A stretch of DNA of 64,000 bases from Dissulfurispira thermophila (GTDB lineage Bacteria; Nitrospirota; Thermodesulfovibrionia; Thermodesulfovibrionales; Dissulfurispiraceae). The stretch lies in contig NZ_AP022873.1 in assembly GCF_014701235.1 (NCBI RefSeq), positions 1,736,001 through 1,800,000 on the forward strand, given 5' to 3'. The notes under the pieces were generated by a model. That model saw only the letters and a list, made by a program, of their open reading frames with translations, did no database searches and had not been told where the DNA came from. Positions 1 through 64,000 of this stretch are shown piece by piece (the stretch's first letter is position 1; the number at the start of each line of letters is the position of its first letter). A program made the translations under genes and the position numbers.

Positions 1-122
1 TTTGCAAGACTTGCTAATTTGATAAAAACAAAAGGGCTGAAAGGTGAAGATCAGGCTGAAGGCTTAAGATTAGGCTCAAGGCATTAGGTCTGATGTTTTT
101 TTAAGACTATTTTATGTCCTTC

Positions 123-206
123 AGCCTAAAGCCTATTTACCCCCTTCACCCCTTCACCATCATTTAACCCATTTTATCCTTGTTTTAATAGAAATAGCAT
201 TTAAAC
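123..206. repeat. Long direct repeat, left copy (partner at 14305-14404)
   Basis: This stretch begins with AGCCTAAAGCCTATTTACCC and ends with AGCATTTAAAC. It matches 14305-14404 almost base for base; the right copy has about 16 extra bases made of CAATTCAC-like units and two or three substitutions. It is preceded, like the right copy, by AGGCTGAAGGCT-type degenerate repeats (about 36-90). The two copies bracket the accessory region with the CRISPR array and both restriction-modification pairs. No recombinase gene or tRNA is visible beside either copy. Confidence 0.85.
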
Positions 207-213
207 ATTGTAG

Positions 214-235
214 GGGCGAACCTATGTGTTCGCCC
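214..235. repeat. REP-like palindrome
   Basis: GGGCGAAC (214-221) and GTTCGCCC (228-235) form a perfect 8-bp stem with a 6-base loop, preceded by TAG. This type of GGGGCGAAC palindrome occurs as a dispersed intergenic repeat in many bacterial genomes. No function can be read from it here. Confidence 0.7.
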
Positions 236-242
236 ATTTCAC

Positions 243-513
243 TTGCCAATTATAATATCCATAGCACAACTAATTGTTCAGGATAAAGAAAACACCTTTG
301 TTTTTCTCTGTATAAATGGTCAAATATTCTATGTAGCTATAAAATCAACTAAAACAAGTAAAACTAATTTCATCACATCATTACGATTGGCAAAAAAAAG
401 AAGATGTCCAAAAAATAATTAAAAAAGGAAAGATAATAAAAAAACGAATTATAGATAGGGCTGCGCCTGGTAGCCCTGTGGGACCTATGCAGCGAACTCC
501 CCGTCCTCGCTAA
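243..513 (+). pseudogene. Decayed ORF, C-terminal half of an unknown protein with a poly-A frameshift
   Basis: Reading from TTG at 243 gives an open frame encoding segments such as TFVFLCING, FYVAIKSTK and NFITSLRLAKK, up to an A8 tract near 393. In that frame it then stops quickly. A one-base shift in the A tract opens another frame (EDVQKIIKKGKI...) to TAA at 511-513. The composition KSTK...NFITS...AKKEDV loosely resembles C-termini of small RelE/Barnase-like phage nucleases, but I cannot confirm that. No start codon or ribosome binding site is evident, so this is probably a fragment. The codon-like structure in both parts is the only support. Confidence 0.3.
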
Positions 514-622
514 AAGAAGTTAACATTAAAGTTAACTTCTGTGGATCTGCATCCATAAGGATTTCAATCCCCTTTTTGAGAGCCAGGCACTCTCTCAGCC
601 TTTCGCCGGGAGATTTTTCCAT
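485..622 (-). CDS. Hypothetical 45-residue protein
   Basis: ATG at 622 follows AAGGACCC, a short-spaced Shine-Dalgarno-like element, and the frame runs to TAG at 485-487. The peptide starts MEKSPGERLRECLALKKG and ends SEDGEFAA; it is charged and helix-prone, with no signal peptide or membrane segment. A 10-bp perfect inverted repeat, AGAAGTTAAC/GTTAACTTCT (515-540), lies inside the coding part. It overlaps the 3' end of the decayed plus-strand ORF. I do not recognise the family. It could be a real small gene or a leftover fragment of a mobile element. Confidence 0.35.
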   Translation of the reverse strand: MEKSPGERLRECLALKKGIEILMDADPQKLTLMLTSFSEDGEFAA

Positions 623-745
623 GGGTCCTTATCTAAATAAGATAAAAGCAACAGTGGAGATGGCAACCTCCATGAACTCATCTCCTGCTTAAAGCAGAAG
701 GTTCAGCCAGCCTGACCTGTTGCTCCGTTTCAGTCCCGCGAACGG

Positions 746-1123
746 TCAGAAGATTAGGCTATAGACTGAAGGCTTAAGATTTGATTTTTGAAGGCTCCAT
801 AATAACTTACCCACTTCTTCTATTATCGCCATTAATTCCTTTATGGTTGCCTCATCTATATAATCTAAATCAACAGAGAATTCTAAAAGATATTACACTT
901 CTGCTATTGAACCAAGGGCTATGTCTATAAAATGAATAAACTCTTTCTTGCTCTTTCTGTTGTAGCCTTCAACTATGTTTGTTGGAATTGATAAAACTGC
1001 CCTCCTTATTTGAGAGGTTAATGCGTATTGTTCATGCCTTGGAAAACTTTCAATTAATCTATAAACCATCAATGCAAGCTGATGAGCCTTTTGCCAGACA
1101 ATAAGGTTTTTATAATTAGCCAT
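746..1123 (-). pseudogene. Four-helix bundle protein (S23/IVP family), interrupted by a nonsense codon
   Basis: The first 76 codons encode a typical four-helix bundle protein (23S rRNA intervening-sequence protein family): YKNLIVWQKAHQLALMVYRL, QIRRAVLSIPTNIVEGYNR, FIHFIDIALGSIAEV. The frame stops at TAA (893-895) and then continues open for 48 more codons (YLLEFSVDLDYIDEATIKEL...EEVGKLLW) to TGA at 746-748. That gives about 125 residues, the family's normal length. A single G-to-T change turning GAA (Glu) into TAA explains the break. Because the codon is TAA, selenocysteine recoding is not an option. Function of the family is unknown; it is often found near 23S rRNA or in accessory DNA. Confidence 0.8.
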
Positions 1124-1297
1124 CTAATGTTATACCATTTTCTTCAGCCTTTAGCCTAAAGCCTAAAGCCTGCCTTTTACTCGCAATCCCTTCAGCCCAG
1201 CAAGGCTGGAGTGAAAGATAGGCTGGAGTGAAAGATAAAGTGAAATAAAGTCCATTGCTCCTTTTCACTTTATCTTTGGCTCCGCCGTAGGCGGGCT

Positions 1298-1890
1298 GTC
1301 GCAGTCCCTTCTAAATGAGGTCTTCTTTCCTATCGGTGGGCAGTATAGATACACTGAAAAATATACCAAGTCGCAGTCCCTTCTAAATGAGGTCTTCTTT
1401 CCTATGGATAAAGGAGTAAAGAAGTTCACCCTCAGGTCGCAGTCCCTTCTAAATGAGGTCTTCTTTCCTATAAAGGGAGACTCTTTATCACCTTGACCCC
1501 TCAGGTCGCAGTCCCTTCTAAATGAGGTCTTCTTTCCTATGGTATGAGGTGATAATAGAATAATCGGGGCTCGGGTCGCAGTCCCTTCTAAATGAGGTCT
1601 TCTTTCCTATATTGATGTAAAAGAAATATACGGCGGAGAAACGTCGCAGTCCCTTCTAAATGAGGTCTTCTTTCCTATGAACTTAAGGATATTTAAAAGT
1701 GGTGACATAGTGTCGCAGTCCCTTCTAAATGAGGTCTTCTTTCCTATGAATATAGAGCTGAAGTTATAGCATAACCCCATAAGAGTCGCAATCCCTTCTA
1801 AATGAGGTCTTCTTTCCTATATCTAATAGAATTATATCCTTAATTAGGATGCACGTCGCAGTCCCTTCTAAATGAGGTCTTCTTTCCTAT
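1298..1890 (-). CRISPR. CRISPR array, 9 repeats and 8 spacers, no cas genes in the window
   Basis: Nine 36-bp repeats start at 1298, 1370, 1436, 1505, 1575, 1643, 1712, 1785 and 1855. On the plus strand each begins GTCGCAGTCC and ends CTTCTTTCCTAT. All are identical except the eighth (1785-1820), which has CAATCCC for CAGTCCC. Spacers are 30 to 37 bp and all different. Read on the minus strand the repeat ends in AGGGACTGCGAC, like the AGGGATTGNNAC ends of many type I/III repeats. This suggests minus-strand transcription with the leader to the right. No cas gene lies within the window, so the array is orphan here or depends on a locus elsewhere. Confidence 0.97.
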
Positions 1891-2110
1891 AGCACCCCCT
1901 GAAATTATCCCTATATTTCAATAGGTTACAAAGAGGGTTGTTGACATTTTCTGTCACTGCTATAGTAAGTGAAAAAATATTTCTAAAATGTTTTAGGATC
2001 ACAGTTGTCAAAGAACTACTTTATAAATACCATATTATAAATACCATAATAACTTTGATTAGTCAATACCCTGTATAAGATATTGATTTTAAAATAAATT
2101 CACTCAAAGA
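1891..2110 (-). promoter_or_regulatory. Probable CRISPR leader region
   Basis: About 220 bp of AT-rich, non-coding DNA adjoins the last repeat. On the minus strand it contains TTGACA followed about 17 bases later by TTTTAG, a weak promoter-like pair pointing into the array. The assignment rests on repeat orientation and AT-richness only; the opposite flank (1200-1297) is less AT-rich. Confidence 0.4.
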
Positions 2111-2266
2111 CTTTTTCGAAAATCCTATTTCACTTTCCTCAAAAAATCGATTTTCGAAGATTGCCTTTTTTGCCTCATGGCAACCTCTTGATTTATAAAT
2201 AAATTTTTTTGCCCTGAAATCGTCATTAAGTCAGTCATCCTGATGGCAAATGCCTGAAGGCTCTCA

Positions 2267-2692
2267 TTAGAATTTATTATGGTATGCAGAATAAAGACCT
2301 TTTCGTGCAATGTGGTATTGCCCATTAATTAATCTTCCGTTCACATGAATCGGATAGCAACTACCAATACCTTCAGACAGTTCATCAATTGGTATTATTA
2401 TATTACATGACTTGCATCTCATATATTCTTTATCAAAAGCAAATCCAAGCCCAGAATTAAAACATCTGCGGCACCTATTCAGATAAGCATGTGTCTGCCC
2501 TTTAACCTTGATAACAAAAAATTCAATGGTTGTATCATCTATCTTTGTTTTATAAAAAATAGGTGATTTTTCTGTAAGATTATCAATATTGATAACTACA
2601 TCTTCACCAACTGTTGACGGCTCTAAAAACGAAATCTTCTGAGAGCATGAGATGAGGAATAAAAAAATCGCAAAAAACAAAAAGAGTCTCAT
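2267..2692 (-). CDS. DUF2318 lipoprotein, metal-binding
   Basis: A 141-residue protein with a hydrophobic N-terminus and lipobox (FLISC, Cys16), so probably a periplasm-facing lipoprotein. The mature part carries two CxxC pairs (Cys74/77 in RCRRC, Cys93/96 in RCKSC) and Cys112, the signature of DUF2318 domains. DUF2318 proteins are found with periplasmic iron-uptake systems (for example the Campylobacter p19/ftr1 locus), next to FtsX-like permeases and an ATPase. Here the stop-side gene order is permease, ATPase, DUF2318, with a 4-bp overlap to the ATPase gene, so the three are co-translated. A role in iron handling is inferred from that context; no ftr1 or p19 gene is present here. Confidence 0.8.
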   Translation of the reverse strand: MRLFLFFAIFLFLISCSQKISFLEPSTVGEDVVINIDNLTEKSPIFYKTKIDDTTIEFFVIKVKGQTHAYLNRCRRCFNSGLGFAFDKEYMRCKSCNIIIPIDELSEGIGSCYPIHVNGRLINGQYHIARKGLYSAYHNKF

Positions 2693-3369
2693 AGTTCATG
2701 GATTGAGCCGCTGACCATCCTTAGGCGACGGTCTGTTTGCATAGCAAGGTCATTATTGTGCGTTACCATTATAAATGTTATGTTGTTTTTCTTGTTCATA
2801 CTTTTAAAAAACTGCATCATTTCTATTTCTGTCTCTTCATCGAGATCTCCAGTAGGTTCATCAGCGAGTATTACCTCGGGGTCATTCATAAATGCCCTCG
2901 CTATTGCAATGCGCCTCTGCTGCCCACCAGAAAGCTGCGACGGATAGGCATTTATCTTATCACCGAGTCCGACCATTCTTATAAGTTCTTCTGCTTTTTT
3001 TTCTACTGACTCTGTTGGTAGCTTTTTATTCCTGAAGAGATTAGGAAGCATCAGATTTTCCTTAGCAGTTAATACAGGTAAAAGGCTTGCAAACTGAAAC
3101 ATAAAACCAACACTCACACACCTGTATTCTGACAATTCATTACTTGAAAATTTATTTATATCCTTACCATTAAACAAAATATTTCCTGATGTCGGAGTCG
3201 TGATGCCACCAATTATTGAAAGCAAAGTGGTTTTCCCTGACCCTGAATGCCCTACTATAGAGAGAAACTCTCCTTTATCTACTGCAAGTGATACATTATC
3301 CACTGCCTTTAAATGTTCATTACCAAGAGAATATACTTTTGTAACATTCTTAACCTCAATCTGTGCCAT
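2689..3369 (-). CDS. ABC transporter ATP-binding protein, LolD/MacB type
   Basis: A 226-residue ATPase with Walker A GHSGSGKTT (about 40-48), signature LSGGQQRRIAIARA, Walker B VILADEPTGDLD and the switch histidine in VTHNND. It is full length for the MacB/LolD family. It lies directly between the FtsX-like permease gene (1-bp gap) and the DUF2318 lipoprotein gene (4-bp overlap), so it should power that permease. The MacB-type class works by transmembrane signalling (mechanotransmission) rather than bulk substrate channels. The substrate is unknown; the partner suggests a metal or cell-envelope role. Confidence 0.93.
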   Translation of the reverse strand: MAQIEVKNVTKVYSLGNEHLKAVDNVSLAVDKGEFLSIVGHSGSGKTTLLSIIGGITTPTSGNILFNGKDINKFSSNELSEYRCVSVGFMFQFASLLPVLTAKENLMLPNLFRNKKLPTESVEKKAEELIRMVGLGDKINAYPSQLSGGQQRRIAIARAFMNDPEVILADEPTGDLDEETEIEMMQFFKSMNKKNNITFIMVTHNNDLAMQTDRRLRMVSGSIHEL

Positions 3370-3370
3370 A

Positions 3371-4561
3371 TCAGTCCTCCTTTATAATTACAAGTGGCTC
3401 AAGCCTCCTTAATCTCATAATAGGAGACAATGCCCCTGCCATACATATGCCTATTCCTGATAGAAGTCCAACTACTGCAATAAAAATATATTCATATACA
3501 GAAAGGTTGACTGGTAGATTTTTAAATATTGTGAACCATTTTGACAATATTCTATAAAGAAACTCTCCCACAACAATACCTACAGCCCCACCTATAAATC
3601 CAACAAAAACAATTTCTATTAAAAAAAGGCTTACTACATGCCTTTCCTTTGCCCCTATAGCCCGCATAATACCTATCTCCTTTGCTCTTTCATTGGCAAT
3701 AGCAGAAAACATAGACCATGTTAGGAATAGCGATAAAATTATCGCAAGGACTATCATAATTGTAAATATCATATTAATATCTTTCAAGGTAGTTATTATA
3801 TTCTTACCAATATCCTTTCGTGCTACTGCATCAACCTCGATTATAGAATCCTCTATCTCCCTGGCAACTTTATAGGGGTCATATCCGCTTTGCACTTTAG
3901 CAAATATTATAGATATTTTGCCAGGCTTAAAATCAGCAATAGTGCTTTTATTTAATATATCTTTGAGACTATCTTCTGTAACAAATAATGCATTATCAAG
4001 TCCGGTAGCAGTCTTGTCAAGGACGCCCACTATTTTAAATGCATTTCCAAATAAAGAGACATCTACAAGTCCTACATCTATATTAAATGCAGACTCTGAA
4101 CCTGCTATTGCCTCGCCTCTTTTAATCTTTCCCCTCATATCCTCCTTTAGCCATGGTTTAACAATAAAATCAGTATCCTGATCAAATACAACAACCATAG
4201 ACTCCGGCACACTACAGCATAAAGATGTAAGAGTTACCAGATATGTCTGGTGCGTAACTGCCCTAATGCCTTTAATCGCTTTTATCTTATCCAAGACATT
4301 CCTGTCCATATAAAATGATTTAACCCTGTTTTCAAGCAGTATATCTTCAGCAGCACCTCTTGAACCAGTGGGAACTATTATAAGGTCTGCACCGAGTCTT
4401 TCTGACATAAGTTTTATACTCGAGCTTACCCTCCTGCCAAATGCAAGGGAAAAGACCAATGCAGCCACCAGTAAAGAGACAGCACTAATCAATATCGCTG
4501 TCCTCAACGATTTTCTTCTAAGATTTCTTATTGCAAAGACAAAGAGATTAAATTGATGCAT
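3371..4561 (-). CDS. FtsX/MacB-like ABC permease
   Basis: A 396-residue membrane protein. One N-terminal transmembrane helix (about 20-42) is followed by a large extracytoplasmic domain (about 45-260) and three C-terminal helices (about 263-290, 310-335, 355-380), the FtsX-like layout. The conserved cytoplasmic loop NERAKEIGIMRAIGAKERHV is present before the second helix pair. It is the promoter-proximal gene of the permease-ATPase-DUF2318 set. The family's members in iron-associated loci (Campylobacter Cj1661/1662-like) usually come as two permeases; only one is seen here, so it may act as a homodimer. Confidence 0.88.
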   Translation of the reverse strand: MHQFNLFVFAIRNLRRKSLRTAILISAVSLLVAALVFSLAFGRRVSSSIKLMSERLGADLIIVPTGSRGAAEDILLENRVKSFYMDRNVLDKIKAIKGIRAVTHQTYLVTLTSLCCSVPESMVVVFDQDTDFIVKPWLKEDMRGKIKRGEAIAGSESAFNIDVGLVDVSLFGNAFKIVGVLDKTATGLDNALFVTEDSLKDILNKSTIADFKPGKISIIFAKVQSGYDPYKVAREIEDSIIEVDAVARKDIGKNIITTLKDINMIFTIMIVLAIILSLFLTWSMFSAIANERAKEIGIMRAIGAKERHVVSLFLIEIVFVGFIGGAVGIVVGEFLYRILSKWFTIFKNLPVNLSVYEYIFIAVVGLLSGIGICMAGALSPIMRLRRLEPLVIIKED

Positions 4562-4599
4562 TTTTTAAATAGGTTAAGGTTGATGGGTGAATGGGTGAA

Positions 4600-4656
4600 T
4601 GTGGTGAAGTGGTGAAGTGGCAGTGTCTTTTTATCTTCACCTCTTCACCACTTTGC
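4600..4656. terminator. Hairpin between the permease and beta-propeller genes
   Basis: AAGTGGTGAAG and CTTCACCTCTTCACCACTT-like arms can pair across about 17 bases. It belongs to the GGTGAA/TTCACC low-complexity repeat family seen also at 137-160, 14330-14360, 22905-22925 and 34688-34717. It could terminate the beta-propeller transcript, but lacks a clear U-run. Confidence 0.35.
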
Positions 4657-4662
4657 CTTTAT

Positions 4663-5787
4663 TTATTTATAGTTGGCATCTATGCCACAGAGAACTGCAC
4701 TTCTATCTCCAAGCCCCATTCCTTTATGGCATCCTACACATACAGATACTTGTTTGCCAACAATCTTTTTAGCCTCAAAATCATAAAGCTGCACCATGCC
4801 ATCAGTTATATTCTTGCCATGGATTGGTTTTCCTTCTACATCACAACCTTCAGTAGCCTGCCTAATTGTCATAATAGCATATTTACCATCAGGGGTGGGC
4901 ATAATATCATGCACTTGACCATCAACCATCTTTTCATCTACAAGCTTTAATGTATTTGCATCCATAATCCATATCCTGTCAGCAGCAGATTGGAAGATAT
5001 ACTTATCATCTTTGCTAAAATACTGTCTGAAGGGAATAGTTTTACCCGGCTCACCTGTGTGAGAATTTCTTGCAATAACCTTCCATTCACCTTTTTCCAG
5101 TGAAGGAATATCCACAATAACAAAATCTGCCTTGCCTGTGCCCTTTCCATCTTTGAGTTCATTTATAGCGAGCAAGAGTTTTTTATTGTCATTTGAGCTT
5201 ACTCCATGAACAAACTGATATGTCCCTGCCTTAAATCCAATGTCACTTACATACATCCGTCTTTTGTGCTCAAGTGTCTTTTTGTCAAAAATATCTACAT
5301 ACCCTTCACTGCCCATAAATATAGGCATATAGTAATTTTTGCTCTGGGCTGATGCACAATATACAGGCGGCTTTTTTGCTGGAGACCTTGGATCTGGGTC
5401 CATTGCAACATCTTTAATCACATTGCCTGTCTTCAAATCAGTCTTTCCGACATGCTGCTTTCCATTGGGGTCTAAGACATAGGTGGACCAAAAGAGTGTG
5501 TTATGGTCTTGATTATCAATCCTTGGGTCATGAGTTGGATGTGTCTTTTTATCGCCAATAACAACCCTGTCAAGGCTATTTATTTTTATGGGATTATCTG
5601 TGTTGTTTGGGTCAATCATTACATCAGCCTTTGCAAAATGACCACCCATACCTGCTACATAAATCGTAGCTGAATAGTGCTTTTTAGCTGCAGTTGCAAC
5701 AGAAGTCTTTGAATCAATCACACTAAAGGCAAGATAACCTGTTAATACAATCGTTAATGCCAAGCATGCAACTAACCATTTTTTCAT
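4663..5787 (-). CDS. Periplasmic beta-propeller protein with a C-terminal c-type heme motif
   Basis: 374 residues. The N-terminus is a signal peptide or anchor (WLVACLALTIVLTGYLAFSV). The body contains repeated WD/YVTN-like strands (VDIFDKKTLEHKRRMYV, IWIMDANTLKLVDE, GMVQLYDFEAKKIVG), typical of a beta-propeller. Near the C-terminus CVGCH (350-354) is a CxxCH heme c attachment site. The combination resembles cytochrome cd1/NirF-like propellers, but no d1-heme ligand pattern can be asserted. It stands alone, well spaced from both neighbours, with AGGAGG-like GGGAGGAAAAA just before ATG. Likely an electron-transfer or heme-binding periplasmic protein; the substrate is unknown. Confidence 0.75.
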   Translation of the reverse strand: MKKWLVACLALTIVLTGYLAFSVIDSKTSVATAAKKHYSATIYVAGMGGHFAKADVMIDPNNTDNPIKINSLDRVVIGDKKTHPTHDPRIDNQDHNTLFWSTYVLDPNGKQHVGKTDLKTGNVIKDVAMDPDPRSPAKKPPVYCASAQSKNYYMPIFMGSEGYVDIFDKKTLEHKRRMYVSDIGFKAGTYQFVHGVSSNDNKKLLLAINELKDGKGTGKADFVIVDIPSLEKGEWKVIARNSHTGEPGKTIPFRQYFSKDDKYIFQSAADRIWIMDANTLKLVDEKMVDGQVHDIMPTPDGKYAIMTIRQATEGCDVEGKPIHGKNITDGMVQLYDFEAKKIVGKQVSVCVGCHKGMGLGDRSAVLCGIDANYK

Positions 5788-5961
5788 TTTTTCCTCCCCG
5801 TTTTTATTATTTTGGTTTTTAGCTATTTTTAGTCAGATGTTAACTACAATGCAAATTAAATTAATAACCCCTATCCTTTTATCCTTTTCCTTGCATCACC
5901 TCCGATATAATTCAAATTATAACTCAATATACATAAAAAATACCACAAGTAATTCCATATG

Positions 5962-6865
5962 TCAACATATCCCCTCCCCCAAAAAAAATAGGGTGGTTTT
6001 ATTTTTCATTGCACAGGCTTTTCTCTCACTCTCTCTTTTCACCTCCTCTCTCTCCATGAGGTTTGGAAATGCAATAGGTCTAAGGCTTGTGATATATGCA
6101 ATAGGGTTTTTTACATAGACTGGGTCTATCTTGAATGTCTCGCAGAGATAGAGAAAGAAGTCAGCCCTTTCAGGATACCTAAAGACAGTGTCCTTAAGCT
6201 GTGTGGCATCAAGATATGAAAACTCTGTTTTTAGTCTCTCAAATATTCTCTCTCTTAGAGAGATGTCTTTATAGATGTCTTTAAAGATGTCTTTTAGCAA
6301 AGACTGTGCCAAGCCAGATGACTCATTGTAATTATTGAGCTTTTCAGGCTCTTTTTGATCTGAATTTGTTGCCCGCTTTTCCACAAAATGTGGTTCGCTT
6401 TTCCACAAAATGTGGTTCGCTTTTACACAAAATGTGGTTCGCTTTTACACAATCTGTAGCCCGCTTTTCCACAATTTGTGGTTCGCTTTTACACAAAATG
6501 TGGTCTGCTTTTACACAATCTGAGGTCTGCTTTTTTAATGGATTGTATCGTCGTTGGTCTATCTGCCATGTGGTGTAATCCTTGTTAAGTTGATATGTGT
6601 AATCTGCAACTTGATGTATAACATTAGCAAGTATTAGTCGCCTTATGGTTTTGTAAATAGTCGATCCATGTTCACTGCTCAATCCCGTTACCTGATGAAA
6701 GTCTTTCACCGTTAGCCTTGCCTCTTTCTTATGCCAGCCATAGCTGTAGCGTATTATCGCCAGCAATATCCTGAATTCTCTGCCTGTAAATTCAGTTGCA
6801 AGCATTGCGTCTAATAGCTCATTTGCAATCCTTGTATATCCATTTTCCACCTGTGGTGAAGCCAT
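5962..6865 (-). pseudogene. Lambda O-like replication initiator, split by a frameshift in internal iterons
   Basis: ATG at 6865 is preceded by AAGGAGG with ideal spacing. The N-terminal part (PQVENGYTRIANELLDAML, EFRILLAIIRYSYGWHKKE, a winged helix) matches the phage lambda replication protein O N-terminal family. Then come seven 22-bp repeats (6375-6528), after which this frame ends at TGA 6344-6346. A second open frame from the repeats to 5962 encodes the missing C-terminal part (SLLKDIFKDIYKDISLRERI...). The two frames differ by +1, and 22 mod 3 is 1. Removing exactly one repeat, or adding two, would therefore join them into a 309-residue protein, close to lambda O (about 300). In lambda the origin iterons also lie inside gene O. 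So this is a phage-type initiator gene with its own origin, currently out of frame. Confidence 0.75.
6375..6528. repeat. Seven tandem 22-bp iterons, probable replication origin
   Basis: Units start at 6375, 6397, 6419, 6441, 6463, 6485 and 6507, each exactly 22 bp, with a partial unit at 6529. The typical unit is GCTTTTCCACAAAATGTGG followed by TTC. Most copies hold a palindrome CCACA-AAA-TGTGG, comparable in design to the dyad-symmetric lambda ori iterons. Copies vary mainly at the C/A after CTTTT and in the palindrome centre. The flank on the 3' side of the gene also carries three AGATGTCTTT repeats (about 6262-6295). Confidence 0.9.
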
Positions 6866-6991
6866 TTTAAAAGCCTCCTTACAGTCTATAACGAGATGTT
6901 CTATAAGCCACAAAAGACACTACAGCAATACAAATACCCTTATGACCGTAATACAAATACTGTGCCTGTTCCTACGCCTGCAAACTAACAA

Positions 6992-7035
6992 ATAAAAAAA
7001 AACAGGCTGGTGGATAATCAACTCCACCAGCCTGT
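6992..7035 (-). terminator. Intrinsic terminator of lipoprotein copy 1
   Basis: On the plus strand an A-run (AATAAAAAAAA) precedes a 13-bp perfect stem, ACAGGCTGGTGGA (7002-7014) and TCCACCAGCCTGT (7023-7035), with an 8-base loop. Read on the minus strand it is a hairpin followed by a U-run, just downstream of the lipoprotein gene. Confidence 0.9.
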
Positions 7036-7051
7036 CTATTGTTATATAACT

Positions 7052-7657
7052 TTATTCAACCTTTTCTACTTCATTTGTTATCTTATCCACAGGCACTCCT
7101 GACAATATCTCTTTAACCTGCCTTGCGAGGATTGCACAGACTAACGGATATTGTTTTGTAGCTGCTCTATTATCATTCCAAAATACTTCAGTGTTGGTTT
7201 TTGCATATAAAGTATATATCTTACCATTAGGAGCAGTAAGGTCGTAATCAATGCGCATATATCCGCGTACCGGCCAAACCCCCTGTGATACTATTTTATT
7301 TAGCCTTATTTTTATAGCCTTATTGTTAGCATCTTTATCCTCAAAGACAGTCTTTGCATTCTTAAATTCCTTTCTTAATGCATTTGCAACGCATAGCTCT
7401 ACATCGCCGTGGTATACAGGGCTATCAAGCGCTGGTGTTCCGAGAGGAGCTTTCGCTTTTTCATCCATCAAAAGTGGTGTAACAATAAACTCAATATCAG
7501 GGTTTTGTGGCTGTTTATCAAGCCCAAGGTCTTTAATACATTCTTCTCTTGTCATGCATTCTGTGCCTGTGATTTTGTGATTAATATGTAGTGTGCCGCA
7601 ACCTGTTAATACTATTACTACAAATCCTAACACTAAAACCCTCAAAAAAGTATTCAT
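7052..7657 (-). CDS. Hypothetical lipoprotein, duplicated (copy 1)
   Basis: 201 residues from ATG 7657, which is preceded by AGGAGGTTAT. The N-terminus is a signal peptide with lipobox VLTGC (Cys19). The mature part has TECMTREECIKDLGL and a later segment with CAILARQVKEIL; no domain is recognised. It differs from the copy at 10487-11092 at 17 of 201 positions by my count (about 92% identity). The similarity extends through the upstream region to about 7735 and through the terminator to about 6985, so the whole transcription unit is duplicated. Likely envelope-anchored in the periplasm; function unknown. Confidence 0.8.
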   Translation of the reverse strand: MNTFLRVLVLGFVVIVLTGCGTLHINHKITGTECMTREECIKDLGLDKQPQNPDIEFIVTPLLMDEKAKAPLGTPALDSPVYHGDVELCVANALRKEFKNAKTVFEDKDANNKAIKIRLNKIVSQGVWPVRGYMRIDYDLTAPNGKIYTLYAKTNTEVFWNDNRAATKQYPLVCAILARQVKEILSGVPVDKITNEVEKVE

Positions 7658-7794
7658 ATAACCTCCTAAAAATGTTTCTTGTTTATATATAAAGAGAAAG
7701 CGTGAAAAAATCAAGCGATTTGAATTTTTTTGATAAATAATTACGCTGTGTTAATATATATATTATTAAGATAAACAATTGGAGTGTGAATAAA

Positions 7795-7908
7795 ATGACC
7801 ACAAAATTTGTGAAATCTGTTCAACGCAGCAAAAGGCTTAATGATTTAGATGGCAAGGAGTGGGTTAAATGCACAAGGAGTTATTTAAGCGATGACAAAA
7901 GAGGATAA
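7795..7908 (+). CDS. Short ORF resembling the N-terminus of DNA methyltransferases
   Basis: A 37-codon frame, MTTKFVKSVQRSKRLNDLDG..., ends 17 bases inside the methylase gene in another frame. The segment QRSKRLNDLDGKEWVK resembles an N-terminal motif (LNxLDGKEW) that I associate with some site-specific DNA methyltransferases. Here it is separate from the methylase, so it may be a leftover of an earlier methylase, or a translated leader coupled to the next start. GGAGTG lies 7-12 bases before the ATG. Confidence 0.4.
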   Translation: MTTKFVKSVQRSKRLNDLDGKEWVKCTRSYLSDDKRG

Positions 7909-9331
7909 GAAAAAGTTTTATGAACAATTCTTTACGCCACCTGTAATAGCTGACGGCATGTTGAAACTCATAGGTGCTGAAAGTGGCGATTTAATAGACC
8001 CAAGTTGTGGAGATGGCGTTTTTTTAAGAGCATCTTTAAAATACAAAGGCATAAAACCTTTTGGTTGCGACATTGATGAATCGCATATAAAGGATTTAAA
8101 TAGGGGAGCTTTGAAAGGGCATTTATTAGTTGGTGATTCTTTAAGGATTCTGTTAAATTACAAAGACACTTTTGACTTTTCTGTCGGCAATCCACCATTT
8201 AGCGCACAGGAAAATCTGATAACAGATCCACACATTCTGAAGTTGTTTACCCTTGGCAATGGGCGAAAAAGCCAGGCAATGGAGATATTATTTCTTGAGC
8301 TTTTTATTTATATTTTGAAACAAGGTGGATTGTTTTCTATAATATTGCCTGAAGGGATAATTTCAACCATATCTCTACAGTATGTAAGAAATTGGCTGAT
8401 AGACAATACACAGATACATTCTATTATCAGTCTGCCAAGAAAAATTTTCAATGGCACAAGTTCAAAGTGTGTTATTTTAAGTGGCAAAAAAATGAAATCT
8501 GATAAAAGAGACAAAATCTTTTTTGCATCATGCAATGATATTTCTGAGTTTCAACAAATCGTAGAAAAAATAAGCAAGGGTAAATTAAAGGATAGCATTA
8601 CAGTTGAAGAACTTGCAAAAATTAACGACTGGAGACCAGAAAGACTGTCTATAAAAGATTATGGAACTGATAGCTGGATGTTGCTTTCTGAACTTGTGAC
8701 ACTGCGAACTGGCTTTGTCAAATATGGCAAAGAAAGATATTTTAATGTTGAGTCAAAAACGCAGGATTATTATCAGCTAATTGTTGCCAGAAATTTTTTA
8801 CCGACAGCAGGTCTGGACCTAAGAAGGGTGGTGTATTTAATTGACAAAAATAATCCATCTTTCTCAGAAAAAGCTGTCTTAAAAAAAGGTGAAATCCTTT
8901 TTGTTAGGGTTGGTATTGGGTGTTGCGGGAGAGTTGCAGTTTTTGATTCTGATATTAATGCTCAGGCAGACGATTGGATACATATTATGACCCCTCAAAA
9001 TGGTGTTAATCCATACTATGTAGCTTCATGGATTGCAAGTTCATATGGGCAATGGTTAATCAAACAGATGTCTCACGGAGTAGGGACTATAAGCATATCG
9101 AAATCAAAATTGTCAAATATGAGGGTCCCAAGACTGTCTAATTTTCAAGAAGATGAAATCGCTGATTATTTTCGCAACGCAATGCAGAAAAAAGAAGTAG
9201 GCTGGCAAGAGGAGTTGGACAGAAGATTTAGAAAGTACATTAAAAATCTGGCGGTTTTAATTCCATTCCCCACAAAAAAATCTTCTTGTCCTTTGAGACA
9301 AAAGCAGGATCAACTCGCAGCAACTCTTTGA
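7892..9331 (+). CDS. N6-adenine DNA methyltransferase (type II-like, RM pair 1)
   Basis: 479 residues. SAM-binding motif I is LIDPSCGDGVF (about 35-44) and the catalytic motif IV is NPPF (100-103), giving the gamma-class amino-methyltransferase order. Residues about 215-440 form a probable target-recognition domain like those of type I S-subunits or type IIG enzymes (MSHGVGTISISKSKLSNMRV). It should methylate adenine in a specific DNA site. GGAG in CACAAGGAGTTATTTAAGCG precedes the ATG. It converges on the endonuclease-like gene at 9240-9848 with a 92-bp 3' overlap, so the last 30 codons are coding on both strands. Confidence 0.88.
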   Translation: MTKEDKKKFYEQFFTPPVIADGMLKLIGAESGDLIDPSCGDGVFLRASLKYKGIKPFGCDIDESHIKDLNRGALKGHLLVGDSLRILLNYKDTFDFSVGNPPFSAQENLITDPHILKLFTLGNGRKSQAMEILFLELFIYILKQGGLFSIILPEGIISTISLQYVRNWLIDNTQIHSIISLPRKIFNGTSSKCVILSGKKMKSDKRDKIFFASCNDISEFQQIVEKISKGKLKDSITVEELAKINDWRPERLSIKDYGTDSWMLLSELVTLRTGFVKYGKERYFNVESKTQDYYQLIVARNFLPTAGLDLRRVVYLIDKNNPSFSEKAVLKKGEILFVRVGIGCCGRVAVFDSDINAQADDWIHIMTPQNGVNPYYVASWIASSYGQWLIKQMSHGVGTISISKSKLSNMRVPRLSNFQEDEIADYFRNAMQKKEVGWQEELDRRFRKYIKNLAVLIPFPTKKSSCPLRQKQDQLAATL

Positions 9332-9848
9332 AAAAATTGCTAAAACTTAATGAACATTGCAACCTTCTTTGAGTTTTTGAATCTATTTTTGGATTAAGTG
9401 TTATAATTCCCCAGTGGTTAGCATTCTTTAATCGCAAAAGTTCTTTCTTTATCCGTTGCCTTGTCTGATCAGGACTCATCGACCTGTCTTTTATTAAAGA
9501 GTCTAATTTTGTCAGGTCATTTTCTGTAAAAGGTGCCCATAGTCTTTGCCATTCATCCAAAGAAACAAACTGCTCAACTATCTTAACTATTCGCTTCTTT
9601 TTCCCAATTGGCTCCCAAAAACCAACTATAAGCGTAAAATCGCTATTTATTCTAAATCGCCTTAGCGCGTCTCCGAAATATATCGCCCCCTTCCATTTTG
9701 CAGTTTTTATAGATATTGGGCCACCACTTCTATTGGGATTAAGTTCTTGAGGTATGTCCCATTCACTGGTATAGTGAATATCCAGGAATGTCCTTTTGAG
9801 CCAATCCTCAAATCCAAATCCATGTCGTTGCCTCTCATTCCGCGGCAT
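9240..9848 (-). CDS. Putative restriction endonuclease (RM pair 1)
   Basis: 202 residues, convergent with and overlapping the adenine methylase gene. The sequence has FGFEDWLKRTFL and later WDIPQELNP...GPISIKTAKWKG. This could provide a PD-(D/E)xK-like core (Asp in EWDIP, Lys in SIKTAK), but the acidic x-K partner is unusual, so the assignment is tentative. Support is mainly positional: a stand-alone protein of endonuclease size paired with an orphan-looking methylase. No signal peptide or membrane segment. An alternative is an unrelated DNA-binding protein. Confidence 0.55.
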   Translation of the reverse strand: MPRNERQRHGFGFEDWLKRTFLDIHYTSEWDIPQELNPNRSGGPISIKTAKWKGAIYFGDALRRFRINSDFTLIVGFWEPIGKKKRIVKIVEQFVSLDEWQRLWAPFTENDLTKLDSLIKDRSMSPDQTRQRIKKELLRLKNANHWGIITLNPKIDSKTQRRLQCSLSFSNFFKELLRVDPAFVSKDKKIFLWGMELKPPDF

Positions 9849-10028
9849 GCCATTTTATACAATGTTTTATTGGAAATGGTCAAGGCTTAGACACATGTCC
9901 CCTCTCACATTAATCTGGCTAAGAATCTCACGGTGTTTTGAATGTATCAAATTATTTTGACCAATTATTCATATAACCCTTGAGGTATAAAGATGGGCAG
10001 ATGTAGCCCCTCTTGTTGTTCATATAAG

Positions 10029-10360
10029 CTATGTTGATGCTATTCTTACATGTTCTGCTGTTATCAGGTTGGTTTTTTTCATAGCTGCTCTTATGAGTGA
10101 GCCTTTCTCAGGAGTCCTCCTGAACCCTGATGTATTGCAAGGACTGCCTCATCTCTTACCCCAGAAAATCTTTGATTTTCTTGTGACCCCGATATCTCGA
10201 GGTGGTGTGGGAGGTATCCTTCCATGTCTTTCAGTCTTAATCCTTCAAGATGGCTTCTGCCGGCTACCCTTGATGCAAGGGGTCTTGAGGTGTGATACTG
10301 GAATTTATCTATAAGCAGATTCTGTCCAGCAAGGAGCATAAGTTCCTCAAGTTTATACAA
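10029..10360 (-). pseudogene. ExeA/TniB-like transposition ATPase, C-terminal fragment with frameshift
   Basis: The first 89 codons (KLEELMLLAGQNLLIDKF, ASRVAGRSHLEGL, HHLEISG, AIHQGSGGLLRKAHS) match the C-terminal half of ExeA-like AAA ATPases that serve as helpers in transposons. The family usually reads SGGLLRKANHLARGALIAA...AEHVRIAAT. Here the frame stops after KAHS and continues in another frame as LIRAAMKKTNLITAEHVRIA to TAG at 10029-10031. The N-terminal Walker domain is absent. An in-frame palindrome (10157-10190) adds residues QENQRFSG between the helix HHLEI and the following segment. Confidence 0.75.
10157..10190. repeat. Coding-region palindrome, copy 1
   Basis: TACCCCAGAAAATC and GATTTTCTTGTGACCCC arms around a 3-base centre. 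It is one of four related palindromes found inside genes; the others are at 44401-44435 (pheT), 59353-59386 (rimP) and 63565-63599 (pilD). Confidence 0.75.
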
Positions 10361-10430
10361 AAGATTGTGAGAATATTAATAGGGTTTTGGGTTAGATAAT
10401 GTGAGAGGGGACACCCCCTGTAAACTAACA

Positions 10431-10470
10431 AAAAAAACAGACTGGTGGATAATCAACTCCACCAGTCTGT
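10431..10470 (-). terminator. Intrinsic terminator of lipoprotein copy 2
   Basis: ACAGACTGGTGGA (10437-10449) pairs perfectly with TCCACCAGTCTGT (10458-10470). Relative to copy 1 the G/C pair in the stem became A/T on both arms, a compensatory change. An A-run precedes it on the plus strand (U-run on the minus strand). Confidence 0.9.
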
Positions 10471-10486
10471 CTATTGCTATACAGTT

Positions 10487-11092
10487 CTATTCAACCTTTT
10501 CTACTTTATTTGTTATCTTATCCACAGGCACTCCTGACAATATCTCCTTAACCTGCCTTGCAAGGATTGCACAGACAAGAGGATATTGTTTTGTAGCTGC
10601 CGTATTAGGACTCCAAAACATTTCAGTATTAGTCTTTGCATATAAAGTATATACCTTACCATCAGGAGCAGTAAGGTCATAATCAATGCGCATATATGAG
10701 TGTACTGGGAGAACACCTTGTGCTACTATCTTTTTTAGCTTTATTTTTATAGCCTTATTGTTAGCGTCTTTATCCTCAAACACAGTCTTTGCATTCTTAA
10801 ATTCCTTTCTTAATGCATTTGCAACACATAACTCTACATCACCATGATACACAGGGCTGTTATACGCTGGTGTTCCGAGAGGAGCTTTCGCTTTTTCATC
10901 CATCAAAAGTGGTGTAACAATAAACTCAATATCAGGGTTTTGTGGCTGTTTATCAAGCCCAATGTCTTTAATGCAGTCTTCCCTTGTCATGCATTCTGTA
11001 CCTGTGATTTTGTGATTAATATGTAGTGTGCCGCAACCTGTTAATACTATTACTACAAATCCTAACACTAAAACCCTCAAAAAAGTATTCAT
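10487..11092 (-). CDS. Hypothetical lipoprotein, duplicated (copy 2)
   Basis: 201 residues with signal peptide and lipobox VLTGC (Cys19), preceded by AGGAGGTTAT. It is the paralogue of the gene at 7052-7657, with about 17 substitutions, several of them near residues 116-160. Both copies have the same promoter region (AAAGAGAAAG..GTGAAAAAATC upstream) and the same terminator. The two units bracket RM pair 1 and the insertion-element remnant. Function unknown; probably a periplasmic lipoprotein. Confidence 0.8.
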   Translation of the reverse strand: MNTFLRVLVLGFVVIVLTGCGTLHINHKITGTECMTREDCIKDIGLDKQPQNPDIEFIVTPLLMDEKAKAPLGTPAYNSPVYHGDVELCVANALRKEFKNAKTVFEDKDANNKAIKIKLKKIVAQGVLPVHSYMRIDYDLTAPDGKVYTLYAKTNTEMFWSPNTAATKQYPLVCAILARQVKEILSGVPVDKITNKVEKVE

Positions 11093-11290
11093 ATAACCTC
11101 CTAAAAATGTTTCTTATTTATATATAAAGAGAAAGTGTGAAAAAATCAAGCGATTCAAGCTGTTGATAAATACAAATGATTATAGTATTACTCTTTTATT
11201 GATTCGGGTGACAATGTTGGAGGTGAAAAAATAAAAAACACAGATATTGCTTGACAAATCCCCTCGCTTACGAGAACATATGTCTGAGAG

Positions 11291-11461
11291 ATGAAGGATT
11301 TTATAGCAGAAGGCATCAAAGACTTATCAATCGGACTTATAATTGGCGCTGTCATAGCATTGCTGATAGAGCATAAAGCAATTATAGGTGCATCTATTGT
11401 ATTTTTAGCAGGCATAATAGTTGGCGATATTGCATTAGCAGTTAAAATGAAAGAGAGGTAA
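11291..11461 (+). CDS. Small two-helix membrane protein, 56 residues
   Basis: ATG at 11291 follows GAGAG; the peptide begins MKDFIAEGIKDLSIG and has two hydrophobic stretches (about 13-26 GLIIGAVIALLI and 31-50 IIGASIVFLAGIIVGDIALA), ending VKMKER. This is a plausible small inner-membrane protein, holin-sized, but no family is recognised. TTGACA at about 11249 could be its -35 box. The next small ORF starts 4 bases after its stop, which suggests co-translation. Confidence 0.55.
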   Translation: MKDFIAEGIKDLSIGLIIGAVIALLIEHKAIIGASIVFLAGIIVGDIALAVKMKER

Positions 11462-11465
11462 TGAC

Positions 11466-11567
11466 ATGGAAGCAGTATTAGTCATACTTATAGGCACGGC
11501 TATAATGGTTGGAATTTACCTGATAGCCCTCAATCGATATGAAAAGACACATCCAAAAACAAAATAA
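11466..11567 (+). CDS. Small single-helix membrane protein, 33 residues
   Basis: MEAVLVILIGTAIMVGIYL followed by a basic tail (NRYEKTHPKTK). It starts 4 bases after the stop of the 56-residue membrane protein, whose end (GAGAGG) supplies a Shine-Dalgarno-like sequence. The inside-positive C-terminal tail fits a single-span membrane peptide. Too short for family assignment; it could partner the upstream protein. Confidence 0.45.
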   Translation: MEAVLVILIGTAIMVGIYLIALNRYEKTHPKTK

Positions 11568-11652
11568 ATGAATTGAAACCAAACAATATAGAGGACTTCC
11601 AGCTATGTTTTGACTTCAGATAAAACTCAGGAAACTCCAAAAATATTTTTCC

Positions 11653-11681
11653 TTGACAAAATCTATATGCATATTTATAAT
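11653..11681 (+). promoter_or_regulatory. Consensus promoter of the HTH-methyltransferase, with a possible operator
   Basis: TTGACA (11653-11658), a 17-base spacer and TATAAT (11676-11681) form a perfect sigma-70-type promoter. Immediately downstream TGTTTCAA occurs twice in direct repeat (about 11683-11700), over the expected transcript start. The encoded methyltransferase has its own N-terminal helix-turn-helix, so autoregulation at this repeat is an inference. Confidence 0.75.
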
Positions 11682-11712
11682 TGTTTCAAAATGTTTCAAT
11701 TAGTTTAAATTT

Positions 11713-13206
11713 ATGTTTACAGAAAAAGAAATACTATGTGAATTGAAAATTTCAAGAACAACATTATGGAGATTAAAGAAAAAAGGGTTGCCATGCATTA
11801 AAATCGGCTCATCATATAGATACAACAAGTCAGATGTGCTGGACTGGATTGCAAATAATCAACAAGACAAATATTTAATAGATTATTTTGACACACAGCA
11901 AACATCTGAGAATCTCGAGCTACAATTTTCATATCAGCCTACTGATTCAACAATATCTTTCAATGGATATAAAAAAATAAAACATAGCTATAAAATAACA
12001 ATTCCATATCTATTAAAGCATAATGAAGAACACTTAAACAAACTCTTTACGACTCACGAACTGAATGAATTTCAACAAATGCTGTCAGGATTTAACGGTA
12101 AAATCCAAGATGATGAGGCTGTAAGGATATTTTCAAATGCATATATTACAATCCTCAAGAAAAGGCATCAAACTGAACATGCAGAATATGACTCTAAGCT
12201 CGATAAATTTTTAACTACCACTAATAATAATCTCAAAATAATATGGGGCGATTGTTTTAAAGCTCTAAAGAAAATGAAATCAGAGTCAATACATTTAATG
12301 GTAACCTCTCCGCCATATTACAATGCAAGGGAGTATTCTCAATGGGAAAATCTACACGCATATCTTGATGACATGCGAATAATAATCAGAGAATCATATC
12401 GTGTGCTGGATAACCATAGGGTCTGGGTGTTTAATATTGGAGATGTGTTTGATAATGACAATCTTAAAACCAAATCAGTTTGGGGCAAGAGAAGACTTCC
12501 TCTCGGAGCTTATTTTATTAAAATTTTTGAAGAAGAAGGTTTTGAATTTGTAGATGATATAATATGGGATAAAGGAGAGGTTGAAAGCCAGAGACATAAA
12601 AATAGTGGGATAAACTATCCATTTTATCAATATCCAGTTAATTGCTATGAGCATATTTTAATTTTTCATAAACATAGATTAGATACAAACAGAATTCCTT
12701 GTCCTATTTGTGGTTCATTAAATGTAAATGGCAATACACAATCTGAAATAGGTGTTCAAAGTTGGGAATGTAAAAATGACAAATGTCTTGAAAGGAGCCC
12801 TCATAATAGAGGGAAAAGATTTTCATTGAGGTCAAATATGATGCAAGATGCATCAAAAAGAATCTCTGAAAACTACATTGATGAATTTACTATAGCAAAA
12901 TGGCGTAGAGACATAGTTAAGTTTCCACCAGTAATAAAAATAGACAAAAACGGAAATAATAGAGTGGGTCACAGCGCACCATTTCCAAAAGACATTCCAG
13001 AAATGGCTATAAAATATTTCTCTTATGCTGGGGAAAAGGTTTTAGACCCGTTTGCTGGAAGTTTCACAACAGCAATTGTAGCAAAAAAACTTGGTCGCAT
13101 TGGTATAGGGATCGAGATAAATAAACAGATGTTTGAGTCTGTTATTAAAAAACGGATTTCTGAAGAATTTAACGGTGAAATTGAATTAGAAGAGTTTACT
13201 CTTTAG
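11713..13206 (+). CDS. HTH-fused site-specific DNA methyltransferase (RM pair 2)
   Basis: 497 residues in three parts. Residues 1-50 are a MerR/excisionase-type helix-turn-helix (TEKEILCELKISRTTLWRLK ... SDVLDWI). From about 175 follows a beta-class N4-cytosine/N6-adenine methyltransferase with catalytic TSPPY (198-202) and a C-terminal SAM motif DPFAGSF (about 449-455). Between them lies a zinc ribbon (CPICG ... WECKNDKC, about 335-365). It has no Shine-Dalgarno and only about 25 bases of leader. It converges on the zinc-rich endonuclease-like gene with a 4-bp overlap. The HTH may make it a self-regulating methylase, replacing a controller protein; that is inference. Confidence 0.88.
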   Translation: MFTEKEILCELKISRTTLWRLKKKGLPCIKIGSSYRYNKSDVLDWIANNQQDKYLIDYFDTQQTSENLELQFSYQPTDSTISFNGYKKIKHSYKITIPYLLKHNEEHLNKLFTTHELNEFQQMLSGFNGKIQDDEAVRIFSNAYITILKKRHQTEHAEYDSKLDKFLTTTNNNLKIIWGDCFKALKKMKSESIHLMVTSPPYYNAREYSQWENLHAYLDDMRIIIRESYRVLDNHRVWVFNIGDVFDNDNLKTKSVWGKRRLPLGAYFIKIFEEEGFEFVDDIIWDKGEVESQRHKNSGINYPFYQYPVNCYEHILIFHKHRLDTNRIPCPICGSLNVNGNTQSEIGVQSWECKNDKCLERSPHNRGKRFSLRSNMMQDASKRISENYIDEFTIAKWRRDIVKFPPVIKIDKNGNNRVGHSAPFPKDIPEMAIKYFSYAGEKVLDPFAGSFTTAIVAKKLGRIGIGIEINKQMFESVIKKRISEEFNGEIELEEFTL

Positions 13207-14045
13207 TCTTTTGCTGATGAGATGTCTAATATTCTAAAACGGTCAACTCTCTTGAGTTCATCATAGAGTTTTTTGAGGGTCTCAAGATCATTTGAGTTTT
13301 TACTTTCTTCTATTCTGCTCCATAGTTTATTAACTTGCACTTCATTATATAAGAACTTTTCTAATCTCTTTGGATGAAAATGACATCTGTCGTTTTGATA
13401 TATCTTAAATGCTGTTGTTTCAGTATTCTTTATAGACATAAAATCCTGAACACTTAATATCCAGTAAAAATGCTTTTCTTCATCTTTAACAATATCACGA
13501 TTATAAATAATAAAAAAGTGTCTATCATCATCCAGCAAATCTTGAAATTTAAAATTAAATCCAAGATTTCTGCCTTCATCAACAAGATGAGTAGATTTAA
13601 CCTGAATAGTCCTAAAGATAATTTTATATTTCTTGCTATCACAACCGGGCATTGTGCATTTATTTCTTTTAATGTCTATCACTGAATTACAATAATAACA
13701 ACAAGCTATCTCCTCAAGGTCACCTTCTTCGCACACTGGACATCTTGACGATTGAGATGATGTCTCACTTCTTAAAAGCAATTTACCACAATTTAAACAT
13801 CGTTTGCCCTTTACAACTTTACTTTTGACAATATCCTTGTTATAAAGCTTGCAGACTATATTTGTACAAGTAAGTAAATGGGTTGTATCCCACAGGGAGT
13901 TACATTTTTCACAAACAAACTTTAATGCAACAATATCTATTCGTTCATCATATGGAGGAAAGAAGACAATCCAGCCTCTTTTGGAAAGCTCAAAACCAAC
14001 CATATGTTCGCCAACTTTGCCAAATTGTCCTTCTTTCATTTCCAT
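13203..14045 (-). CDS. Putative restriction endonuclease with zinc-ribbon insertion (RM pair 2)
   Basis: 280 residues. The N-terminus (GQFGKVGEHMVGFELSKRGW, then ERIDIVAL with Asp37) looks like the start of a PD-(D/E)xK nuclease fold, and IQVKS (Gln148, Lys150) supplies a QxK third motif. Between these two halves are at least eleven cysteines in CxxC-type pairs (Cys45/48, 60/65, 83/86, 102/105, 116/119, 130/135), i.e. two or three zinc ribbons inserted into the catalytic domain. A C-terminal helical part follows. Its convergent, 4-bp overlapping partner is a methyltransferase that also carries a zinc ribbon, which supports a restriction role. Specificity unknown. Confidence 0.65.
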   Translation of the reverse strand: MEMKEGQFGKVGEHMVGFELSKRGWIVFFPPYDERIDIVALKFVCEKCNSLWDTTHLLTCTNIVCKLYNKDIVKSKVVKGKRCLNCGKLLLRSETSSQSSRCPVCEEGDLEEIACCYYCNSVIDIKRNKCTMPGCDSKKYKIIFRTIQVKSTHLVDEGRNLGFNFKFQDLLDDDRHFFIIYNRDIVKDEEKHFYWILSVQDFMSIKNTETTAFKIYQNDRCHFHPKRLEKFLYNEVQVNKLWSRIEESKNSNDLETLKKLYDELKRVDRFRILDISSAKD

Positions 14046-14100
14046 ATCAATGCCTTACGCCTTTGGTGATTCAAGGAATTTTTTAATTTTGTGAAACCAT

Positions 14101-14152
14101 ATACACTTGAATCAACACTTTTTAAAGACTTTGAGCAGTGTCTGTCATGTAA
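14101..14152. repeat. Dispersed intergenic repeat, copy 1
   Basis: Core ACACTTTTTAAAGACTTTGA then GCAGTGTCTGTCATGTAA. The same core occurs at 27395-27453, 45105-45163 and, diverged, at 32469-32500. Here it lies downstream (3' side) of nothing recognisable, between the endonuclease start and degenerate repeats. Confidence 0.8.
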
Positions 14153-14159
14153 AATCAGG

Positions 14160-14300
14160 CTACTGCCTTTGGTGATTCAAGGTTCAAGGGTTAAAGTTCA
14201 AAATTTAAAATTTAAGATTTAAAATTCAAGATTCAAAAAACAATTAGATGGCAGAAAATAGGCTGAAGGCTGAAGATTAGGCTGAAGGCTATAGGCTGAA
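14160..14300. repeat. Low-complexity repeat tract
   Basis: About 14175-14240 is a run of TTCAAGGTTCAAG / AAAATTTAAGATTTAAAATTC units, followed (14258-14300) by AGGCTGAAGGCTGAAGATTAG units. Both types recur elsewhere in the window (58384-58412 for the first; 36-90, 750-785, 1141-1175, 27370-27390, 63544-63622 for the second). Confidence 0.7.
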
Positions 14301-14304
14301 GAAT

Positions 14305-14404
14305 AGCCTAAAGCCTATTTACCCCATTCACCCCTTCACCAATTCACCAATTCACCATCATTTAACCCATTTTATCCTTGTTTTAATGGAAATAGCGTTT
14401 AAAC
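14305..14404. repeat. Long direct repeat, right copy (partner at 123-206)
   Basis: Starts AGCCTAAAGCCTATTTACCC and ends AGCGTTTAAAC. Compared with the left copy it contains extra CAATTCAC units. Beyond it, 14405-14900 is AT-rich DNA without a supported gene; only short open frames with no recognisable product are seen on either strand. Confidence 0.85.
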
Positions 14405-14900
14405 TGCAAATTTTATTTTTGTCATTGTTTTATAAGTATTTTTCTGTTTTTTACTCTGCACCTTTTTGCTCATTTTTACATGCCTTAATACCATTTTAAA
14501 GCCCTTTTTTACCCCCTTTACATCGCTTGATGGAGATTTCTTTGTTTTATTTCAATATGTTCTTTAAGCAAGTCATCTTCATTTAAATAATTTCTTCAGA
14601 TTAGTCATAAAAATGCTTGCCTTTACAGAGGAACGAAGAGGTATGTCATCTCTCTCCTCTGTTTGTCTGCCACTGTCCACCAGATCTAACATGCCCGACT
14701 TGTCAAAGAACATCACTCACATGCAAATATCTCTAATAGCAGCAACCAATGCATCTATTCTGCCAGCGTGTCTCACTCACTTGCTACATCATTAGCATAG
14801 CAAAAATCCTTTTCAGTGTAAACTTTTTTTTGAGTAAAAATAAGATGTTTTTATTTTTCAATCATGAACAAAGCCAAAGTTGCAAACAAAGCAAAAAATC

Positions 14901-15335
14901 TCATTTTTTATCTCTCTTTTTCATCAACAACCATTCTTTATCTTTACCCTTCATCTTCACAAGCATAAAAATACCATTCAGCTTTTTGCCATTTAACTCA
15001 ACTTCAATCCTTCCAGAATCAATAGTCCCACTGATCAATTTATAAGTCCCGCTGTCCCATATAACAACAGTGCCAGCACCATATTGTCCTTCAGGAATTG
15101 TCCCTTCAAAAGAGCCATATTCAAGGGAATGGTCTTCCACCATTATGGCAAGTCTTTTATCTGAAGGATTCATGGATGGACCCTTCGGCACTGCCCATGA
15201 TTTCAAGACACCTTCCATTTCAAGTCTGAAATCAAAATGATGATGTCTTGCATAATGCTCATGAACAACAAATATTGGCATAAAATCAGGATACATTTTT
15301 TCATCAGGGAATGCAATATTTTTTTTTCTTGACAT
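14901..15335 (-). CDS. LigD-type DNA 3'-phosphoesterase (stand-alone PE domain)
   Basis: 144 residues covering a complete LigD phosphoesterase domain: HEHYARHHHFDFRLEMEGVL (metal-binding histidines about 31-33), WAVPKGPS, EDHSLEYGSFEGTIPEGQYG and the C-terminal WLLMKKRD. In multidomain LigD this domain trims 3'-phosphate or ribonucleotide ends during non-homologous end joining. As a single-domain protein it is common in bacteria and archaea without LigD polymerase. No ku or ligase gene is next to it. It is divergent from arsR with only 24 bases between the starts. Confidence 0.92.
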   Translation of the reverse strand: MSRKKNIAFPDEKMYPDFMPIFVVHEHYARHHHFDFRLEMEGVLKSWAVPKGPSMNPSDKRLAIMVEDHSLEYGSFEGTIPEGQYGAGTVVIWDSGTYKLISGTIDSGRIEVELNGKKLNGIFMLVKMKGKDKEWLLMKKRDKK

Positions 15336-15358
15336 TTTTTCATATAATCATATATAAA
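15329..15358 (+). promoter_or_regulatory. Likely arsR promoter overlapping the phosphoesterase start
   Basis: TTGACA (15329-15334) overlaps the start codon of the divergent phosphoesterase gene (15333-15335). TATAAA lies at 15353-15358 (18-base spacer; TATATA at 15351 gives 16). Transcription would begin near 15365, almost at the ATG codons 15360/15366, so the arsR mRNA may be leaderless, consistent with no Shine-Dalgarno sequence. Confidence 0.55.
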
Positions 15359-15359
15359 T

Positions 15360-15779
15360 ATGTTTATGAAAGAAATTACTGAAATATTCAAGTTGCTGTC
15401 AGATGAGTCAAAGCTCAGAATACTCATGCTGCTCACAAAAAGACGGTTGTGTGTATGCCAGATAATGGGCGTGCTTAACATGTCGCAGCCCCTTGTATCG
15501 AGAAATCTTTCCCTTTTATCAAAGGCTGGTTTTCTTTCTGGCACAAGAGAAGGCAAATTGATTTTCTACAGCATCAATAAAAAGCCCAGCAAAGAAAATA
15601 TGCTTACCTTATCAATGTTAAAGAAACTTTTAAAAAATAATAAAACCCTATTAAGAGATGTCAAATCCTTAAAAGAATGCGAAGATTTTCAGAAAAAAAC
15701 AGGTAAGTGTGATATGGAGACATTCAAGGCATTTATGGGACAAAAAGCAAAAAAGAAAAATGGAGGGCGTCATGCATAA
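15360..15779 (+). CDS. ArsR/SmtB-family metal-responsive repressor
   Basis: 139 residues with a winged helix: LSDESKLRILMLL, then CVCQIMGVLNMSQPLVSRNL as the DNA-recognition helices, and a wing (GTREGKLIFYSI). CVC at Cys31/Cys33 is the classic alpha-3 metal/metalloid site of ArsR. Further cysteines (KECEDF, GKCDME) in the C-terminal tail may add ligands. The ATG at 15360 or 15366 could be the start; no Shine-Dalgarno. It heads an efflux operon and overlaps tolC by 8 bp, so it likely represses the pump and releases DNA on binding metal or arsenite. The ligand is inferred, not shown. Confidence 0.9.
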   Translation: MFMKEITEIFKLLSDESKLRILMLLTKRRLCVCQIMGVLNMSQPLVSRNLSLLSKAGFLSGTREGKLIFYSINKKPSKENMLTLSMLKKLLKNNKTLLRDVKSLKECEDFQKKTGKCDMETFKAFMGQKAKKKNGGRHA

Positions 15780-17160
15780 AGTGTCAAGCATCGGGCAGCA
15801 TAATTGGCTATTATCCACTATCTGCTATCTATTACTATCATCTGCTCTTATGCTCTATTTTCTATCGCCCTCTGTTAGCTTTGCATCTGAAAAACAGATT
15901 TCACTTTCAGATGCTGTTAAAACTGCTCTTGAAAACAATCACGAGATATTGGCATTTAAAAACTCCCTTTATGCTCAAAAAGAAGATATAGGGATTGCAC
16001 GAAGCTTCTTACTTCCAAAGATAACATTTCAAGAGAGATATATGAGGACAAATAATCCGACTTATTCTTTTATGGCAAAGCTCAACCAGGAACGATTTGC
16101 TCAGTCAGATTTTGAAATAACATCACTGAACAATCCAAAATCAATAAATGATTTCCAGACATCCCTTTCATTTGAACAACCTGTGTTCATGAGAAAAGCA
16201 AATATTGGCATTGATATATCAAAAAGAGAATTCTCTGCAAAGGCTGAAGAATTTATAAGGAAAAAAGAAGATATAGCCTTTAGGGTTGTTCAAACATATC
16301 TAATGGTACAAACTGCAAAGGAACATGTTAAGGTTGCAGAACTGGCACTGGAGGATGCAAAAGAGCATTTGCGAATAGCAGAACAAAGGTATAAAACAGG
16401 TCTTGGCCTTTATTCAGACACTCTGAGGGCATCAACATCTGTTACAGATGCAGAACAAAAGCTCACCAGTGCAAAGAAAAATCTGAATGTTGCAAAAAGG
16501 GCGCTTGGAGTACTTCTTGGGATGTCAGAATCTATTGACTCAACAGATGAAAAAGTCGATTTCTTAGTGATGGATATAGATTACTACACAAATGCAGCTC
16601 TATCACGAAAAGACATCAAATCCCTCGAAATGCATCACGAAAATGCAAAAAATAGCATAAAGATTGCAGAATCAGGCTATCTGCCATATATAGGCATAGG
16701 CGGCTCATATCAGTTGAATGACCATAAAAAGCCATTTGGCTCTGAAGGCGATAGCTGGCAGATTACGGCATTTTTAAGATGGGAATTGTTTGATGGCACA
16801 AAAAGAGAATATGAGCGGTCAAAGGCAAAATATAAGGCATTAGAAACAGAAGAATACCTTAATAACATTAAAAAGGCAGTAACATTTAAGGTGTATGAGG
16901 CATATCTTGGAGTAGAAGAGGCAAGGAAAAATCTTGAATTATCAAAGGCTGCATTAAAAACAGCAGAAGAGGGCAAAAGACTTGTAGAGATCAGATATAA
17001 AAATGCACTATCACCAATTGTGGATTTAATGGATGCACAGGTAAGCCTTGATCATGCAAGGGCAAATCTCGTAGCAAAGGAGAATGAATACAGGCTTGCA
17101 GTGGTTAATCTGAGCTATGAAAGCGGAACCATATTGAAAGATTTAAGAATAGAGCAGTGA
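15772..17160 (+). CDS. TolC-family outer membrane efflux protein
   Basis: 462 residues from ATG 15772, chosen for GGAGG six bases upstream; a start at 15709 would lie deep in arsR. A signal peptide ends near SVSFASEK. Two TolC repeats follow with the usual long coiled-coil helices (for example EHLRIAEQRYKTGLGLYSDT and EGKRLVEIRYKNALSPIVDL) and DARASTS/ARANL ends. It forms the trimeric outer-membrane channel for the adaptor and RND pump encoded next. It sits 12 bases before the adaptor start. Confidence 0.93.
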   Translation: MHKVSSIGQHNWLLSTICYLLLSSALMLYFLSPSVSFASEKQISLSDAVKTALENNHEILAFKNSLYAQKEDIGIARSFLLPKITFQERYMRTNNPTYSFMAKLNQERFAQSDFEITSLNNPKSINDFQTSLSFEQPVFMRKANIGIDISKREFSAKAEEFIRKKEDIAFRVVQTYLMVQTAKEHVKVAELALEDAKEHLRIAEQRYKTGLGLYSDTLRASTSVTDAEQKLTSAKKNLNVAKRALGVLLGMSESIDSTDEKVDFLVMDIDYYTNAALSRKDIKSLEMHHENAKNSIKIAESGYLPYIGIGGSYQLNDHKKPFGSEGDSWQITAFLRWELFDGTKREYERSKAKYKALETEEYLNNIKKAVTFKVYEAYLGVEEARKNLELSKAALKTAEEGKRLVEIRYKNALSPIVDLMDAQVSLDHARANLVAKENEYRLAVVNLSYESGTILKDLRIEQ

Positions 17161-17172
17161 GGAGGTTTGTGT

Positions 17173-18276
17173 ATGGCATATTTAACATCAAGACAAATAA
17201 GGCAAAAACATAGAAAAATAGTAGTTGCTATTGCTCTGTTGCTCTATTGCTCTGTTGCCCTGATTGGCTGCAATGATAAGGTCAAGCCCGGCACCGTGGA
17301 GGTAAAAAGGCAGGTCGTTACAGGGGTGACATTGGCTGAAGTTCATCCCGTTGAGGTAGATGAATACTATGAAACATCAGGCACTGTCAAGGCAAAAAAT
17401 ATAAGTGTCATTGCAAGTAGAGTGATGGGAACTGTTACATCCATAAAGGTGAAAGAAGGTGATAGGGTTAGCTCAGGACAGGTGCTAATGACTGTAGATG
17501 ACAGAGATATTGCTCAAAGGGTAAAGGCAGCAGAAAAGTCAGTTGAGGCTGCAAGACAAAACAAATCACTTATGGACATAACATATCAGAGATATAAAAT
17601 GCTTTATGATGACAAGGCAATATCACAGCAAGAGATAGACCAGATAGAGACACAAAAAAAGGTCGCTGATATGGAATATGAAAGGGCAATGGCAATGCTT
17701 GCAGAGGCACAAGTGCAGCATGGATTTACAAGAATAACTGCACCAGTGTCAGGAATAGTAACAGAGAAAAAAATAGAATTGGGTAGCATGGCTATCCCAG
17801 GTGTGCCAATCTTTACTATAGAAGATAACTCATACTACAGGGTAGAGGCAAATGTTGATGAGAGGCTTCTTGGAAAATTGAGGATAGGAATGCCTATTAA
17901 TGTAATAATTGAGTCCCTTAGCCAAGAGACAACCGGCAAAATATCAGAAATCATTCCTTCAGTTGATCCAATGTCAAGGACATTTCTTATTAAGGTTGAC
18001 TTGAAAATGCCTTCATTAAAAACAGGTATTTATAGCAAGGTCCTCATACCCGAAGGCAAAAAAGAAGCAATACTCGTTCCTCAAAAGGCAGTTGTTGAAA
18101 AAGGGCAATTAACTGGGGTTTATGTCGCTGATGAGCATGGGGTGATAACATATCGCCTGATAAAAACAGGGAAAAAATATGGTGACCAGATAGAGGTTTT
18201 ATCAGGTCTGAGTGGTGGAGAAAGGATAATTGTTGATGCAGTTGAAAAGGCAGTTGATGGAGGAATAATAAAATAA
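17173..18276 (+). CDS. RND efflux periplasmic adaptor (MFP/HlyD family), lipoprotein
   Basis: 367 residues from ATG 17173, seven bases after GAGGAGG. The N-terminus has a hydrophobic segment with lipobox ALIGC, so it is probably lipid-anchored in the inner membrane. Order: lipoyl half ([33 protein letters not shown]), alpha-hairpin (about 110-165), second lipoyl half ([20 protein letters not shown]), beta-barrel and membrane-proximal domain. It bridges the RND pump and the TolC channel. Its stop shares one base with the pump start (TAATG), so the two are coupled. Confidence 0.93.
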
Positions 18277-21200
18277 TGGAAGTAATAGGTACAGCCGGTA
18301 AAATTGCAAAGACATTCATAAAGTCAAAGCTAACTCCTCTCATTGTCATAGCATCATTAATCCTCGGTGTGTTTGCAATTATAGTGACGCCTCGTGAGGA
18401 AGAACCTCAAATAGTAGTGCCAATGATAGATGTCCTTGTATCTGCACCGGGATTCTCTGCAAAAGAGGTCGAAGAGCGTGTTACAAAGCCTATGGAGAAA
18501 TTCCTATGGGAGATAAAGGGTGTTGAGTATATATATTCCATCTCAAGGCCTGGGATGAGCATGGCAATTGTGAGATTTTATGTAGGTGAGGACATGGAAA
18601 AAAGCCTCGTCAAGCTCTATAACAAACTATGGTCAAACTTTGACAAGATTCCACCCGGCGTATCTCAACCCATTGTAAAACCAAAATCCATAGATGATGT
18701 CCCAATCCTTTCGTTTACTCTATGGAGTGATAGATATACAGGCTATGAATTGAGAAGAGTTGCAGTTGAAGTAGCTGACGAACTAAAAAAAGACAATGAT
18801 ATTTCAGAATTTACTATAATCGGAGGACAGAGAAGACAGGTAAAGATAAGTTTAGAACCTTCACGTTTAAGGGCATATAACATCTCTCCTTTGCAGATAA
18901 CTGCAATGCTCCAGAAGGCAAATTTTATTCTGCCATCAGGTGCATTTTCTACATTAAACAAGGAATTACTTGTTGAGACAGGAGGATTTCTAAAAGATGC
19001 TCAAGAAGTCGGCAACATAGTTGTAGGTATATTTAATGGAAGACCTATATATCTAAGGGAGGTTGCAAAAATAACAGATGCACCTGAGGAGCCCGCAAAC
19101 TATGTGTTTATGGGATTTGGACCTTCAGCAGAAAATATAAGCAATCAGGAGTCAGGAGTCAAAAATCTAAAAAATGGGCAATATGAGGCTGTAACCATTG
19201 CAATCGCAAAGAAAAAGGGCACAAATGCAACACATATTGCAGAAAGGGCGATAAAAAAGATAGAGGCTATAAGAGGAAGTATTATACCTTCAGACATTGA
19301 AATCACAACAACAAGAAACTACGGAGATACAGCAAAAGAAAAATCAGATGAACTCCTTGAGCATATGTTCATCGCTGCTATTTCAGTGACAATCCTCATA
19401 GCCATTGCACTCGGATGGAGGGAGTCAATAGTCGTTGGCGTTGCAGTACCTGTCACTTTGGCGCTTACAATACTCATTAATTATATGTACGGATATACCC
19501 TCAACAGGGTTACTCTCTTTGCACTTATATTTTCAATAGGTATCTTAGTTGATGATGCCATCGTAGTTGTAGAAAATATCCACCGCCATTTTAAAATAGG
19601 AAGCATCTCGCCTGAAACAGCGGTTTTGGCGGTTGACGAGGTTGGCAACCCGACGATACTCGCCACCTTTACTGTTATTGCAGCTCTGCTGCCAATGGCT
19701 TTTGTTTCAGGCCTCATGGGTCCTTACATGCGCCCAATACCCGTAGGTGCTTCATCTGCAATGCTGCTATCATTGCTCATCGCATTCATCATCAGTCCAT
19801 GGCTGAGCTATATTGTGCTTAAAGACACCAAACACGATGACAAAGGAGAGAAAGAAAATAAGATACTCGGTGCATTAAACAAGGTCTATGAGAAAAATCT
19901 CAGGGGACTCCTTGAAAACGGTAAAAAGAGGATTGCATTTTTTGGGTTTGTCATGCTTTTACTTGGAGCAGCATTCATATTAGTTCCGCTCAAGCTCGTC
20001 ACTGTAAAGATGTTACCATTTGATAACAAAAGCGAGCTTCAAGTGATTATTGATATGCCTGAAGGGACAACCCTTGAAGAGACTGCTGCATTAACAAGAC
20101 AGATAGGCGAATATCTCAAAACAGTGCCAGAGGTTACAAACTATCAAGCATATGTTGGGACTGCAGCGCCCTTTAATTTCAATGGTCTTGTGAGACACTA
20201 TTTCATGCGTTCAGGAAGCAATACTGCAGACATTCAGGTGAACTTTGTCCCTAAAGATAAAAGAAAGACACAAAGCCATGATATTGCAAAAAGGCTAAGG
20301 CCTGATATTAAAAAAATAGGTGATAATTACAATGCAAAAATCAAGATAGTAGAAATCCCCCCTGGTCCGCCCGTGCTTAGCACCCTTGTTGCAGAGATAT
20401 ATGGACCTGACTTTAATAGGCAGATTGAAATTGCAAGACAGATTAAAGATATTTTTGAAAACACAAAGGGTGTTGTAGATGTTGACTGGTATGTGGAGGA
20501 TGAGCAGAAAAAACTGATATTTGATGTTGATAAAGAAAAGGCTGCATATCATGGAATAGACACAGAAAAAATAGCCCAGACACTAAACATAGCCTTAAAC
20601 GGTGCTTCTGCTGGTCTTACTCACATTGAAAAGGATAAAGAACCAGTAGAACTCTATATGAAGGCTCCAATTTCTCAGAGGACAGGCATAAGTGATTTAA
20701 GAGAAATAACAGTATCATCTCCATCAGGGGTTCAGGTGCCTATTGCAGAACTCGTAAAAGTAAAAGAAGGTGTTCAGGACAAGACAATTTATAGAAAAAA
20801 TCTCAAGAGGGTTGTTTATGTCATAGGTGATGTATCAGGGTCTGAAGAAAGCCCCGTATATGCAATACTGAAGATGAAGGACGCAATAAAAAAGCTCAGA
20901 CTTCCTGAAGGCTATGAATTAAAGCAATACTCTGCAACACAGCCATGGCTTGAAGATAAATATTCTATGAAGTGGGATGGAGAGTGGCACATTACATATG
21001 AGGTATTTAGAGATTTAGGGATAGCATTCGCAGCAGTCCTGATTCTTATATATGTGATGGTTGTTGGTTGGTTTAAGTCATTTATCACCCCACTTGTGAT
21101 AATGGCTCCGATACCACTTTCATTAGTAGGGATACTGCCAGGACATGCTGTGATGGGAGCATTTTTTACAGCAACATCAATGATAGGGTTTATAGCCGGC

Positions 21201-21491
21201 GCTGGTATTGTTGTGAGAAATTCGATAATACTCGTTGATTTTATAGAATTAAAGCTTTCAGAAGGGGTGCCGCTGAAGGAAGCAGTTATACAGGCGGGCA
21301 TAATAAGATTTAGACCCATGCTCCTTACTGCTGCAGCAGTTGTAGTGGGGTCATCTGTAATATTATTTGACCCTATATTCCAGGGCATGGCTATTTCACT
21401 GATGGCAGGAGAAGTAGCAGCAACACTGCTTTCGAGGACAATGGTGCCAGTGCTTTATTATGTATATAAAAACAAATCAACGAAGGAATGA
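18276..21491 (+). CDS. RND-family efflux pump, inner-membrane permease
   Basis: 1071 residues, full length for AcrB-like pumps. TM1 is at about 18-36; helices 2-6 begin near 355. The proton-relay aspartates appear as [15 protein letters not shown] (the DD pair) and a second helix block lies at about 905-1060 ([16 protein letters not shown]). The periplasmic porter loops include PIVKPKS and PPGPPVLS. The sequence is of the HAE1-like type rather than clearly heavy-metal (CzcA); substrate is undetermined. The ArsR repressor in the operon hints at metal or metalloid response. A low-complexity insertion ([14 protein letters not shown], from 19141-19176) sits in a periplasmic loop. Confidence 0.93.
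19141..19176. repeat. In-frame low-complexity insertion in the RND gene
   Basis: Reads CAGGAGTCAGGAGTC then AAAAATCTAAAAAA, encoding [11 protein letters not shown] near-identical peptide (SQESRVKSHELKIKN) is inserted in PheT at 43749-43789. GAGTC-type repeats also occur between genes (46205-46290). Confidence 0.6.
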
Positions 21492-21503
21492 AGGAGGTAT
21501 GAA

Positions 21504-21740
21504 ATGTATCTATCACAAACCGATAGTTGGTATCTCGAAAGGCTGATATGGCTCGTTGCTGGGATATTTACACTATCCAGTGCCATATTATCTGTTTTGC
21601 ACAGCCCCTATTGGCTGATCTTGACAGGGCTTGTAGGTATAAACTTAATTATATTTGCCCTGACAGGATTCTGCCTCATGGCAAATATCCTTTATAAATT
21701 AGGGGCAAAACCAAGACTCAATAGGGTTTCACAAAATTAA
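21504..21740 (+). CDS. DUF2892 (YgaP-like) transmembrane protein
   Basis: 78 residues with two membrane helices (about 13-30 LIWLVAGIFTLSSAIL and 34-55 YWLILTGLVGINLIIFALTG) and the family motif TGFCLMANILYKLG. DUF2892 corresponds to the membrane part of YgaP rhodanese proteins; stand-alone forms are common beside metal-efflux or sulfur genes. It follows the RND gene by 12 bases with GGAGG before the ATG, so it belongs to the same operon. Function unknown. Confidence 0.85.
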   Translation: MYLSQTDSWYLERLIWLVAGIFTLSSAILSVLHSPYWLILTGLVGINLIIFALTGFCLMANILYKLGAKPRLNRVSQN

Positions 21741-21783
21741 AAAAATCCCTCTCCTTTTTGGGAAGAGGGATAGAGTGAGGGAT
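21741..21783. repeat. REP-like palindrome ATCCCTC..GAGGGAT
   Basis: TCCCTCTCC and GGGAAGAGGGA arms around a T-run; part of the common ATCCCTCACCCTATCCCTCT bacterial intergenic palindrome family. A related half-site lies at 27331-27368. It may act as a terminator or mRNA stabiliser after the RND operon. Confidence 0.55.
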
Positions 21784-21837
21784 AAGGATTACGAATTTCG
21801 TGAAACCCACAAGACTGCAAAAATAGGAGGTGAATAT

Positions 21838-21999
21838 ATGGCAGTAGAATATATATGCTTCTCGTGCGGCAATCACTTTGCTATAAGCCAGTCAGCCATG
21901 CACAATGCAGAAGACAACAATTGTCCTAAGTGCGGCAGTGCCAATGTTTTAAAGCTCAATCCTCATAGCCTTTATGGACTCTTCGGCGGAGGCGGCTGA
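21838..21999 (+). CDS. Small zinc-ribbon protein
   Basis: 53 residues from ATG 21838, chosen for AGGAGG 8 bases upstream. Two CxxC pairs, CFSCG (Cys8/11) and CPKCG (about 33/36), form a single zinc ribbon, followed by a glycine-rich tail GLFGGGG. It resembles FmdB/regulatory zinc-ribbon proteins but is shorter. It could be the last gene of the efflux operon or separate, since a REP-like palindrome lies between. No target can be inferred. Confidence 0.8.
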   Translation: MAVEYICFSCGNHFAISQSAMHNAEDNNCPKCGSANVLKLNPHSLYGLFGGGG

Positions 22000-22146
22000 A
22001 ATCCGTGGGGTTGCTAAGATCGGTCAGGTCTTTAAGTGTTTAGTGCTGGTGTTCAGTGTCAGTTTATTAGCGTGTTAGTGGCGGTTGTCCGTGTCAGTGA
22101 ATGATAGAGCAACAGATCGCTAATGCTCTAATGACACTGACACTGA

Positions 22147-22911
22147 TCACTTACACTTTTTCTCTATCTGAGAGCATATCCCATGAAGCATCTTCAATTC
22201 CCAGTCCGTAATCCCTGACCTCCCGATGAAGTGCTTCAGGTTCTGCATGATCTTCTTCTCAAGATTTCTGTCGCCTTTAGGAATATATTCAAGAAGTTTT
22301 AATGTCTCTGATATTCTCCCATATATAACTGCAAGTTGTTCATAATCGATTAGTGAAATTTTTTCATATCTTGACTTCTGGGTTCTGTCCTCTGTACTCT
22401 TTTTATATTCTACTTTTGAAAGCTCATATGCCACAATCAATACCGACTGGGCTAAATTCAACGAAGGCTGTTCCTTACTTGTTGGTATAGTAATAAGAAA
22501 TCCGCACACTTCGACTTCTTCATTATATAGCCCTTTATCCTCTCTGCCAAATAAAATGGCTACTTTATGGCTCAGGGCAATGTCATAAAGCCATTCAGAT
22601 CCTTCCTCCACATTTAAAAAAAGACCTCTTCTGCGACCTTTTCTGCGGCTTGTCCCCACAATAATAGACTTGTCCTTTATAGCATCTATGAGGCTGTTAA
22701 AGATCTTTGCGGACTCCAGCACATCAAGGGCATTACATGCAAACCACTTTGCCTCGTCTGTAATAACAGATGGAGGATTCACAAGGCATAGATTCTTAAA
22801 TCCCATATTCTTTATTGCCCTTGCAGATGCCCCTATATTACCTGATTCCTTTGGTTCAACAAGAACAAAGTAAATATTATCTTTCCAGTTTTTCATCACA
22901 TCTTCACCCAT
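22147..22911 (-). CDS. trmJ: TrmJ-type tRNA/rRNA 2'-O-methyltransferase (SPOUT)
   Basis: 254 residues with the SpoU/TrmJ knot motifs: ESGNIGASARAIKNMGF, LFGREDKGLYNEEVEVC and IPTSKEQPSLNLAQSV, the last two shaping the SAM trefoil knot. TrmJ methylates the 2'-OH of nucleotide 32 in tRNA. A C-terminal helical part (LLEYIPKGDRNLEKKIM, HFIGRSGIT) matches TrmJ rather than TrmL. Residues STEDRTQKSRYEK are an insertion caused by an ACAGAAGACAGA-type repeat at 22371-22400. Start could be ATG 22911 or the ATG five codons later. The region 22000-22146 has CAGTGTCAG repeats and no gene. Confidence 0.9.
   Translation of the reverse strand: MGEDVMKNWKDNIYFVLVEPKESGNIGASARAIKNMGFKNLCLVNPPSVITDEAKWFACNALDVLESAKIFNSLIDAIKDKSIIVGTSRRKGRRRGLFLNVEEGSEWLYDIALSHKVAILFGREDKGLYNEEVEVCGFLITIPTSKEQPSLNLAQSVLIVAYELSKVEYKKSTEDRTQKSRYEKISLIDYEQLAVIYGRISETLKLLEYIPKGDRNLEKKIMQNLKHFIGRSGITDWELKMLHGICSQIEKKCK
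22371..22400. repeat. In-frame low-complexity insertion in trmJ
   Basis: CTTCTGGGTTCTGTCCTCTG is a CTTCTGTC-type tract. The same kind of tract is in frame in pheT (43221-43266) and lolC (51027-51066) and lies between genes at 22931-22950, 34740-34765 and 50219-50238. Confidence 0.6.
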
Positions 22912-22961
22912 TCACTGCTTCACCAAATAAGAGTCTGTCCTCTGTCTTATTAGCCATAAAC

Positions 22962-22995
22962 AAAAATAGGGTGGGAATCAATCAACCCCCACCCT
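22962..22995 (-). terminator. Intrinsic terminator of the small secreted protein gene
   Basis: AGGGTGGG (22968-22975) and CCCACCCT (22988-22995) form an 8-bp stem with a 12-base loop. On the minus strand the hairpin is followed by ATTTTTG. It lies 20 bases after the stop of the gene at 23016-23282. Confidence 0.85.
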
Positions 22996-23015
22996 TTATA
23001 TCATATTAAAAACAA

Positions 23016-23282
23016 TTAGCAGCCTTCTATTGCCCTTTTCTTCTTTGCAGGTGCAGCACCCTCTTTTGTTACTACACCGCCTTTAATCTCAACCTTATCA
23101 CCAGCTTTTGCACCAGCGGTGTCTTTAACTGTAACTGTGTGCTCCTTGCCGCTGTCATCTTTTACAGTTATCTTCTTGCCTTCAACTTTTGTAACAGTGC
23201 CTTTTACATCTGCTGCAAAGCTGAGACCGACAACACCGAGAGCAAATACGAGAGCAACTAATAATACAAGAATCTTCTTCAT
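23016..23282 (-). CDS. Small secreted protein, OB-like
   Basis: 88 residues: a clear signal peptide (ILVLLVALVFALGVVGLSFA, cleavage after FAADV), then a short beta-rich segment (VKGTVTKVEGKKITVKDDSG, EHTVTVKDTAGAKAGDKVEI) and a basic tail ending in Cys88. The KGTVTKVEGKKITV pattern resembles small DUF5666/OB-like periplasmic proteins. AGGAGGTGAAATCAA precedes the ATG. It is monocistronic, with its own terminator and an inverted repeat (23345-23363) in the upstream region. Function unknown. Confidence 0.75.
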   Translation of the reverse strand: MKKILVLLVALVFALGVVGLSFAADVKGTVTKVEGKKITVKDDSGKEHTVTVKDTAGAKAGDKVEIKGGVVTKEGAAPAKKKRAIEGC

Positions 23283-23344
23283 TTGATTTCACCTCCTTTC
23301 ATCCATGATTACAGATCATGGTTTCTTCTTAAGGTTTGAGCAAT

Positions 23345-23363
23345 TAACATGCCAAGCATGTTA
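23345..23363. promoter_or_regulatory. Palindrome upstream of the small secreted protein gene, possible operator
   Basis: TAACATGC-CAA-GCATGTTA is a perfect 8-bp inverted repeat with a 3-base centre, 62 bases before the start codon. On the minus strand TTGAAA and TAAAAT lie just upstream (15-base spacer), so the palindrome would fall near or after the transcript start, where a repressor could bind. Confidence 0.45.
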
Positions 23364-23444
23364 TGTTTAATTTTACAACACTTTTAAAAATTTCAACAAC
23401 AAAAACTTGCCTAAAACAGAAGACCAATTCCCAAAAAAGGATAC

Positions 23445-23473
23445 AAAAAGGGGGACAAAAGTCCCCCCTTTTT
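23445..23473 (-). terminator. Terminator of the DsrEFH-YedE operon
   Basis: GGGGGAC (23450-23456) pairs with GTCCCCC (23461-23467) around AAAA; A- and T-runs flank both sides, so it can work in both directions. It lies just past the extended stop codon (23479-23481), which supports the longer reading frame of the transporter gene. Confidence 0.85.
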
Positions 23474-23478
23474 ATCTA

Positions 23479-24570
23479 CTAATCTTTCATCGGCTTTATA
23501 AACATGAAATAAGTCATTGTCCAGTTACCGAGTATAATAAAAATAGTTGCAACTATACTCTGCAAGGATAATGCTGACATACCTGTCAGCGAATGCCCAA
23601 CAGTTCAACCACCGGCAACTGCGCCGCCAAATCCCATTACAAGTCCTCCTAAAAAGACCCTTACCAACTCATTGGGATCTCTTGGTGCAGTCAGCTTAAA
23701 CTCACCAAGCCCTTTGGAACTTATATAAGCGCCTAAAGGGACACCAACGACATAAAGTGCACTCCATGTTGCTACACCAATGCCTAATATCCTGAACATA
23801 GGATCAAATGGTGCATTACTATTACCAACCAGTATAAACATTAGAAAATCTGACAGGGGACCAGAAAATGACAAGCCCCTTGCCTGTCCACCCCAATAAT
23901 AAGATGCCCACCATGCAAGAATAACCACAACTCCTATTAATGCCCCGCCAACAGACCATGACCATCCTTTTTTGGGACCTTTAGCAAATGGTTTGCCTTT
24001 TAATACTACAGGAATTATTATTGCTGCAATTACAGCAATAACTATCCACTTCACACTCGGACCTCCGAATACATCCCATAATGCCGGACTGGTTATAGCA
24101 TTTTCTCCTTCGCCAAATGAAACCTTATAACTCTTCAAAAACTGACTGATGGGTTTAAGTGGTCCGTGCATTGTAGAAATCAGACCTACACCAAAACCAA
24201 ATGTGGCTATAGTAGCAGCGAATTGCCCCTCGCCTTGCTTATATAAAACACCGCTTCCGCATCCACCAGCCATAACAATACCAAGCCCAAAGACATATCC
24301 GCCAATAATTGCAGCAATGGGGGCAAAAGCCTGACGCCTCAACCCATCATCACCCATAAGTCCAATATCCTCAATTAGGTTGGCACCGATAATAGCAATT
24401 ACGAGTGCCAAAAGCCATGCCCTCAGCAAAGTCATATCATTTACAAAGATCACGTCTCTGAATGCTGAGTTCATTCAATATCTGCCGCGCTGAAGGACAA
24501 AACCAAAAATAACACCAACCAGCACACCACTGAGTATAACCATAATGCTTGCCTGTGGTATTCCCTCCAT
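23479..24570 (-). CDS. YeeE/YedE-family transporter with two in-frame TGA codons, putative selenoprotein
   Basis: ATG 24570 follows AGGAGG. Read continuously to TAG at 23479-23481 the product has 363 residues, nine or so membrane helices, and the complete YeeE/YedE architecture. Two TGA codons interrupt it: codon 32 (24475-24477), in LQRGRY-U-MNSAFRD, and codon 322 (23605-23607), in AVAGG-U-TVGHSLTG. Family members have cysteine at both sites (QRGRFC...SAFRD; GGCTVGHSLTG), and these plus the middle GGCGSG cysteine (Cys104, retained here) are the functional thiols in thiosulfate transporter TsuA. Selenocysteine at both is the simplest reading. A hairpin with loop GGTA follows the second TGA. 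Substrate could be thiosulfate, another sulfane sulfur compound or a selenium species. If not recoded, it is a doubly broken pseudogene. Confidence 0.8.
23573..23590 (-). promoter_or_regulatory. Candidate bacterial SECIS hairpin after the second TGA
   Basis: On the minus strand GCTGACA-GGTA-TGTCAGC is a perfect 7-bp stem whose loop starts with GGT, 15-32 bases after TGA 23605-23607. The formate dehydrogenase fdhF SECIS of E. coli places a GGUC loop about 19-22 bases after its UGA, so both position and loop agree. Confidence 0.6.
24422..24469 (-). promoter_or_regulatory. Weaker candidate SECIS structure after the first TGA
   Basis: On the minus strand CTCAGCA (6-12 bases after TGA) pairs with TGCTGAG (47-53). 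Inside, CAGAG and CTTTG can form a second stem with a 7-base loop ACGTGAT containing GT. The inner stem includes a G-T pair, so this is less convincing than the hairpin at the second TGA. Confidence 0.35.
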
Positions 24571-24614
24571 TTAAACCTCCTATATTGTTTTTTATCAACA
24601 AGCCAAAGGCTTAT

Positions 24615-24782
24615 TTACCATGTCATAACCTTATCTGCATTCTCTATAAGATGCACAATTGTGCTGTAATCTTTACAATCAGTCAAACTTACAACATCTA
24701 CATCATGGTCTTTCTTATGTTCATCGATTATTTTCTTAACACTTTCTTCTGGTAATGTCTTTAATATATGAAGTATTTTCAT
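24615..24782 (-). CDS. DsrH/TusB-like small protein
   Basis: 55 residues, MKILHILKTLPEESVKKIID ... DCKDYSTIVHLIENADKVMTW. The ending DKVxSW/TW and the preceding DYxxxVxLIxxxDKV pattern match DsrH/TusB C-termini, though the protein is shorter than the usual 90-100 residues. It starts 3 bases after the DsrF-like gene stops. As the third member after DsrE- and DsrF-like genes it completes an EFH-type set, which in sulfur-relay complexes forms a hexamer passing persulfide sulfur. Cys36 is the only cysteine and could be the acceptor. 44 bases with AGGAGG separate it from the transporter gene. Confidence 0.65.
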   Translation of the reverse strand: MKILHILKTLPEESVKKIIDEHKKDHDVDVVSLTDCKDYSTIVHLIENADKVMTW

Positions 24783-24785
24783 GGA

Positions 24786-25061
24786 TTAATACGGCAAAAT
24801 ATTATCATATTTTAGAAGTCTTTTTGCAATATCTTCTATTGGAATATACTCTATACCCTCATTTAAAGTCGTATTTGTATATAATCCCAATTTTAACTCC
24901 TTGATCATCTCGAGGTTCAATAAAATATCATCAGATGATTCAAGCCTTCTATCAAAAATATATATATCCACATCATTTAATACTGAAAGTCCTATACTCA
25001 TGCGCAATGCCTCTGATTGCCTATCCCTTACTATGACAGCTATCTTTTTCCTTGCGCCCAT
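24786..25061 (-). CDS. DsrF/TusC-like DsrE-superfamily protein
   Basis: 91 residues with the Rossmann-like start KKIAVIVRDRQSEALRMSIG, then VDIYIFDRRLE and KELKLGLYTNTTLNEGIEYI, the DsrE/DsrF fold order. No cysteine is present, so like many DsrF/TusC subunits it is probably structural. It begins 2 bases after the DsrE-like gene and ends 3 bases before the DsrH-like gene, in one tight operon with the YeeE/YedE transporter. Inferred role: sulfur or selenium trafficking with its partners. Confidence 0.7.
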   Translation of the reverse strand: MGARKKIAVIVRDRQSEALRMSIGLSVLNDVDIYIFDRRLESSDDILLNLEMIKELKLGLYTNTTLNEGIEYIPIEDIAKRLLKYDNILPY

Positions 25062-25063
25062 CT

Positions 25064-25366
25064 TTAAAGTACTATTACTTTATCTGATTCCTTGTTCATA
25101 ACTGCGTTGTCATATTGGCTTCCACATGTAATCCCTTCTGGGGTCTCTTCATCTGAAAGTCCTATCTTCTTTCGATTGAAATCACAAAGGCTCATGGAAA
25201 CACCATCCCTCTCCATAAGGGAAATAATTTTTTTGTCTGTTACCAATCGGCAGCCTTCATCCATGAAAAAAATTAACACCCTATGTCCCTTATTGACTGC
25301 TGTTTCTGTAATGCCAATAATATCGTCTTTATATCTATCTGTGGTAACAAGTATTCCAAGTGTCAT
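25064..25366 (-). CDS. DsrE-family protein
   Basis: 100 residues from ATG 25366 (AGAGGA eight bases upstream; an ATG nine codons earlier is possible). It begins TLGILVTTDRYKDDIIGITE, continues HRVLIFFMDEGCRLV, then MSLCDFNRKKIGL and PEGITCGSQYDNAVM. The three cysteines (in DEGC, SLC and ITC) are conserved in this DsrE-like group, and one is probably the sulfur-carrying residue. It is the first gene of the DsrE-DsrF-DsrH-YedE operon. Partners and the transporter suggest it receives or delivers sulfane sulfur or selenium at the membrane. Confidence 0.78.
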   Translation of the reverse strand: MTLGILVTTDRYKDDIIGITETAVNKGHRVLIFFMDEGCRLVTDKKIISLMERDGVSMSLCDFNRKKIGLSDEETPEGITCGSQYDNAVMNKESDKVIVL

Positions 25367-25437
25367 CTCGATTGTCCTCTGTCTTTGTAGCATAAGGCAG
25401 CAAAAAAAGTAAACCCTAAAGTTGCAAAGGTAATAAA

Positions 25438-27252
25438 CTACATCTCAACCCTCGTAATAACCCCATGCAATTTCCGAGATGGTAGTTTATAAAACTGCAC
25501 AAACGCTGGTGTTAATCTCTTTATGATAGAAAAGGTCTTCCATATTGCACTTTTTGTTGTTATTTCCTCAATACCATAAAAAATAGTCTTTTCTTCTATC
25601 CCCGCCTCTCTCAACAACTCCTCCACATCCACAACCTCCATATACCCATATTGTATCTCAAAGAGCCTAAGTCCTTTTGCTATATCTTCCTTGAAATACC
25701 CTATAACACCAAATGGGTCATCGCGCTTGATTATCGACACAAATATATTGTCTTCATAGATAATGCCATGATAAAACATTGTTTGAGTAATGTAAAATGG
25801 TATCTCCTTTATATCCCTTATCAGAAAGAGAGCTGTACCCTTTATCTTTGGAGATGTTGGATATGCCTTGTTGAACTTATTCAAAAATTCATCGAGCGGC
25901 ATAAACTTCATCATTTTATAAAGCCGCCTCTGCCCTTGTGTATAAAGCATTATAGTCAAAAAAGGTATAGATGCAAGTATTATAGACCAATAGCCGCCAT
26001 GAGGTATCTTATAAAAGTTTGCAGTAAGATATGCAGCATCAACCATAGTAACAAGGAGGGAAATCAACGACAGAGCAGTTTTTTTCTGCCTGTGAAAGAT
26101 CCATGTCATCATAATGCCAGTGAGGGTCATGGTGCCGGTAACCGCAAGTCCATAGGCAGCAGCAAGACGGCTGGACTCCCTAAACTCATGCATGATAAAT
26201 AAGACAGATGCAAGTAAGAACCAGTTTACAATGCCTATATATATCTGCGCCCTCAATTCAGCAGATGTATAGTCAACTTTAAACAATGGCATAACGCGGG
26301 TTTGAATTCCCTGATAGACTATTGAAAACATTCCACTTATCATTGCCTGAGAGGCTATAACAGTCGCAGCAATGCTGAGAACCAGAAAAGGGATGTAAAA
26401 AAATCGAGCCTGACTGAATATCATCTCAAAGAGTACATTCTTTGCATCCGGGTGCTTGATAACATAAGCACCCTGACCGAGATAATTCATAAGAAGTGCA
26501 GCAAATACAAAATACCATGCCCTTAAAATAGGCCTTCTGCCCAAATGTCCCATATCTGCATATAGTGCTTCACCTCCTGTGGCACAAAGAATAACCTCTG
26601 AAAGCACAAAAAAACCCGTAATACCATTGTCGTAAAGAAATTTAAAAGCATAATATGGATTTACAGCACTCACAACAGATGGCACATGAAGTATCGAGAT
26701 AACACCTGAAATCGCTATTGACAAAAACCATGATGCCATTATCGGACCAAATGCACCCGCTACTTTCTCTGTCCCTTTTCTTTGGAAAGCAAAAAGGATA
26801 ATAGCAATAACAGATGCAATAAGAATAAGCACTTCCTGACTTACATGCTCAAAGCCTGGGATAAGAAGCGAACCTTCAACTGCACTAAGAATACTTATGG
26901 CAGGGGTGATAACCCCATCTCCAATGAGAAGGGATATACCTATAAACGAAAGGAGTGTGACAAATGCAGCCTGTCTGCCTGACTTAAGTAAAGGAATGAG
27001 TAATTCTTTAAGAACAATAGTTCCACCTTCGCCTTTCTTTCCAAGACTCATAGCAAGCCATGCATATTCGACTGTTACGAGTATTATTAATGTCCAGACA
27101 ATAAGAGAGAGTACTCCCATTACATTGGCTTCTGTAGGTTTTGTGAGAAGAAAAATAACTGTAAGGGTATATATAGGACTTGTGCCAATGTCTCCAAACA
27201 CAAGGCCAAGTGATTTTATTATGCCTTTTATGGGTGGTTCTTTCTCAAGCAT
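25438..27252 (-). CDS. kup: Kup-type low-affinity potassium transporter
   Basis: 604 residues, the usual Kup length. It starts with the family motif LGLVFGDIGTSPIYTL, contains GGEALYADMGHLG and about twelve helices in the first 430 residues, and ends with a cytoplasmic domain (FYITQTMFYHGIIYEDNIF). Kup imports K+ with protons. The gene is monocistronic, with 45 bases to the DsrE operon that follows on the same strand. Upstream 27253-27394 holds an ATCCCTC-type palindrome half and degenerate repeats. Confidence 0.96.
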   Translation of the reverse strand: MLEKEPPIKGIIKSLGLVFGDIGTSPIYTLTVIFLLTKPTEANVMGVLSLIVWTLIILVTVEYAWLAMSLGKKGEGGTIVLKELLIPLLKSGRQAAFVTLLSFIGISLLIGDGVITPAISILSAVEGSLLIPGFEHVSQEVLILIASVIAIILFAFQRKGTEKVAGAFGPIMASWFLSIAISGVISILHVPSVVSAVNPYYAFKFLYDNGITGFFVLSEVILCATGGEALYADMGHLGRRPILRAWYFVFAALLMNYLGQGAYVIKHPDAKNVLFEMIFSQARFFYIPFLVLSIAATVIASQAMISGMFSIVYQGIQTRVMPLFKVDYTSAELRAQIYIGIVNWFLLASVLFIMHEFRESSRLAAAYGLAVTGTMTLTGIMMTWIFHRQKKTALSLISLLVTMVDAAYLTANFYKIPHGGYWSIILASIPFLTIMLYTQGQRRLYKMMKFMPLDEFLNKFNKAYPTSPKIKGTALFLIRDIKEIPFYITQTMFYHGIIYEDNIFVSIIKRDDPFGVIGYFKEDIAKGLRLFEIQYGYMEVVDVEELLREAGIEEKTIFYGIEEITTKSAIWKTFSIIKRLTPAFVQFYKLPSRKLHGVITRVEM

Positions 27253-27394
27253 CTAATGTCTTATGTCCTCATATATAGTTAATAAAAACCTCGATATTAT
27301 AATATTTTCTCCTCAAATTTTACAGAAATGTTTTATCCCTCACCCTATCCCTCTCCCCAAAAGGGAAAATAGCCTGAAGGCTTAAGCCCAATTA

Positions 27395-27512
27395 CCTCAT
27401 ATGCACTTGCAACAAACACTTTTTAAAGACTTTGAGCAGCGTCTGTCATCTAATTAATAACTTAAAGGATAGTGTTCTATAGTTGATAGGATAGTCAAAT
27501 TGCTTTATATCT
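27395..27512. repeat. Dispersed intergenic repeat, copy 2 with extension
   Basis: CCTCATATGCACTTGCAACA then AACACTTTTTAAAGACTTTG, GCAGCGTCTGTCATCTAA, continuing with TAACTTAAAGGATAGTGTTC and TTGATAGGATAGTCAAATTG. The first half equals 45105-45163; the second half equals 32497-32561. So the family has two modules that occur together or separately. Confidence 0.85.
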
Positions 27513-27976
27513 CAGATTGACAATAGAAACTCATGTGGCGTAATCGCCTCTATAGAAAGGAGGTTTTTAAAATGCCTTGCATCCCAGCTTATAAATACAG
27601 CCTTCCCCGTTATATAATTATTGACAATGTTGGCTATCAGGGCATCTCCAAGACTCGCCTTCCTGTAAATTATATCCATAACAGCTTTAATATGTTTTTC
27701 AGGAAAGATTGAATCCATATCATGCGAAGGAATTATTCCTATCCTATATTTTTCCGGGAGGTAATAAAATAGCTCCTGAATTTGTTGTCTGTTGAGATTA
27801 AAAGACAGTATTCCACATATCTCAAGAAGATTGACAATGCTCGTAATGCCTCTTCCATGTTTTGCAATAAAATCCAGAAAATCACGATTTGTCTTAAAGT
27901 TGCCATCGTTTCTGTATCTGAGATCAATAATGAAGACATTTGTATCTATAAAAACATTTACCTTCTTCTTGTCCAA
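27512..27976 (-). CDS. PIN-domain ribonuclease toxin (VapC-like)
   Basis: 154 residues with the PIN acidic quartet at the right places: VNVFIDTNVFIID (Asp11), NLLEICG (Glu52), KASLGDALIA (Asp111) and ISWDARHF (Asp132). PIN toxins cleave RNA, often tRNA. It is preceded by, and overlaps by 19 bp, a Phd/YefM-like antitoxin gene, the usual antitoxin-first order. Its stop falls exactly at the edge of the dispersed repeat. Confidence 0.88.
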   Translation of the reverse strand: MDKKKVNVFIDTNVFIIDLRYRNDGNFKTNRDFLDFIAKHGRGITSIVNLLEICGILSFNLNRQQIQELFYYLPEKYRIGIIPSHDMDSIFPEKHIKAVMDIIYRKASLGDALIANIVNNYITGKAVFISWDARHFKNLLSIEAITPHEFLLSI

Positions 27977-28215
27977 GCCATAGCCTCTCTTACATTTTTA
28001 AATCTTGGTCTGGTTTTCTTTAATGTATCCTCTATATTGCTCCATGCCTCTTTGAATGGTCGCAAAGACACCTCTTTTAATGACTCGGCGTTTACAGGGG
28101 ATATTAATGCAAAGGGCTTTCCCCTTAAGGTCACCACAACCTTCTCCCCTCTTGAGACCGCCCTCATCGCCTCACCTGTCTTATTCTTTAAATTTTTTGC
28201 TGTCATTGTTTTCAT
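27958..28215 (-). CDS. Phd/YefM-like antitoxin
   Basis: 85 residues: TAKNLKNKTGEAMRAVSRGE KVVVTLRGKPFALISPV is the Phd/YefM DNA-binding N-terminus, followed by an acidic-basic C-terminal toxin-binding tail ending TRRR. GGAG precedes ATG. It overlaps the PIN toxin gene by 19 bp, so the pair is coupled. It should neutralise the toxin and repress the operon. Confidence 0.85.
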   Translation of the reverse strand: MKTMTAKNLKNKTGEAMRAVSRGEKVVVTLRGKPFALISPVNAESLKEVSLRPFKEAWSNIEDTLKKTRPRFKNVREAMAWTRRR

Positions 28216-28369
28216 TGCTATGCTCCTTAAATAGCTATTTTAATTATATTGTAGCTATTCTAAGATTTTATTGCAACTCTCCCTCCGCTGCTAGTATCCC
28301 ATAAAATCTGCCATAAATACTGGACTCCGCATCAAATGCGGAATGACATTTTTTATCTGGATTATGATA

Positions 28370-29075
28370 TTACCTCTCCTTCGCAAACTTGTTATAAAAG
28401 ACCTTTTTGCCGAATTCTGCCAGTCTTATATAAGAGAGCAGGATGATACTTAATGCAAAAAGAAACTCCCTTGGCATAGGACGAAATCCGAGAAGCGACG
28501 AGAAAGGCAGATGAGGTAATATGATCGTTACAATGACAGGATAATCTTTTCTTTCTGATTTGTGTCAACCTCAGCAAATATATTGGCTATTACGCCCTTT
28601 TTTGACACGGACTGAGAGGCCTTTGAAAGGTTAACACTTATGATGGCTGGAAGGAACTGAGGCGTTAAGCCTTTTTCCTGCCTTCCCTGAATAGCGTTAC
28701 CCTTGTCTTTACTGTTTGAAGGAGCCTCTCTACTGCATTTGTGGCGCTGTATTCCTGAATAAAACTTAAAAAACCGCTTACAATGATTATGGCAAGTATA
28801 ATGGCAGTATCTGTGAAGTCTCTGAGTATTGCTGATACAATGCTGGCAAATACTAAAATGAGAATGACGGGGCTCTTGAATTGATCAAAAAACAGTGATA
28901 GCCTTGTTTTCTTCTTTTTCTTCTTTAAGACATTATGTCCAAAGACCGAGAGCCTCTTTTCAGCCTCTGCTTCAGAGAGTCCAGTAATAGATGTCTCAAG
29001 TTGCTGAAGCAATTCATCAATTTCAGTCTCCCAGTATCTGTCCGAACCTTCATTTGTAACACTATCATTATTCAT
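28370..29075 (-). pseudogene. P-type cation ATPase (MgtA-like) collapsed by several internal deletions
   Basis: Fragments occur in the correct order but joined across large gaps. First is the N-terminal 136 codons (GLSEAEAEKRLSVFGHNVL, TM1-TM2), stopped at 28665. Then, in another frame, comes the TM4 region GLTPQFLPAIISVNLSKASQ SVSKKGVI; this joins directly ANIFAEVDTNQKEKIILSL from the P-domain. After one more stop the last membrane segment follows (LLGFRPMPREFLFALSIILL) to TAA at 28370-28372. The actuator domain, DKTGT phosphorylation site, nucleotide domain and most C-terminal helices are missing. A complete gene would be near 2.6 kb; 0.7 kb remains. It overlaps the phosphorylase remnant by 8 bp. 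Confidence 0.85.
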
Positions 29076-29571
29076 CTGCTGATCTCAATGCCTTCTGATA
29101 AAATCTCTCTGCATATTCCTTTACCATTCTTCTTGCACTGAAAAGCGGCCCTGTGCTTTTAATCGCCTCCTTCATGACCTTAACCCATCCATGAGGAATG
29201 CCGTCATCATCCACTCTGTAAAATAATGGAATAATCTCCTTTTCCAGGAGTTCATAAATAGCCCCAGGGTCTGCGATATTTTCTGAAAACCAGCCTCCCT
29301 TTGTATTCATCTCCTTATGAAACCTTGAAATCACTGAATCATAATGCCTGAGATATTCCTCATTCCTCACAGCAGTTTCCAGAACCTCATGGGGAAGTTC
29401 CTTGAGCATCCTGACAGGATTATGCCCACTCTCCTTCCATATCTGCCGGTCAAGCATCTTAAAAAGCATCCTCGCCTCAGGGTGCCAGCTCCACCAGAGA
29501 TTATAGGCAAGTTCTCCAAGATCCGCTATCCTTTCAGGGATAAAAGAAAATCGTTCTTTTATGTCATCCAT
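29068..29571 (-). pseudogene. Alpha-glucan phosphorylase with an in-frame internal deletion
   Basis: 167 residues, open from ATG to stop. Residues 1-95 are the DUF3417 N-terminal domain of GlgP-type alpha-glucan phosphorylase (LGELAYNLWWSWHPEARMLF, WKESGHNPVRML). Residues about 98-167 match the extreme C-terminus of the same enzyme (YELLEKEIIPLFYRVDDDGI PHGWVKVMKEAIKS, RRMVKEYAERFY). The roughly 600-residue catalytic core with the pyridoxal phosphate lysine is absent. It cannot be a phosphorylase; it is a deletion remnant that happens to remain in frame. Confidence 0.85.
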
Positions 29572-29580
29572 GAGTATGCC

Positions 29581-29925
29581 TCATATTTTCTCAACCACTT
29601 CCTTCAGCACAACAGCGTTATTATGCTCCTTATCCTTTGCAGCATACAGCAGGGTAACCGTTCCTCTCTTTGCCTCTGCCCTCAATCTCTCTATGAGCTC
29701 TCCTTGGTCCTTCAATTCCGCTTTATATCTCCTTTTGAATTCCTCCCATTTAGAGGGGTCATGGGAAAACCATTTCCTCAGCTCATCACTCGGTGCAATG
29801 TCCTTAAGCCATTCATCAATCCTTGCTTCTTCCTTCTTTACCCCCCTTGGCCAGAGCCTGTCCACAAGGATTCTCTTTCCATCTCCCTTTGAAGGTGGGT
29901 CATATATACGTTTGAGCTTCAGCAC
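29581..29925 (-). CDS. DUF488 family protein
   Basis: 114 residues, complete DUF488: [40 protein letters not shown], then [19 protein letters not shown] and [19 protein letters not shown]. Family members are small cytosolic proteins of uncertain function, often near stress or carbohydrate genes. ATG follows AGGAGGCAAGGGTGCTGAA-type sequence at a longish distance. It may once have shared an operon with the phosphorylase downstream (9-bp gap). Confidence 0.88.
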
Positions 29926-29945
29926 CCTTGCCTCCTTTCTGATAT

Positions 29946-30605
29946 TTAAATCTTCTCCTGTAACTTCATAACCAGAATCTTAAAATTTTCACTGCTGTAG
30001 TATCTTCTATCCTCTGCCTCAAGGATAGAGCCGAGTTTTACTGAATAGTCCTTCTTCTTAAGAGATAAGATATTATCAATAAGTCTTTTTATTTCATCTT
30101 TTGATGCCTTAATCTCTATCCCCCTTTTCACCAGAAATTCCATATCAAAGACATCCCTTATCTCTTTTCTACCCAAAAATGCCTCAATCTTTGACATCAT
30201 CACCTCCTCTAAGGATAGGCTTCTTACAAGGACCTGTTTATCAGCATATTTGCTGTAGGCGATTGAAAGGTCTGTCTTAAATTTACCTGTCTTCTTTCTA
30301 ATCTCTATCTTGAGGCTTCTTGGGAAGTCCTTTGATTTTATCTCAAATATCATTGTATAAAACTTGTTCTCTGCATCCTTTATGACATAGTATCTGGAGA
30401 GATATTCCTTCAGCCTTCTGAAGTAATCTCTTGCGTCTATCTCTTTATAAAGATAGAAATCAAGGTCAATAGAAAATCTATTCAGACCATAGCATAGCCT
30501 GAGCATAGTGCCACCTGTGAATATGAGGCTATCAAGGAATCTGCCGCTTCTGAGCCTATCAAGAACCTCTATCTCGAACCTCTCCTGTCTGATTAAATCC
30601 TGCAT
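29946..30605 (-). CDS. AbiEii-type nucleotidyltransferase toxin
   Basis: 219 residues with the minimal nucleotidyltransferase signature GGTMLRL (31-37) and SIDLDF (45-50), followed by the lysine/aspartate pair region (SLKIEIRK) and [20 protein letters not shown] of the AbiEii/type IV toxin family. These enzymes inhibit growth by NTP transfer to tRNA, giving abortive infection. The gene overlaps the AbiEi antitoxin gene by 13 bp. Confidence 0.9.
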
Positions 30606-31183
30606 ATATCTCTAACCACCTTTTTTGTCCTTTCAGGAAAGTCCTTTAAGAGGTTCTTTATCATTTTTAAATCAAGTTTATTTATATCAATAGAGTCAAT
30701 ATCAAGGGCATATTTACCAAAGGAATAAAGATACATGGCATCTAAAAATGCCTTTTCCTTAGAAGCGATGAATATATTATCCTGCCTTGTAAATCCAGAG
30801 TAAAGCTCTTTTTTGATCTTGCAAAAATTAAAGATAACTCCCTCAATTTCATATCTGATACTCCTTTTAACAGAGATTGATTCAAAAAAGCCTCTCTGAA
30901 CCTGTGTAGTGACCTCATAAAAGGAAAGGGCGGTCATCAATGATATATAAGATGGAACCTGAAGCATATTGGCAAGTCTGAAGAAGTCCTCAATTGTGTT
31001 TTTATCCCATCTATCCTTTAAGATATAAAGATTCTTTCTTAGCCTGATAAATAAACCCCTTTGAACATACCTTGCACATAATACCTTCGCTGAATTTTCA
31101 TTAATACCCAGCACACTGGCAACATCTTCCACAGTGAAATAGAGAAGACCTGCCAGTTTTTTGCTTAATTCAGGATATTTCAT
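30593..31183 (-). CDS. AbiEi-type antitoxin, winged-helix regulator
   Basis: 196 residues. The N-terminal winged helix (FTVEDVASVLGINENSAKVL, YVQRGLFIRLRKNLYI) is typical of AbiEi antitoxins, followed by the C-terminal domain with PSYISLMTALSFYEVTTQVQ and IASKEKAFLDAMYL. In type IV systems AbiEi represses the operon and counters AbiEii without stable complex formation. Upstream 31184-31317 is AT-rich and contains no gene. Confidence 0.88.
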   Translation of the reverse strand: MKYPELSKKLAGLLYFTVEDVASVLGINENSAKVLCARYVQRGLFIRLRKNLYILKDRWDKNTIEDFFRLANMLQVPSYISLMTALSFYEVTTQVQRGFFESISVKRSIRYEIEGVIFNFCKIKKELYSGFTRQDNIFIASKEKAFLDAMYLYSFGKYALDIDSIDINKLDLKMIKNLLKDFPERTKKVVRDICRI

Positions 31184-31317
31184 TAAGCATATATAATTAA
31201 CATTTTTGATAATTATGTCAACTTATAAACCCACCCCACCTTATCCCCCTTGGCCGATAAGTGCAGGGTTGTGTTCTCTAAGGTCTATCTATCTATGGTA
31301 GCTCAGCCTGCAAGTTT

Positions 31318-31710
31318 CTACACGCTATGAATGAGATAAATCACAAGGAATATCCCTATTGCAAGGACTGCAAGAGCAAGCATGGCATCAAGAATCCTTG
31401 AGGGCTGGTAGGTATCTTCGTCTATCTGTCTTTCAACCTTTTTGTATCTGATAAATGCAAGGACTCCCATCAGGGCGCCGAGGGCAACAAGAAATATGCC
31501 AAAGATAGATGAATAGCCACGGGATGGAGGCATGACCTCTTTACCAAGGGGATAGGACATCTGTCTCACAAAGAGTGAAAACTTCTCAACAACAAATCCA
31601 AAGGCCATTATGCCTATGCTGGTCCGTATCCAGGCAAGGAATGTCCTCTCATTCGCCATGTGGACACGCCTGTTACGGATTTTCGGGACTATGTCATTAT
31701 TGCTCTGCAT
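31318..31710 (-). CDS. DUF202 (YidH-like) membrane protein
   Basis: 130 residues: the family motif ANERTFLAWIRTSIGIMAFG at about 19-38 and three membrane helices (about 28-46, 66-88, 107-128). Function unknown; DUF202 genes often come in pairs. The first 57 coding bases are duplicated at 32277-32333, on the far side of the DUF4258/DUF2283 pair, so the present gene lies downstream of an insertion or tandem duplication. Confidence 0.9.
   Translation of the reverse strand: MQSNNDIVPKIRNRRVHMANERTFLAWIRTSIGIMAFGFVVEKFSLFVRQMSYPLGKEVMPPSRGYSSIFGIFLVALGALMGVLAFIRYKKVERQIDEDTYQPSRILDAMLALAVLAIGIFLVIYLIHSV
31641..31697. repeat. 57-bp direct repeat, copy in the intact DUF202 gene
   Basis: Begins ATGTCCTCTCATTCGCCATG and ends GGACTATGTCAT; identical to 32277-32333. 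It encodes the N-terminus DIVPKIRNRRVHMANERT of DUF202. Confidence 0.95.
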
Positions 31711-31740
31711 ACACTAATTGTTGAATCATAGATAACATTT

Positions 31741-31947
31741 TTATCCTGCTGTCTCTACAGGGGTCATTACACTTATTTCTTTAAGCGTGGCAATCTTGGA
31801 TGCATCAAGTATCTCAATCTCCAGGGGTAAACCTTCTCTGTCAAGATGAAGGATCACACCCTCTTTAAAATCTACAGAATCTACCGGTGTCCCATCTCTG
31901 AGTTCTATCAGGAGAATATCAGATTCCTTTGAATATTTTATCTTCAT
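31741..31947 (-). CDS. DUF2283 protein, antitoxin-like
   Basis: 68 residues from ATG 31947, seven bases after AGGAGGTGG; longer starts are not supported. KIKYSKESDILLIELRDGTP VDSVDFKEGVILHLDREG is the DUF2283 beta fold, ending with a short helix. DUF2283 genes usually follow a DUF4258 gene, as here (29-bp overlap), in what are suspected toxin-antitoxin pairs. Confidence 0.85.
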   Translation of the reverse strand: MKIKYSKESDILLIELRDGTPVDSVDFKEGVILHLDREGLPLEIEILDASKIATLKEISVMTPVETAG

Positions 31948-32269
31948 AAACACCACCTCCTTTAAAGTAACGGTCTGCATACGGGAAATACACAGTAAGC
32001 AATACAGGCAATTCACCTTCATATTCATAGACAGCTCTGACTATATGATCGCCATATCTTCTATGAGCAATGTACCTGTTTCTATGCCCGATTATTACTT
32101 CTTCAGGTAAAATGAGCGTCTCAACTACCATTTCTTCTTTTATTCCCCATTTTTTTATTCTTTCTATAGCATGGTGAAGAAAAAGAACCCTTAAAGTCCT
32201 TTCCCCTATCTTTATTGTATATATCTCTCCCTTGCTGTGGGATTGCTTATCTATAAAACTTATAATCAT
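31919..32269 (-). CDS. DUF4258 protein, RelE-like putative toxin
   Basis: 116 residues. The part VLFLHHAIERIKKWGIKEEM, EEVIIGHRNRYIAHRRYGDH and LPVLLTVYFPYADRYFKGG matches DUF4258, a small family with RelE-like features. Its start codon overlaps the stop of a 25-codon truncated DUF202 reading frame (TAATG), so it is translationally coupled to that leftover. With DUF2283 it forms a two-gene cassette lying between two copies of the DUF202 start. Confidence 0.82.
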   Translation of the reverse strand: MIISFIDKQSHSKGEIYTIKIGERTLRVLFLHHAIERIKKWGIKEEMVVETLILPEEVIIGHRNRYIAHRRYGDHIVRAVYEYEGELPVLLTVYFPYADRYFKGGGVYEDKIFKGI

Positions 32270-32346
32270 TATAGCGATGTCCTCTCATTCGCCATGTGGA
32301 CACGCCTGTTACGGATTTTCGGGACTATGTCATCGCCTTTCTGCAT
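32269..32346 (-). pseudogene. Truncated DUF202 start, now a 25-codon leader ORF
   Basis: ATG 32346 begins MQKGDDIVPKIRNRRVHMAN ERT, the same N-terminus as the intact DUF202 gene, then SL and stop. The match ends exactly where the DUF4258 gene begins. Just upstream (32350-32455) a frame encodes a membrane helix and GRFILYRFAKMNSEG, which looks like the end of another small membrane protein gene that preceded the original DUF202. Confidence 0.8.
32277..32333. repeat. 57-bp direct repeat, copy in the truncated DUF202 ORF
   Basis: Identical to 31641-31697; the two copies are 636 bp apart and flank the DUF4258/DUF2283 cassette. Confidence 0.95.
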
Positions 32347-32468
32347 GACCCTCAGAATTCATTTTAGCAAATCTATATAGAATAAATCTTCCTATCAAAA
32401 TCCCGAGTATCGCATCTCCAAGGATAAGGAGGAGAAAAAGTCCGATATATTAAGCCTATTTTTAACGG

Positions 32469-32561
32469 AGTTTAAAGCCTTTTCGCAGCATCTGTCATCT
32501 AATTGATAACTTAAAGGATAGTGTTCTATAGTTGATAGGATAGTCAAATTGCTTTATATCT
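32469..32561. repeat. Dispersed intergenic repeat, copy 3
   Basis: TCTGTCATCTAATTGATAAC then TTAAAGGATAGTGTTCTATA and GATAGTCAAATTGCTTTATATC match 27443-27512 with two or three differences; the preceding 22 bases are a diverged form of the first module. The surrounding 32347-32699 has no gene apart from this repeat and the membrane-protein fragment described above. Confidence 0.85.
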
Positions 32562-32699
32562 TGCAGGACTGGCTTTGGTAATAGAGACGATGGTCAGATT
32601 TTAATAAAGATACTCCTTACCACTTAGATCAACAAAGCCATATACAGAAGAAGCTCAAAATGAAATTCAACGCATAGGGATACCAGAACAGGAAAAAAA

Positions 32700-34070
32700 C
32701 TATATCTTCAGCACATAGTATCTAAAACATATATATATTGTTGACACTATAATAGTCATTATCATTATTGGCATTCCATATGCCATAAATTTCATAAACG
32801 ATATTCTTCTTCCAGCCTTCTCTGACATTCCAACAACAATAACATTTGCTGATGCACCGATTGCAGAGCCATTGCCCCCAAGGCATGCACCAAGTGCAAG
32901 TGACCACCACAAAGGCATTAAATCTGGATGCTGAAGCAACTGGATACCAGATTCATGAGGCCACAACTGCTTTGCCATATCAATTATCAATGGATTCATT
33001 GTTGCAACATAAGGGATATTGTCAACTATTGCGGAAGCAAAGGCTGAAAACCACATTATCACCATGCTCGTTGCAAATAGATTACCATGTGTGAGTTCCA
33101 ATATCTGCACAGACATCCATTTTATTAGACCAACCTTTACAACTCCTCCTACTATGATAAAAAGTCCTATAAAAAAGAATATCGTTGGCCATTCAACCTC
33201 TGCAAGGATGTGATGAGGCTCATGGGTTTTTGAAAGGAGAAGCAAAAGACCAGCGCCGAACAAAGCAACAGTTGCTGGCTGAAAATGTAAAACACCATGA
33301 AAAACAAATCCTGTAAGAACAATAGCAAGCACTGAAAGTGATTTCTTAAGCATCACAGGGTCTTTTATTGCCTCATTCTCATCCATTGCCATTATTCTTT
33401 GTTTGAGTTCATCCCTTGTCTTGAGATTTTTACCCCAAATGAGTTTAATGACAAGGATATAAAAGACCATTATGACAACTACAATTGGAGTGAGGTGGTA
33501 AATAAAGTCCATGAAGTTTAGCTGTGCCTTTGAAGCTATCATGATGTTTGGAGGGTCTCCTATGAGGGTTGCTGTTCCTCCTATATTTGATGCAAGGGCA
33601 CATGAAATAAGATAGGGTATAGGGTCAACCTCAAGTGCATCTGCTATGAGAAGTGTAACTGGTGTAATTAACAGAACTGTTGTGACATTATCTAAAAAGG
33701 CACTTAGTACAGCAGTAACAACTGCAAAGATAGCCATTATCCTGAATGGTTCTCCCCCGCCCCACTTTGCACTCTTAATCGCAATATACTCAAACACACC
33801 GGTTGGCCTCATAAGATTGATCATTATCATCATTGATATGAGGAGAAAGATAACATTCCAGTCAATGCCGAATTCCTCCACATGAAATGCCTCATGCTGA
33901 TGAAGGATTTTAAGCACGAGCATCAATCCAGCCCCAAATATCGCTATTATTGTCTTATGTATCTTCTCTGATACTATTAATGCATAGGCAAGCAAAAATA
34001 TTGTAGTTGCTGTCCAAAAGGCTGTATCCATAACAAAAGGCTGTGATACAGTAGCTGTCTCTTGAGTCAT
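32700..34070 (-). CDS. ArsB/NhaD-type ion transporter
   Basis: 456 residues with about eleven helices and the ion-transporter-superfamily motifs FLDNVTTVLLITPVTLLI, GGTATLIGDPPNIMIAS and, in the second repeat, IVDNIPYVATMNPLI and GGNGSAIGASANVIVVG. These conserved motifs are shared by NhaD Na+/H+ antiporters and ArsB-like anion carriers; the sequence alone does not decide between them. A CBS-domain protein gene overlaps its start by 4 bp and could regulate it. Confidence 0.88.
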   Translation of the reverse strand: MTQETATVSQPFVMDTAFWTATTIFLLAYALIVSEKIHKTIIAIFGAGLMLVLKILHQHEAFHVEEFGIDWNVIFLLISMMIMINLMRPTGVFEYIAIKSAKWGGGEPFRIMAIFAVVTAVLSAFLDNVTTVLLITPVTLLIADALEVDPIPYLISCALASNIGGTATLIGDPPNIMIASKAQLNFMDFIYHLTPIVVVIMVFYILVIKLIWGKNLKTRDELKQRIMAMDENEAIKDPVMLKKSLSVLAIVLTGFVFHGVLHFQPATVALFGAGLLLLLSKTHEPHHILAEVEWPTIFFFIGLFIIVGGVVKVGLIKWMSVQILELTHGNLFATSMVIMWFSAFASAIVDNIPYVATMNPLIIDMAKQLWPHESGIQLLQHPDLMPLWWSLALGACLGGNGSAIGASANVIVVGMSEKAGRRISFMKFMAYGMPIMIMTIIVSTIYICFRYYVLKI

Positions 34071-34555
34071 TTCCTATCTCCATTATTCTCTTCAAGCATT
34101 GCCTTTATGATAGCAAAAAATACATCCCTTTCATAAAGCATTCCAACAGCCTTGCCTGATTTGTCCACCACAGGCAGTCTCTTTATATTATGCTTTATCA
34201 TGTGGTCAACGCACTCCATTAAAGAGGCATTTTCATCAACTGTTATAATCACTTTGCTCATCACATCCTTTACCAGTTTATCCGAAGACCTTCTTGCAAT
34301 GCTTTCTACCATGCCGTCCCATGTGAAATCTCCTAAATCCATCATAGACATATAGAAGGGAAAGACAACCTTTAAAATATCTCTCATAGAAAGCATCCCT
34401 ATGAGTCTGCCCTTTTCATCAAGCACTGGAAGCCCTTTAACTCCTATCCTATCTTCTCCTCTCTTTGCAGTCTTTAAAAGATTTACAGCCTCTTTTAAGG
34501 TGTTATCAGGTCTTAAATAATCCTGAATCGGAATCATCAAATCCTTTGCCTTCAT
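34067..34555 (-). CDS. CBS-domain pair protein
   Basis: 162 residues with two CBS domains: MIPIQDYLRPDNTLKEAVNL ... GLPVLDEKGRLIGMLSMRDI and VMSKVIITVDENASLMECVD ... RLPVVDKSGKAVGMLYERDV. CBS pairs sense adenine nucleotides or ionic strength. It is upstream of and overlaps by 4 bp the NhaD/ArsB-type transporter, so it is likely the cytosolic regulator of that transporter. Upstream 34556-34788 contains only GGTGAAG/CTTCTGTC low-complexity repeats. Confidence 0.9.
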   Translation of the reverse strand: MKAKDLMIPIQDYLRPDNTLKEAVNLLKTAKRGEDRIGVKGLPVLDEKGRLIGMLSMRDILKVVFPFYMSMMDLGDFTWDGMVESIARRSSDKLVKDVMSKVIITVDENASLMECVDHMIKHNIKRLPVVDKSGKAVGMLYERDVFFAIIKAMLEENNGDRK

Positions 34556-34788
34556 ATTGCCCCACCAGCCTTTCTACAAATCTTAAATTACTTCTTATTA
34601 ATCAGCAAAATGATTTCTTGCCTTTAATAATATACTAAATAGCAAAAAAAAGCAGAATACAGAACACAGACTCTTAATTAATAATATAGGTGAAGAGGTG
34701 AATAAAACTCTTCACCTATTAACCCCTTCACTGTTTTCTGAAAGTCTGTCTTCTGTCTTCTGCCCTTCCTCCAACCTAAAGCCTAATC

Positions 34789-35205
34789 TTATGGCTTAAC
34801 TATCAATACATTACATGGGGCATGGCCAATAACCCTTGCTGCAACGCTTCCCATGAGCAATCTGACAATGCCTGTCCTACCATGACTGCCCATAACTATC
34901 AGATCAGCCTTTTTTCTCTTTGCAATATTCACAATAACATCAAAAGGATCACCCACATGGACCTCACCATTTATCTTTATGTTTACTGCTGCTATTTTTT
35001 TTGTTACTTTGTCAAGAAGTTTCTTTGCTTTTTCTGTCATTTTATCAGTAAGCCCGGGGGCTTGTGATTCAAACTCATCTGTAATATCAACTGCTGTTAC
35101 AATAAGTAATTCTGCCCCTGATACCTTTGCTAAATCAACAGCTTCCTTCACTGCCTTATTGCTGTATCTTGAACCATCAAACGCAACAAGTATCCTTTTA
35201 TACAT
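34789..35205 (-). CDS. Universal stress protein (UspA family)
   Basis: 138 residues: YKRILVAFDGSRYSNKAVKE at the start and the ATP-binding loop IVMGSHGRTGIVRLLMGSVA (GxxGxxG..GS), then NVLIVKP at the end. This is the ATP-binding UspA type. It is the last gene of the minus-strand GntR-TauE-DUF1634 set, one base after the DUF1634-like gene. Confidence 0.95.
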   Translation of the reverse strand: MYKRILVAFDGSRYSNKAVKEAVDLAKVSGAELLIVTAVDITDEFESQAPGLTDKMTEKAKKLLDKVTKKIAAVNIKINGEVHVGDPFDVIVNIAKRKKADLIVMGSHGRTGIVRLLMGSVAARVIGHAPCNVLIVKP

Positions 35206-35206
35206 A

Positions 35207-35623
35207 TCAATGACCTCCTGACTTTAAAATCCCAGATGCTGCAAGCACCAAAACCAGCACCTCTATTATTGCAATAATCCCATATACCGTGTCTTTTTTT
35301 CTGAAAAATATCGGGATAACAGCAAGATAGCAAAATATAGTTACACCAGCAAGAAAGGCAATTCCAATAAAATTCAGGAAATCTCCTTTTCCAATCATGC
35401 CGAGCCATCCCCATCCATACGGAATATGCGCTGCCTCGAGATATTTATGAACAGACATCCCCCAGTATTTTGGGAGGTCGTTCACAGGTATATAGGGCGC
35501 AGCAATGCCTGTCAAATAGATAATAAATGTGACTATGAGCACAAAAAGCCCCACTTTCATGCCTAAATCAAGTATTTTTGCATATCTTATTTGTTCTTCT
35601 GTTGCTTTTAATTCCTTTGCCAT
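35207..35623 (-). CDS. DUF1634-like membrane protein
   Basis: 138 residues with four probable helices (about 20-45, 75-98 weaker, 85-108, 115-134) and no soluble domain. DUF1634-type proteins commonly follow TauE/SafE permease genes, as here (15-base gap), and are thought to be accessory subunits. GGAGG precedes the ATG. Confidence 0.7.
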   Translation of the reverse strand: MAKELKATEEQIRYAKILDLGMKVGLFVLIVTFIIYLTGIAAPYIPVNDLPKYWGMSVHKYLEAAHIPYGWGWLGMIGKGDFLNFIGIAFLAGVTIFCYLAVIPIFFRKKDTVYGIIAIIEVLVLVLAASGILKSGGH

Positions 35624-35638
35624 TGTCTTCCTCCTAAT

Positions 35639-36598
35639 TTAGTTCCAGATTCCAAGTCCTTTAAGTAATGCCCGTGAGCCAGAAAAGAGCAATAATCCTA
35701 TAACTATATATCTGATTGCCACTGGCTTTGCCTTTGCGAGTATTTTTACGCCCACTATAGAGCCAAGCATTATCCCTATAATGGATGGCACCACCATCAT
35801 GGGGAGTACCGCACCATTGTTCACATAAATCCATGCTGCAGATGTATCTGTGATTGAAAGAAGGAACTTACTCGTTGCTACAGAGACCTTTAAAGGTGCC
35901 CCCATCAGGAGATTCAGCACAGGCACATTTGCCCACCCCGCACCAAGACCAAACATACCTGCCATTATTCCAATTATTATGAATAATATAAGCCCCTGTG
36001 GCGTCCTGTGTATCTTCCAGTTAACCTCCTGACCAGTGGATGCCTCATAATAAATGCCATTTATCCTTAAGGCAGTTGAGAGTGCATCAGGCTTTTGGAC
36101 CTCTGGAAATTCTGATTTCTTTGCCATGAGCATTATTGCAACTATTCCAAGTATTGTCAGACCAAGGGTGATATTGACCACATTCTTTGGAAGGGCAAGT
36201 CCAATCATTGCACCCACTATAGCACTTGACGATGCAATGAGGGCAACTGGAAGGGCAAGCCTTAAGTCAGCCATTCCTCTTTTAAGGAGACCAGGACCCG
36301 CAGCCAGTGCACCCGCAAGGGCAACGAGAAGACCCGCACCCCTCACAAAGTCAAGATTAAAGGGAAAGAAGCCTCCGATTATCGGAACAAAAAGCACCCC
36401 TCCACCAACGCCACCAAGTACGGCTACTATGCCTAATATAAATGTTACTATGAATAAAACCAGTGGCCATACCCACCACGGAGCGGTTGCTTCTGAAACT
36501 GTTGATTGCTCAGATGTCGCAAAAACAGCCGTCGAAGAAAAGAGGGCTATAAACATAATGGTAAGTATGAGCAAAATTTTTGAATATCTTGTTAACAT
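35639..36598 (-). CDS. TauE/SafE-family permease (sulfite/organosulfonate export type)
   Basis: 319 residues. A signal-like helix (ILLILTIMFIALFSSTAVFA) precedes eight helices with the two TauE glycine motifs, LGGVGGGVLFVPII and MFGLGAGWANVPVLNLLMG. The family exports sulfite, sulfoacetate or related anions or imports sulfonates. With the DUF1634-like, UspA and GntR genes it makes a small sulfur-related operon; the actual substrate is inferred. Confidence 0.88.
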   Translation of the reverse strand: MLTRYSKILLILTIMFIALFSSTAVFATSEQSTVSEATAPWWVWPLVLFIVTFILGIVAVLGGVGGGVLFVPIIGGFFPFNLDFVRGAGLLVALAGALAAGPGLLKRGMADLRLALPVALIASSSAIVGAMIGLALPKNVVNITLGLTILGIVAIMLMAKKSEFPEVQKPDALSTALRINGIYYEASTGQEVNWKIHRTPQGLILFIIIGIMAGMFGLGAGWANVPVLNLLMGAPLKVSVATSKFLLSITDTSAAWIYVNNGAVLPMMVVPSIIGIMLGSIVGVKILAKAKPVAIRYIVIGLLLFSGSRALLKGLGIWN

Positions 36599-36620
36599 GA
36601 CAAATTCCTCCTTATATTTT

Positions 36621-37382
36621 TCACCTTATCCTCTCGAATTCTGTCTGAAATTTATACCTGTCACTTCTGCCCTGTATCTCTGTATAAGCTACAGGCATAT
36701 CATCAGAACTCAAAAACAATCTATGGATGACCAATAAAGGAAAGCCATCCTCAACCTCAAGATGCTGCGAGACATCACCAGCAGACCGAGAGACTTCAAT
36801 GGTCTGTATCACCTTAAATACCTTCTTAGATGCCTTCTCTTGTAAAATCGAATAAAAAGACCCCTGAGTAATATCGAGTTTATCTATATGTGGAAGTATT
36901 CCCTGAGGAATAAACGCCTCTTCTACATAGGCAGTCTTGCCATTGCCAAGCCTTTTACTCAGGATATAGTATATGGGGGCATCAGTTTTTAGGAATGTCC
37001 TTATTTCAGGGTCAGGCTCTTTTATGCCCTTTGATAATACCTTTCGCTCTAATTTCACCTCCTTTCCGAACATATCTTCTGTTAATGTTGTCCTCATAGA
37101 TAGCCCGATAACAGGCAAACTACTTACTACAAAAGTCCCTTTGCCCTGAATCTTTATAAGATAGCCATCTGATACAAGATTATTTACTGCCTGCCTGACC
37201 GTAATCTTGCTGACATTGTAAATCTTACAGAGTTCTTCCTCTGTAGGAATCTGCTGACCAAGCTGCCATTTACCTGAGTTTATCTGCTCAAGAAATATCC
37301 TCATAAGCTGGATATAGAGCTTTTCCTGGGTAAATCTATCAACTGTTTTGTTTTGCAATATTAATGTTTCATATTGCATCAT
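36621..37382 (-). CDS. GntR/HutC-family transcription regulator with UTRA domain
   Basis: 253 residues. The winged helix (about 20-85: GQQIPTEEELCKIYNVSKIT VRQAVNNLVSDGYLIKIQGKG) is followed by a UTRA ligand domain (about 105-245, ending LLVIHRLFLSSDDMPVAYTEI). It is 22 bases upstream of the TauE gene, so it probably controls that operon. An AT-rich repeat TATAATATTATAATGATATGATATTG lies just upstream of its start and may hold the operator. Confidence 0.9.
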   Translation of the reverse strand: MMQYETLILQNKTVDRFTQEKLYIQLMRIFLEQINSGKWQLGQQIPTEEELCKIYNVSKITVRQAVNNLVSDGYLIKIQGKGTFVVSSLPVIGLSMRTTLTEDMFGKEVKLERKVLSKGIKEPDPEIRTFLKTDAPIYYILSKRLGNGKTAYVEEAFIPQGILPHIDKLDITQGSFYSILQEKASKKVFKVIQTIEVSRSAGDVSQHLEVEDGFPLLVIHRLFLSSDDMPVAYTEIQGRSDRYKFQTEFERIR

Positions 37383-37426
37383 GTTGATATAATATTATAA
37401 TGATATGATATTGTCAAGCTGCTTCT

Positions 37427-37632
37427 ATTGCTTCACCAAAAATCTAAATGAAATGATATTCTGTCTTTGAAGTTCTGCTGGGGTTAACCATTTATATTGC
37501 CTTTTTTTCTTTCATCGTTAACCCCATCCTTTCGCCTCCTGAAATGTTTTTATCCAAAAGGCTATTATATTTCGTTTAGATTTTTTAATTGAGGCAACGA
37601 TTCAATTTCATTTAGATTTTTGGTGAGGCAAT
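37427..37632. mobile_element. MITE-like element, 206 bp with 28-bp terminal inverted repeats
   Basis: Left end ATTGCTTCACCAAAAATCTA (37427-37446) continuing AATGAAAT; the right end (37605-37632) is its reverse complement with one mismatch in 28. A second, diverged copy of the right arm lies at about 37568-37597. An internal pair TGGGGTTAAC/GTTAACCCCA (about 37478-37526) adds a nested hairpin. No coding capacity. No duplicated target site stands out. The rest of 37383-37793 carries only a TGAAGTGAA/TTCACTTCA hairpin near 37720-37760. Confidence 0.7.
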
Positions 37633-37793
37633 TCGGAAGGTAGAGTGATAATCGAGATGGGCAACAAATATTTATACCATGGAAAAGACAAAAAATGGAT
37701 AACACTTACACCAGCACAATTGAAGTGAAATTGCCGATTCCTATCAGTAAGTTCACTTCAAAAACAGGTTAAGGACAGGGGGCAGAAGATGGG

Positions 37794-38975
37794 CTAAAGG
37801 ATGCTAAAACCCGTCACACGAACAGCATCCTTTATCTCTTCTAAATGCCTCTGCCCCTTTGTCTCTACAGTAAATATCACTAATGTCTTTCCAATAGGCA
37901 CATCCTGATATAGCCTGTCATGGACTATATTAAGGATATTCCCTCTCTGTGCAGCAATAATGCCTGTGATCTTATGCAGACCACCGGGGACATCATCAAC
38001 AATCACCTTAAACACGCCAATCCTACCGCTCGAAACAAGACCCTTATGGATAATTCTGTCAATAAGTGCAAAATCGATATTGCCGCCGCTTGCAACAAGC
38101 ACTATCCTTTTACCTCTAAATCTTTCTTTTTGCTCTATCAAAGCAGCAAGTGGAACAGCCCCCGCACCCTCAACAACAAGTTTTTTTCTCTCGAGGAATA
38201 AAAGCACTGCCATGGCAATAGACTCTTCACTGACCTTGATAACATCATCCACATACCTCTGCATAATCGCAAATGTCTTACTCCCTATCTTACCAACAGC
38301 TATTCCATCTGCAAGTGTTGGCATGGGCATTGTCTCTATAATTTTTTTTGAATGGAAAGATTCATATGCAGAGAGTGCAGATACTGTTTGGATGCCTATA
38401 ACTTCTGTTTCTGATGAGAGATTTTTAATTGCTATAGATATGCCTGAGATTAGTCCACCGCCGCCTACAGGCACAAGGACAGCATCAATATCTTGCAATT
38501 CATTTATAATCTCAAGCCCTATTGTTCCCTGTCCTGTAATTATATCATCATCGTCAAATGCATGGATAAATGTGTAATCCTTCTGAGAAATTGCATAATT
38601 CAGGGCATCGCTAAAGGTCTCGCCATGCAAAACGACTTCTGCACCATATCCCCTTGTAGCCTCTTGTTTGGCAATAGAAGCATTCAAAGGCATTACTATC
38701 TTTGCCTTTATGCCGACTTCAGAAGCAGCAAAGGCAACACCCTGCGCATGGTTTCCCATAGATGCTGCAATGACTTTACCGGTTTTGACTTTCATTAATT
38801 TGTTAAATGCACCTCTAACCTTAAAAGAGCCTGTCTTTTGAAGATTCTCGGCTTTTATATAGATCTCTGCACCAAACATTTCACTGAAAGATCTGGAATA
38901 TACCAGGGGCGTTCTATGGATACGAAAAGATATAGACTTTAGCGCATCCTGAATTGATAAAAGCTCGATATTCAT
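37794..38975 (-). CDS. ilvA: Threonine ammonia-lyase with ACT domain
   Basis: 393 residues. The PLP-lysine motif is KTGSFKVRGAFNKL (about 46-59), with the phosphate loop VGGGGLISG and SMGNHAQGVAF. A single C-terminal ACT domain (about 315-393, GRIGVFKVIVDDVPGGLHKI) is present, the shorter IlvA/TdcB-like architecture. It deaminates threonine to 2-oxobutanoate for isoleucine synthesis; no other ilv gene is adjacent. The last codons overlap an AGGATGCT/GGCTAAAGG repeat-like tract. Confidence 0.94.
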   Translation of the reverse strand: MNIELLSIQDALKSISFRIHRTPLVYSRSFSEMFGAEIYIKAENLQKTGSFKVRGAFNKLMKVKTGKVIAASMGNHAQGVAFAASEVGIKAKIVMPLNASIAKQEATRGYGAEVVLHGETFSDALNYAISQKDYTFIHAFDDDDIITGQGTIGLEIINELQDIDAVLVPVGGGGLISGISIAIKNLSSETEVIGIQTVSALSAYESFHSKKIIETMPMPTLADGIAVGKIGSKTFAIMQRYVDDVIKVSEESIAMAVLLFLERKKLVVEGAGAVPLAALIEQKERFRGKRIVLVASGGNIDFALIDRIIHKGLVSSGRIGVFKVIVDDVPGGLHKITGIIAAQRGNILNIVHDRLYQDVPIGKTLVIFTVETKGQRHLEEIKDAVRVTGFSIL

Positions 38976-39053
38976 AACGATTTCATAATTAAATCATAAA
39001 ATTATAAAAATTGACAATCCACTTGGTCTTAATGTAAAGTTTTTGTAATTTAA

Positions 39054-39877
39054 ATGGTAAAAAAGGTTTTTATAATCATAGTTTTTCTTGCCCTGATACT
39101 TTCTGTTGCCCCTTACGGATATGCAGCGGAAAACAAAGTATATATAGGGATCCTTCCTTATTATGCACCTGATAAGATATGGCATTTTTACACTCCTTTT
39201 ATAGATTATCTCAACAAAGCAACAGATATTTCTTGGGAATTGAAGCTATACCACAATTATGATGCGATAGTTGATGGATTATGTAACGGCGAGATTGCTA
39301 TAGCCTATCTCGGCCCAAATCCATTAGGTCTTGCATCTGAAAAATGCAAAGCAAAACCTTTGCTGGTAATTATTGGAGAAGATGGAAAGCCGTTTTACAG
39401 GTCTATAATCTTTAGCAATAACCACAAAATCAATTCCTTAAAAGAACTTAAAGGCAAACCATTTGCCTTTGGAGAAGGAAAATGCTTGAAGATGCTGGAA
39501 TAACAATAGAGATGATAAAACCGATTTTCATAGAAAGCCATGAAAAGATTATAAATGCAGTTGCAAAAAATGAGGCTGTAGCAGGCGATACAAAGGTATC
39601 GGTATTCGAAAAATTCAAAAAGTTAAAATTTAAGACATTAAAGATTTCCAATCCCATTCCTCATCATTCATTCTGCACCACATCTAATACCGATCCTGAC
39701 ATAGAGAAAAAATTTATAAACGCACTCTTGAGATTAAAATCATTGCATAATAGATCACATAGAAATATCGTAAAGAACTGGGACCCTGAATTGCAATATG
39801 GCTTCATATTACCACCTAAAGATTATTTTCAGAATATCTTAAAACTGAATGAACTGCTCAGGAAATACAATGATTGA
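39054..39877 (+). pseudogene. PhnD-like periplasmic binding protein, broken by deletion/frameshift
   Basis: The first frame (39054-39503) has a signal peptide (VFIIIVFLALILSVAPYGYA) and the N-lobe YIGILPYYAPDKIWHFYTPF, AYLGPNPLGLASEK, ending ELKGKPFAFGEGKCLKMLE. The second frame (39482-39877) resumes MLEDAGITIEMIKPIF through the C-lobe. Family members read GKPFAFGDxxSTSGYLxPRxML EDAGI at this point. About ten residues are missing and the frame shifts at GAAGGAAAATG, so one small deletion broke the gene. The product would bind phosphonate-like ligands or feed the kinase that follows, whose start overlaps its stop. Confidence 0.8.
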
Positions 39878-42578
39878 CAAAAACAGCATAAGATTCAAAA
39901 TCATAATTCCCATAATCATCTTTATTGTAGTTATAATGCTGTCAATGCTCATTGTTGGCTATCATGTCTCGAAAAATATATTCATGGAATACCATACATT
40001 CCTCATATCCAGACACTCATCTGAGATTCAAAGAATTGTGGAAACTGCAATTAATGAACTTATAACATCAGGACTTATTGACAAAGAAATAGTAGTAGAT
40101 GCAAAGAAAAAAACACTAATCGAAGAAATAAAATCATACTGGTCAAGTAATAATCTATCAGGATTTATAACGACCTCTGACGGAAAGGTAATCTATTCAT
40201 CATTAGGCAATGCATTAATGAAATCACTTGAATCACATCTGCCAGAAACAGGAGATTTTCATTTAAAGAGGTCTTTTACACACATCGGAGGCTCTGTAAT
40301 AAACATCCCTCTCTGGGGCTATAAGATAGTCTTTATTGAAGAACCATTCATACCCTTTATTTACCTTCTATCGAGAGATTTTACAACTGCACTCATAGCA
40401 CCATTGATTGCAATAAGCTGCATATTTCTTATTGCTATTACATTTATTGTTTTAAAGAAAAACCTTTATTATCCCATAGAGCAGATTATATCACATGTAC
40501 AAGACAATAAAGTGATAGAAAAAACAGGTATAACAGAGTTAGACACTGTAGGCTCTGTTATAAATACTGCATTTGAGTCCCTCAATAAAAAGACAACACA
40601 GTACCAAACACTCCACAGCATTGCTGTATCAATGCATGAATATTTCTCTGTAGACGAAATACTCAATTTGATCATTGACAGAGCCAGCAAGTTGATAAAT
40701 GCAGAGCTTGCTGCTATTGTCATTTATAACGACAAGGGCAAGTTCAAGAAACTCATCACTCGGGGCACAATTATAAGGACAAGAGATTCTCTTCCAGAGG
40801 GCAAGGGCATACTCGAAATCATGAGGCTATCTCTTACGCCTGTTCATATTAACGATGTGGCATCACATCCTGCCTTCAGTGGCTCATTCCCTGAAGGTCA
40901 TCCTGTAATAAGAAATCTGCTGGCATACCCCATATTTTCAGGTGAAGGAAAGCCGATTGGTGCTATGTATTTCGGCAATAAACCAGAGGGATTTTCTGAT
41001 GATGATGAAAACATTCTCAAGGCCATCTGCGCTGATGCAGCAATAGCACTCAATAAGGCTGAAAATCTAATACTGCTTCAAAGATTCCAGCAGGTTATAG
41101 ACTCTGCATTTGATGTAATTGTAATTACAGATGCCAATGGATATATCACATATGTCAATCCTGCATTCGAGACAGTTACAGGCTACTCAAAAGAGGAGGT
41201 CATTGGCAAAAAGACCAATATATTAAAGAGCGGCTATCACGATGAGGACTTCTATAAAAATCTGTGGGATACAATAAAGGCAGGAGATGTTTGGAAAGGA
41301 GAATTTATAAACAGAAAGAAAAATGGAGAAATATATTATGCATCTGCAACTATTTTCCCCATTCATTCAGAAGGAGAGATTTTTTATGCAGCCATTCAGA
41401 GGGATATCACATCAGAGAAAAAACTTTATGAACAACTTTTGCGGGCACAAAAAATGGAGGCTATCGGGACACTTGCAGGAGGCATTGCACATGACTTTAA
41501 CAACATACTGACAGCGGTCTTGGGATACTCAGAAATCATTCTGGCAATGACAAAAGAAGGGGACCCATTTTACAGGCCTGCGAGCATTATTAATGATGCA
41601 GCACAGAAAGGTGCTGATTTAGCAAAGAAGATCCTTATGGTAACTCGCAAAGAAAAAATGGAAGCAAAATCTATTAATATAAACGAGATAATCCTTGACT
41701 CAATGGAACTACTCCAGCGGAGTATTCCAAAGAGTGTAGAAATTGTGGTAAACCTTAAAGAAGACATTCCTCAGACAATGGCTGACCCCACCCAGATTCA
41801 GCAGGTAATCATGAACCTTGCGGTTAATGCCAGAGATGCGATGCCTAATGGCGGAAAATTAACTATAGAGACAGATGTAGTAGGCATAGAAAACGGTGCT
41901 GCTAACGGCATACATGCTGATAAAGATGGATTCATAAAACTATCGGTTTCTGATACAGGTATGGGCATGGATACAGAAACCCAGAGAAAGATATTTGATC
42001 CATTCTTCACGACAAAAGAGACAGGAAAGGGCACAGGACTTGGACTTTATATAGTTCATTCAATTGTGAACAATCATGGTGGATATGTAAATTTGTACAG
42101 CGAGATAGGTAAAGGGACAAGATTCAATATATATCTGCCCATTATAAAAACTGCTGATACGGAGGAATCAAGTAAAGCAGAAGATATAAAAGGTTCAGGG
42201 ACAATACTCGTAATAGACGATGAGGCTGATATCAGAGAGCTATGCAAGGACATGTTAGAACCCATTGGATACACTGTCTTGCTTGCAGGAAGCGGCAGCG
42301 ACGGTATAAATCTCTACAGGACAATGAAGGACAAAATATCAGTTGTGATTGTGGATATGATAATGCCCAAAATAGGAGGCAGCGAGGTTTTTCAAGCGAT
42401 TAAAACAATAAATCCTGATGCAAAAATAATACTCTGTTCAGGCTATAGCCACGAAGGTTTTGCTGGTATAGATAATCTTTTAAAAAGTGGTGCAGCAGGA
42501 TTTGTGCAAAAGCCATTCACACGCCATGCAATTGCAAAGGCAATAAAGAATGCTATAACCCAAACAAAGGAGGCTTAA
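39870..42578 (+). CDS. Hybrid sensor histidine kinase (GAF-PAS-HisKA-HATPase-REC)
   Basis: 902 residues from ATG 39870, which overlaps the stop of the PhnD-like gene. Domains: TM1 about 14-34, an extracytoplasmic part, TM2 about 170-195, GAF about 250-393, PAS about 403-510 (VIVITDANGYITYVNPAFET), HisKA about 525-590 with phospho-acceptor His in GGIAHDFNNILTAVLGYSE, HATPase about 637-755 (N, G1 DTGMGMD and G2 GKGTGLGLYI boxes), and a receiver domain from about 773 with phospho-acceptor Asp in VVIVDMIMPKIGG. The PhnD-like protein was probably its ligand-binding partner; with that gene broken, signal input may be lost. Confidence 0.93.
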   Translation: MIDKNSIRFKIIIPIIIFIVVIMLSMLIVGYHVSKNIFMEYHTFLISRHSSEIQRIVETAINELITSGLIDKEIVVDAKKKTLIEEIKSYWSSNNLSGFITTSDGKVIYSSLGNALMKSLESHLPETGDFHLKRSFTHIGGSVINIPLWGYKIVFIEEPFIPFIYLLSRDFTTALIAPLIAISCIFLIAITFIVLKKNLYYPIEQIISHVQDNKVIEKTGITELDTVGSVINTAFESLNKKTTQYQTLHSIAVSMHEYFSVDEILNLIIDRASKLINAELAAIVIYNDKGKFKKLITRGTIIRTRDSLPEGKGILEIMRLSLTPVHINDVASHPAFSGSFPEGHPVIRNLLAYPIFSGEGKPIGAMYFGNKPEGFSDDDENILKAICADAAIALNKAENLILLQRFQQVIDSAFDVIVITDANGYITYVNPAFETVTGYSKEEVIGKKTNILKSGYHDEDFYKNLWDTIKAGDVWKGEFINRKKNGEIYYASATIFPIHSEGEIFYAAIQRDITSEKKLYEQLLRAQKMEAIGTLAGGIAHDFNNILTAVLGYSEIILAMTKEGDPFYRPASIINDAAQKGADLAKKILMVTRKEKMEAKSININEIILDSMELLQRSIPKSVEIVVNLKEDIPQTMADPTQIQQVIMNLAVNARDAMPNGGKLTIETDVVGIENGAANGIHADKDGFIKLSVSDTGMGMDTETQRKIFDPFFTTKETGKGTGLGLYIVHSIVNNHGGYVNLYSEIGKGTRFNIYLPIIKTADTEESSKAEDIKGSGTILVIDDEADIRELCKDMLEPIGYTVLLAGSGSDGINLYRTMKDKISVVIVDMIMPKIGGSEVFQAIKTINPDAKIILCSGYSHEGFAGIDNLLKSGAAGFVQKPFTRHAIAKAIKNAITQTKEA

Positions 42579-42579
42579 A

Positions 42580-42789
42580 ATGACAAATATGACAATCAAA
42601 ATCGAAGGTATGAGCTGTCAGCACTGCGTGATGAGGGTGAAAAAAGCCATTGACGCAGTTGCAGGTGTTACAAAATCCGATGTAACTGTTGGCAATGCCT
42701 CTATCGAGTTTGACGAATCAAAGACAAAAAAACAAGACATAATAGCAGCAATCGAAAAAGCAGGATATAGGGTACAAAAAACAGGCTAA
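42580..42789 (+). CDS. Copper chaperone, heavy-metal-associated domain (CopZ-like)
   Basis: 69 residues, one complete HMA domain with MSCQHC (Cys13/Cys16) and the betaalphabetabetaalphabeta pattern ending EKAGYRVQK. It binds Cu(I) between the two thiols and hands it to a P-type ATPase. No copper ATPase gene is next to it. AGGAGG precedes ATG at short spacing and starts inside the end of the kinase gene. It converges on pheT with a 4-bp overlap. Confidence 0.92.
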   Translation: MTNMTIKIEGMSCQHCVMRVKKAIDAVAGVTKSDVTVGNASIEFDESKTKKQDIIAAIEKAGYRVQKTG

Positions 42790-44951
42790 TTATCCCTCAG
42801 TTGTCCTTTGGTCTTATCGAGAATATAATCTACCAGTGATTTGTGCAGGGTATCAATTTCATCATCTTTCAATGTCCTGTCAGATGCCCTGTATCGCACA
42901 TTGAATGCAATACTCTTTCTGCCTTCGGGTATGTTCTTTCCCTGATAGACATCAAATATATAGACATCCTCTATTAGATCTGAAGGATATGACTTCAACC
43001 ATTTCATTAGTGAAGATGCCTCTAACATTGAGTCTACTATTATCGCTGTATCTCTCTCTATATATGGATATTTTGGCAGCGGTCTGTATTTTACTTCTTG
43101 CAGTGCATGAGGAGTTAAACTCTCTATATTTATCTCCATCACTATAACAGAAGGTTTGTGCGCCTTTATATCAAGTGAATCTACAATTGTTGGAGACAAT
43201 GCACCCACATAACCAATTTTGAGTTTTGAGTTCTGTCCTCTATCTTCTGTCTTCTGACTTCTGTCTATGTATATGTCTGCAGATTGCCCCGGATGTAAAA
43301 ATGGCTCTGACGATCTGACAAATGAGTAGTTATAAATCTTGAGGTCATTAAGAACAGCTTCGATAACACCTTTGACAATATAAAAATTAGCCGTATCATC
43401 TTTGTAAAGTGACTTGCTTTTCTCTTTATAATAAAGGGCAGCAAGATGTTCACGCTCCACGGGAAGGCTATCTGACTCCTGTCTAATAAAGACCCTTGCT
43501 ATCTCAAACAGTCTTAATTCCCTATTACCATGTGATAGATTGTGTATCATATTTTTTATAAATGACGGAATCAAGGTTGTTCTCATAAAAGACTCTTCCA
43601 TCTTCAATGGATTTTTAAGCTGTACAAGGCTTCTCCTTTCATCATCCTGTGAAATTCCCAATAAATCAATTTCTTGCATACCCACGAAGCTGTAATTAAC
43701 GACTTCTGTAAAGCCTAATTTTAAGAATGATTCCTTGATATTATTTTTGATTTTTAACTCATGGCTCTTGACTCTTGACTCTTGACTTATTATTGTTGCC
43801 TTTGGTAGTTGTGCATGAATCCTGTCATAACCATAAATCCTCGCGATCTCTTCTATAACATCTATTTCCCTCTTTATATCCCTTCTATATGCAGGTGTTT
43901 TTATCTTCAGGCTGTTTGCCATTTTTTTCATCTCAAAACCGAGTCCGTCAAGACAGCCTATAATTTCTTCTTTTGTCAATTTTAAACCAAGTATTTCGTT
44001 GACTTTATTGTACCTGACACTTATCTCATCAGGTTTGTATCTTTTGGGATAGATATCTATCTTCCCACAAATAGTACCGCCAGCAATTTCCTTCATCAAA
44101 TATGCTGCCCTATCAAGAGCTTTTTTAAGCATTTTTATATCTGTCCCTCTTTCAAATCTATACGAAGATTCTGTCTTTAGCCCAAGTGCTTTTGATGTCT
44201 TTCTTATGGAGATTGGCTCAAAATAAGCACTCTCGATAAATATATCCTGTGTAGAATCTATAACCCCTGTCTCCATTCCCCCCATGACGCCAGCAACTGC
44301 TATCGGCCTTTCAGCATCCCATATGAGCAAGGCATCATCAGGTATTTCTCTTTCAATACCATCTAATGTCCTCATCTTGATTTTTGAGTCACAGCTCTTA
44401 TACCCCAAAAAATCGCAAGATTTTTTGGGAACCCCTGTCCTGACTTTTTTTGATGTGCCAACTATTATACGATGCCCTTTTATAGTCCTAAGGTCAAAGG
44501 CATGGAGAGGATGTCCCAGTTCAAGAAGCACATAGTTTGTGACATCCACAACATTATTAATTGACCTTATACCACACAGCTCAAGTCTTCTCTTTAGCCA
44601 CTCAGGTGAGTTACCTACTTTTAGATTTTTCACAACCCTTCCAGCATATCTATGACAGAGTTCTGTATCTACAATATCCACATTGAAATCAAGCTCCCCA
44701 GTTTCTGCAAGGACATCATGCTCAGGAAATATAAGAGGTGTCTTATATGCAGCAGAAAGCTCTCGTGCAATGCCGATGACGCTCAGACAATCAGGCCTGT
44801 TTGGAGTGACATTAATCTCAAAGACAACATCACTATCCATTTGTTCAATAGCCTCCACCTCGAGGCCACTCATAGTAAGTCTATGAGCAACCTCGTTTGG
44901 TGACTCCTTAATCTCAATAAATTCTTTTAACCATTCAAAAGGGACACGCAT
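42786..44951 (-). CDS. pheT: Phenylalanyl-tRNA synthetase beta subunit, lacking the tRNA-binding OB domain
   Basis: 721 residues. The start FEWLKEFIEIKESPNEVAHR LTMSGLEVE is normal, but the sequence passes straight to DVVFEINVTPNRPDCLSVIG, skipping the roughly 110-residue EMAP/OB tRNA-binding domain found in most bacterial PheT. B3/B4 editing, B5, the catalytic-like core and the C-terminal FDX-ACB domain (about 620-718) follow. Three in-frame repeat-derived insertions are visible: VPKKSCDFLGYK (44401-44435), SQESRVKSHELKIKN (43749-43789) and DRSQKTEDRGQNSK (43221-43266). It is the last gene of the thrS-infC-rpmI-rplT-pheS-pheT block. Confidence 0.95.
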   Translation of the reverse strand: MRVPFEWLKEFIEIKESPNEVAHRLTMSGLEVEAIEQMDSDVVFEINVTPNRPDCLSVIGIARELSAAYKTPLIFPEHDVLAETGELDFNVDIVDTELCHRYAGRVVKNLKVGNSPEWLKRRLELCGIRSINNVVDVTNYVLLELGHPLHAFDLRTIKGHRIIVGTSKKVRTGVPKKSCDFLGYKSCDSKIKMRTLDGIEREIPDDALLIWDAERPIAVAGVMGGMETGVIDSTQDIFIESAYFEPISIRKTSKALGLKTESSYRFERGTDIKMLKKALDRAAYLMKEIAGGTICGKIDIYPKRYKPDEISVRYNKVNEILGLKLTKEEIIGCLDGLGFEMKKMANSLKIKTPAYRRDIKREIDVIEEIARIYGYDRIHAQLPKATIISQESRVKSHELKIKNNIKESFLKLGFTEVVNYSFVGMQEIDLLGISQDDERRSLVQLKNPLKMEESFMRTTLIPSFIKNMIHNLSHGNRELRLFEIARVFIRQESDSLPVEREHLAALYYKEKSKSLYKDDTANFYIVKGVIEAVLNDLKIYNYSFVRSSEPFLHPGQSADIYIDRSQKTEDRGQNSKLKIGYVGALSPTIVDSLDIKAHKPSVIVMEINIESLTPHALQEVKYRPLPKYPYIERDTAIIVDSMLEASSLMKWLKSYPSDLIEDVYIFDVYQGKNIPEGRKSIAFNVRYRASDRTLKDDEIDTLHKSLVDYILDKTKGQLRDN
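43221..43266. repeat. In-frame CTTCTGTC tract in pheT
   Basis: Plus strand reads GTTCTGTCCTCTATCTTCTG TCTTCTGACTTCTGTC; encodes DRSQKTEDRGQNSK on the minus strand. Same family as the trmJ and lolC tracts. Confidence 0.65.
43749..43789. repeat. In-frame GACTCTTGACTC tract in pheT
   Basis: GGCTCTTGACTCTTGACTCT repeats; encodes SQESRVKSHELKIKN on the minus strand, like the RND insertion at 19141-19176. Confidence 0.65.
44401..44435. repeat. Coding-region palindrome, copy 2 (pheT)
   Basis: TACCCCAAAAAATC, centre GCAA, GATTTTTTGGGAACCCC. Encodes GVPKKSCDFLGYK between the aminoacylation-domain segments; no other PheT that I know carries this stretch. Confidence 0.8.
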
Positions 44952-45104
44952 ATTACACCATATAACCTAAATTGAGCAGTTCTAATCTAAAAATATATAT
45001 CAGGCGATGGGAAAAGACTTTAAACCACGCACTTGCAAATACATCTATCTTGTATCCGTCACCACCTATTAGTGAATACTTGTTGAGTAATATATTTATA
45101 GTCT

Positions 45105-45163
45105 CCTCATATGCACTTGCAACAAACACTTTTTAAAGACTTTGAGCAGTGTCTGTCATCTAA
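45105..45163. repeat. Dispersed intergenic repeat, copy 4
   Basis: CCTCATATGCACTTGCAACA then AACACTTTTTAAAGACTTTG, GCAGTGTCTGTCATCTAA; one difference from 27395-27453. It sits in the 250-bp gap between pheS and pheT, a place where these genes are usually nearly adjacent. Confidence 0.85.
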
Positions 45164-45202
45164 AAATCAGTGCCTGTCATATATAAAATCACTCAACTCA
45201 TA

Positions 45203-46207
45203 TTAAAATTGTTTTAAAAACCTTATATCATTCTCAAAAAACAATCTAATATCATCTATGGAATACTTGAGCATGGCAATCCTCTCTATACCCATGCCAA
45301 ATGCAAAACCAGAATACTCCTCAGGGTCATATCCTACATATTCAAAGACCCTTGGATTAACCATTCCAGCACCCATGATTTCAAGCCATCCTGAAGTCTT
45401 ACAGACCCTGCAGCCAGCACCATTACACAGTATGCAGCCGATGTCCACCTCTGCTGAAGGTTCTGTAAAAGGGAAAAAGCTCGGTCTAAATCGCACAGGT
45501 ATATTTTCTCCAAACATTTGATGAAGAAATGCCTCAAGCACACCTTTGAGATTGCTAAAAGTTATCCCCTTATCAACCATCAAGCCTTCTACCTGATGAA
45601 ACATTGGTGTGTGGGTTATATCTGCATCACATCTGTAAACCTTGCCCGGAGCAATAAACCTCACCGGTGGTTTCCTTTTTTCCATAACCCTTATCTGTAC
45701 AGGAGATGTATGCGTCCTAAGAACAATGTCATCACTTATGTAAAATGTATCTTGCATGTCCCTTGCAGGATGGTCTCTGGGGATATTAAGTGCCTCGAAG
45801 TTATAATAATCAAGCTCGACCTCAGGGCCTTCTTCGACACTAAAGCCCATCTTGATAAAAATCTCCGTCACCTCTGAAAGAACCTTATTTATAGGATGCA
45901 AGGTGCCAAATGGGATAAACTTGCCGCTCAGTGTAATATCCAAAGATTCTGAAAGTAGTTGCCTTTTTAATTCTTCATGCTTTAAGCGGGATTCCTGTAA
46001 ATCTAATTCTGTTTCGATGAATTGTTTTATTTCATTTATCCTCTTGCCAAGCAACGGCCTTTCTTCTGGAGGAACTTTAGAGAGTGACTTTAGATCAGAT
46101 GTTATAATCCCTTTTTTGCCAAGATATTTGACCTTGATATTGGATAAGTCTGCAAGATTTCTTACGGACTTCAATTCTTCAAGGAATGTCTGTTTCAGGT
46201 CTTCCAT
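45203..46207 (-). CDS. pheS: Phenylalanyl-tRNA synthetase alpha subunit
   Basis: 334 residues, full length. The N-terminal coiled coil (about 1-90) is followed by the class II catalytic core with motif 2 region HTSPVQIRVMEKRKPPVRFI APGKVYRCDADITHTPMFHQ VEGL and motif 3 GFAFGMGIERIAML. It charges tRNA-Phe together with PheT. The upstream gap to rplT (46208-46281) is filled with GGAGTTTATAGAGTTTATGG-type tandem repeats. Confidence 0.97.
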   Translation of the reverse strand: MEDLKQTFLEELKSVRNLADLSNIKVKYLGKKGIITSDLKSLSKVPPEERPLLGKRINEIKQFIETELDLQESRLKHEELKRQLLSESLDITLSGKFIPFGTLHPINKVLSEVTEIFIKMGFSVEEGPEVELDYYNFEALNIPRDHPARDMQDTFYISDDIVLRTHTSPVQIRVMEKRKPPVRFIAPGKVYRCDADITHTPMFHQVEGLMVDKGITFSNLKGVLEAFLHQMFGENIPVRFRPSFFPFTEPSAEVDIGCILCNGAGCRVCKTSGWLEIMGAGMVNPRVFEYVGYDPEEYSGFAFGMGIERIAMLKYSIDDIRLFFENDIRFLKQF

Positions 46208-46281
46208 AGGAGTTTATAGAGTTTATGGAGTTTATAGAGTTATGGAGTCGGAGAGTTTAGAACTCTTCAACTCCTAACTCT

Positions 46282-46629
46282 TTAACTCTTAACTTGATTC
46301 ACAAGCTCACTAAATGCCTTGGGATCATTATATGCCAGATCAGCAAGGGACCTTCTATTTAAGGTAATATTTGCTTTTTTCAATCCATTCATAAACTGAC
46401 TGTAAGATATGCCGAGAGATCTTGTAGCAGCATTAATTCTTGCAATCCATAATGCCCTGAATTCTCGCTTTTTTAGCCTTCTATCTTTATAGGCTGCAAG
46501 GAGACCCTTGTCAACGACCTGTGCAGCGACCTTGTAAACACGATGTCTTGCACCGTACTGGCCTTTTGCCATATCTATGACCTTTTTATGGTATCTCCTT
46601 GTCTTAAAACCACCTTTTGCCCTTGGCAT
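46282..46629 (-). CDS. rplT: Ribosomal protein L20
   Basis: 115 residues, typical L20: [35 protein letters not shown] at the start and the C-terminal globular part ([39 protein letters not shown]). It binds 23S rRNA and is needed early in 50S assembly. It follows infC and rpmI in the conserved order. AGGAGGAAC precedes the ATG. Confidence 0.97.
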
Positions 46630-46706
46630 TGTTCCTCCTCAAATTTATTTAGTCGTTTTAAAGAGATATAGTTTAGTAAATAAAAAACATTCTCGTCAAG
46701 CTGATT

Positions 46707-46907
46707 CTAAAACATATAAGGCAAAAGCTTCTTTATATTATCATACTGGACTTCTGGCACAAGACTGCTCTGCCTGAGATTCCTCATCCTCTTTGCAGAT
46801 TTACCTGTTAGAAGATGACTTTTATATGCCCTATATCTCTTTATTTTTCCACTACCCGTTACCTTGAATCTCTTGGCAGCACCTCTGTGTGTCTTAAGCT
46901 TTGGCAT
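46707..46907 (-). CDS. rpmI: Ribosomal protein L35
   Basis: 66 residues from ATG 46907 ([20 protein letters not shown]), with GAGAGGAGGATAG just upstream; the family always starts with this [13 protein letters not shown] segment, so the upstream in-frame ATG is not used. Lies between infC (21-bp gap) and rplT. Confidence 0.96.
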
Positions 46908-46928
46908 TTCTATCCTCCTCTCTTTCAC

Positions 46929-47432
46929 TCATTTGCTGCTTGGTGCTATCACCATTGTAATATTTTTGCCTTCAAGTTTAGGCGGCTGTTCTACCTGAAA
47001 CTTTCCTGTAAGTAATTCTAAGATCCTGTCAAACAATTTCATTCCTAATTCAGGTCTTACAATCTCGCGACCCCTGAAAAACATGGTAATCTTAGCCTTA
47101 TCACCGTCATCAAGGAATCTCCTGATATTTTTGACCTTTAGTTGAAGATCATGTTCTGTTATCTGAGGTCTTATCTTTATTTCCTTGACATCAACAGTTT
47201 TTCGCGCTGTATGTTTTTTGCTCATCTGATACTTGTATTTGCCGTAATCCATTATACGACATACAGGCGGAGTAGCATTTGGGGCAACTTCAACAAGGTC
47301 ATAACCCCTTTCCTGAGCTATTCTAATAGCCTCCTGAACAGAAACCACCCCAATCTGCTTACCCTCATCATCGATGAGCCTTACCTCTCTTGCCCTGATA
47401 CCTTCGTTAACTCTTACTGTGTCCTTACTTAT
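46929..47432 (-). CDS. infC: Translation initiation factor IF-3, AUA start codon
   Basis: The conserved N-terminal domain begins VRVNEGIRAREVRLIDDEGK, upstream of any ATG or GTG in frame. The only start with a good Shine-Dalgarno is ATA at 47430-47432 (GGAGG, seven bases, ATA AGT AAG), giving 167 residues, the normal IF-3 length. Rare starts (AUU in E. coli) make infC self-regulating, because IF-3 itself rejects them. The C-terminal domain ends with PPKLEGKNITMVIAPSSK. A GTG start at 47348 would delete 28 conserved residues. Confidence 0.94.
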   Translation of the reverse strand: MSKDTVRVNEGIRAREVRLIDDEGKQIGVVSVQEAIRIAQERGYDLVEVAPNATPPVCRIMDYGKYKYQMSKKHTARKTVDVKEIKIRPQITEHDLQLKVKNIRRFLDDGDKAKITMFFRGREIVRPELGMKLFDRILELLTGKFQVEQPPKLEGKNITMVIAPSSK

Positions 47433-47474
47433 GCTATCACCTCCGAAAATTGTTCAAATTGTTCAGTACTGAAA

Positions 47475-49199
47475 TCATTTACGAGTATTTATTTCATCTT
47501 TGATTATATCTATAAATTGCTCTATTGTAAATGGCCCGATATTTTCACCATTCCTTTTTCTGACCGTTATGTTATTGTCGGCAATCTCTTTGTCTCCTAT
47601 TATAACAAGATATGGAATTTTTCTCATGGTTGCCTGTCGTATTTTGTAACCTATCTTTTCATTTTCAAGAACAATCTCAGCCCTTACATCAGATTCCCTG
47701 AGTTTTTTATATACATCTTTTGCATAATCATCATGCCTCTCTGCAATAGTTAATACAGAAACCTGTAAAGGAGAAAGCCACAAAGGGAATGCCCCAGCAT
47801 AATGCTCAATAAGGATACCAAAAAATCTTTCGAGTGATCCCATTAATGCCCTGTGAATCATTATAGGCCTATGCTCTTTTCCATCACTTCCCCTGTATGT
47901 GATATCAAATCTTTCAGGATTATTAAAATCAACCTGTATGGTGCTGCACTGCCACGATCTATTCAGAGAATCCTTTATTTTTATGTCTATCTTCGGACCA
48001 TAAAATACACCTTCACCAACGTCTATCTGATATGCCAAACCTTTTTTCTCAAGAGCTTGTTTTAAAGCATCTGTAGCCCTTTCCCAGTCTTCTAATGTCC
48101 CTACATACTTTTCAGGACGAGTTGAAAGATAAATATCATATGAGTCAAACCCAAATGTCCTTAGAATAAAAAGTGTAAAATTGAGTATATTCAGTATCTC
48201 ATCCTCTATCTGGTCTTCACGGCAGAATATATGTGCATCATCTTGCGTAAAGCCCCTCACCCTGAGAAGCCCATGCAAAACCCCTGAACGTTCATATCTA
48301 TAGACCGTGCCGAGTTCAGCATACCTTATTGGTAAATCTCTATAACTCCTGAGTGAGCTTTTATACACATCAATATGAAATGGGCAGTTCATCGGCTTTA
48401 ATTCATAAGCAATCTCATCTATCTCCATAGGTGAATACATGTTTTCTCTGTAAAAATCCCAATGACCGCTCTTCTGCCATAAATTTAACTTTGCTATATG
48501 CGGAGTATAGAGAATCTTGTAATCAGCCTTTAGATGTTCGTTTCTCCAGAAATCTTCGATTGTCTTTCGTATGATTGCACCGTTGGGATGCCATAATACA
48601 AGTCCCGGACCTATTTCATCGCTGAGACTGAAGAGATCTAATTCTTTACCAAGTTTTCTGTGGTCTCTCTTTTTGACCTCTTCTAAGAAGTTAAGATATG
48701 TATTCAGATCATCTTTATTATCAAATGCAGTGCCGTAAATCCTTTGGAGCATCTTGTTCTTCTCATCCCCGCGCCAGTATGCACCCGCGATACTTAACAG
48801 CTTGAAAGCCTTAACCTTTCCTGTATCTGAAAGATGAGGTCCTCTACAGAGGTCAACAAATCCGCCTTCTTCATATATTGATACTGTGTCATCAGGTATT
48901 TCTTCTAAAAGCTCTACCTTATAGTCCTCACCCTTCTTCTTGAAAAGTTCAATAGCCTCATTCTTTGAAATGTCTTTTTTCACAAAAGGGTTATTCTCTT
49001 TGATAATCTCTTTCATCCTCTTTTCTATTTTTTCAAGGTCTTCAGGAGTGAAAGGGGTATCCCTGTCAATATCATAATAAAAACCATCTTCTGTTGCAGG
49101 ACCTATGGCAAGCTTTGCATCAGGAAACAAATCTTTTATAGCATGTGCCATTATATGGGATGTGCTATGGCGGAGAATCTCCAATTCTTCTTTGTTAAT
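47475..49199 (-). CDS. thrS: Threonyl-tRNA synthetase lacking the TGS domain, probable AUU start
   Basis: About 574 residues. The editing domain ([20 protein letters not shown]) starts at once, so the 60-residue N-terminal TGS domain of most bacterial ThrRS is absent. The class II core has [45 protein letters not shown] and [20 protein letters not shown], then the anticodon-binding domain. GGAGG (49207-49211) is seven bases from ATT at 49197-49199; the downstream TTG (49182-49184) has no Shine-Dalgarno, so AUU is preferred. It heads the infC-rpmI-rplT-pheST block. Confidence 0.94.
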
Positions 49200-49256
49200 G
49201 ACAAAACCTCCGATAAAAAATTTGGCTTGTATAATAACTGATTTACGACCATCTAT

Positions 49257-49961
49257 TCAATAGAGTCTTCCATCAACCATCTCCAGTGTCCTGTGGCATC
49301 TCTTTGAGAGAGATTCATTGTGGGTTACAATAATAAAGGTTATACCACGCTTTTGATTTATATCCATAAGCAACTTAAAAAGCTCCTCTCCTGTCTTTGT
49401 ATCGAGATTGCCTGTAGGCTCATCTGCAAGGACAACATTCGGCTCAAGGAGCAATGCCCTTGCAACAGCAACCCTCTGCTGCTCTCCACCTGACAGCTCT
49501 CCAGACTTGTGATTCTTCCTTGCATATAAGGCAAGCTCATCAAGAAGTTTTTCTGCCTTTTCATATAGTTCTCTATGACTGATGACTGATGGAGAGCGCC
49601 CCTGGCTTACTGCTATCATTCCAGGCATCATTACATTCTCTATTGCGCTGAATTCAGGCAAGAGATAGTGAAACTGAAAAATAAAGCCGATTACTCGATT
49701 TCTGAAAACAGCAAGCTCTCCGTTGCTTAAAGAAAATGGATCTATGTCTTTATCTATTTTATACAAAACTTTTCCAGATGTTGGTTTATCAAGGGTTCCA
49801 ATGACATGCAAAAATGTACTTTTCCCAACCCCAGATGCACCAACAATACCAACAACTTCTGCTTCATTAAAAACAGCATCTATGCCTTTCAAGACCTTCA
49901 ATTCTCCAGCAGGCATATAGAATGATTTTTCGAGTCCTTCTACCTTTATAAGTTCTTTCAT
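49257..49961 (-). CDS. lolD: Lipoprotein-releasing ABC ATPase
   Basis: 234 residues. Walker A GASGVGKST, signature LSGGEQQRVAVARA, Walker B VVLADEPTGNLD and H-loop VTHNES are all present. Next to a LolC/E-type permease, it fits LolD, which releases lipoproteins from the inner membrane to LolA. It overlaps by 4 bp a small membrane-protein gene that separates it from the permease gene, an unusual insertion in the lolCD pair. Confidence 0.92.
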   Translation of the reverse strand: MKELIKVEGLEKSFYMPAGELKVLKGIDAVFNEAEVVGIVGASGVGKSTFLHVIGTLDKPTSGKVLYKIDKDIDPFSLSNGELAVFRNRVIGFIFQFHYLLPEFSAIENVMMPGMIAVSQGRSPSVISHRELYEKAEKLLDELALYARKNHKSGELSGGEQQRVAVARALLLEPNVVLADEPTGNLDTKTGEELFKLLMDINQKRGITFIIVTHNESLSKRCHRTLEMVDGRLY

Positions 49962-50203
49962 CTATCTTCTTTATCCCCTTCTTTGCCTGTCCATTTCTTT
50001 ACCTTCTCTTTTGTAGTCTCTGTTTTTTCTTTTAAGTTATCTGCCTTTTTGCCAAGTTCATCTGCACCTTTTTTTATTATCTCACTTGTCTTTTCGCCAA
50101 TCCATCTGAGTTTATCACCACCCTTGCCCCAGATCGTAATGCCAATAAATAGTACTAATGCGATTATTATGATACAGAGAATTTTTCTAATAATCTTACA
50201 CAT
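49958..50203 (-). CDS. Small membrane protein with charged helical tail
   Basis: 81 residues: an N-terminal helix (RKILCIIIIALVLFIGITIW, about 6-25) and a lysine/glutamate-rich helical tail (KKGADELGKKADNLKEKTET TKEKVKKW). Coupled to lolD by a 4-bp overlap and 36 bases after the LolC/E permease gene. No family recognised; it may be a small accessory of the Lol transporter or just a passenger. Confidence 0.65.
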   Translation of the reverse strand: MCKIIRKILCIIIIALVLFIGITIWGKGGDKLRWIGEKTSEIIKKGADELGKKADNLKEKTETTKEKVKKWTGKEGDKEDR

Positions 50204-50239
50204 AACCTTTCATCTATTTGTCTGTCTTCTGTCCTATCT

Positions 50240-51490
50240 TTATTCATACCTCAATGGCTCAACTGGATTCAGCTTTGCTGCATAGTATGATGGATACAAT
50301 GTCGAAAGAAAGCTTATAGTAATTGCAGAAAATGATACCACTATAAAGTCTATGAGTTTCATCTTAACTGGTAACTTGCTCAGGTAATATACATCAGCAG
50401 GGAGCTTTATAATCTCGTAGTTATTTATTATCTTTCCCAGAACATATCCACCTGTTACACCAATCACTGTGCCGACAATTCCAATAAGTAGCCCCTGAAA
50501 CATAAAGACCATCATTATTCCCTGATTTTTAGCCCCCATTGCCTTTAATATAGCTATTTCTTTTTGTTTTTCCATAACATTCATCATCAGGGTGCTGACA
50601 ATATTGAATGACGCGACAAGAACTATAAGTATTAATATGATAAACATCGCAAACTTCTCCAATTTTAGTGCAGAGAATAGATTTCTATTCATTTGCATCC
50701 AGTCCCTTGCATAATACGGGAAACCCATTTTTTTATTTATAGAATCCCTCACCAGAGATGCCTTATAAATATCATCGAGTCTTAACTGAATTCCAGTTAC
50801 AACATTACCATATCCAAAAAATTCTTGTGCAGATCTTATATCTGTGAAGGCAAGGTTTGTATCATACTCAAACATTCCAATTTCAAATACAGCAACAACC
50901 TTGAACCTTCGCACCTTTGGAAGCATTCCCAATGGTCCCACTTCACCAACAGGAGAAATCACATTAATAGTATCTCCTGCGATTACACCTAACATTGAAG
51001 CAAGCTCTCTACCAATAATTATCCATGGCAGTCTGCCTTCTGTCTTCTGTCTTCTGTCCCCTGTTATTATTTCTTCTATACTACCTTCCTTGATATGTCT
51101 TAAAATATCTGTTGTCTTTAATTCAGAGGAAGGCTCTATCCCTCTCAAAAAAATGCCATGCGCCCTTTTACCAGCAGAAACCATTACCTGTCCGATGACA
51201 AAAGGGGACATAGAAACAATATTGGTCTCATTCATGAGCTTTTCCATCACTGAACTGTAATCTTCAATCCCGCCTTTGTAACTGACAACCACCACATGGG
51301 CATTAGCTCCGAGTATCTTTTTCTGTAGGTCCTCATGAAAACCACTCATAACAGAAAGCACAACAAGGAGTGCCATTACGCCAACAGCAACACCGCTGAT
51401 AGATATGACTGTATTGAAAGAGATACCTCTGTGCTTTTTTTTAGACTTAAGATACCTTAGAGCGATAAATAGTTGATATGGAAGATTCAT
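50240..51490 (-). CDS. lolC: Lipoprotein-releasing ABC permease, LolC/LolE family
   Basis: 416 residues. One N-terminal helix (about 23-45, GVAVGVMALLVVLSVMSGFH), a long periplasmic domain, and three C-terminal helices from about 270 (FIILILIVLVASFNIVSTLM). The motif MEKQKEIAILKAMGAKNQGI is the cytoplasmic coupling loop. A single LolC/E gene suggests a homodimer (LolF-type). Residues ITGDRRQKTEGRLP are a CTTCTGTC-repeat insertion (51027-51066). Adjoins lysS with no gap. Confidence 0.93.
   Translation of the reverse strand: MNLPYQLFIALRYLKSKKKHRGISFNTVISISGVAVGVMALLVVLSVMSGFHEDLQKKILGANAHVVVVSYKGGIEDYSSVMEKLMNETNIVSMSPFVIGQVMVSAGKRAHGIFLRGIEPSSELKTTDILRHIKEGSIEEIITGDRRQKTEGRLPWIIIGRELASMLGVIAGDTINVISPVGEVGPLGMLPKVRRFKVVAVFEIGMFEYDTNLAFTDIRSAQEFFGYGNVVTGIQLRLDDIYKASLVRDSINKKMGFPYYARDWMQMNRNLFSALKLEKFAMFIILILIVLVASFNIVSTLMMNVMEKQKEIAILKAMGAKNQGIMMVFMFQGLLIGIVGTVIGVTGGYVLGKIINNYEIIKLPADVYYLSKLPVKMKLIDFIVVSFSAITISFLSTLYPSYYAAKLNPVEPLRYE
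51027..51066. repeat. In-frame CTTCTGTC tract in lolC
   Basis: GCCTTCTGTCTTCTGTCTTC TGTCCCCTG; encodes GDRRQKTEG in the periplasmic domain. Same repeat family as in trmJ and pheT. Confidence 0.65.
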
Positions 51491-52966
51491 CTATTGCTCT
51501 GGTTTTAATTGTGGGAAAAGTATTACATCCCTTATAGATTGAGAATTGGTCAATAGCATAATTAACCTGTCTATGCCTATCCCTTCTCCAGCAGCAGGCG
51601 GCATACCATACTCCAGTGCCTTCACAAAGTCCTCATCCATCCAATGAGCTTCTTCGTCTCCTTTTTTCTTTGCTTCAACCTGTTTTAAAAACCTCTCTCT
51701 CTGATCAACAGGGTCATTTAGTTCAGAAAATGCATTAGCTATTTCCCTTGATGCTATAAAGAGTTCAAACCTTTCCACGAGATCAGGATTATCTTTCTTC
51801 CTCTTTGCAAGCGGAGAAAGCTCAACAGGATAGTCTATTATAAATACAGGCTGCACCAGCTCTGGTTCTATAAACTCCTTGAATATTTCATCGAGCACCT
51901 TTGCATGGGATGCCCCTTTGTCTATATCTATCTTTTTTGATTCCGCCCATTTCTTTGCCTTTTCAGGGTCTGTTATGACATCATCAGGCACACCATTTTG
52001 CTTCAAGGCATCAAGCATAGGAATCCTTGGCCACGGAGGTGTAAGGTCTATTACAACATCTCCATATGGTACTTTCAATGTGCCCAGCACACTATTTGCT
52101 ACATATGAGAAGATCTCTTCTGTAAATGACATGAGAAAATTATAGTCTTTATAAGCCATATAAAACTCAAGCATAGTAAATTCAGGATTGTGCTTTGTGG
52201 ATATGCCTTCATTCCTGAAGTTCTTATTCAGTTCAAAAACTCTTTCATATCCACCAACAAGAAGCCTTTTTAGATAAAGCTCTGGAGCAATTCTTAAGTA
52301 TAAGTCCATACCAAGGGCTATATGATGTGTTTTAAACGGTTTTGCTGCAGCACCTCCTGGGATAGGATGCATCATGGGAGTCTCAACCTCGATAAAGCCG
52401 TGAGACTCGAAGAAATCTCTCATAGCCTTAATAATAGCGCTTCTCTTAGCAAATACTTCTTTCACATCTGGATTTACAATAAGGTCAACATACCTCTGCC
52501 TATATCTGAGTTCTATATCTTTAAGACCATGCCACTTCTCAGGCAATGGCCTTAGGGACTTGCTTAGAAATACAAAATCCCTGACCTCTACAGTAAGCTC
52601 ATTTGTCTTTGTCCTGAACAGTCTGCCGTTTACGCCTATAATATCACCAATATCAAGCTTTTTAATAAGTGAATATTTCTCTCCGATAACATCTTTTTTA
52701 AGGTATATCTGAATCTTTCCTGTAGCATCCTGAATGTGAGCAAATGATGCCTTGCCAAAATCTCTCATAGCAATGATTCTACCCGCAACAGCAACATTTA
52801 CTGGGTCTGTCTCAAGGTCTTCTTTAGGTATATCCCCATATGATGCCTTTAACCCAGCAGCAGTGCTATCAGGAGTAAACCTTCCATTGTAAGGATCGAT
52901 GCCAAGTTTGCGCAGTTCGTCGAGCTTTTTAAATCGCTGTTCTATAAGTTCATTTGTCTCTTCCAT
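51491..52966 (-). CDS. lysS: Lysyl-tRNA synthetase, class II
   Basis: 491 residues, full length. The N-terminal OB domain (about 55-150, VAVAGRIIAMRDFGKASFAH IQDATGKIQIYLKK) is followed by the class II core: motif 2 FELNKNFRNEGISTKHNPEF TMLEFYMAY and motif 3 PPAAGEGIGIDRLIMLL. It charges tRNA-Lys. It begins the block on the minus strand and directly abuts the LolC/E gene. Confidence 0.97.
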   Translation of the reverse strand: MEETNELIEQRFKKLDELRKLGIDPYNGRFTPDSTAAGLKASYGDIPKEDLETDPVNVAVAGRIIAMRDFGKASFAHIQDATGKIQIYLKKDVIGEKYSLIKKLDIGDIIGVNGRLFRTKTNELTVEVRDFVFLSKSLRPLPEKWHGLKDIELRYRQRYVDLIVNPDVKEVFAKRSAIIKAMRDFFESHGFIEVETPMMHPIPGGAAAKPFKTHHIALGMDLYLRIAPELYLKRLLVGGYERVFELNKNFRNEGISTKHNPEFTMLEFYMAYKDYNFLMSFTEEIFSYVANSVLGTLKVPYGDVVIDLTPPWPRIPMLDALKQNGVPDDVITDPEKAKKWAESKKIDIDKGASHAKVLDEIFKEFIEPELVQPVFIIDYPVELSPLAKRKKDNPDLVERFELFIASREIANAFSELNDPVDQRERFLKQVEAKKKGDEEAHWMDEDFVKALEYGMPPAAGEGIGIDRLIMLLTNSQSIRDVILFPQLKPEQ

Positions 52967-53065
52967 AACTGATGATTATACTTATCCAAATTCAACTAAG
53001 TCAACAGAACGGCAGATTCTGCAGAAATATAGTATAATTAAGTCATATTTTATTCTGGAGGCAAT

Positions 53066-53704
53066 TTGGAAAATTTTCTTAAACTTATTGTTGCAGCAGC
53101 ATTTGGTGGACTTATAGGAATCGAAAGACAGATCGGAGGACAGACTGCAGGCTTTCGCACACAACTACTTGTCTGCCTTGGCTCGTGCCTATTTACTATT
53201 ACATCCATTCATGTCTATAAAGTCTATGGTGCATATACAGACCCCGCAAGAATTGCAGCACAGATTGTAGTTGGCATTGGCTTTCTTGGAGCAGGTGCAA
53301 TATTAAGGTATGGAATATCTATAAGGGGGCTGACAACTGCTGCAACACTTTGGATAGTCAGTGCAATCGGTATGGCAGTGGGATTTGGTGAATATATGAT
53401 AGCTATGTTCACAACTTTTATAGTGCTTGTAAATCTTGTAGTCCTTAAGAACATTGAGGATATACTTCCTAAAAACCATTACTCCATTTTGATAATCAAA
53501 ACAAAAGGCTCCGAGGAATTAAAAATAGCAGAATTTATCAATGGCTATAACATCAAAGTCTTAGATGCCAAAATTAAGATTATGAAGGAACAAAACATCG
53601 TCGAACAGGAGCTATCACTCAGGTATAAGGACTATGCACAATTAACAGAGTTTTTAAGAGCCTTAAAAAATATCCCTAACCTCATAGAACTTCACATATC
53701 TTAA
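53066..53704 (+). CDS. MgtC/SapB-family membrane protein, TTG start
   Basis: 212 residues from TTG 53066, with TGGAGG seven bases before it. Four helices in the first 130 residues carry the MgtC motifs AFGGLIGIERQIGGQTAGFR TQLLVCLGSCLF and GIGFLGAGAILRYGISIRGL TTAATLWIVSAIGMAVGFG; a C-terminal ACT-like domain follows. MgtC-type proteins affect Mg2+ homeostasis and membrane ATPase activity. It is monocistronic, with the convergent Cys4 mini-gene 8 bases after it. Confidence 0.9.
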   Translation: MENFLKLIVAAAFGGLIGIERQIGGQTAGFRTQLLVCLGSCLFTITSIHVYKVYGAYTDPARIAAQIVVGIGFLGAGAILRYGISIRGLTTAATLWIVSAIGMAVGFGEYMIAMFTTFIVLVNLVVLKNIEDILPKNHYSILIIKTKGSEELKIAEFINGYNIKVLDAKIKIMKEQNIVEQELSLRYKDYAQLTEFLRALKNIPNLIELHIS

Positions 53705-53711
53705 AATACTT

Positions 53712-53867
53712 TCATCTCCCTTTATAACCAGGACATGCCTCAAATCCTGTGCATCCTACTTTTCTCAATTTACAGTCCTTATTTATACATACAGAGACAT
53801 GCTGTTGTTTTGGAGAAACTTTTCCATGTTTCTGCTTTTTAACAACTCCCTTTTTCATTCCAATCAT
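53712..53867 (-). CDS. Small Cys4 protein, 51 residues
   Basis: ATG 53867 overlaps the stop of the SprT-like protease gene (ATGA), a typical coupled start. The peptide is strongly basic (KKGVVKKQKHGKVSPKQQH) and then has Cys27, Cys32, Cys39 and Cys45 in the segments SVCINKDCK, KVGCTGFEACPGYKGR. The spacing C-x4-C-x6-C-x5-C suggests a single zinc or iron-sulfur site. I do not recognise the family; coupling to the protease suggests a shared role. Confidence 0.6.
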   Translation of the reverse strand: MIGMKKGVVKKQKHGKVSPKQQHVSVCINKDCKLRKVGCTGFEACPGYKGR

Positions 53868-54610
53868 CCATTATTCGCAGTTCTTCGTTTTCCTTTTTCC
53901 CATGTGATTGCCTTTTCATAATTCACAAATAATTTCTCTCGCCTCCTGAATTCCCTTGAATGCACAGACCGTCTCCCATTTTTAGTTTTAACACCCATGT
54001 CAGCATGAAGCATTTCATGATAGACAATGAATTCTATAAAATATCGTGGAACAGATTTCTTATCAAGAATTGGATTAATCCTTATAGTATTCGTATGGCT
54101 ACTGTAACTTCCCAGCGTCCTCTTTCTTACTGCATATCTCGGACTTTTTGCCCCCCATGTAATAGAGGCTGTAATCCTTCCATTAAAGTATTCATTGTTT
54201 ACTTTTTCGTATATATCACCAAGATTGTAGTATTCCCCCTGTGTCTTTATAGAAAGCTTCTTAGGCAGTTTTTTATTCAGATAATTAATGTTTTGTTTTA
54301 TAAAATCTCTGATAAGTGGCGTCTTTGCATTAGTATTTTTGACAAAGTTAGCTATCTCTAAAATAACATCATTGCTTGCATGCAGGAAAATCCTGTGAAT
54401 CCTAAGATGCACGTTCCCTTTTTTCATCTTCAATGAGAGCATGGTAGTGGAGTTATCAGTAATTTTCAAGGAGATATCTTTACCCGTTATCTTTTGAAGA
54501 TAATTATTCAGAAATATTTCATCATAAGGTAATAGGGGTAAAGACATCTGCCCTTCAGTCATAATTGTTAATTTTACAACAAAAGACTTCTTGACATAAA
54601 CCATCTCCAT
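53864..54610 (-). CDS. SprT-like zinc metalloprotease
   Basis: 248 residues. The C-terminal half has the SprT pattern: YEKVNNEYFNGRITASITWG, then the zinc site VYHEMLHADMG (HExxH) and HSREFRRREKLFVNYEKA with the third histidine ligand. The N-terminal 110 residues are a separate mostly beta/alpha domain of unknown role. SprT/SPRTN relatives cut DNA-protein crosslinks, but bacterial members are poorly known. It is divergent from tpiA with 18 bases between the starts and coupled to the Cys4 gene. Confidence 0.82.
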   Translation of the reverse strand: MEMVYVKKSFVVKLTIMTEGQMSLPLLPYDEIFLNNYLQKITGKDISLKITDNSTTMLSLKMKKGNVHLRIHRIFLHASNDVILEIANFVKNTNAKTPLIRDFIKQNINYLNKKLPKKLSIKTQGEYYNLGDIYEKVNNEYFNGRITASITWGAKSPRYAVRKRTLGSYSSHTNTIRINPILDKKSVPRYFIEFIVYHEMLHADMGVKTKNGRRSVHSREFRRREKLFVNYEKAITWEKGKRRTANNG

Positions 54611-54628
54611 AAACTAAATTACATTCTT

Positions 54629-55375
54629 ATGAGAAGACCATTTATAGCAGCAAATTGGAAGATGAACAAGACAATTGGGGAAACTGTGTCATTCTTGAAG
54701 GAATTCATTCCCCTTACAAAAGATGCAAGTGATATAGAAATTGTCATTGCACCTCCATTCACAGCGCTTTATGCGGCTTCGACACTTTTAAAAGACAGCA
54801 ATGTCCAGTTATGTGCACAGGATGTCTTTTATGAAGAAAAAGGGGCTTATACCGGAGAGGTATCACCCTTAATGCTCACTGATATAGGCTGTAAATATGT
54901 AATAATCGGTCATTCAGAAAGACGACAGTATTTTCACGAAACAGATGAAATCATAAACAAAAAGATAAAGGCAGCAAAAAGACATAATCTTAGTGTGATT
55001 ATGTGTATCGGTGAATCCTTGCAAGAAAGAGAATCAGGGAAAACCTTTGATGTACTGAAAAGAGAAATAGAAAATGGATTAGCTGATATACAGCCTGACA
55101 GCATTGTATTGGCTTATGAACCAATCTGGGCAATAGGCACAGGGAAAACAGCCACTACAGAGCAGGCACAAGAAGCCCATGAATATATTCGTGAAAGACT
55201 TGCTTTGCTTTATGGTAATAAGGCAAATGATATGAGAATACTTTATGGTGGAAGTGTAACGCCTGACAATATAGACGCTTTAATGGCTTGTAAAGATGTT
55301 GACGGAGCCCTTGTTGGCGGTGCAAGCTTGAAGGCTGATAGCTTTGCGAGAATCGTAAAATTTAAAAAAATTTAA
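54629..55375 (+). CDS. tpiA: Triosephosphate isomerase
   Basis: 248 residues, full length. Substrate residues AANWKMN (Asn9, Lys11), catalytic histidine in IIGHSERRQYFHE and catalytic glutamate in LAYEPIWAIGTGKTAT are all present, as is the phosphate loop YGGSVTPDN. It interconverts glyceraldehyde-3-phosphate and dihydroxyacetone phosphate. secG follows 33 bases later, the common tpiA-secG pairing. Confidence 0.97.
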   Translation: MRRPFIAANWKMNKTIGETVSFLKEFIPLTKDASDIEIVIAPPFTALYAASTLLKDSNVQLCAQDVFYEEKGAYTGEVSPLMLTDIGCKYVIIGHSERRQYFHETDEIINKKIKAAKRHNLSVIMCIGESLQERESGKTFDVLKREIENGLADIQPDSIVLAYEPIWAIGTGKTATTEQAQEAHEYIRERLALLYGNKANDMRILYGGSVTPDNIDALMACKDVDGALVGGASLKADSFARIVKFKKI

Positions 55376-55408
55376 TAAATATAGGTATATTTCATTAGGA
55401 GGTAGTAA

Positions 55409-55750
55409 ATGGCAACCTTTATAATAATCATTCATATACTGGCATCGCTATTTTTGATTGCTGTAGTTTTGCTGCAAAGTGGAAAAGGTGCTGAAATGGG
55501 GGCAGCATTCGGAGGTTCAAGCCAGACTCTTTTTGGAAGTAGAGGTGCAGCAACATTTTTAAATAAACTCACAACAGTTGCTGCTGTTATCTTCATGCTA
55601 ACATCTCTTGCACTAACAATGGTTACAACAAAAACAACATCTGTTATAAAACAGTCTGCCCCTATAGAGCAGCAAAAGGCATTACCTCAGTTACCTCAGC
55701 AGCCAATACAACAGCCACAGCAAATGCCTCAAAAGCCTACTGGCAAGTAA
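55409..55750 (+). CDS. secG: Protein translocase subunit SecG
   Basis: 113 residues: helix 1 (IIHILASLFLIAVVLLQSGK), the conserved loop GKGAEMGAAFGGSSQTLFGS RGAATFLNK and helix 2 (VAAVIFMLTSLALTMVTTK), followed by a proline/glutamine-rich tail (QLPQQPIQQPQQMPQKP). SecG assists SecYE. AGGAGG lies before the ATG. Confidence 0.95.
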   Translation: MATFIIIIHILASLFLIAVVLLQSGKGAEMGAAFGGSSQTLFGSRGAATFLNKLTTVAAVIFMLTSLALTMVTTKTTSVIKQSAPIEQQKALPQLPQQPIQQPQQMPQKPTGK

Positions 55751-55810
55751 GAAGTAAAAACGAATCTCAGGAAAAGTTCGCCTTATAGACCAAGAGAAAA
55801 ACATAATCTC

Positions 55811-56797
55811 ATGCCAATAATCACAGTAGAGGATCTTACAAAAAAATTCGGCAATATCACTGCTGTTGATAATATATCATTTGAAGTCGAGAAGGGAACA
55901 ATATTTGGATTCCTTGGTCCCAATGGTGCTGGAAAGACAACCACCATCAACATCCTCTGCACACTCTTATCCCCAACATCGGGGAAGGCTTCCATTAACG
56001 GCTATGACTGCATGAGAGAATCAGCAGAAGTAAGAAGAAAGATAGGGATTGTCTTTCAGGATAATACCCTTGATAAGGAACTCACAGCTTATGAAAATCT
56101 GCTTTTCCATTCCTATCTTTACAATGTTTCTAAAAACGAGAGAAAAAAAAGAATAGACGATGCCCTGAATTTTGTTGGACTATATGAAAGAAAAAATGAC
56201 GCAGTAAAAAAATTTTCAGGGGGTATGAAAAGGAGGCTTGAAGTAGCAAGGGCTATAATCCACCAGCCAAAGGTATTATTCCTTGATGAGCCTACACTTG
56301 GATTAGACCCACAGAGTAGAACAAACCTGTGGGAATTTATTTCAAAACTACCTGAAAAACATGATGTAACCATATTTATGACAACACACTACATGGAAGA
56401 GGCAGAGATATGCAATAAAATAGCAATAATCGACAATGGAAAATTAATTGCACAGGGTTCTCCTGATGACCTTAAGAAAATGGTTGGAGGAGATGTCATA
56501 TATTTAAAGACAAAAGATAATGCATTGGCAATAGATAAGATTAAGAAAAGTCTGAATCTCGATGCAGAAGAAAAAAATGGAGAGATATTTATATCTGTAT
56601 CAAGAGGAGATGCTTGCATCCCTAAACTCATTAGTACCCTCACAGATATGGTACTGTCTGTAAGATTGCAGAGACCAACATTGAATGATGTATTTTTAAA
56701 GCTCACAGGCAAAACCATACGCCCCGAAACTGTGTCAGGTGGCGATGAACTGAAAGAGTCCATAAGGTCATACAGGAGAAAATTCGACAGAGGATGA
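55811..56797 (+). CDS. ABC-2 exporter ATP-binding protein (DrrA/NodI type)
   Basis: 328 residues. Walker A GPNGAGKTT, signature FSGGMKRRLEVARA, Walker B VLFLDEPTLGLDPQSR and switch TTHYMEEAE are present, with the C-terminal extension typical of DrrA-type ATPases (about 225-328). Overlaps the permease gene by 4 bp. Substrate unknown. Confidence 0.93.
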   Translation: MPIITVEDLTKKFGNITAVDNISFEVEKGTIFGFLGPNGAGKTTTINILCTLLSPTSGKASINGYDCMRESAEVRRKIGIVFQDNTLDKELTAYENLLFHSYLYNVSKNERKKRIDDALNFVGLYERKNDAVKKFSGGMKRRLEVARAIIHQPKVLFLDEPTLGLDPQSRTNLWEFISKLPEKHDVTIFMTTHYMEEAEICNKIAIIDNGKLIAQGSPDDLKKMVGGDVIYLKTKDNALAIDKIKKSLNLDAEEKNGEIFISVSRGDACIPKLISTLTDMVLSVRLQRPTLNDVFLKLTGKTIRPETVSGGDELKESIRSYRRKFDRG

Positions 56798-57561
56798 AAT
56801 CTGATTTAAACGCAGTATATGTAATTGTTGCTCGTGAATTTATTAAATTCGTCAGAGAGCGTGGAAGGCTCATATCCACACTCGCAAGACCACTTCTGTG
56901 GCTGTTTTTAGTGGGCGGAGGAATGTCAAGAATGGTATCACCTGACATGGGAATGCCTTACATGCAGTTCATATTTCCAGGTATTATAGGAATGACCATT
57001 CTCTTTAGTTCTATTTTCTCGTCTATATCTATAATATGGGACAAGGAATTTGGTTTCATGAAAGAAATGCTTGTTGCACCAGTATCAAGATTCTCCATAG
57101 TAGTAGGTAAAGCACTGAGTGGCACTGTTGTGTCAACTCTTCAGGCATTAATCATACTGCTTCTTTTCCCTATTATCGGGCTGAAACTCAGTGCCATACA
57201 GATATTTTTAATACTCACTATTTCTATTATTCTGTCATTCTGTCTCTCATCACTCGGCATACTCATAGCAACATTCTATGAAAGCTTCGAAAGCTTCAGC
57301 GTTATCATGAATTTCATCGTGATGCCCATGTTCTTCTTATCAGGGGCAATGTACCCTATAAAACTTCTACCCCATGTATTGAGCTTTTTTACAAAGATCA
57401 ATCCATTAACCTATGGAATAGACGCACTGAAATACATGGTATTCCCTGAAAAGAGAATGCTCACACACGACTTTCCATTAAGCCTTGATATATCAGTAAT
57501 TGTTATATCATCACTGATTTTTGTTATAATCGCTGTCAATGTTTTTGAAAGGCGGAAATAG
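56794..57561 (+). CDS. ABC-2 type permease
   Basis: 255 residues, six helices, with the ABC-2 motifs FIFPGIIGMTILFSSIFSSI SIIWDKEFGFMKEMLVAPVS and MPMFFLSGAMYPIKLLP. It pairs with the ATPase encoded just upstream and overlaps the DUF3786 gene by one base, so all three are one operon. NodJ/DrrB-like exporters move polysaccharides or lipophilic compounds; substrate here unknown. Confidence 0.92.
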   Translation: MKSDLNAVYVIVAREFIKFVRERGRLISTLARPLLWLFLVGGGMSRMVSPDMGMPYMQFIFPGIIGMTILFSSIFSSISIIWDKEFGFMKEMLVAPVSRFSIVVGKALSGTVVSTLQALIILLLFPIIGLKLSAIQIFLILTISIILSFCLSSLGILIATFYESFESFSVIMNFIVMPMFFLSGAMYPIKLLPHVLSFFTKINPLTYGIDALKYMVFPEKRMLTHDFPLSLDISVIVISSLIFVIIAVNVFERRK

Positions 57562-58370
57562 TGAATCCAATCGAACTCTATAAAAAACTCCCAAAGAAAA
57601 ACTGCAACCAATGCAAGCAAAAAACATGCATGCCATTTGCCCTATCTGTTATAAAAGGAGAGGCAGAGTTGTCAGAATGTCCTCATCTCACAAATAAGGA
57701 AATAGAGTTGCTGAAAGGCTCCATTACAAAATCCGATTGGCGAGAAAAATTGATATTAAGCCTCAAACAAGAGGTCAGAAATATTAATTTCAGAGATATT
57801 GCAGAAGGTATTGGCGCTGAACTAAAAGAAGATAATAGCCTCGCCATAAAATGTATTGGAAGGACATTCATTATATCGCCTGACGGAGAAGTAACAACAC
57901 ACGGACATATAACACCGTGGATGAAGATATTACTACTACATTATATCCGGATGGCAGGCAAAGGCAACTTATCAGGCAAATGGGTATCATACAGCGAGCT
58001 TAAAGGTGGTATGGTAAAGGCTTTTTCATTTCAAAGAGACTGCGAAGAGCCTCTTAAAGAACTTATTGATAGGGATTTTGTACAAACAGAAAAAATATTT
58101 ATCAGACTTGGGGCAGAAAGGCACAAAGGATTTCCAACAGATAATGCGTGGTGTCTTTATCTTCTTCCCAAGCTGCCTATCATGATTCTCTATTGGCCTC
58201 GTGAGGAAGAATTTGAATCAAAGTTAAAGATTATCTTTGACTCAACTGCAGATAGATTCCTCGACGCTGAATCTATAATATTTCTTGTTGAAGGACTCGT
58301 TAAAAATGTAGAGGTCAACTCGAAATTTGCCGATAGAAATGAAGTGATAGAGGGAAACACTTTTAATTAG
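57561..58370 (+). CDS. DUF3786 protein with N-terminal Fe-S cluster domain
   Basis: 269 residues, probably GTG start overlapping the permease stop. The first 40 residues hold a 4Fe-4S-type motif KKNCNQCKQKTCMPFALSVI plus SECPHL, the four cysteines of an RnfB-like Fe-S domain. The rest is DUF3786 (ITPWMKILLLHYIRMAGKGN, GKWVSYSELKGGMV, DNAWCLYLLPKLPIMILYWP). The family is common in anaerobes, often near corrinoid or CO-dehydrogenase genes; its function is unknown. Its link to the ABC-2 exporter may be only positional. Confidence 0.85.
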   Translation: MNPIELYKKLPKKNCNQCKQKTCMPFALSVIKGEAELSECPHLTNKEIELLKGSITKSDWREKLILSLKQEVRNINFRDIAEGIGAELKEDNSLAIKCIGRTFIISPDGEVTTHGHITPWMKILLLHYIRMAGKGNLSGKWVSYSELKGGMVKAFSFQRDCEEPLKELIDRDFVQTEKIFIRLGAERHKGFPTDNAWCLYLLPKLPIMILYWPREEEFESKLKIIFDSTADRFLDAESIIFLVEGLVKNVEVNSKFADRNEVIEGNTFN

Positions 58371-58496
58371 ATGACACTTGTTTTTTGAATTTTGAACTTT
58401 GAATCTTGAATCGCCGAAGGCGGATAGTGTCTGCCATCTAAACTTACAAAAATAGTTTTCTATTTCTATCGGCAAATTTGGGGGTCAATTTATTTC
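58371..58496. other. Intergenic region with low-complexity repeats
   Basis: TTTTGAATTTTGAACTTTGA ATCTTGAATC (58384-58412) matches the TTCAAGATTCAAAA family at 14180-14240. GTGTCTGCCATCTAA (58427-58441) is a diverged piece of the dispersed intergenic repeat. No gene. Confidence 0.6.
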
Positions 58497-58525
58497 TTGA
58501 CAAGAAAGACTATAAATGTTAATAA
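58497..58525 (+). promoter_or_regulatory. Promoter of the proline-rich lipoprotein gene
   Basis: TTGACA (58497-58502), a 17-base spacer and TAATAA(T). A second, closer TATAAA exists. AAGGAGGTGA lies before the ATG at 58586. Confidence 0.6.
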
Positions 58526-58585
58526 TTGAGTTGGCAAAAATTACCCCAATTTTTGGCAGAAATTTGGAAGGAGGTGACTTAAAGA

Positions 58586-58801
58586 ATGAAAAAGGTATTA
58601 GCCCTTATACTTTCCCTTATGCTCTTAGTAGCATTTACCTTGACAGTTGGCTGCAAAAAAGCTGAAGAGCCAAAGGCTCCAGCACCAGCTCCGGCTCCAG
58701 CACCAGCTCCTGAGCAGAAACCAGCTGAAGCACCAGCTCCTGAGCAGAAACCAGCTGAAGCACCAGCTCCTGAGAAGCCAGCAGAAGCCCCAAAGAAGTA
58801 G
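58586..58801 (+). CDS. Small proline/alanine-rich lipoprotein
   Basis: 71 residues: signal peptide with lipobox LTVGC (Cys23), then KKAEEPKAP and a tail of AP and EQKPAEAPAP repeats (14-codon DNA repeats visible twice at about 58711-58770). Tails of this kind span peptidoglycan or act as flexible tethers. An excellent terminator follows at 58813. Monocistronic; function unknown. Confidence 0.8.
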   Translation: MKKVLALILSLMLLVAFTLTVGCKKAEEPKAPAPAPAPAPAPEQKPAEAPAPEQKPAEAPAPEKPAEAPKK

Positions 58802-58812
58802 TGCTTATAAAA

Positions 58813-58854
58813 AACACCATGAGGGTAATCAAACCCTCATGGTGTTGCTTTTTT
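58813..58854 (+). terminator. Intrinsic terminator of the lipoprotein gene
   Basis: AACACCATGAGGGT (58813-58826) and ACCCTCATGGTGTT (58833-58846) form a 14-bp perfect stem, then GCTTTTTTAG. Confidence 0.95.
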
Positions 58855-58901
58855 AGGGCAAAAATTGTTATATTTTAATATCTTTTACTTTTGTTTAATT
58901 C

Positions 58902-58931
58902 AAAGAGTGGGTCTTCCCACTCTTTTGTTTT
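58902..58931 (+). terminator. Second hairpin directly before rimP, terminator or attenuator
   Basis: AAAGAGTGGG (58902-58911) and CCCACTCTTT (58916-58925) form a 10-bp stem with loop TCTT, then TGTTTTG. It ends 11 bases before the rimP start codon, so it either stops transcription from upstream or attenuates the rimP-nusA operon. Confidence 0.75.
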
Positions 58932-58942
58932 GCTATGGAACT

Positions 58943-59458
58943 ATGGATAAAATCAGCGTAAAACAGAAGGTCTTTGAACTCGCATCTCGTGTTGCTGAAG
59001 ATGAGGGTTTTGAACTCATCAGTGCTGATATTCTTGGAGCAGGCAAAAGAACAGTAGTCAGAGTGGTAATAGACAAAGACGGTGGGGTAACAGTTGGAGA
59101 CTGCGAAAAGATGAGCAGGGGTCTTGAGGCACTGCTGGATGTGGAAGATCCCATAAAAGAGCATTATGTGCTTGAAGTATCATCCCCTGGCATTGACAGA
59201 CCGCTTTTAACACAGGCTGACTTTGAAAAGAACATAGAAAAACTTGTGCGTATTACCACCACAGAAAAAATAGATAATCAGACCTTCTTCATTGGCAGAA
59301 TTATCGATGTTGGAGAAGGATGGATAAGACTCAAAATTAGCAAAAAAGAAACTGGGGGCAAAAAAAATCGTAAGATTTTGGGGGGCAAGAGTGAAGGTAA
59401 AGATATCTTTATCCCCATGGATAAGATTTCAAAGGCGAGACTCGAGATAGAACTTTAA
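58943..59458 (+). CDS. rimP: Ribosome maturation factor RimP
   Basis: 171 residues from ATG 58943. The two RimP domains are seen: alpha/beta (GFELISADILGAGKRTVVRV VIDKDGGVTVGDCEKMSRGL) and YVLEVSSPGIDRPLLTQADF with the SH3-like C-terminal part. RimP helps 30S assembly. A palindromic insertion (59353-59386) adds TGGKKNRKILGGK in the C-terminal barrel. No Shine-Dalgarno is evident at this start. nusA follows 31 bases later, the usual operon. Confidence 0.93.
   Translation: MDKISVKQKVFELASRVAEDEGFELISADILGAGKRTVVRVVIDKDGGVTVGDCEKMSRGLEALLDVEDPIKEHYVLEVSSPGIDRPLLTQADFEKNIEKLVRITTTEKIDNQTFFIGRIIDVGEGWIRLKISKKETGGKKNRKILGGKSEGKDIFIPMDKISKARLEIEL
59353..59386. repeat. Coding-region palindrome, copy 3 (rimP)
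   Basis: TGGGGGCAAAAAAAATCG then TAAGATTTTGGGGGGC. The core AAAAAATCGNAAGATTTT equals the pheT copy. Inserted in frame as GGKKNRKILGGK. Confidence 0.75.
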
Positions 59459-59489
59459 AAATGATAGACTTTATAAAGAGGTATTGGCC

Positions 59490-60602
59490 ATGTCAAAAGA
59501 ACTTTGTTATGTAATAGACCAGATTAGCAGAGAAAAAGGTATTTCACGGGATTCTCTATTAAAAGTGCTGGAGGCAGCCCTCCTTTCTGCTGTTCGCAAG
59601 AAATTCGGAGGCAGGACCAACATAGACTTGCGCATAGATCCCAAGACATGCAACATACAGGTCTTCGAGCTTAAACAGATAGTGGAAAAAGTCACAAACA
59701 AAGATGAAGAGATCTCGTTGGAAAAGGCAAAAGAATTATTTCCAGACAAGACAATAGGTGATACGATTGAAATCCCTGTACCCTTGCAGGACTTTGGCAG
59801 GATAGCAGCACAGACAGCAAAGCAGGTAATCTTCCAAAAAGTAAAAGAGGCTGAAAGAGATATCATTTATGATGAGTACAAAGATAAGATTGGGCAGATA
59901 ATCAGCGGCACTGTATTAAGAAAAGAAAAAGGAAACTACTATATCAGTCTTGCAAAAACAGAAGCATGTCTTCCGCAGAAAGAAACTCTGCCTAATGAAA
60001 CCCTTAAAAGAGGGGATATTGTCAAGGCATATCTTTCAGATGTAAAACTGACACCAAAAGGGCCTGTTATAATGCTTTCAAGAACAGATCCAAACTTCGT
60101 TGCTGCCCTTTTTAAGATGGAAGTTCCAGAAATCCATGATGGTGTTGTAGTTATAAAAAGTATTGCAAGAGAGCCAGGTGAAAGGACAAAAATAGCTGTA
60201 TACTCTAAAGACAGTGCTGTAGATGCAGTAGGAGCTTGTGTAGGGATGAAAGGAACAAGGGTGCAGTCTATTGTAAGGGAATTGCGCGGAGAAAGGATCG
60301 ATATAATCCCGTGGAGTGAAGACCCTCGAATATTTGTCGCAAGGGCGCTTACACCCGCAACTGTAGACAGGGTTGGCATAAATGAAGAAGAAAAAACTGC
60401 AATGGTGATTGCCGATGACCAACAGTTATCTCTTGCCATAGGAAAACGCGGGCAGAACATAAAACTGGCTGCAAAACTCACGGGCTGGGAGATAGAGATA
60501 CTAAGCGAATCAGAGTACTCAAAAATCAAGATGGAAGAAACAGATAAATCACTTAATGATGCCATAAAGAGAGAATCAGAGAAATCTGATAAAAATGAGT
60601 AG
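59490..60602 (+). CDS. nusA: Transcription termination/antitermination factor NusA
   Basis: 370 residues from ATG 59490 (AGAGGT eight bases upstream). N-terminal RNA-polymerase-binding domain (1-125), S1 domain (about 130-200, GQIISGTVLRKEKGNYYISL), KH1 and KH2 (about 205-345, VGACVGMKGTRVQSIVRELR GERIDIIPW; AIGKRGQNIKLAAKLTGWEI). There is no acidic C-terminal repeat, as in many non-proteobacteria. infB does not follow; recG does, overlapping by 8 bp. Confidence 0.96.
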   Translation: MSKELCYVIDQISREKGISRDSLLKVLEAALLSAVRKKFGGRTNIDLRIDPKTCNIQVFELKQIVEKVTNKDEEISLEKAKELFPDKTIGDTIEIPVPLQDFGRIAAQTAKQVIFQKVKEAERDIIYDEYKDKIGQIISGTVLRKEKGNYYISLAKTEACLPQKETLPNETLKRGDIVKAYLSDVKLTPKGPVIMLSRTDPNFVAALFKMEVPEIHDGVVVIKSIAREPGERTKIAVYSKDSAVDAVGACVGMKGTRVQSIVRELRGERIDIIPWSEDPRIFVARALTPATVDRVGINEEEKTAMVIADDQQLSLAIGKRGQNIKLAAKLTGWEIEILSESEYSKIKMEETDKSLNDAIKRESEKSDKNE

Positions 60603-62706
60603 TAATGACCTATCATCATCTATTCAGTATATAAAGGGCGTCGGTCCTCAAAAGGCAAGATTACTTGACCGCCTTGGAATAAAGACAGTAAGAGACGCCC
60701 TCTTTTATTTACCTTATAGATATGAAGACAGAAGTTCTATAAAAAAAATAGCACATATCAGGCATGAGGAAGTAAATACTGTTACAGGCAAGATTTTAAA
60801 GACAGATGTCATTACCCCAAATCCAAGGAGACCAAGACTAAAGATATTCGAACTTACCATATCAGACGGAAGTGGGCTTCTTAAGGCAAAATGGTTCAAT
60901 CAAACATACCTAAAAAAGTTATTCAAACCAGAACAGGAAATAATACTATATGGAACAATAAGATACAATTACTGGGGGACAGGTTTTGAAATCATCAATC
61001 CAGAATATGAAATACTGGATGACAATGCAGAATCAAATCCTTCAGCCTTGGGCATACACACAGGCAGAATAGTTCCCATCTATCGCTCAACAGAAGGACT
61101 GAGTCAGAAACAGATAAGAAATATCATGTATTCTGTAATTAACAGTTCTGTGTCAGCTATATCAGATCCTATACCTACAGAAATAACCAGGACATACAAC
61201 CTGCCAAACTTACAGGAAAGCTTATCAAATGTGCATTTCCCTTCTCTATCATCTTCAATAGATGAGTTAAACAAGGGGACAAGCCTTTTTCATCAGAGAC
61301 TATCATTCGACGAACTGCTTACACTCCAACTTGGACTCGCAGCCATTAAAAAAGGAGAAGTCTCAGAAAAAGGCATTTCATTTTCCCCTGACGGCAGACT
61401 GATAAATAAATTACTGAAAAAACTGCCCTTCAAACTCACGAGCGCTCAGGAAAGAGTATTTAAAGATATCCTCAAAGATATGCAGTCACCCACTCCTATG
61501 AACAGGCTCATACAGGGAGATGTAGGGTCAGGAAAGACTATAGTTGCCCTCATGGCAATGCTTGCTGCTCAAGAATGTGGTTATCAGTCCGCATTGATGG
61601 CACCAACAGAGATACTCGCAGAGCAGCATTATATCAATATTCACAGGCTTGTTGAAGATTTGGGATTAAATATCCATATTATTACAGGAAGCAAAAAAAA
61701 CAAAGACATCGAAGTCATTACATCAGGCCGGGCTGATATTGTTATAGGAACACACGCCTTGATTCAAGAAACTATATCATTTAAAAAATTAGGGCTTATT
61801 GTAATAGACGAGCAGCACAGATTTGGCGTAATGCAGAGAGCAACATTAAGAAGAAAAGGTAAAGGCGTAATCCCTGATACATTGATAATGACAGCAACGC
61901 CGATTCCAAGAACACTCGCACTGACACTTTACGGAGACCTTGATTATTCTGTAATAGATGAACTCCCTCCAAACAGAAGTCCTATTATCACAAAACTCTT
62001 TTCTGAAAAAAATAAGAATCAGATATACTCATTAATCGAGGAAGAGACAAAAAAAGGAAGACAGGTGTATGTGGTATATCCTATAATTGAAGAGTCAGAA
62101 AAGACAGATCTTAAATCCGCAATTACAGGTGCAGAGGCATTGCAAAAAATATTCCCTCACCTCAAAGTGAGTTTAATTCATGGAAAGATGAAACCCTTCG
62201 AGAGAGAAGATGTGATGCAGAAATTTAAAAATGGCAATATACATATCCTCGTTTCCACAACAGTAATAGAAGTTGGTGTGGATGTGCCAAATGCAACCCT
62301 AATGGTTATAATACATGCAGAGAGATTTGGCCTTGCTCAGCTGCACCAGTTGAGAGGAAGGGTCGGAAGGGGAAGCAGTCAGTCATATTGTATTTTACTG
62401 GCTTACGGAGAAAGTGCAGATGCAAGAAAGAGGCTTGAGGTAATGGTTAAGACTACAGATGGCTTCAAAATAGCCGAGGAAGATTTGAATATTAGAGGAC
62501 CCGGAGAATTTTTTGGCACGAGGCAATCAGGCATGCCTGATTTGAAGGTTGCAAATCTCTTAAGAGATGCTAAAATACTTGAAATAGCTCGTAAAGAGGC
62601 ATTTTCATTAATTGAAAGGGACCCAACTCTTAAGAATTATCCACAACTTAGAAGGTCTATAGAGGATTTCTGGGGGAAAAGACTTGAGATGTTTAAGACA
62701 GCATAA
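60595..62706 (+). CDS. recG: ATP-dependent DNA helicase RecG
   Basis: 703 residues. The N-terminal wedge/OB domain (about 45-180), then helicase motifs I GDVGSGKT, II VIDEQHRFG, III TATPIPRTLALTLYGDLD, VI and the TRG region (HQLRGRVGRGSSQSYCIL). RecG remodels stalled replication forks and R-loops. Its start lies in the end of nusA. A CCAGAAAGTC/GACTTTCTGG hairpin (about 62719-62741) follows the stop. Confidence 0.96.
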   Translation: MSSNDLSSSIQYIKGVGPQKARLLDRLGIKTVRDALFYLPYRYEDRSSIKKIAHIRHEEVNTVTGKILKTDVITPNPRRPRLKIFELTISDGSGLLKAKWFNQTYLKKLFKPEQEIILYGTIRYNYWGTGFEIINPEYEILDDNAESNPSALGIHTGRIVPIYRSTEGLSQKQIRNIMYSVINSSVSAISDPIPTEITRTYNLPNLQESLSNVHFPSLSSSIDELNKGTSLFHQRLSFDELLTLQLGLAAIKKGEVSEKGISFSPDGRLINKLLKKLPFKLTSAQERVFKDILKDMQSPTPMNRLIQGDVGSGKTIVALMAMLAAQECGYQSALMAPTEILAEQHYINIHRLVEDLGLNIHIITGSKKNKDIEVITSGRADIVIGTHALIQETISFKKLGLIVIDEQHRFGVMQRATLRRKGKGVIPDTLIMTATPIPRTLALTLYGDLDYSVIDELPPNRSPIITKLFSEKNKNQIYSLIEEETKKGRQVYVVYPIIEESEKTDLKSAITGAEALQKIFPHLKVSLIHGKMKPFEREDVMQKFKNGNIHILVSTTVIEVGVDVPNATLMVIIHAERFGLAQLHQLRGRVGRGSSQSYCILLAYGESADARKRLEVMVKTTDGFKIAEEDLNIRGPGEFFGTRQSGMPDLKVANLLRDAKILEIARKEAFSLIERDPTLKNYPQLRRSIEDFWGKRLEMFKTA

Positions 62707-62774
62707 AGCAGGGTATCCAGAAAGTCATAGACTTTCTGGAGTGTGAATGGAGTGATAGAGAAAAGGGGGTTTTT

Positions 62775-63086
62775 ATGTTCAACAGGGTAAAAAAAGATTT
62801 TGATGAGGCAATTGAAAAAATTAAATGGTTTGCCTCCCTACTCTCTGAGAGGATAAGGGTTGAGATCACAGTTTTCAAGCTTCTATACAAATCAGAAGAA
62901 CTAAAGAAACGTAGGGATGAGTTGATGAGAAAGATTGGCGAAGAGGTTTATGCAATGAGGGGAAAAGACAAGAACATATATGCCAACAAAGAAGTGATAG
63001 TCGCCATTAAAGAGCTTGAAACACTCCAACCCGAAATACAAGAGACAATCGAAAAGGCATCGGAGATAAGCAGGATAGTGGCATAG
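62775..63086 (+). CDS. Hypothetical coiled-coil protein
   Basis: 103 residues, almost all helical: DFDEAIEKIKWFASLLSERI RVEITVFKLLYKSEELKKRR DELMRKIGEEVY, then a second helix pair. The first helix is amphipathic. AAAGGGGG precedes the ATG. It resembles short DUF-type helical proteins found next to recG or prepilin peptidase genes but I cannot name the family. 13 bases before pilD. Confidence 0.65.
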   Translation: MFNRVKKDFDEAIEKIKWFASLLSERIRVEITVFKLLYKSEELKKRRDELMRKIGEEVYAMRGKDKNIYANKEVIVAIKELETLQPEIQETIEKASEISRIVA

Positions 63087-63099
63087 CACATTTTGAACT

Positions 63100-63942
63100 A
63101 TGTTGAACTATTTAAACCATTTTGAACTATTATTTTTTATATTAGGCCTCATAGTCGGCTCATTTCTCAATGTCTGCATATACAGATTACCGAGAAATAT
63201 CTCGATAATAAGACCTTCATCATCATGTCCTGTCTGCAACACGGCTATTAAGCCGTGGGACAATATACCTATACTGAGCTATATTTTCTTAAAAGGCAAA
63301 TGCAGAAAATGCGGAGAAAGGATTTCCATTCGCTATCCAATGGTTGAATTGCTGAATGGAATTCTCTATTGGTCAGTCTTCGATTTTTTTGGATTGGGAT
63401 GGCATCTGCCTTTTGTTCTATTCTTTTCATCAGCAATGGTTGTAATAACATTCATTGACCTTGATTTCCAGATAATACCTGATGTAATAACACTTCCCGG
63501 AATTGTCATCGGCATTATATCAGCATCTTTTTTGCTCCCAGATCCTTTCAGCCTTCAGCACCTTTACCCCCACAAATTTCAAGATTTTTTGGGGACCCCA
63601 CCTTCAGCCTTCAGTCTTTCAGTCGTTGGCTTTAGAAATTCCGTTGCAGGGCTATTCCTCGGAGGTGGGTTGTTTTATCTCATTGCAACCCTCAGCAGGG
63701 GCGGAATGGGAGGCGGAGATATTAAATTAATGGCAATGGTGGGCGCATTCATGGGATGGCGAGCTGTTTTCCTCACAACATTCATAGGAAGCCTTTTGGG
63801 CTCTTTGGTGGGCATATTTCTCATGGTTTTTAAAGGAAAGGGAAGAAAGACGAAGATACCATTCGGCCCGTTTCTATCTTTTGGCTCAATAATTACCCTG
63901 TTTTTTGGCGGTGAGATCCTGAAGTGGTATTTCAATGCATAG
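63100..63942 (+). CDS. pilD: Prepilin peptidase / N-methyltransferase
   Basis: 280 residues. GSFLNVCIYRLPRNISIIRP SSSCPVCN and CRKCGERISIRYPMVE give the methylase-type zinc cysteines (two CxxC pairs); the catalytic aspartates lie in IDLDFQIIPDVI and GGGDIKLMAMVGAFMGW. It cleaves and N-methylates type IV pilin or type II secretion prepilins. Residues about 150-175 (FSLQHLYPHKFQDFLGTPPS AFSLSVVG) are extra sequence from repeats at 63544-63622, placed in a loop between helices. Confidence 0.94.
   Translation: MLNYLNHFELLFFILGLIVGSFLNVCIYRLPRNISIIRPSSSCPVCNTAIKPWDNIPILSYIFLKGKCRKCGERISIRYPMVELLNGILYWSVFDFFGLGWHLPFVLFFSSAMVVITFIDLDFQIIPDVITLPGIVIGIISASFLLPDPFSLQHLYPHKFQDFLGTPPSAFSLSVVGFRNSVAGLFLGGGLFYLIATLSRGGMGGGDIKLMAMVGAFMGWRAVFLTTFIGSLLGSLVGIFLMVFKGKGRKTKIPFGPFLSFGSIITLFFGGEILKWYFNA
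63544..63622. repeat. Repeat cluster inside pilD (palindrome copy 4 flanked by CTTCAGCCTTCAG)
   Basis: TTTCAGCCTTCAGCACC and CCTTCAGCCTTCAGTC flank the palindrome at 63565-63599 (TACCCCCACAAATTTC, AAGATTTTTTGGGGACCCC). The CTTCAGCC units equal the intergenic AGGCTGAAGG family. Confidence 0.8.
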
Positions 63943-63974
63943 GCTGAGGTTAAGGTTGAGGTTAAGGACTACCA

Positions 63975-64000
63975 ATGGGATATAATTCATTTGATTTATG
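63975..64000 (+). CDS. Partial CDS at the window end
   Basis: ATG at 63975 follows AAGGACTACCA with good spacing and opens MGYNSFDL before the window ends. Too short to identify. The gap after pilD holds GAGGTTAAGGTTGAGGTTAA tandem repeats. Confidence 0.35.

What the first reader, a model, noticed from the sequence alone, without database searches (positions are those of the whole stretch)
5962..6865. Lambda O-like initiator whose internal 22-bp iterons act as a reading-frame switch
Seen: seven exact 22-bp tandem units (6375-6528) lie inside the gene. N- and C-terminal parts are in frames differing by +1. Since 22 mod 3 = 1, six units (or nine) would give one 309-residue protein; the present seven truncate it. 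Established: lambda O carries its origin iterons inside its own gene, but lambda's are arranged to keep the frame. Inference: iteron copy number changes could turn the initiator on or off, linking origin strength to protein integrity, a phase-variation-like control. The simpler view is decay of a prophage remnant.
Basis: partly seen in the sequence, partly recalled or inferred. Interest (0 to 1): 0.8.

Follow-up and report, generated by a model that had tools for sequence, protein, structure and literature searches.

The report
Frame-broken lambda O-like initiator gene
A lone phage-type replication-starter gene carries its own origin repeats inside its coding sequence, and one extra 22-base repeat has knocked the second half of the protein out of frame; this most likely marks a decaying phage leftover, and nothing found shows that it is an on/off switch.

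Summary
The observation mostly holds. The minus-strand gene (start 6865) encodes a Phage_rep_O protein whose linker carries seven tandem 22-bp dyad iterons (6380-6533). The units are not "exact": only units 6 and 7 are identical; other pairs differ at 1-6 positions. The N-part stops just past the array; the C-part is open in the +1 frame. Two relatives (L231, L027) encode both parts in one frame, so one protein really is split here.

The sequence points to one extra unit as the cause: stop-avoiding G occurs at units 3, 6 and 7, but the N frame needs it only at 3 and 6, and units 6 and 7 are identical.

Intragenic iterons are ordinary in this family: 107 of 133 relatives have at least 3 detectable units, and 103 of those read on 35 codons or more beyond them. 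Close relatives gain or lose whole units, seen as 24 or 48 bp, in frame. No relative was found switched off by unit number. No phage genes flank the gene; the nearest integrase is about 140 kb away.

Best reading: a frame-breaking unit gain in a decaying remnant of a known kind. A reversible switch is possible in principle but unsupported; no strain-level or read-level data were available.

The parts
6344..6865 (-). N-terminal part of the O-like initiator: winged-helix/Phage_rep_O domain plus linker; ends at a TGA 9 codons after the last matched iteron
   Evidence: PF04492 3e-22; PHROG 'DnaD-like helicase loader' 5e-25 and 'replication initiation O-like' 8e-22
6874..6880 (-). Shine-Dalgarno-like AAGGAGG, 8 nt before the ATG
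   Evidence: read directly from the sequence
6380..6533 (-). seven 22-bp tandem dyad iterons, consensus AAAGCrrrCyACAnwTTGTGkA
   Evidence: unique in the genome
6380..6423 (-). units 6 and 7, the only identical pair; one is probably the extra copy that shifts the frame
   Evidence: pattern of stop-avoiding G
6358..6379 (-). decayed partial eighth unit
5962..6408 (-). C-terminal part in the +1 frame; similar to the C-terminal parts of L027 and L231, where it is fused in frame to the N-domain
6261..6300 (-). AAAGACATCTnT repeats after the iterons, the place where relatives carry AAAGA(C) repeats; probable AT-rich unwinding element of the origin
   Evidence: 12-bp tandem repeat; 89 of 107 relatives have at least 2 AAAGAN in 110 nt after the array, against 9 in control stretches

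Best explanation
This is a solitary lambda O-type replication initiator gene, left over from a phage or small integrative element, with its origin inside the gene: dyad iterons in the linker, followed by A-rich repeats. In the working ancestor six 22-bp iterons encoded a 44-residue linker stretch, the 22-bp unit being read in three frames in turn. The O N-domain bound the iterons and the C-domain recruited the helicase-loading partner (inferred from lambda O). A tandem duplication of one unit, most simply unit 6, made seven units, moved the C-domain out of frame and ended the protein just after the array. The event is probably recent, because both halves remain open. It is most likely a step in the decay of an element that was already incomplete. 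Shown: the family, the array, the frame offset, the in-frame fusion in relatives, the lack of recognisable phage neighbours. Inferred: six ancestral units, direction and recency of the change, loss of function.
For: Phage_rep_O and O-like PHROG matches. Array and frames. Units 6 and 7 identical. The unit end TGTGTA followed by A reads TAA in one of three phases; units 3 and 6, which fall in that phase in the N frame, have G instead of T, and so does unit 7, which needs it in the C frame but not in the N frame. One extra unit among units 4-7 therefore explains the whole pattern. Relatives with both domains in one frame: L231, 273 aa, same order, next to an S24-type repressor and RusA, and L027, 290 aa. 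107 relatives with at least 3 units, nearly all open beyond them. Gain or loss of whole 24-bp units between relatives 72-98% identical in the N-domain DNA. No phage genes in the neighbourhood: methyltransferases, lipoproteins and an ABC/FtsX system; nearest integrase about 140 kb away; no other PF04492 gene in the genome.
Against: Both halves are free of stops and the ribosome-binding site is intact, so the gene has not decayed in any other visible way. No strain-level or read-level data were available to show that the 7-unit state is fixed. The C-part matches are modest: 34% over 97 aa to L027 and 38%, E=1e-4, to L231.
Confidence: 0.75

Rival explanations
1. Reversible phase variation: slippage between 6, 7 and 9 units turns the full-length initiator on and off, linking the number of origin sites to protein integrity.
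For: 22 mod 3 = 1; units 6 and 7 are identical and unit 5 differs from them by one base, so slippage is plausible; both halves remain open. Unit gain and loss does occur in this family.
Against: No relative was found in an off state caused by unit number; changes between close relatives are 24 or 48 bp and in frame; unit sequences have diverged by up to 6 of 22 positions, unlike hypermutable arrays kept uniform; the gene is alone in the chromosome.
Confidence: 0.07
2. Assembly or consensus error: the real array has six units and the gene is intact.
For: Two adjacent identical units are where a repeat error would fall; the array (154 bp) is as long as a short read.
Against: The genome is a single contig of 2.37 Mb rated 100% complete; an expansion by one unit is a less common error than a collapse (own knowledge). 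Reads could not be examined.
Confidence: 0.1
3. The split gene is decoded by recoding (+1 ribosomal frameshift or transcriptional slippage), giving a full-length protein.
For: The shift needed is +1; the N frame ends at a TGA after short A-runs (AAAA, AAAAA).
Against: No known +1 slippery site was recognised by eye, and relatives with many iterons read through in one frame without recoding.
Confidence: 0.03
4. The chromosomal iterons with a DNA-binding but C-domain-less O act as a decoy against incoming related phages, and are kept for that.
For: Ectopic lambda origin copies block lambda replication in the laboratory (PMC4488673; PMC3349717); a CRISPR array lies 4-5 kb away and methyltransferase genes are close by.
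Against: Published effects use plasmids; the locus is not conserved in the other genomes of the genus that were searched.
Confidence: 0.05

Closest known systems
Bacteriophage lambda O protein and ori-lambda (Phage_rep_O, PF04492)
   Same: N-terminal domain of the same Pfam family; dyad iterons with an A/T-rich centre inside the gene's linker, followed by an AT-rich stretch; separate C-terminal part
   Different: Lambda has four 18-19 bp iterons with short spacers (PMC3349717, PMC5043065) and an intact gene; here there are seven uniform 22-bp units and the gene is split
O genes of Stx phages (six iterons)
   Same: Iteron number differs from lambda by whole units inside the gene
   Different: There the change adds 13 residues in frame (PMC7466680); here the extra unit breaks the frame
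O-like genes of environmental phages with 22-bp spacings (L071, L096, L097)
   Same: Several 22-bp spaced dyad iterons in the linker, read in different frames
   Different: Their ORFs continue 78-126 codons past the array
L231 (same order, prophage-like locus) and L027 (Thermosulfurimonas dismutans)
   Same: N-domain and the same type of C-part
   Different: Both parts in one frame; fewer or shorter repeats in the linker

Membership tests
Lambda O-type initiator (PF04492) | N-terminal Phage_rep_O domain above the curated score | tested here: met
   79.3 bits against a cut-off of 28.7
Lambda O-type initiator (PF04492) | dyad iterons inside the gene | tested here: met
   seven 22-bp units; over 13-14 bp the best dyads pair 10-12 positions in four units and 6-8 in the three weakest
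Lambda O-type initiator (PF04492) | AT-rich element next to the iterons | tested here: met
   AAAGAC repeats at the same place as in relatives; 72.5% AT over 40 nt, below the relatives' median of 80%
Lambda O-type initiator (PF04492) | continuous reading frame from N-domain to C-domain | tested here: not met
   stop just after the array; C-part in the +1 frame. The gene is therefore a broken member
Lambda O-type initiator (PF04492) | binding of the protein to its iterons and recruitment of a helicase loader | not testable with these tools
   needs purified protein
Phase-variable gene with coding repeats | alternative repeat numbers among strains or reads | not testable with these tools
   one genome per species, no reads; no other copy of the array in the genome
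Phase-variable gene with coding repeats | off-state relatives caused by repeat number | tested here: not met
   none among 107 relatives with at least 3 units, though none is a close relative of this gene
Prophage | neighbouring phage genes or integrase | tested here: not met
   no phage family matches in the ten neighbouring proteins scanned; nearest integrase about 140 kb away

The most novel reading that the evidence does not exclude
The array is a reversible switch: single-unit slippage alternates a full-length initiator (6 or 9 units) with a truncated iteron-binding protein (7 units) that may repress or exclude replication.
Probability: 0.07. Interest if true: 0.8.

Novelty: new member of a known kind. 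Interest (0 to 1): 0.3.

Why it matters
It shows the cost of keeping an origin inside its initiator gene. Iteron numbers change in evolution; where the unit is 24 bp the protein tolerates it, but a 22-bp unit breaks the protein. That predicts a mod-3 constraint on iteron number in 22-bp arrays and free variation in 24-bp arrays, which can be tested in large phage collections. If this copy were truly reversible it would be a new way to tie origin strength to initiator activity.

Tried and rejected
A scan of viral contigs with the C-part found no relative. The iteron pattern in viral contigs gave only 17 stretches with a single match each, none an array. No similar chain in the PDB by sequence. 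L198 looked like a second gene broken in its iterons, but the cause is a one-base deletion, not a unit change. Separate translation of the C-part from an internal start: its frame offers no ATG until near its end and no clear ribosome-binding site (read), so it was set aside. The organism could not be named (one search did not settle it). The 12-bp repeat at 6261-6294 is not a second iteron array; it sits where relatives carry AAAGA repeats.

Full report
Check of the observation. The gene lies on the minus strand. From an ATG at 6865, with AAGGAGG 8 nt before it, a frame of 173 codons runs to a TGA at 6344-6346. Its first 100 residues are a Phage_rep_O domain (PF04492, E=3e-22), and PHROG families named 'replication initiation O-like' match as well. 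Inside the linker lies a tandem array of 22-bp units. Self-match at offset 22 is 113 of 132, against a maximum of 62 in 500 shuffles. The units are not exact copies: the consensus is AAAGCrrrCyACAnwTTGTGkA and pairs differ by 0 to 6 positions, units 6 and 7 alone being identical. A decayed eighth unit follows. The array is the only one of its kind in the genome.

The frame. The N frame is open through the whole array and stops 9 codons after the last matched unit. The C-part, 6408-5962, is open in the +1 frame. That the two belong together is shown by relatives: L231, from the same order, is a 273-residue open frame with the N-domain and a C-part 38% identical to the window's, beside a RusA gene and an S24-type repressor; L027 from Thermosulfurimonas has the same arrangement in 290 residues.

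How it broke. The end of each unit is TGTGTA or TGTGGA. Followed by AAAG, TGTGTA contains TAA in one of three phases. In the N frame this phase falls on units 3 and 6, and both have G there. Units 1, 2, 4 and 5 have T. Unit 7 has G although the N frame does not need it; in the C frame it does. An array of six with one unit added among units 4-7 explains this, and the identity of units 6 and 7 makes a duplication there the simplest event. This is inference from one sequence.

What relatives show. I collected 133 distinct O-like genes, nearly all from viral contigs. 107 have at least three detectable linker units. The commonest spacings in the first batch were 24, 22, 23, 19 and 18 bp, so spacings that are not multiples of three are normal: 59 of 70 relatives in that batch have at least one, and 69 of those 70 read at least 30 codons beyond the last unit. 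In the full set, four relatives read fewer than 35 codons beyond: L056 and L154 (weak, widely spaced units), L063 (30 codons) and L198. L198 is broken inside its array by a one-base deletion relative to L191. Among close pairs that differ in linker length, whole-unit gains and losses are 24 or 48 bp and in frame (for example L077 and L081, L088 and L101, L095 and L099). A few pairs involving L190, L211 and L227 show other gap sizes that I did not resolve. The detection is heuristic and the relatives are distant from the window's gene (36-44% identity in the N-domain).

The origin as DNA. After the array, 89 of 107 relatives have at least two AAAGAN words within 110 nt, against 9 in control stretches of the N-domain; the window has four. 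So iterons and A-rich repeats are both present and only the protein is split, the break falling between the two. Over 13-14 bp the dyads are good in four units and weak in units 1, 2 and 5.

Surroundings. Neighbours are lipoproteins (two 91% identical copies), DNA methyltransferases, an ABC/FtsX system and a CRISPR array. No phage genes were recognised and the nearest integrase is about 140 kb away. In related genomes O-like genes stand near an integrase (L145, L147, L149, L150), so a small integrative element that lost its integrase is a likely origin, by inference.

Mechanism and rivals. I favour a decaying remnant whose initiator was split by a unit gain (0.75). Assembly error (0.1), a reversible switch (0.07), a phage decoy (0.05) and recoding (0.03) remain. 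The decoy idea rests on laboratory work in which extra lambda origins block lambda replication (PMC4488673; PMC3349717). Iteron number is known to vary in frame between lambda and Stx phages (PMC7466680), and the place of ori-lambda inside O is textbook knowledge (PMC5043065). Novelty is low: a broken member of the lambda O kind with a uniform 22-bp array.

Noticed in passing
window 1298-1890: CRISPR array of nine 36-bp repeats (GTCGCAGTCCCTTCTAAATGAGGTCTTCTTTCCTAT, one with a single change); cas1, cas3 and a Csa2/DevR-type gene lie upstream in L143.
   Followed up: partly
window 6977-7720 and 10417-11155: Two copies, 91% identical, of a lipoprotein gene with its terminator, on either side of a methyltransferase gene.
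   Followed up: no
window 9896-10413: A 518-bp segment bounded by perfect 17-bp inverted repeats (TGTCCCCTCTCACATTA), possibly a small non-autonomous mobile element.
   Followed up: no
L145, L147, L149, L150: In related genomes O-like genes sit near tyrosine integrases, three of them with an N-terminal CPTCG motif; this looks like a family of small integrative elements.
   Followed up: partly
L198:1176-1975: An O-like gene broken inside its iterons by a one-base deletion relative to L191, with the C-part open in another frame.
   Followed up: yes

Follow-up and report, generated by a model that had tools for sequence, protein, structure and literature searches.

The window analysed here, a stretch of 64,000 nucleotides covering positions 1736001–1800000 of the complete 2,370,875-base genome of Dissulfurispira thermophila, carries a gene for a YeeE/YedE-family protein whose reading frame is interrupted by two TGA codons. 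Are these codons the stops of a broken gene or sites of selenocysteine (Sec) insertion, and what would a transporter with two selenols carry across the membrane? In the related TsuA of Spirochaeta thermophila (StTsuA), Cys293 (first), Cys91 (second) and Cys22 (third) are lined up perpendicular to the membrane, the third faces TsuB/YeeD, and a hydrogen-bond relay of thiosulfate along the three thiols has been proposed (PMC11073785). Here we describe, from comparative sequence and structure-model analysis, what is very probably a double-Sec transporter of the TsuA fold with two selenocysteine insertion elements (SECIS), whose likeliest role is the uptake of thiosulfate or sulfane sulfur.

Frame, fold and thiol positions

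Reading through both TGA codons from the ATG at 24570 to the TAG at 23479–23481 gives 363 open residues, with the sequence contexts RYUMNS at codon 32 (site 1) and GGUTVGHS at codon 322 (site 2). A preliminary description had reported a frame open save for these two codons, an AGGAGG before the ATG, a third thiol retained as Cys104 in GGCGSG, a 7-bp hairpin 15 bases past the second TGA and a terminator just beyond the extended stop, and our reading of the minus strand agrees on each point (Table 1); a weaker hairpin past the first TGA had been missed. TGA also terminates 12 of the 40 mechanically called open reading frames of at least 200 residues in the window and is thus an ordinary stop there, as the same description had stated. 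The mechanical open reading frame of the Sec gene itself begins at the ATG directly after the first TGA (Met33).

Table 1. Features of the Sec transporter locus (window positions) and of the unusual tRNA discussed in the text (locus positions).
Feature	Position	Strand	Basis
YeeE/YedE (PF04143) transporter gene of 363 aa, Sec at two in-frame TGA codons	23479..24570	-	PF04143 profile and AlphaFold2 model
TGA codon 32 (U32)	24475..24477	-	aligns with StTsuA Cys22, cytoplasmic 'third cysteine'
TGC codon 104 (Cys104, GGCGSG)	24259..24261	-	aligns with StTsuA Cys91, middle thiol
TGA codon 322 (U322)	23605..23607	-	aligns with StTsuA Cys293, 'first cysteine', entry
Ribosome-binding site AGGAGG	24576..24581	-	sequence
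Putative first SECIS CAGAGA-CGTGA-TCTTTG, 6-bp stem, loop CGUGA	24444..24460	-	base 15 after first TGA
Second SECIS (predicted) GCTGACA-GGTA-TGTCAGC, perfect 7-bp stem	23573..23590	-	base 15 after second TGA; covariation
Intrinsic terminator, strong, 3′ of yeeE gene	23445..23472	-	predicted from sequence
DsrE-like protein, 109 aa, invariant Cys70 (alignment numbering), CGSQ motif	25064..25393	-	weak PF02635, E 0.026
Conserved ORF, 91 aa, middle of upstream trio	24786..25061	-	conservation
ORF, 55 aa, last of upstream trio, ending VMTW	24615..24782	-	conserved order
Secreted ExtJ-family protein, 88 aa, past terminator	23016..23282	-	NF040942, 76.5 bits (cut-off 52.5)
GCA tRNA, same genome	L002 1237-1363 = genome C1:1469861-1469987		
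GCA tRNA, other genomes	L054 2271-2397		
GCA tRNA, other genomes	L055 3589-3715	-	
GCA tRNA, other genomes	L039 1352-1478		
GCA tRNA, other genomes	L058 ~2338-2471		

The 363-residue product matches PF04143 at 245 bits (cut-off 27) over model positions 1–310 of 310. Its AlphaFold2 model (pLDDT 89) resembles StTsuA (6leo, 8k1r), with Foldseek TM scores of 0.83/0.91 against 6leo and about 35% identical residues when the two structures are aligned, and StTsuA was its only match in the PDB. The two proteins share the three functional thiol positions, in line by alignment, together with nearby conserved residues, whereas in D. thermophila TGA encodes two of the three thiols and there is no adjacent TsuB/YeeD gene. 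The scores fall short of the TsuA equivalog cut-offs (255 of 400 bits for NF052577, 163 of 645 bits for NF041049), so thiosulfate is a candidate substrate, and they also fall short of those of the selenium-associated YedE models (48 of 200 bits for TIGR04112, 86 of 350 bits for NF033796). We place the protein in PF04143 and among the bacterial selenoproteins and regard it as a new variant with two Sec residues; we do not count it as a TsuA equivalog.

Exchange of TGA and cysteine among relatives

We searched 296 genomes of the phylum and a denser sample of 176 genomes of the order; those relatives that have names belong to the Nitrospirota, and many to the Thermodesulfovibrionales. Full-length homologues that contain two interior TGAs occur in 15 of the 296 phylum genomes, the window's own included, and in 16 genomes of the order sample. 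Plasmid records gave remote matches only. Full reading of 15 two-TGA genes placed every TGA within RYU(M)N or AGGUTVGH and showed no other interior stop. An alignment of 73 homologues has only three columns in which a thiol is conserved. Of its 363 columns, two of these three hold every one of the 42 interior TGAs found at homologous positions (17 at column 32, 25 at column 322). No homologue that we read has TGA at column 104, the middle thiol, and the 73 are free of interior TAA and TAG and, at all other homologous columns, of TGA. TGA and Cys exchange at exactly the two sites of the D. thermophila gene.

Although two stops in one frame usually mark a broken gene, an origin of the TGAs in sequencing error, pseudogene decay or chance has a negligible probability and is refuted by the comparative data: both codons are found in 16 genomes and recur in the assemblies of 15 further species besides the window's, TAA and TAG are absent inside the frame, the stops are confined to thiol columns with no random stops in close relatives, and pN/pS is low over the entire frame. 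Pooled over the 15 two-TGA genes, pN/pS is 0.20 for codons 1–31, 0.21 just past the first TGA and 0.10 past the second; these low values after both TGAs indicate that the gene is not a pseudogene and that neither codon is a true terminator. Reassignment of TGA in the genetic code was likewise rejected, since TGA ends many open reading frames in the window and is the true final stop in three of the 15 genes with two interior TGAs, where it directly follows FIKPM(K/Q)D. Readthrough is therefore context-dependent.

TGA at column 322 only was seen in 16 distinct genes (aligned homologues and further loci), and TGA at column 32 only in two distant homologues, which have Asp at the 322 position. On a tree built without the columns of the two Sec sites there are at least three changes at site 1 and at least eight at site 2. 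One gene (L105), with Cys at position 32 and TGA at 322, falls within the clade of two-TGA genes; its Cys at site 1 is a reversion. The two distant homologues (L066, L067) belong to a PF04143 subfamily with Sec at the first site only (QRGRFU), and they are a separate selenoprotein lineage; in L067, a very strong hairpin (−26 kcal/mol) follows the TGA.

Selenocysteine machinery and the two hairpins

The host genome contains all four genes of the Sec machinery: selA (630 bits), selB (378 bits), selD (327 bits) and a tRNA-Sec gene, selC, with the anticodon TCA. The SelD gene itself has an in-frame TGA at the usual Sec position (AAGUAAK), so UGA serves for Sec elsewhere in this genome. Furthermore, SelA is present in all 25 genomes of the set that have a TGA-form yeeE, and the genomes lacking SelA (6 of 80) have Cys forms only, a distribution that is not significant alone.

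The Sec codons of the yeeE gene are 290 codons apart, each with its own hairpin, whose loop lies about 21–25 nt past the UGA. The second hairpin (z −1.89) is paired in 93% of cells in 29 sequences, with compensatory exchanges at two pairs (G-C/C-G and C-G/U-A); its covariation score is 0.249 versus 0.127 in shuffles, and sliding the partner destroys the pairing. For the first hairpin, the stem is weak by energy alone (z −0.08), and the case for a SECIS rests on a 17-nt block that is nearly invariant in 15 species, in a gene with a median dS above 1.2, and on a single compensatory change, from C-G to U-A, in the stem of L033.

Synonymous identity, measured in 7-codon windows (at least 100 windows; median about 0.41 over the profiled regions), reaches 0.93 right after the first TGA of the two-TGA genes, where it ranks first, and 0.75 right after the second, where it ranks about first. 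The close Cys/Cys paralogues have no comparable peak at either site (0.46 and 0.42). Genes with Cys at site 1 and Sec at site 2 (the C/U class) are also partly conserved synonymously at site 1 (0.74 versus 0.43), and part of the conservation of the first hairpin could therefore have another cause. The hairpins are more stable in Sec genes than in Cys genes (p 2e-6 at site 1 and 5e-15 at site 2, values that ignore shared descent and overstate the significance). Taken from sequence, the yeeE gene would have two SECIS elements, one for each UGA, the first of them putative.

If only the second TGA encoded Sec, translation would start at Met33, behind the first TGA, and the first helix would be missing. 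The sequence TGA-ATG is found in 15 of 15 two-TGA genes, which, like the start of the mechanical frame and the weakness of the first hairpin, fits such a start. However, Met33 is frequent in Cys homologues too, codons 1–31 are under purifying selection behind a good AGGAGG, TGA exchanges with Cys at site 1, the strongest synonymous peak lies just past the first TGA, and the distant subfamily has TGA at site 1 only, with the strong hairpin of L067. We consider a Met33 start very improbable. The preliminary description had proposed that UGA is recoded as Sec at both codons, and the machinery, the TGA/Cys exchange and the constraint on the hairpins agree with that proposal.

Neighbouring genes, paralogues and proposed transport function

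Three small genes lie upstream of the double-Sec transporter, in an order that is the same at seven of 15 two-TGA loci. When the trio was compared with DsrEFH/TusBCD by family and PDB matching, only the 109-residue protein gave a match, a weak DsrE-like one (its top PDB entry is a putative DsrE, at E 0.39); the 91-residue protein had neither a family nor a PDB match, and the 55-residue protein, a DsrH/TusB candidate by its position, had no family match. No TusA/TsuB gene lies beside the transporter, and seven TusA-family genes are found elsewhere in the genome. Beyond the terminator is a gene of the ExtJ family, which is named for a selenite/tellurite reduction operon; no remainder of an ext operon was seen nearby. 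An ExtJ-family gene is near 11 of 15 two-TGA genes and also near Cys-only copies, and it therefore says little about selenium as a substrate.

Two other functions were weighed against sulfur uptake. The protein might act in the membrane as a thiol/selenol redox protein or a sulfur sensor: a YeeE-like SoxT protein has been linked to signal transduction (PMC11582611), and the selenoproteins known so far are for the most part redox enzymes (PMC9312934). Against this, the protein retains the fold of a transporter, three thiol positions in line and the residues that surround them, and we regard a non-transporting role as improbable. A double selenoprotein that carries a selenium or tellurium compound instead of sulfur is somewhat less remote and still unlikely. 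It would accord with the co-occurrence of YedE relatives with selenium genes (PMC5322559) and with the ExtJ-family neighbour, whereas the top family scores and the fold point to TsuA, the selenium-YedE models score far under their cut-offs, ExtJ stands near Cys-only copies too, a DsrE-like gene lies upstream, and deletion of yedE in Methanococcus had no clear selenium-transport phenotype (PMC11097638).

The host genome has two further PF04143 paralogues without TGA, an all-Cys copy (locus L002) and a copy that is 28% identical (locus L003). Directly upstream of the all-Cys paralogue in five genomes is a tRNA of tRNA-Sec shape with the Cys anticodon GCA, U73, CCA and a very long variable arm (Table 1), and in four of these loci (L002, at 2-934, L054, L055 and L039) a LysR-type regulator precedes the tRNA and the paralogue. 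This tRNA was missed by ARAGORN and lies just below the Rfam threshold; a model built from it has strong matches in 18 of 38 genomes, each above 60 bits, and in five of them next to this yeeE. The tRNA is of the selC* tRNA-Cys class, which is already known, Nitrospirae included (PMC7609411). It is possible that Sec and Cys isoforms are switched in response to selenium, in a manner comparable to HrsM of Methanococcus (PMC11097638). The third paralogue (L003 1426-2770; genome ~1966476-1967820) is followed immediately by a TusA gene and in this resembles the YTD clusters linked to sulfur disproportionation.

D. thermophila T55J is the only sulfur-disproportionating Nitrospirota in PMC12998232. 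The YTD clusters of sulfur-disproportionating bacteria described there share with the Sec locus a YedE-type protein, a DsrE-like neighbour and an occurrence in Thermodesulfovibrionales; they hold yedE, tusA, dsrE and hypothetical genes together, whereas here the DsrE-like match is weak and no TusA gene is adjacent. Among selenoproteins, a YeeE/YedE protein with one predicted Sec, WP_012471001.1, is already catalogued with the motif GUxSG (PMC9312934, PMC13188914). It belongs to the same Pfam family and, compared by its catalogued motif only, differs in having one Sec, in a context that RYUMNS and GGUTVGHS do not fit; GUxSG would suit the position of the middle thiol, which reads GCGSG here, or family members of half the size. 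A two-Sec YeeE/YedE protein, of which the preliminary description had known no example, was not found in the accessible portions of the literature on selenoproteins with YeeE, YedE, Sulf_transp or thiosulfate transporter; its novelty holds for the two-Sec form, a single-Sec member having already been listed (PMC13188914). MbdU, the double methyltransferase selenoproteins and ferredoxin-thioredoxin reductase also have at least two Sec residues and two UGAs per message, but they belong to unrelated families and are not listed as membrane transporters.

In the mechanism that we propose, SelB and tRNA-Sec would insert Sec at each UGA, directed by its own SECIS about 15 nt downstream, so that the entry (322) and exit (32) positions would be selenols and the middle position (104) a thiol. 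Judged by homology, thiosulfate or another sulfane-sulfur donor would most likely be taken up, the selenols may speed capture and release by covalent Se–S chemistry, and inside the cell the sulfur would pass to carriers, plausibly including the DsrE-like product of the upstream gene. All three cysteines are essential in SoxT1B according to PMC11582611, in which direct sulfur transfer is set against the hydrogen-bond relay and called questionable, because the thiols are ~7 Å apart, and free sulfide or short polysulfides are offered instead. A gap of this size is also a serious obstacle to passing sulfur directly from Se to S. At neutral pH selenols have largely lost their proton and would donate hydrogen bonds poorly; we infer that selenolates at entry and exit would suit nucleophilic capture and release better than S–H hydrogen bonding. 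Among the homologues, the entry thiol is replaced by Sec often, the exit thiol more rarely and the middle thiol never. We give rather less than even credence to the idea that this pattern reflects a covalent Se–S relay and that YeeE moves sulfur covalently, not by an S–H hydrogen-bond relay.

Natural selenols at the entry and exit positions make the disputed mechanism of the YeeE family, a relay by hydrogen bonds or a covalent transfer of sulfur (PMC11073785, PMC11582611), directly testable by comparison of Sec and Cys forms, with the all-Cys paralogue in the same genome as a natural control. Since standard gene callers yield only a 289-residue piece of the protein, a conserved membrane selenoprotein is probably misannotated. 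The carriers of this two-Sec transporter are groundwater and hot-spring sulfur bacteria.
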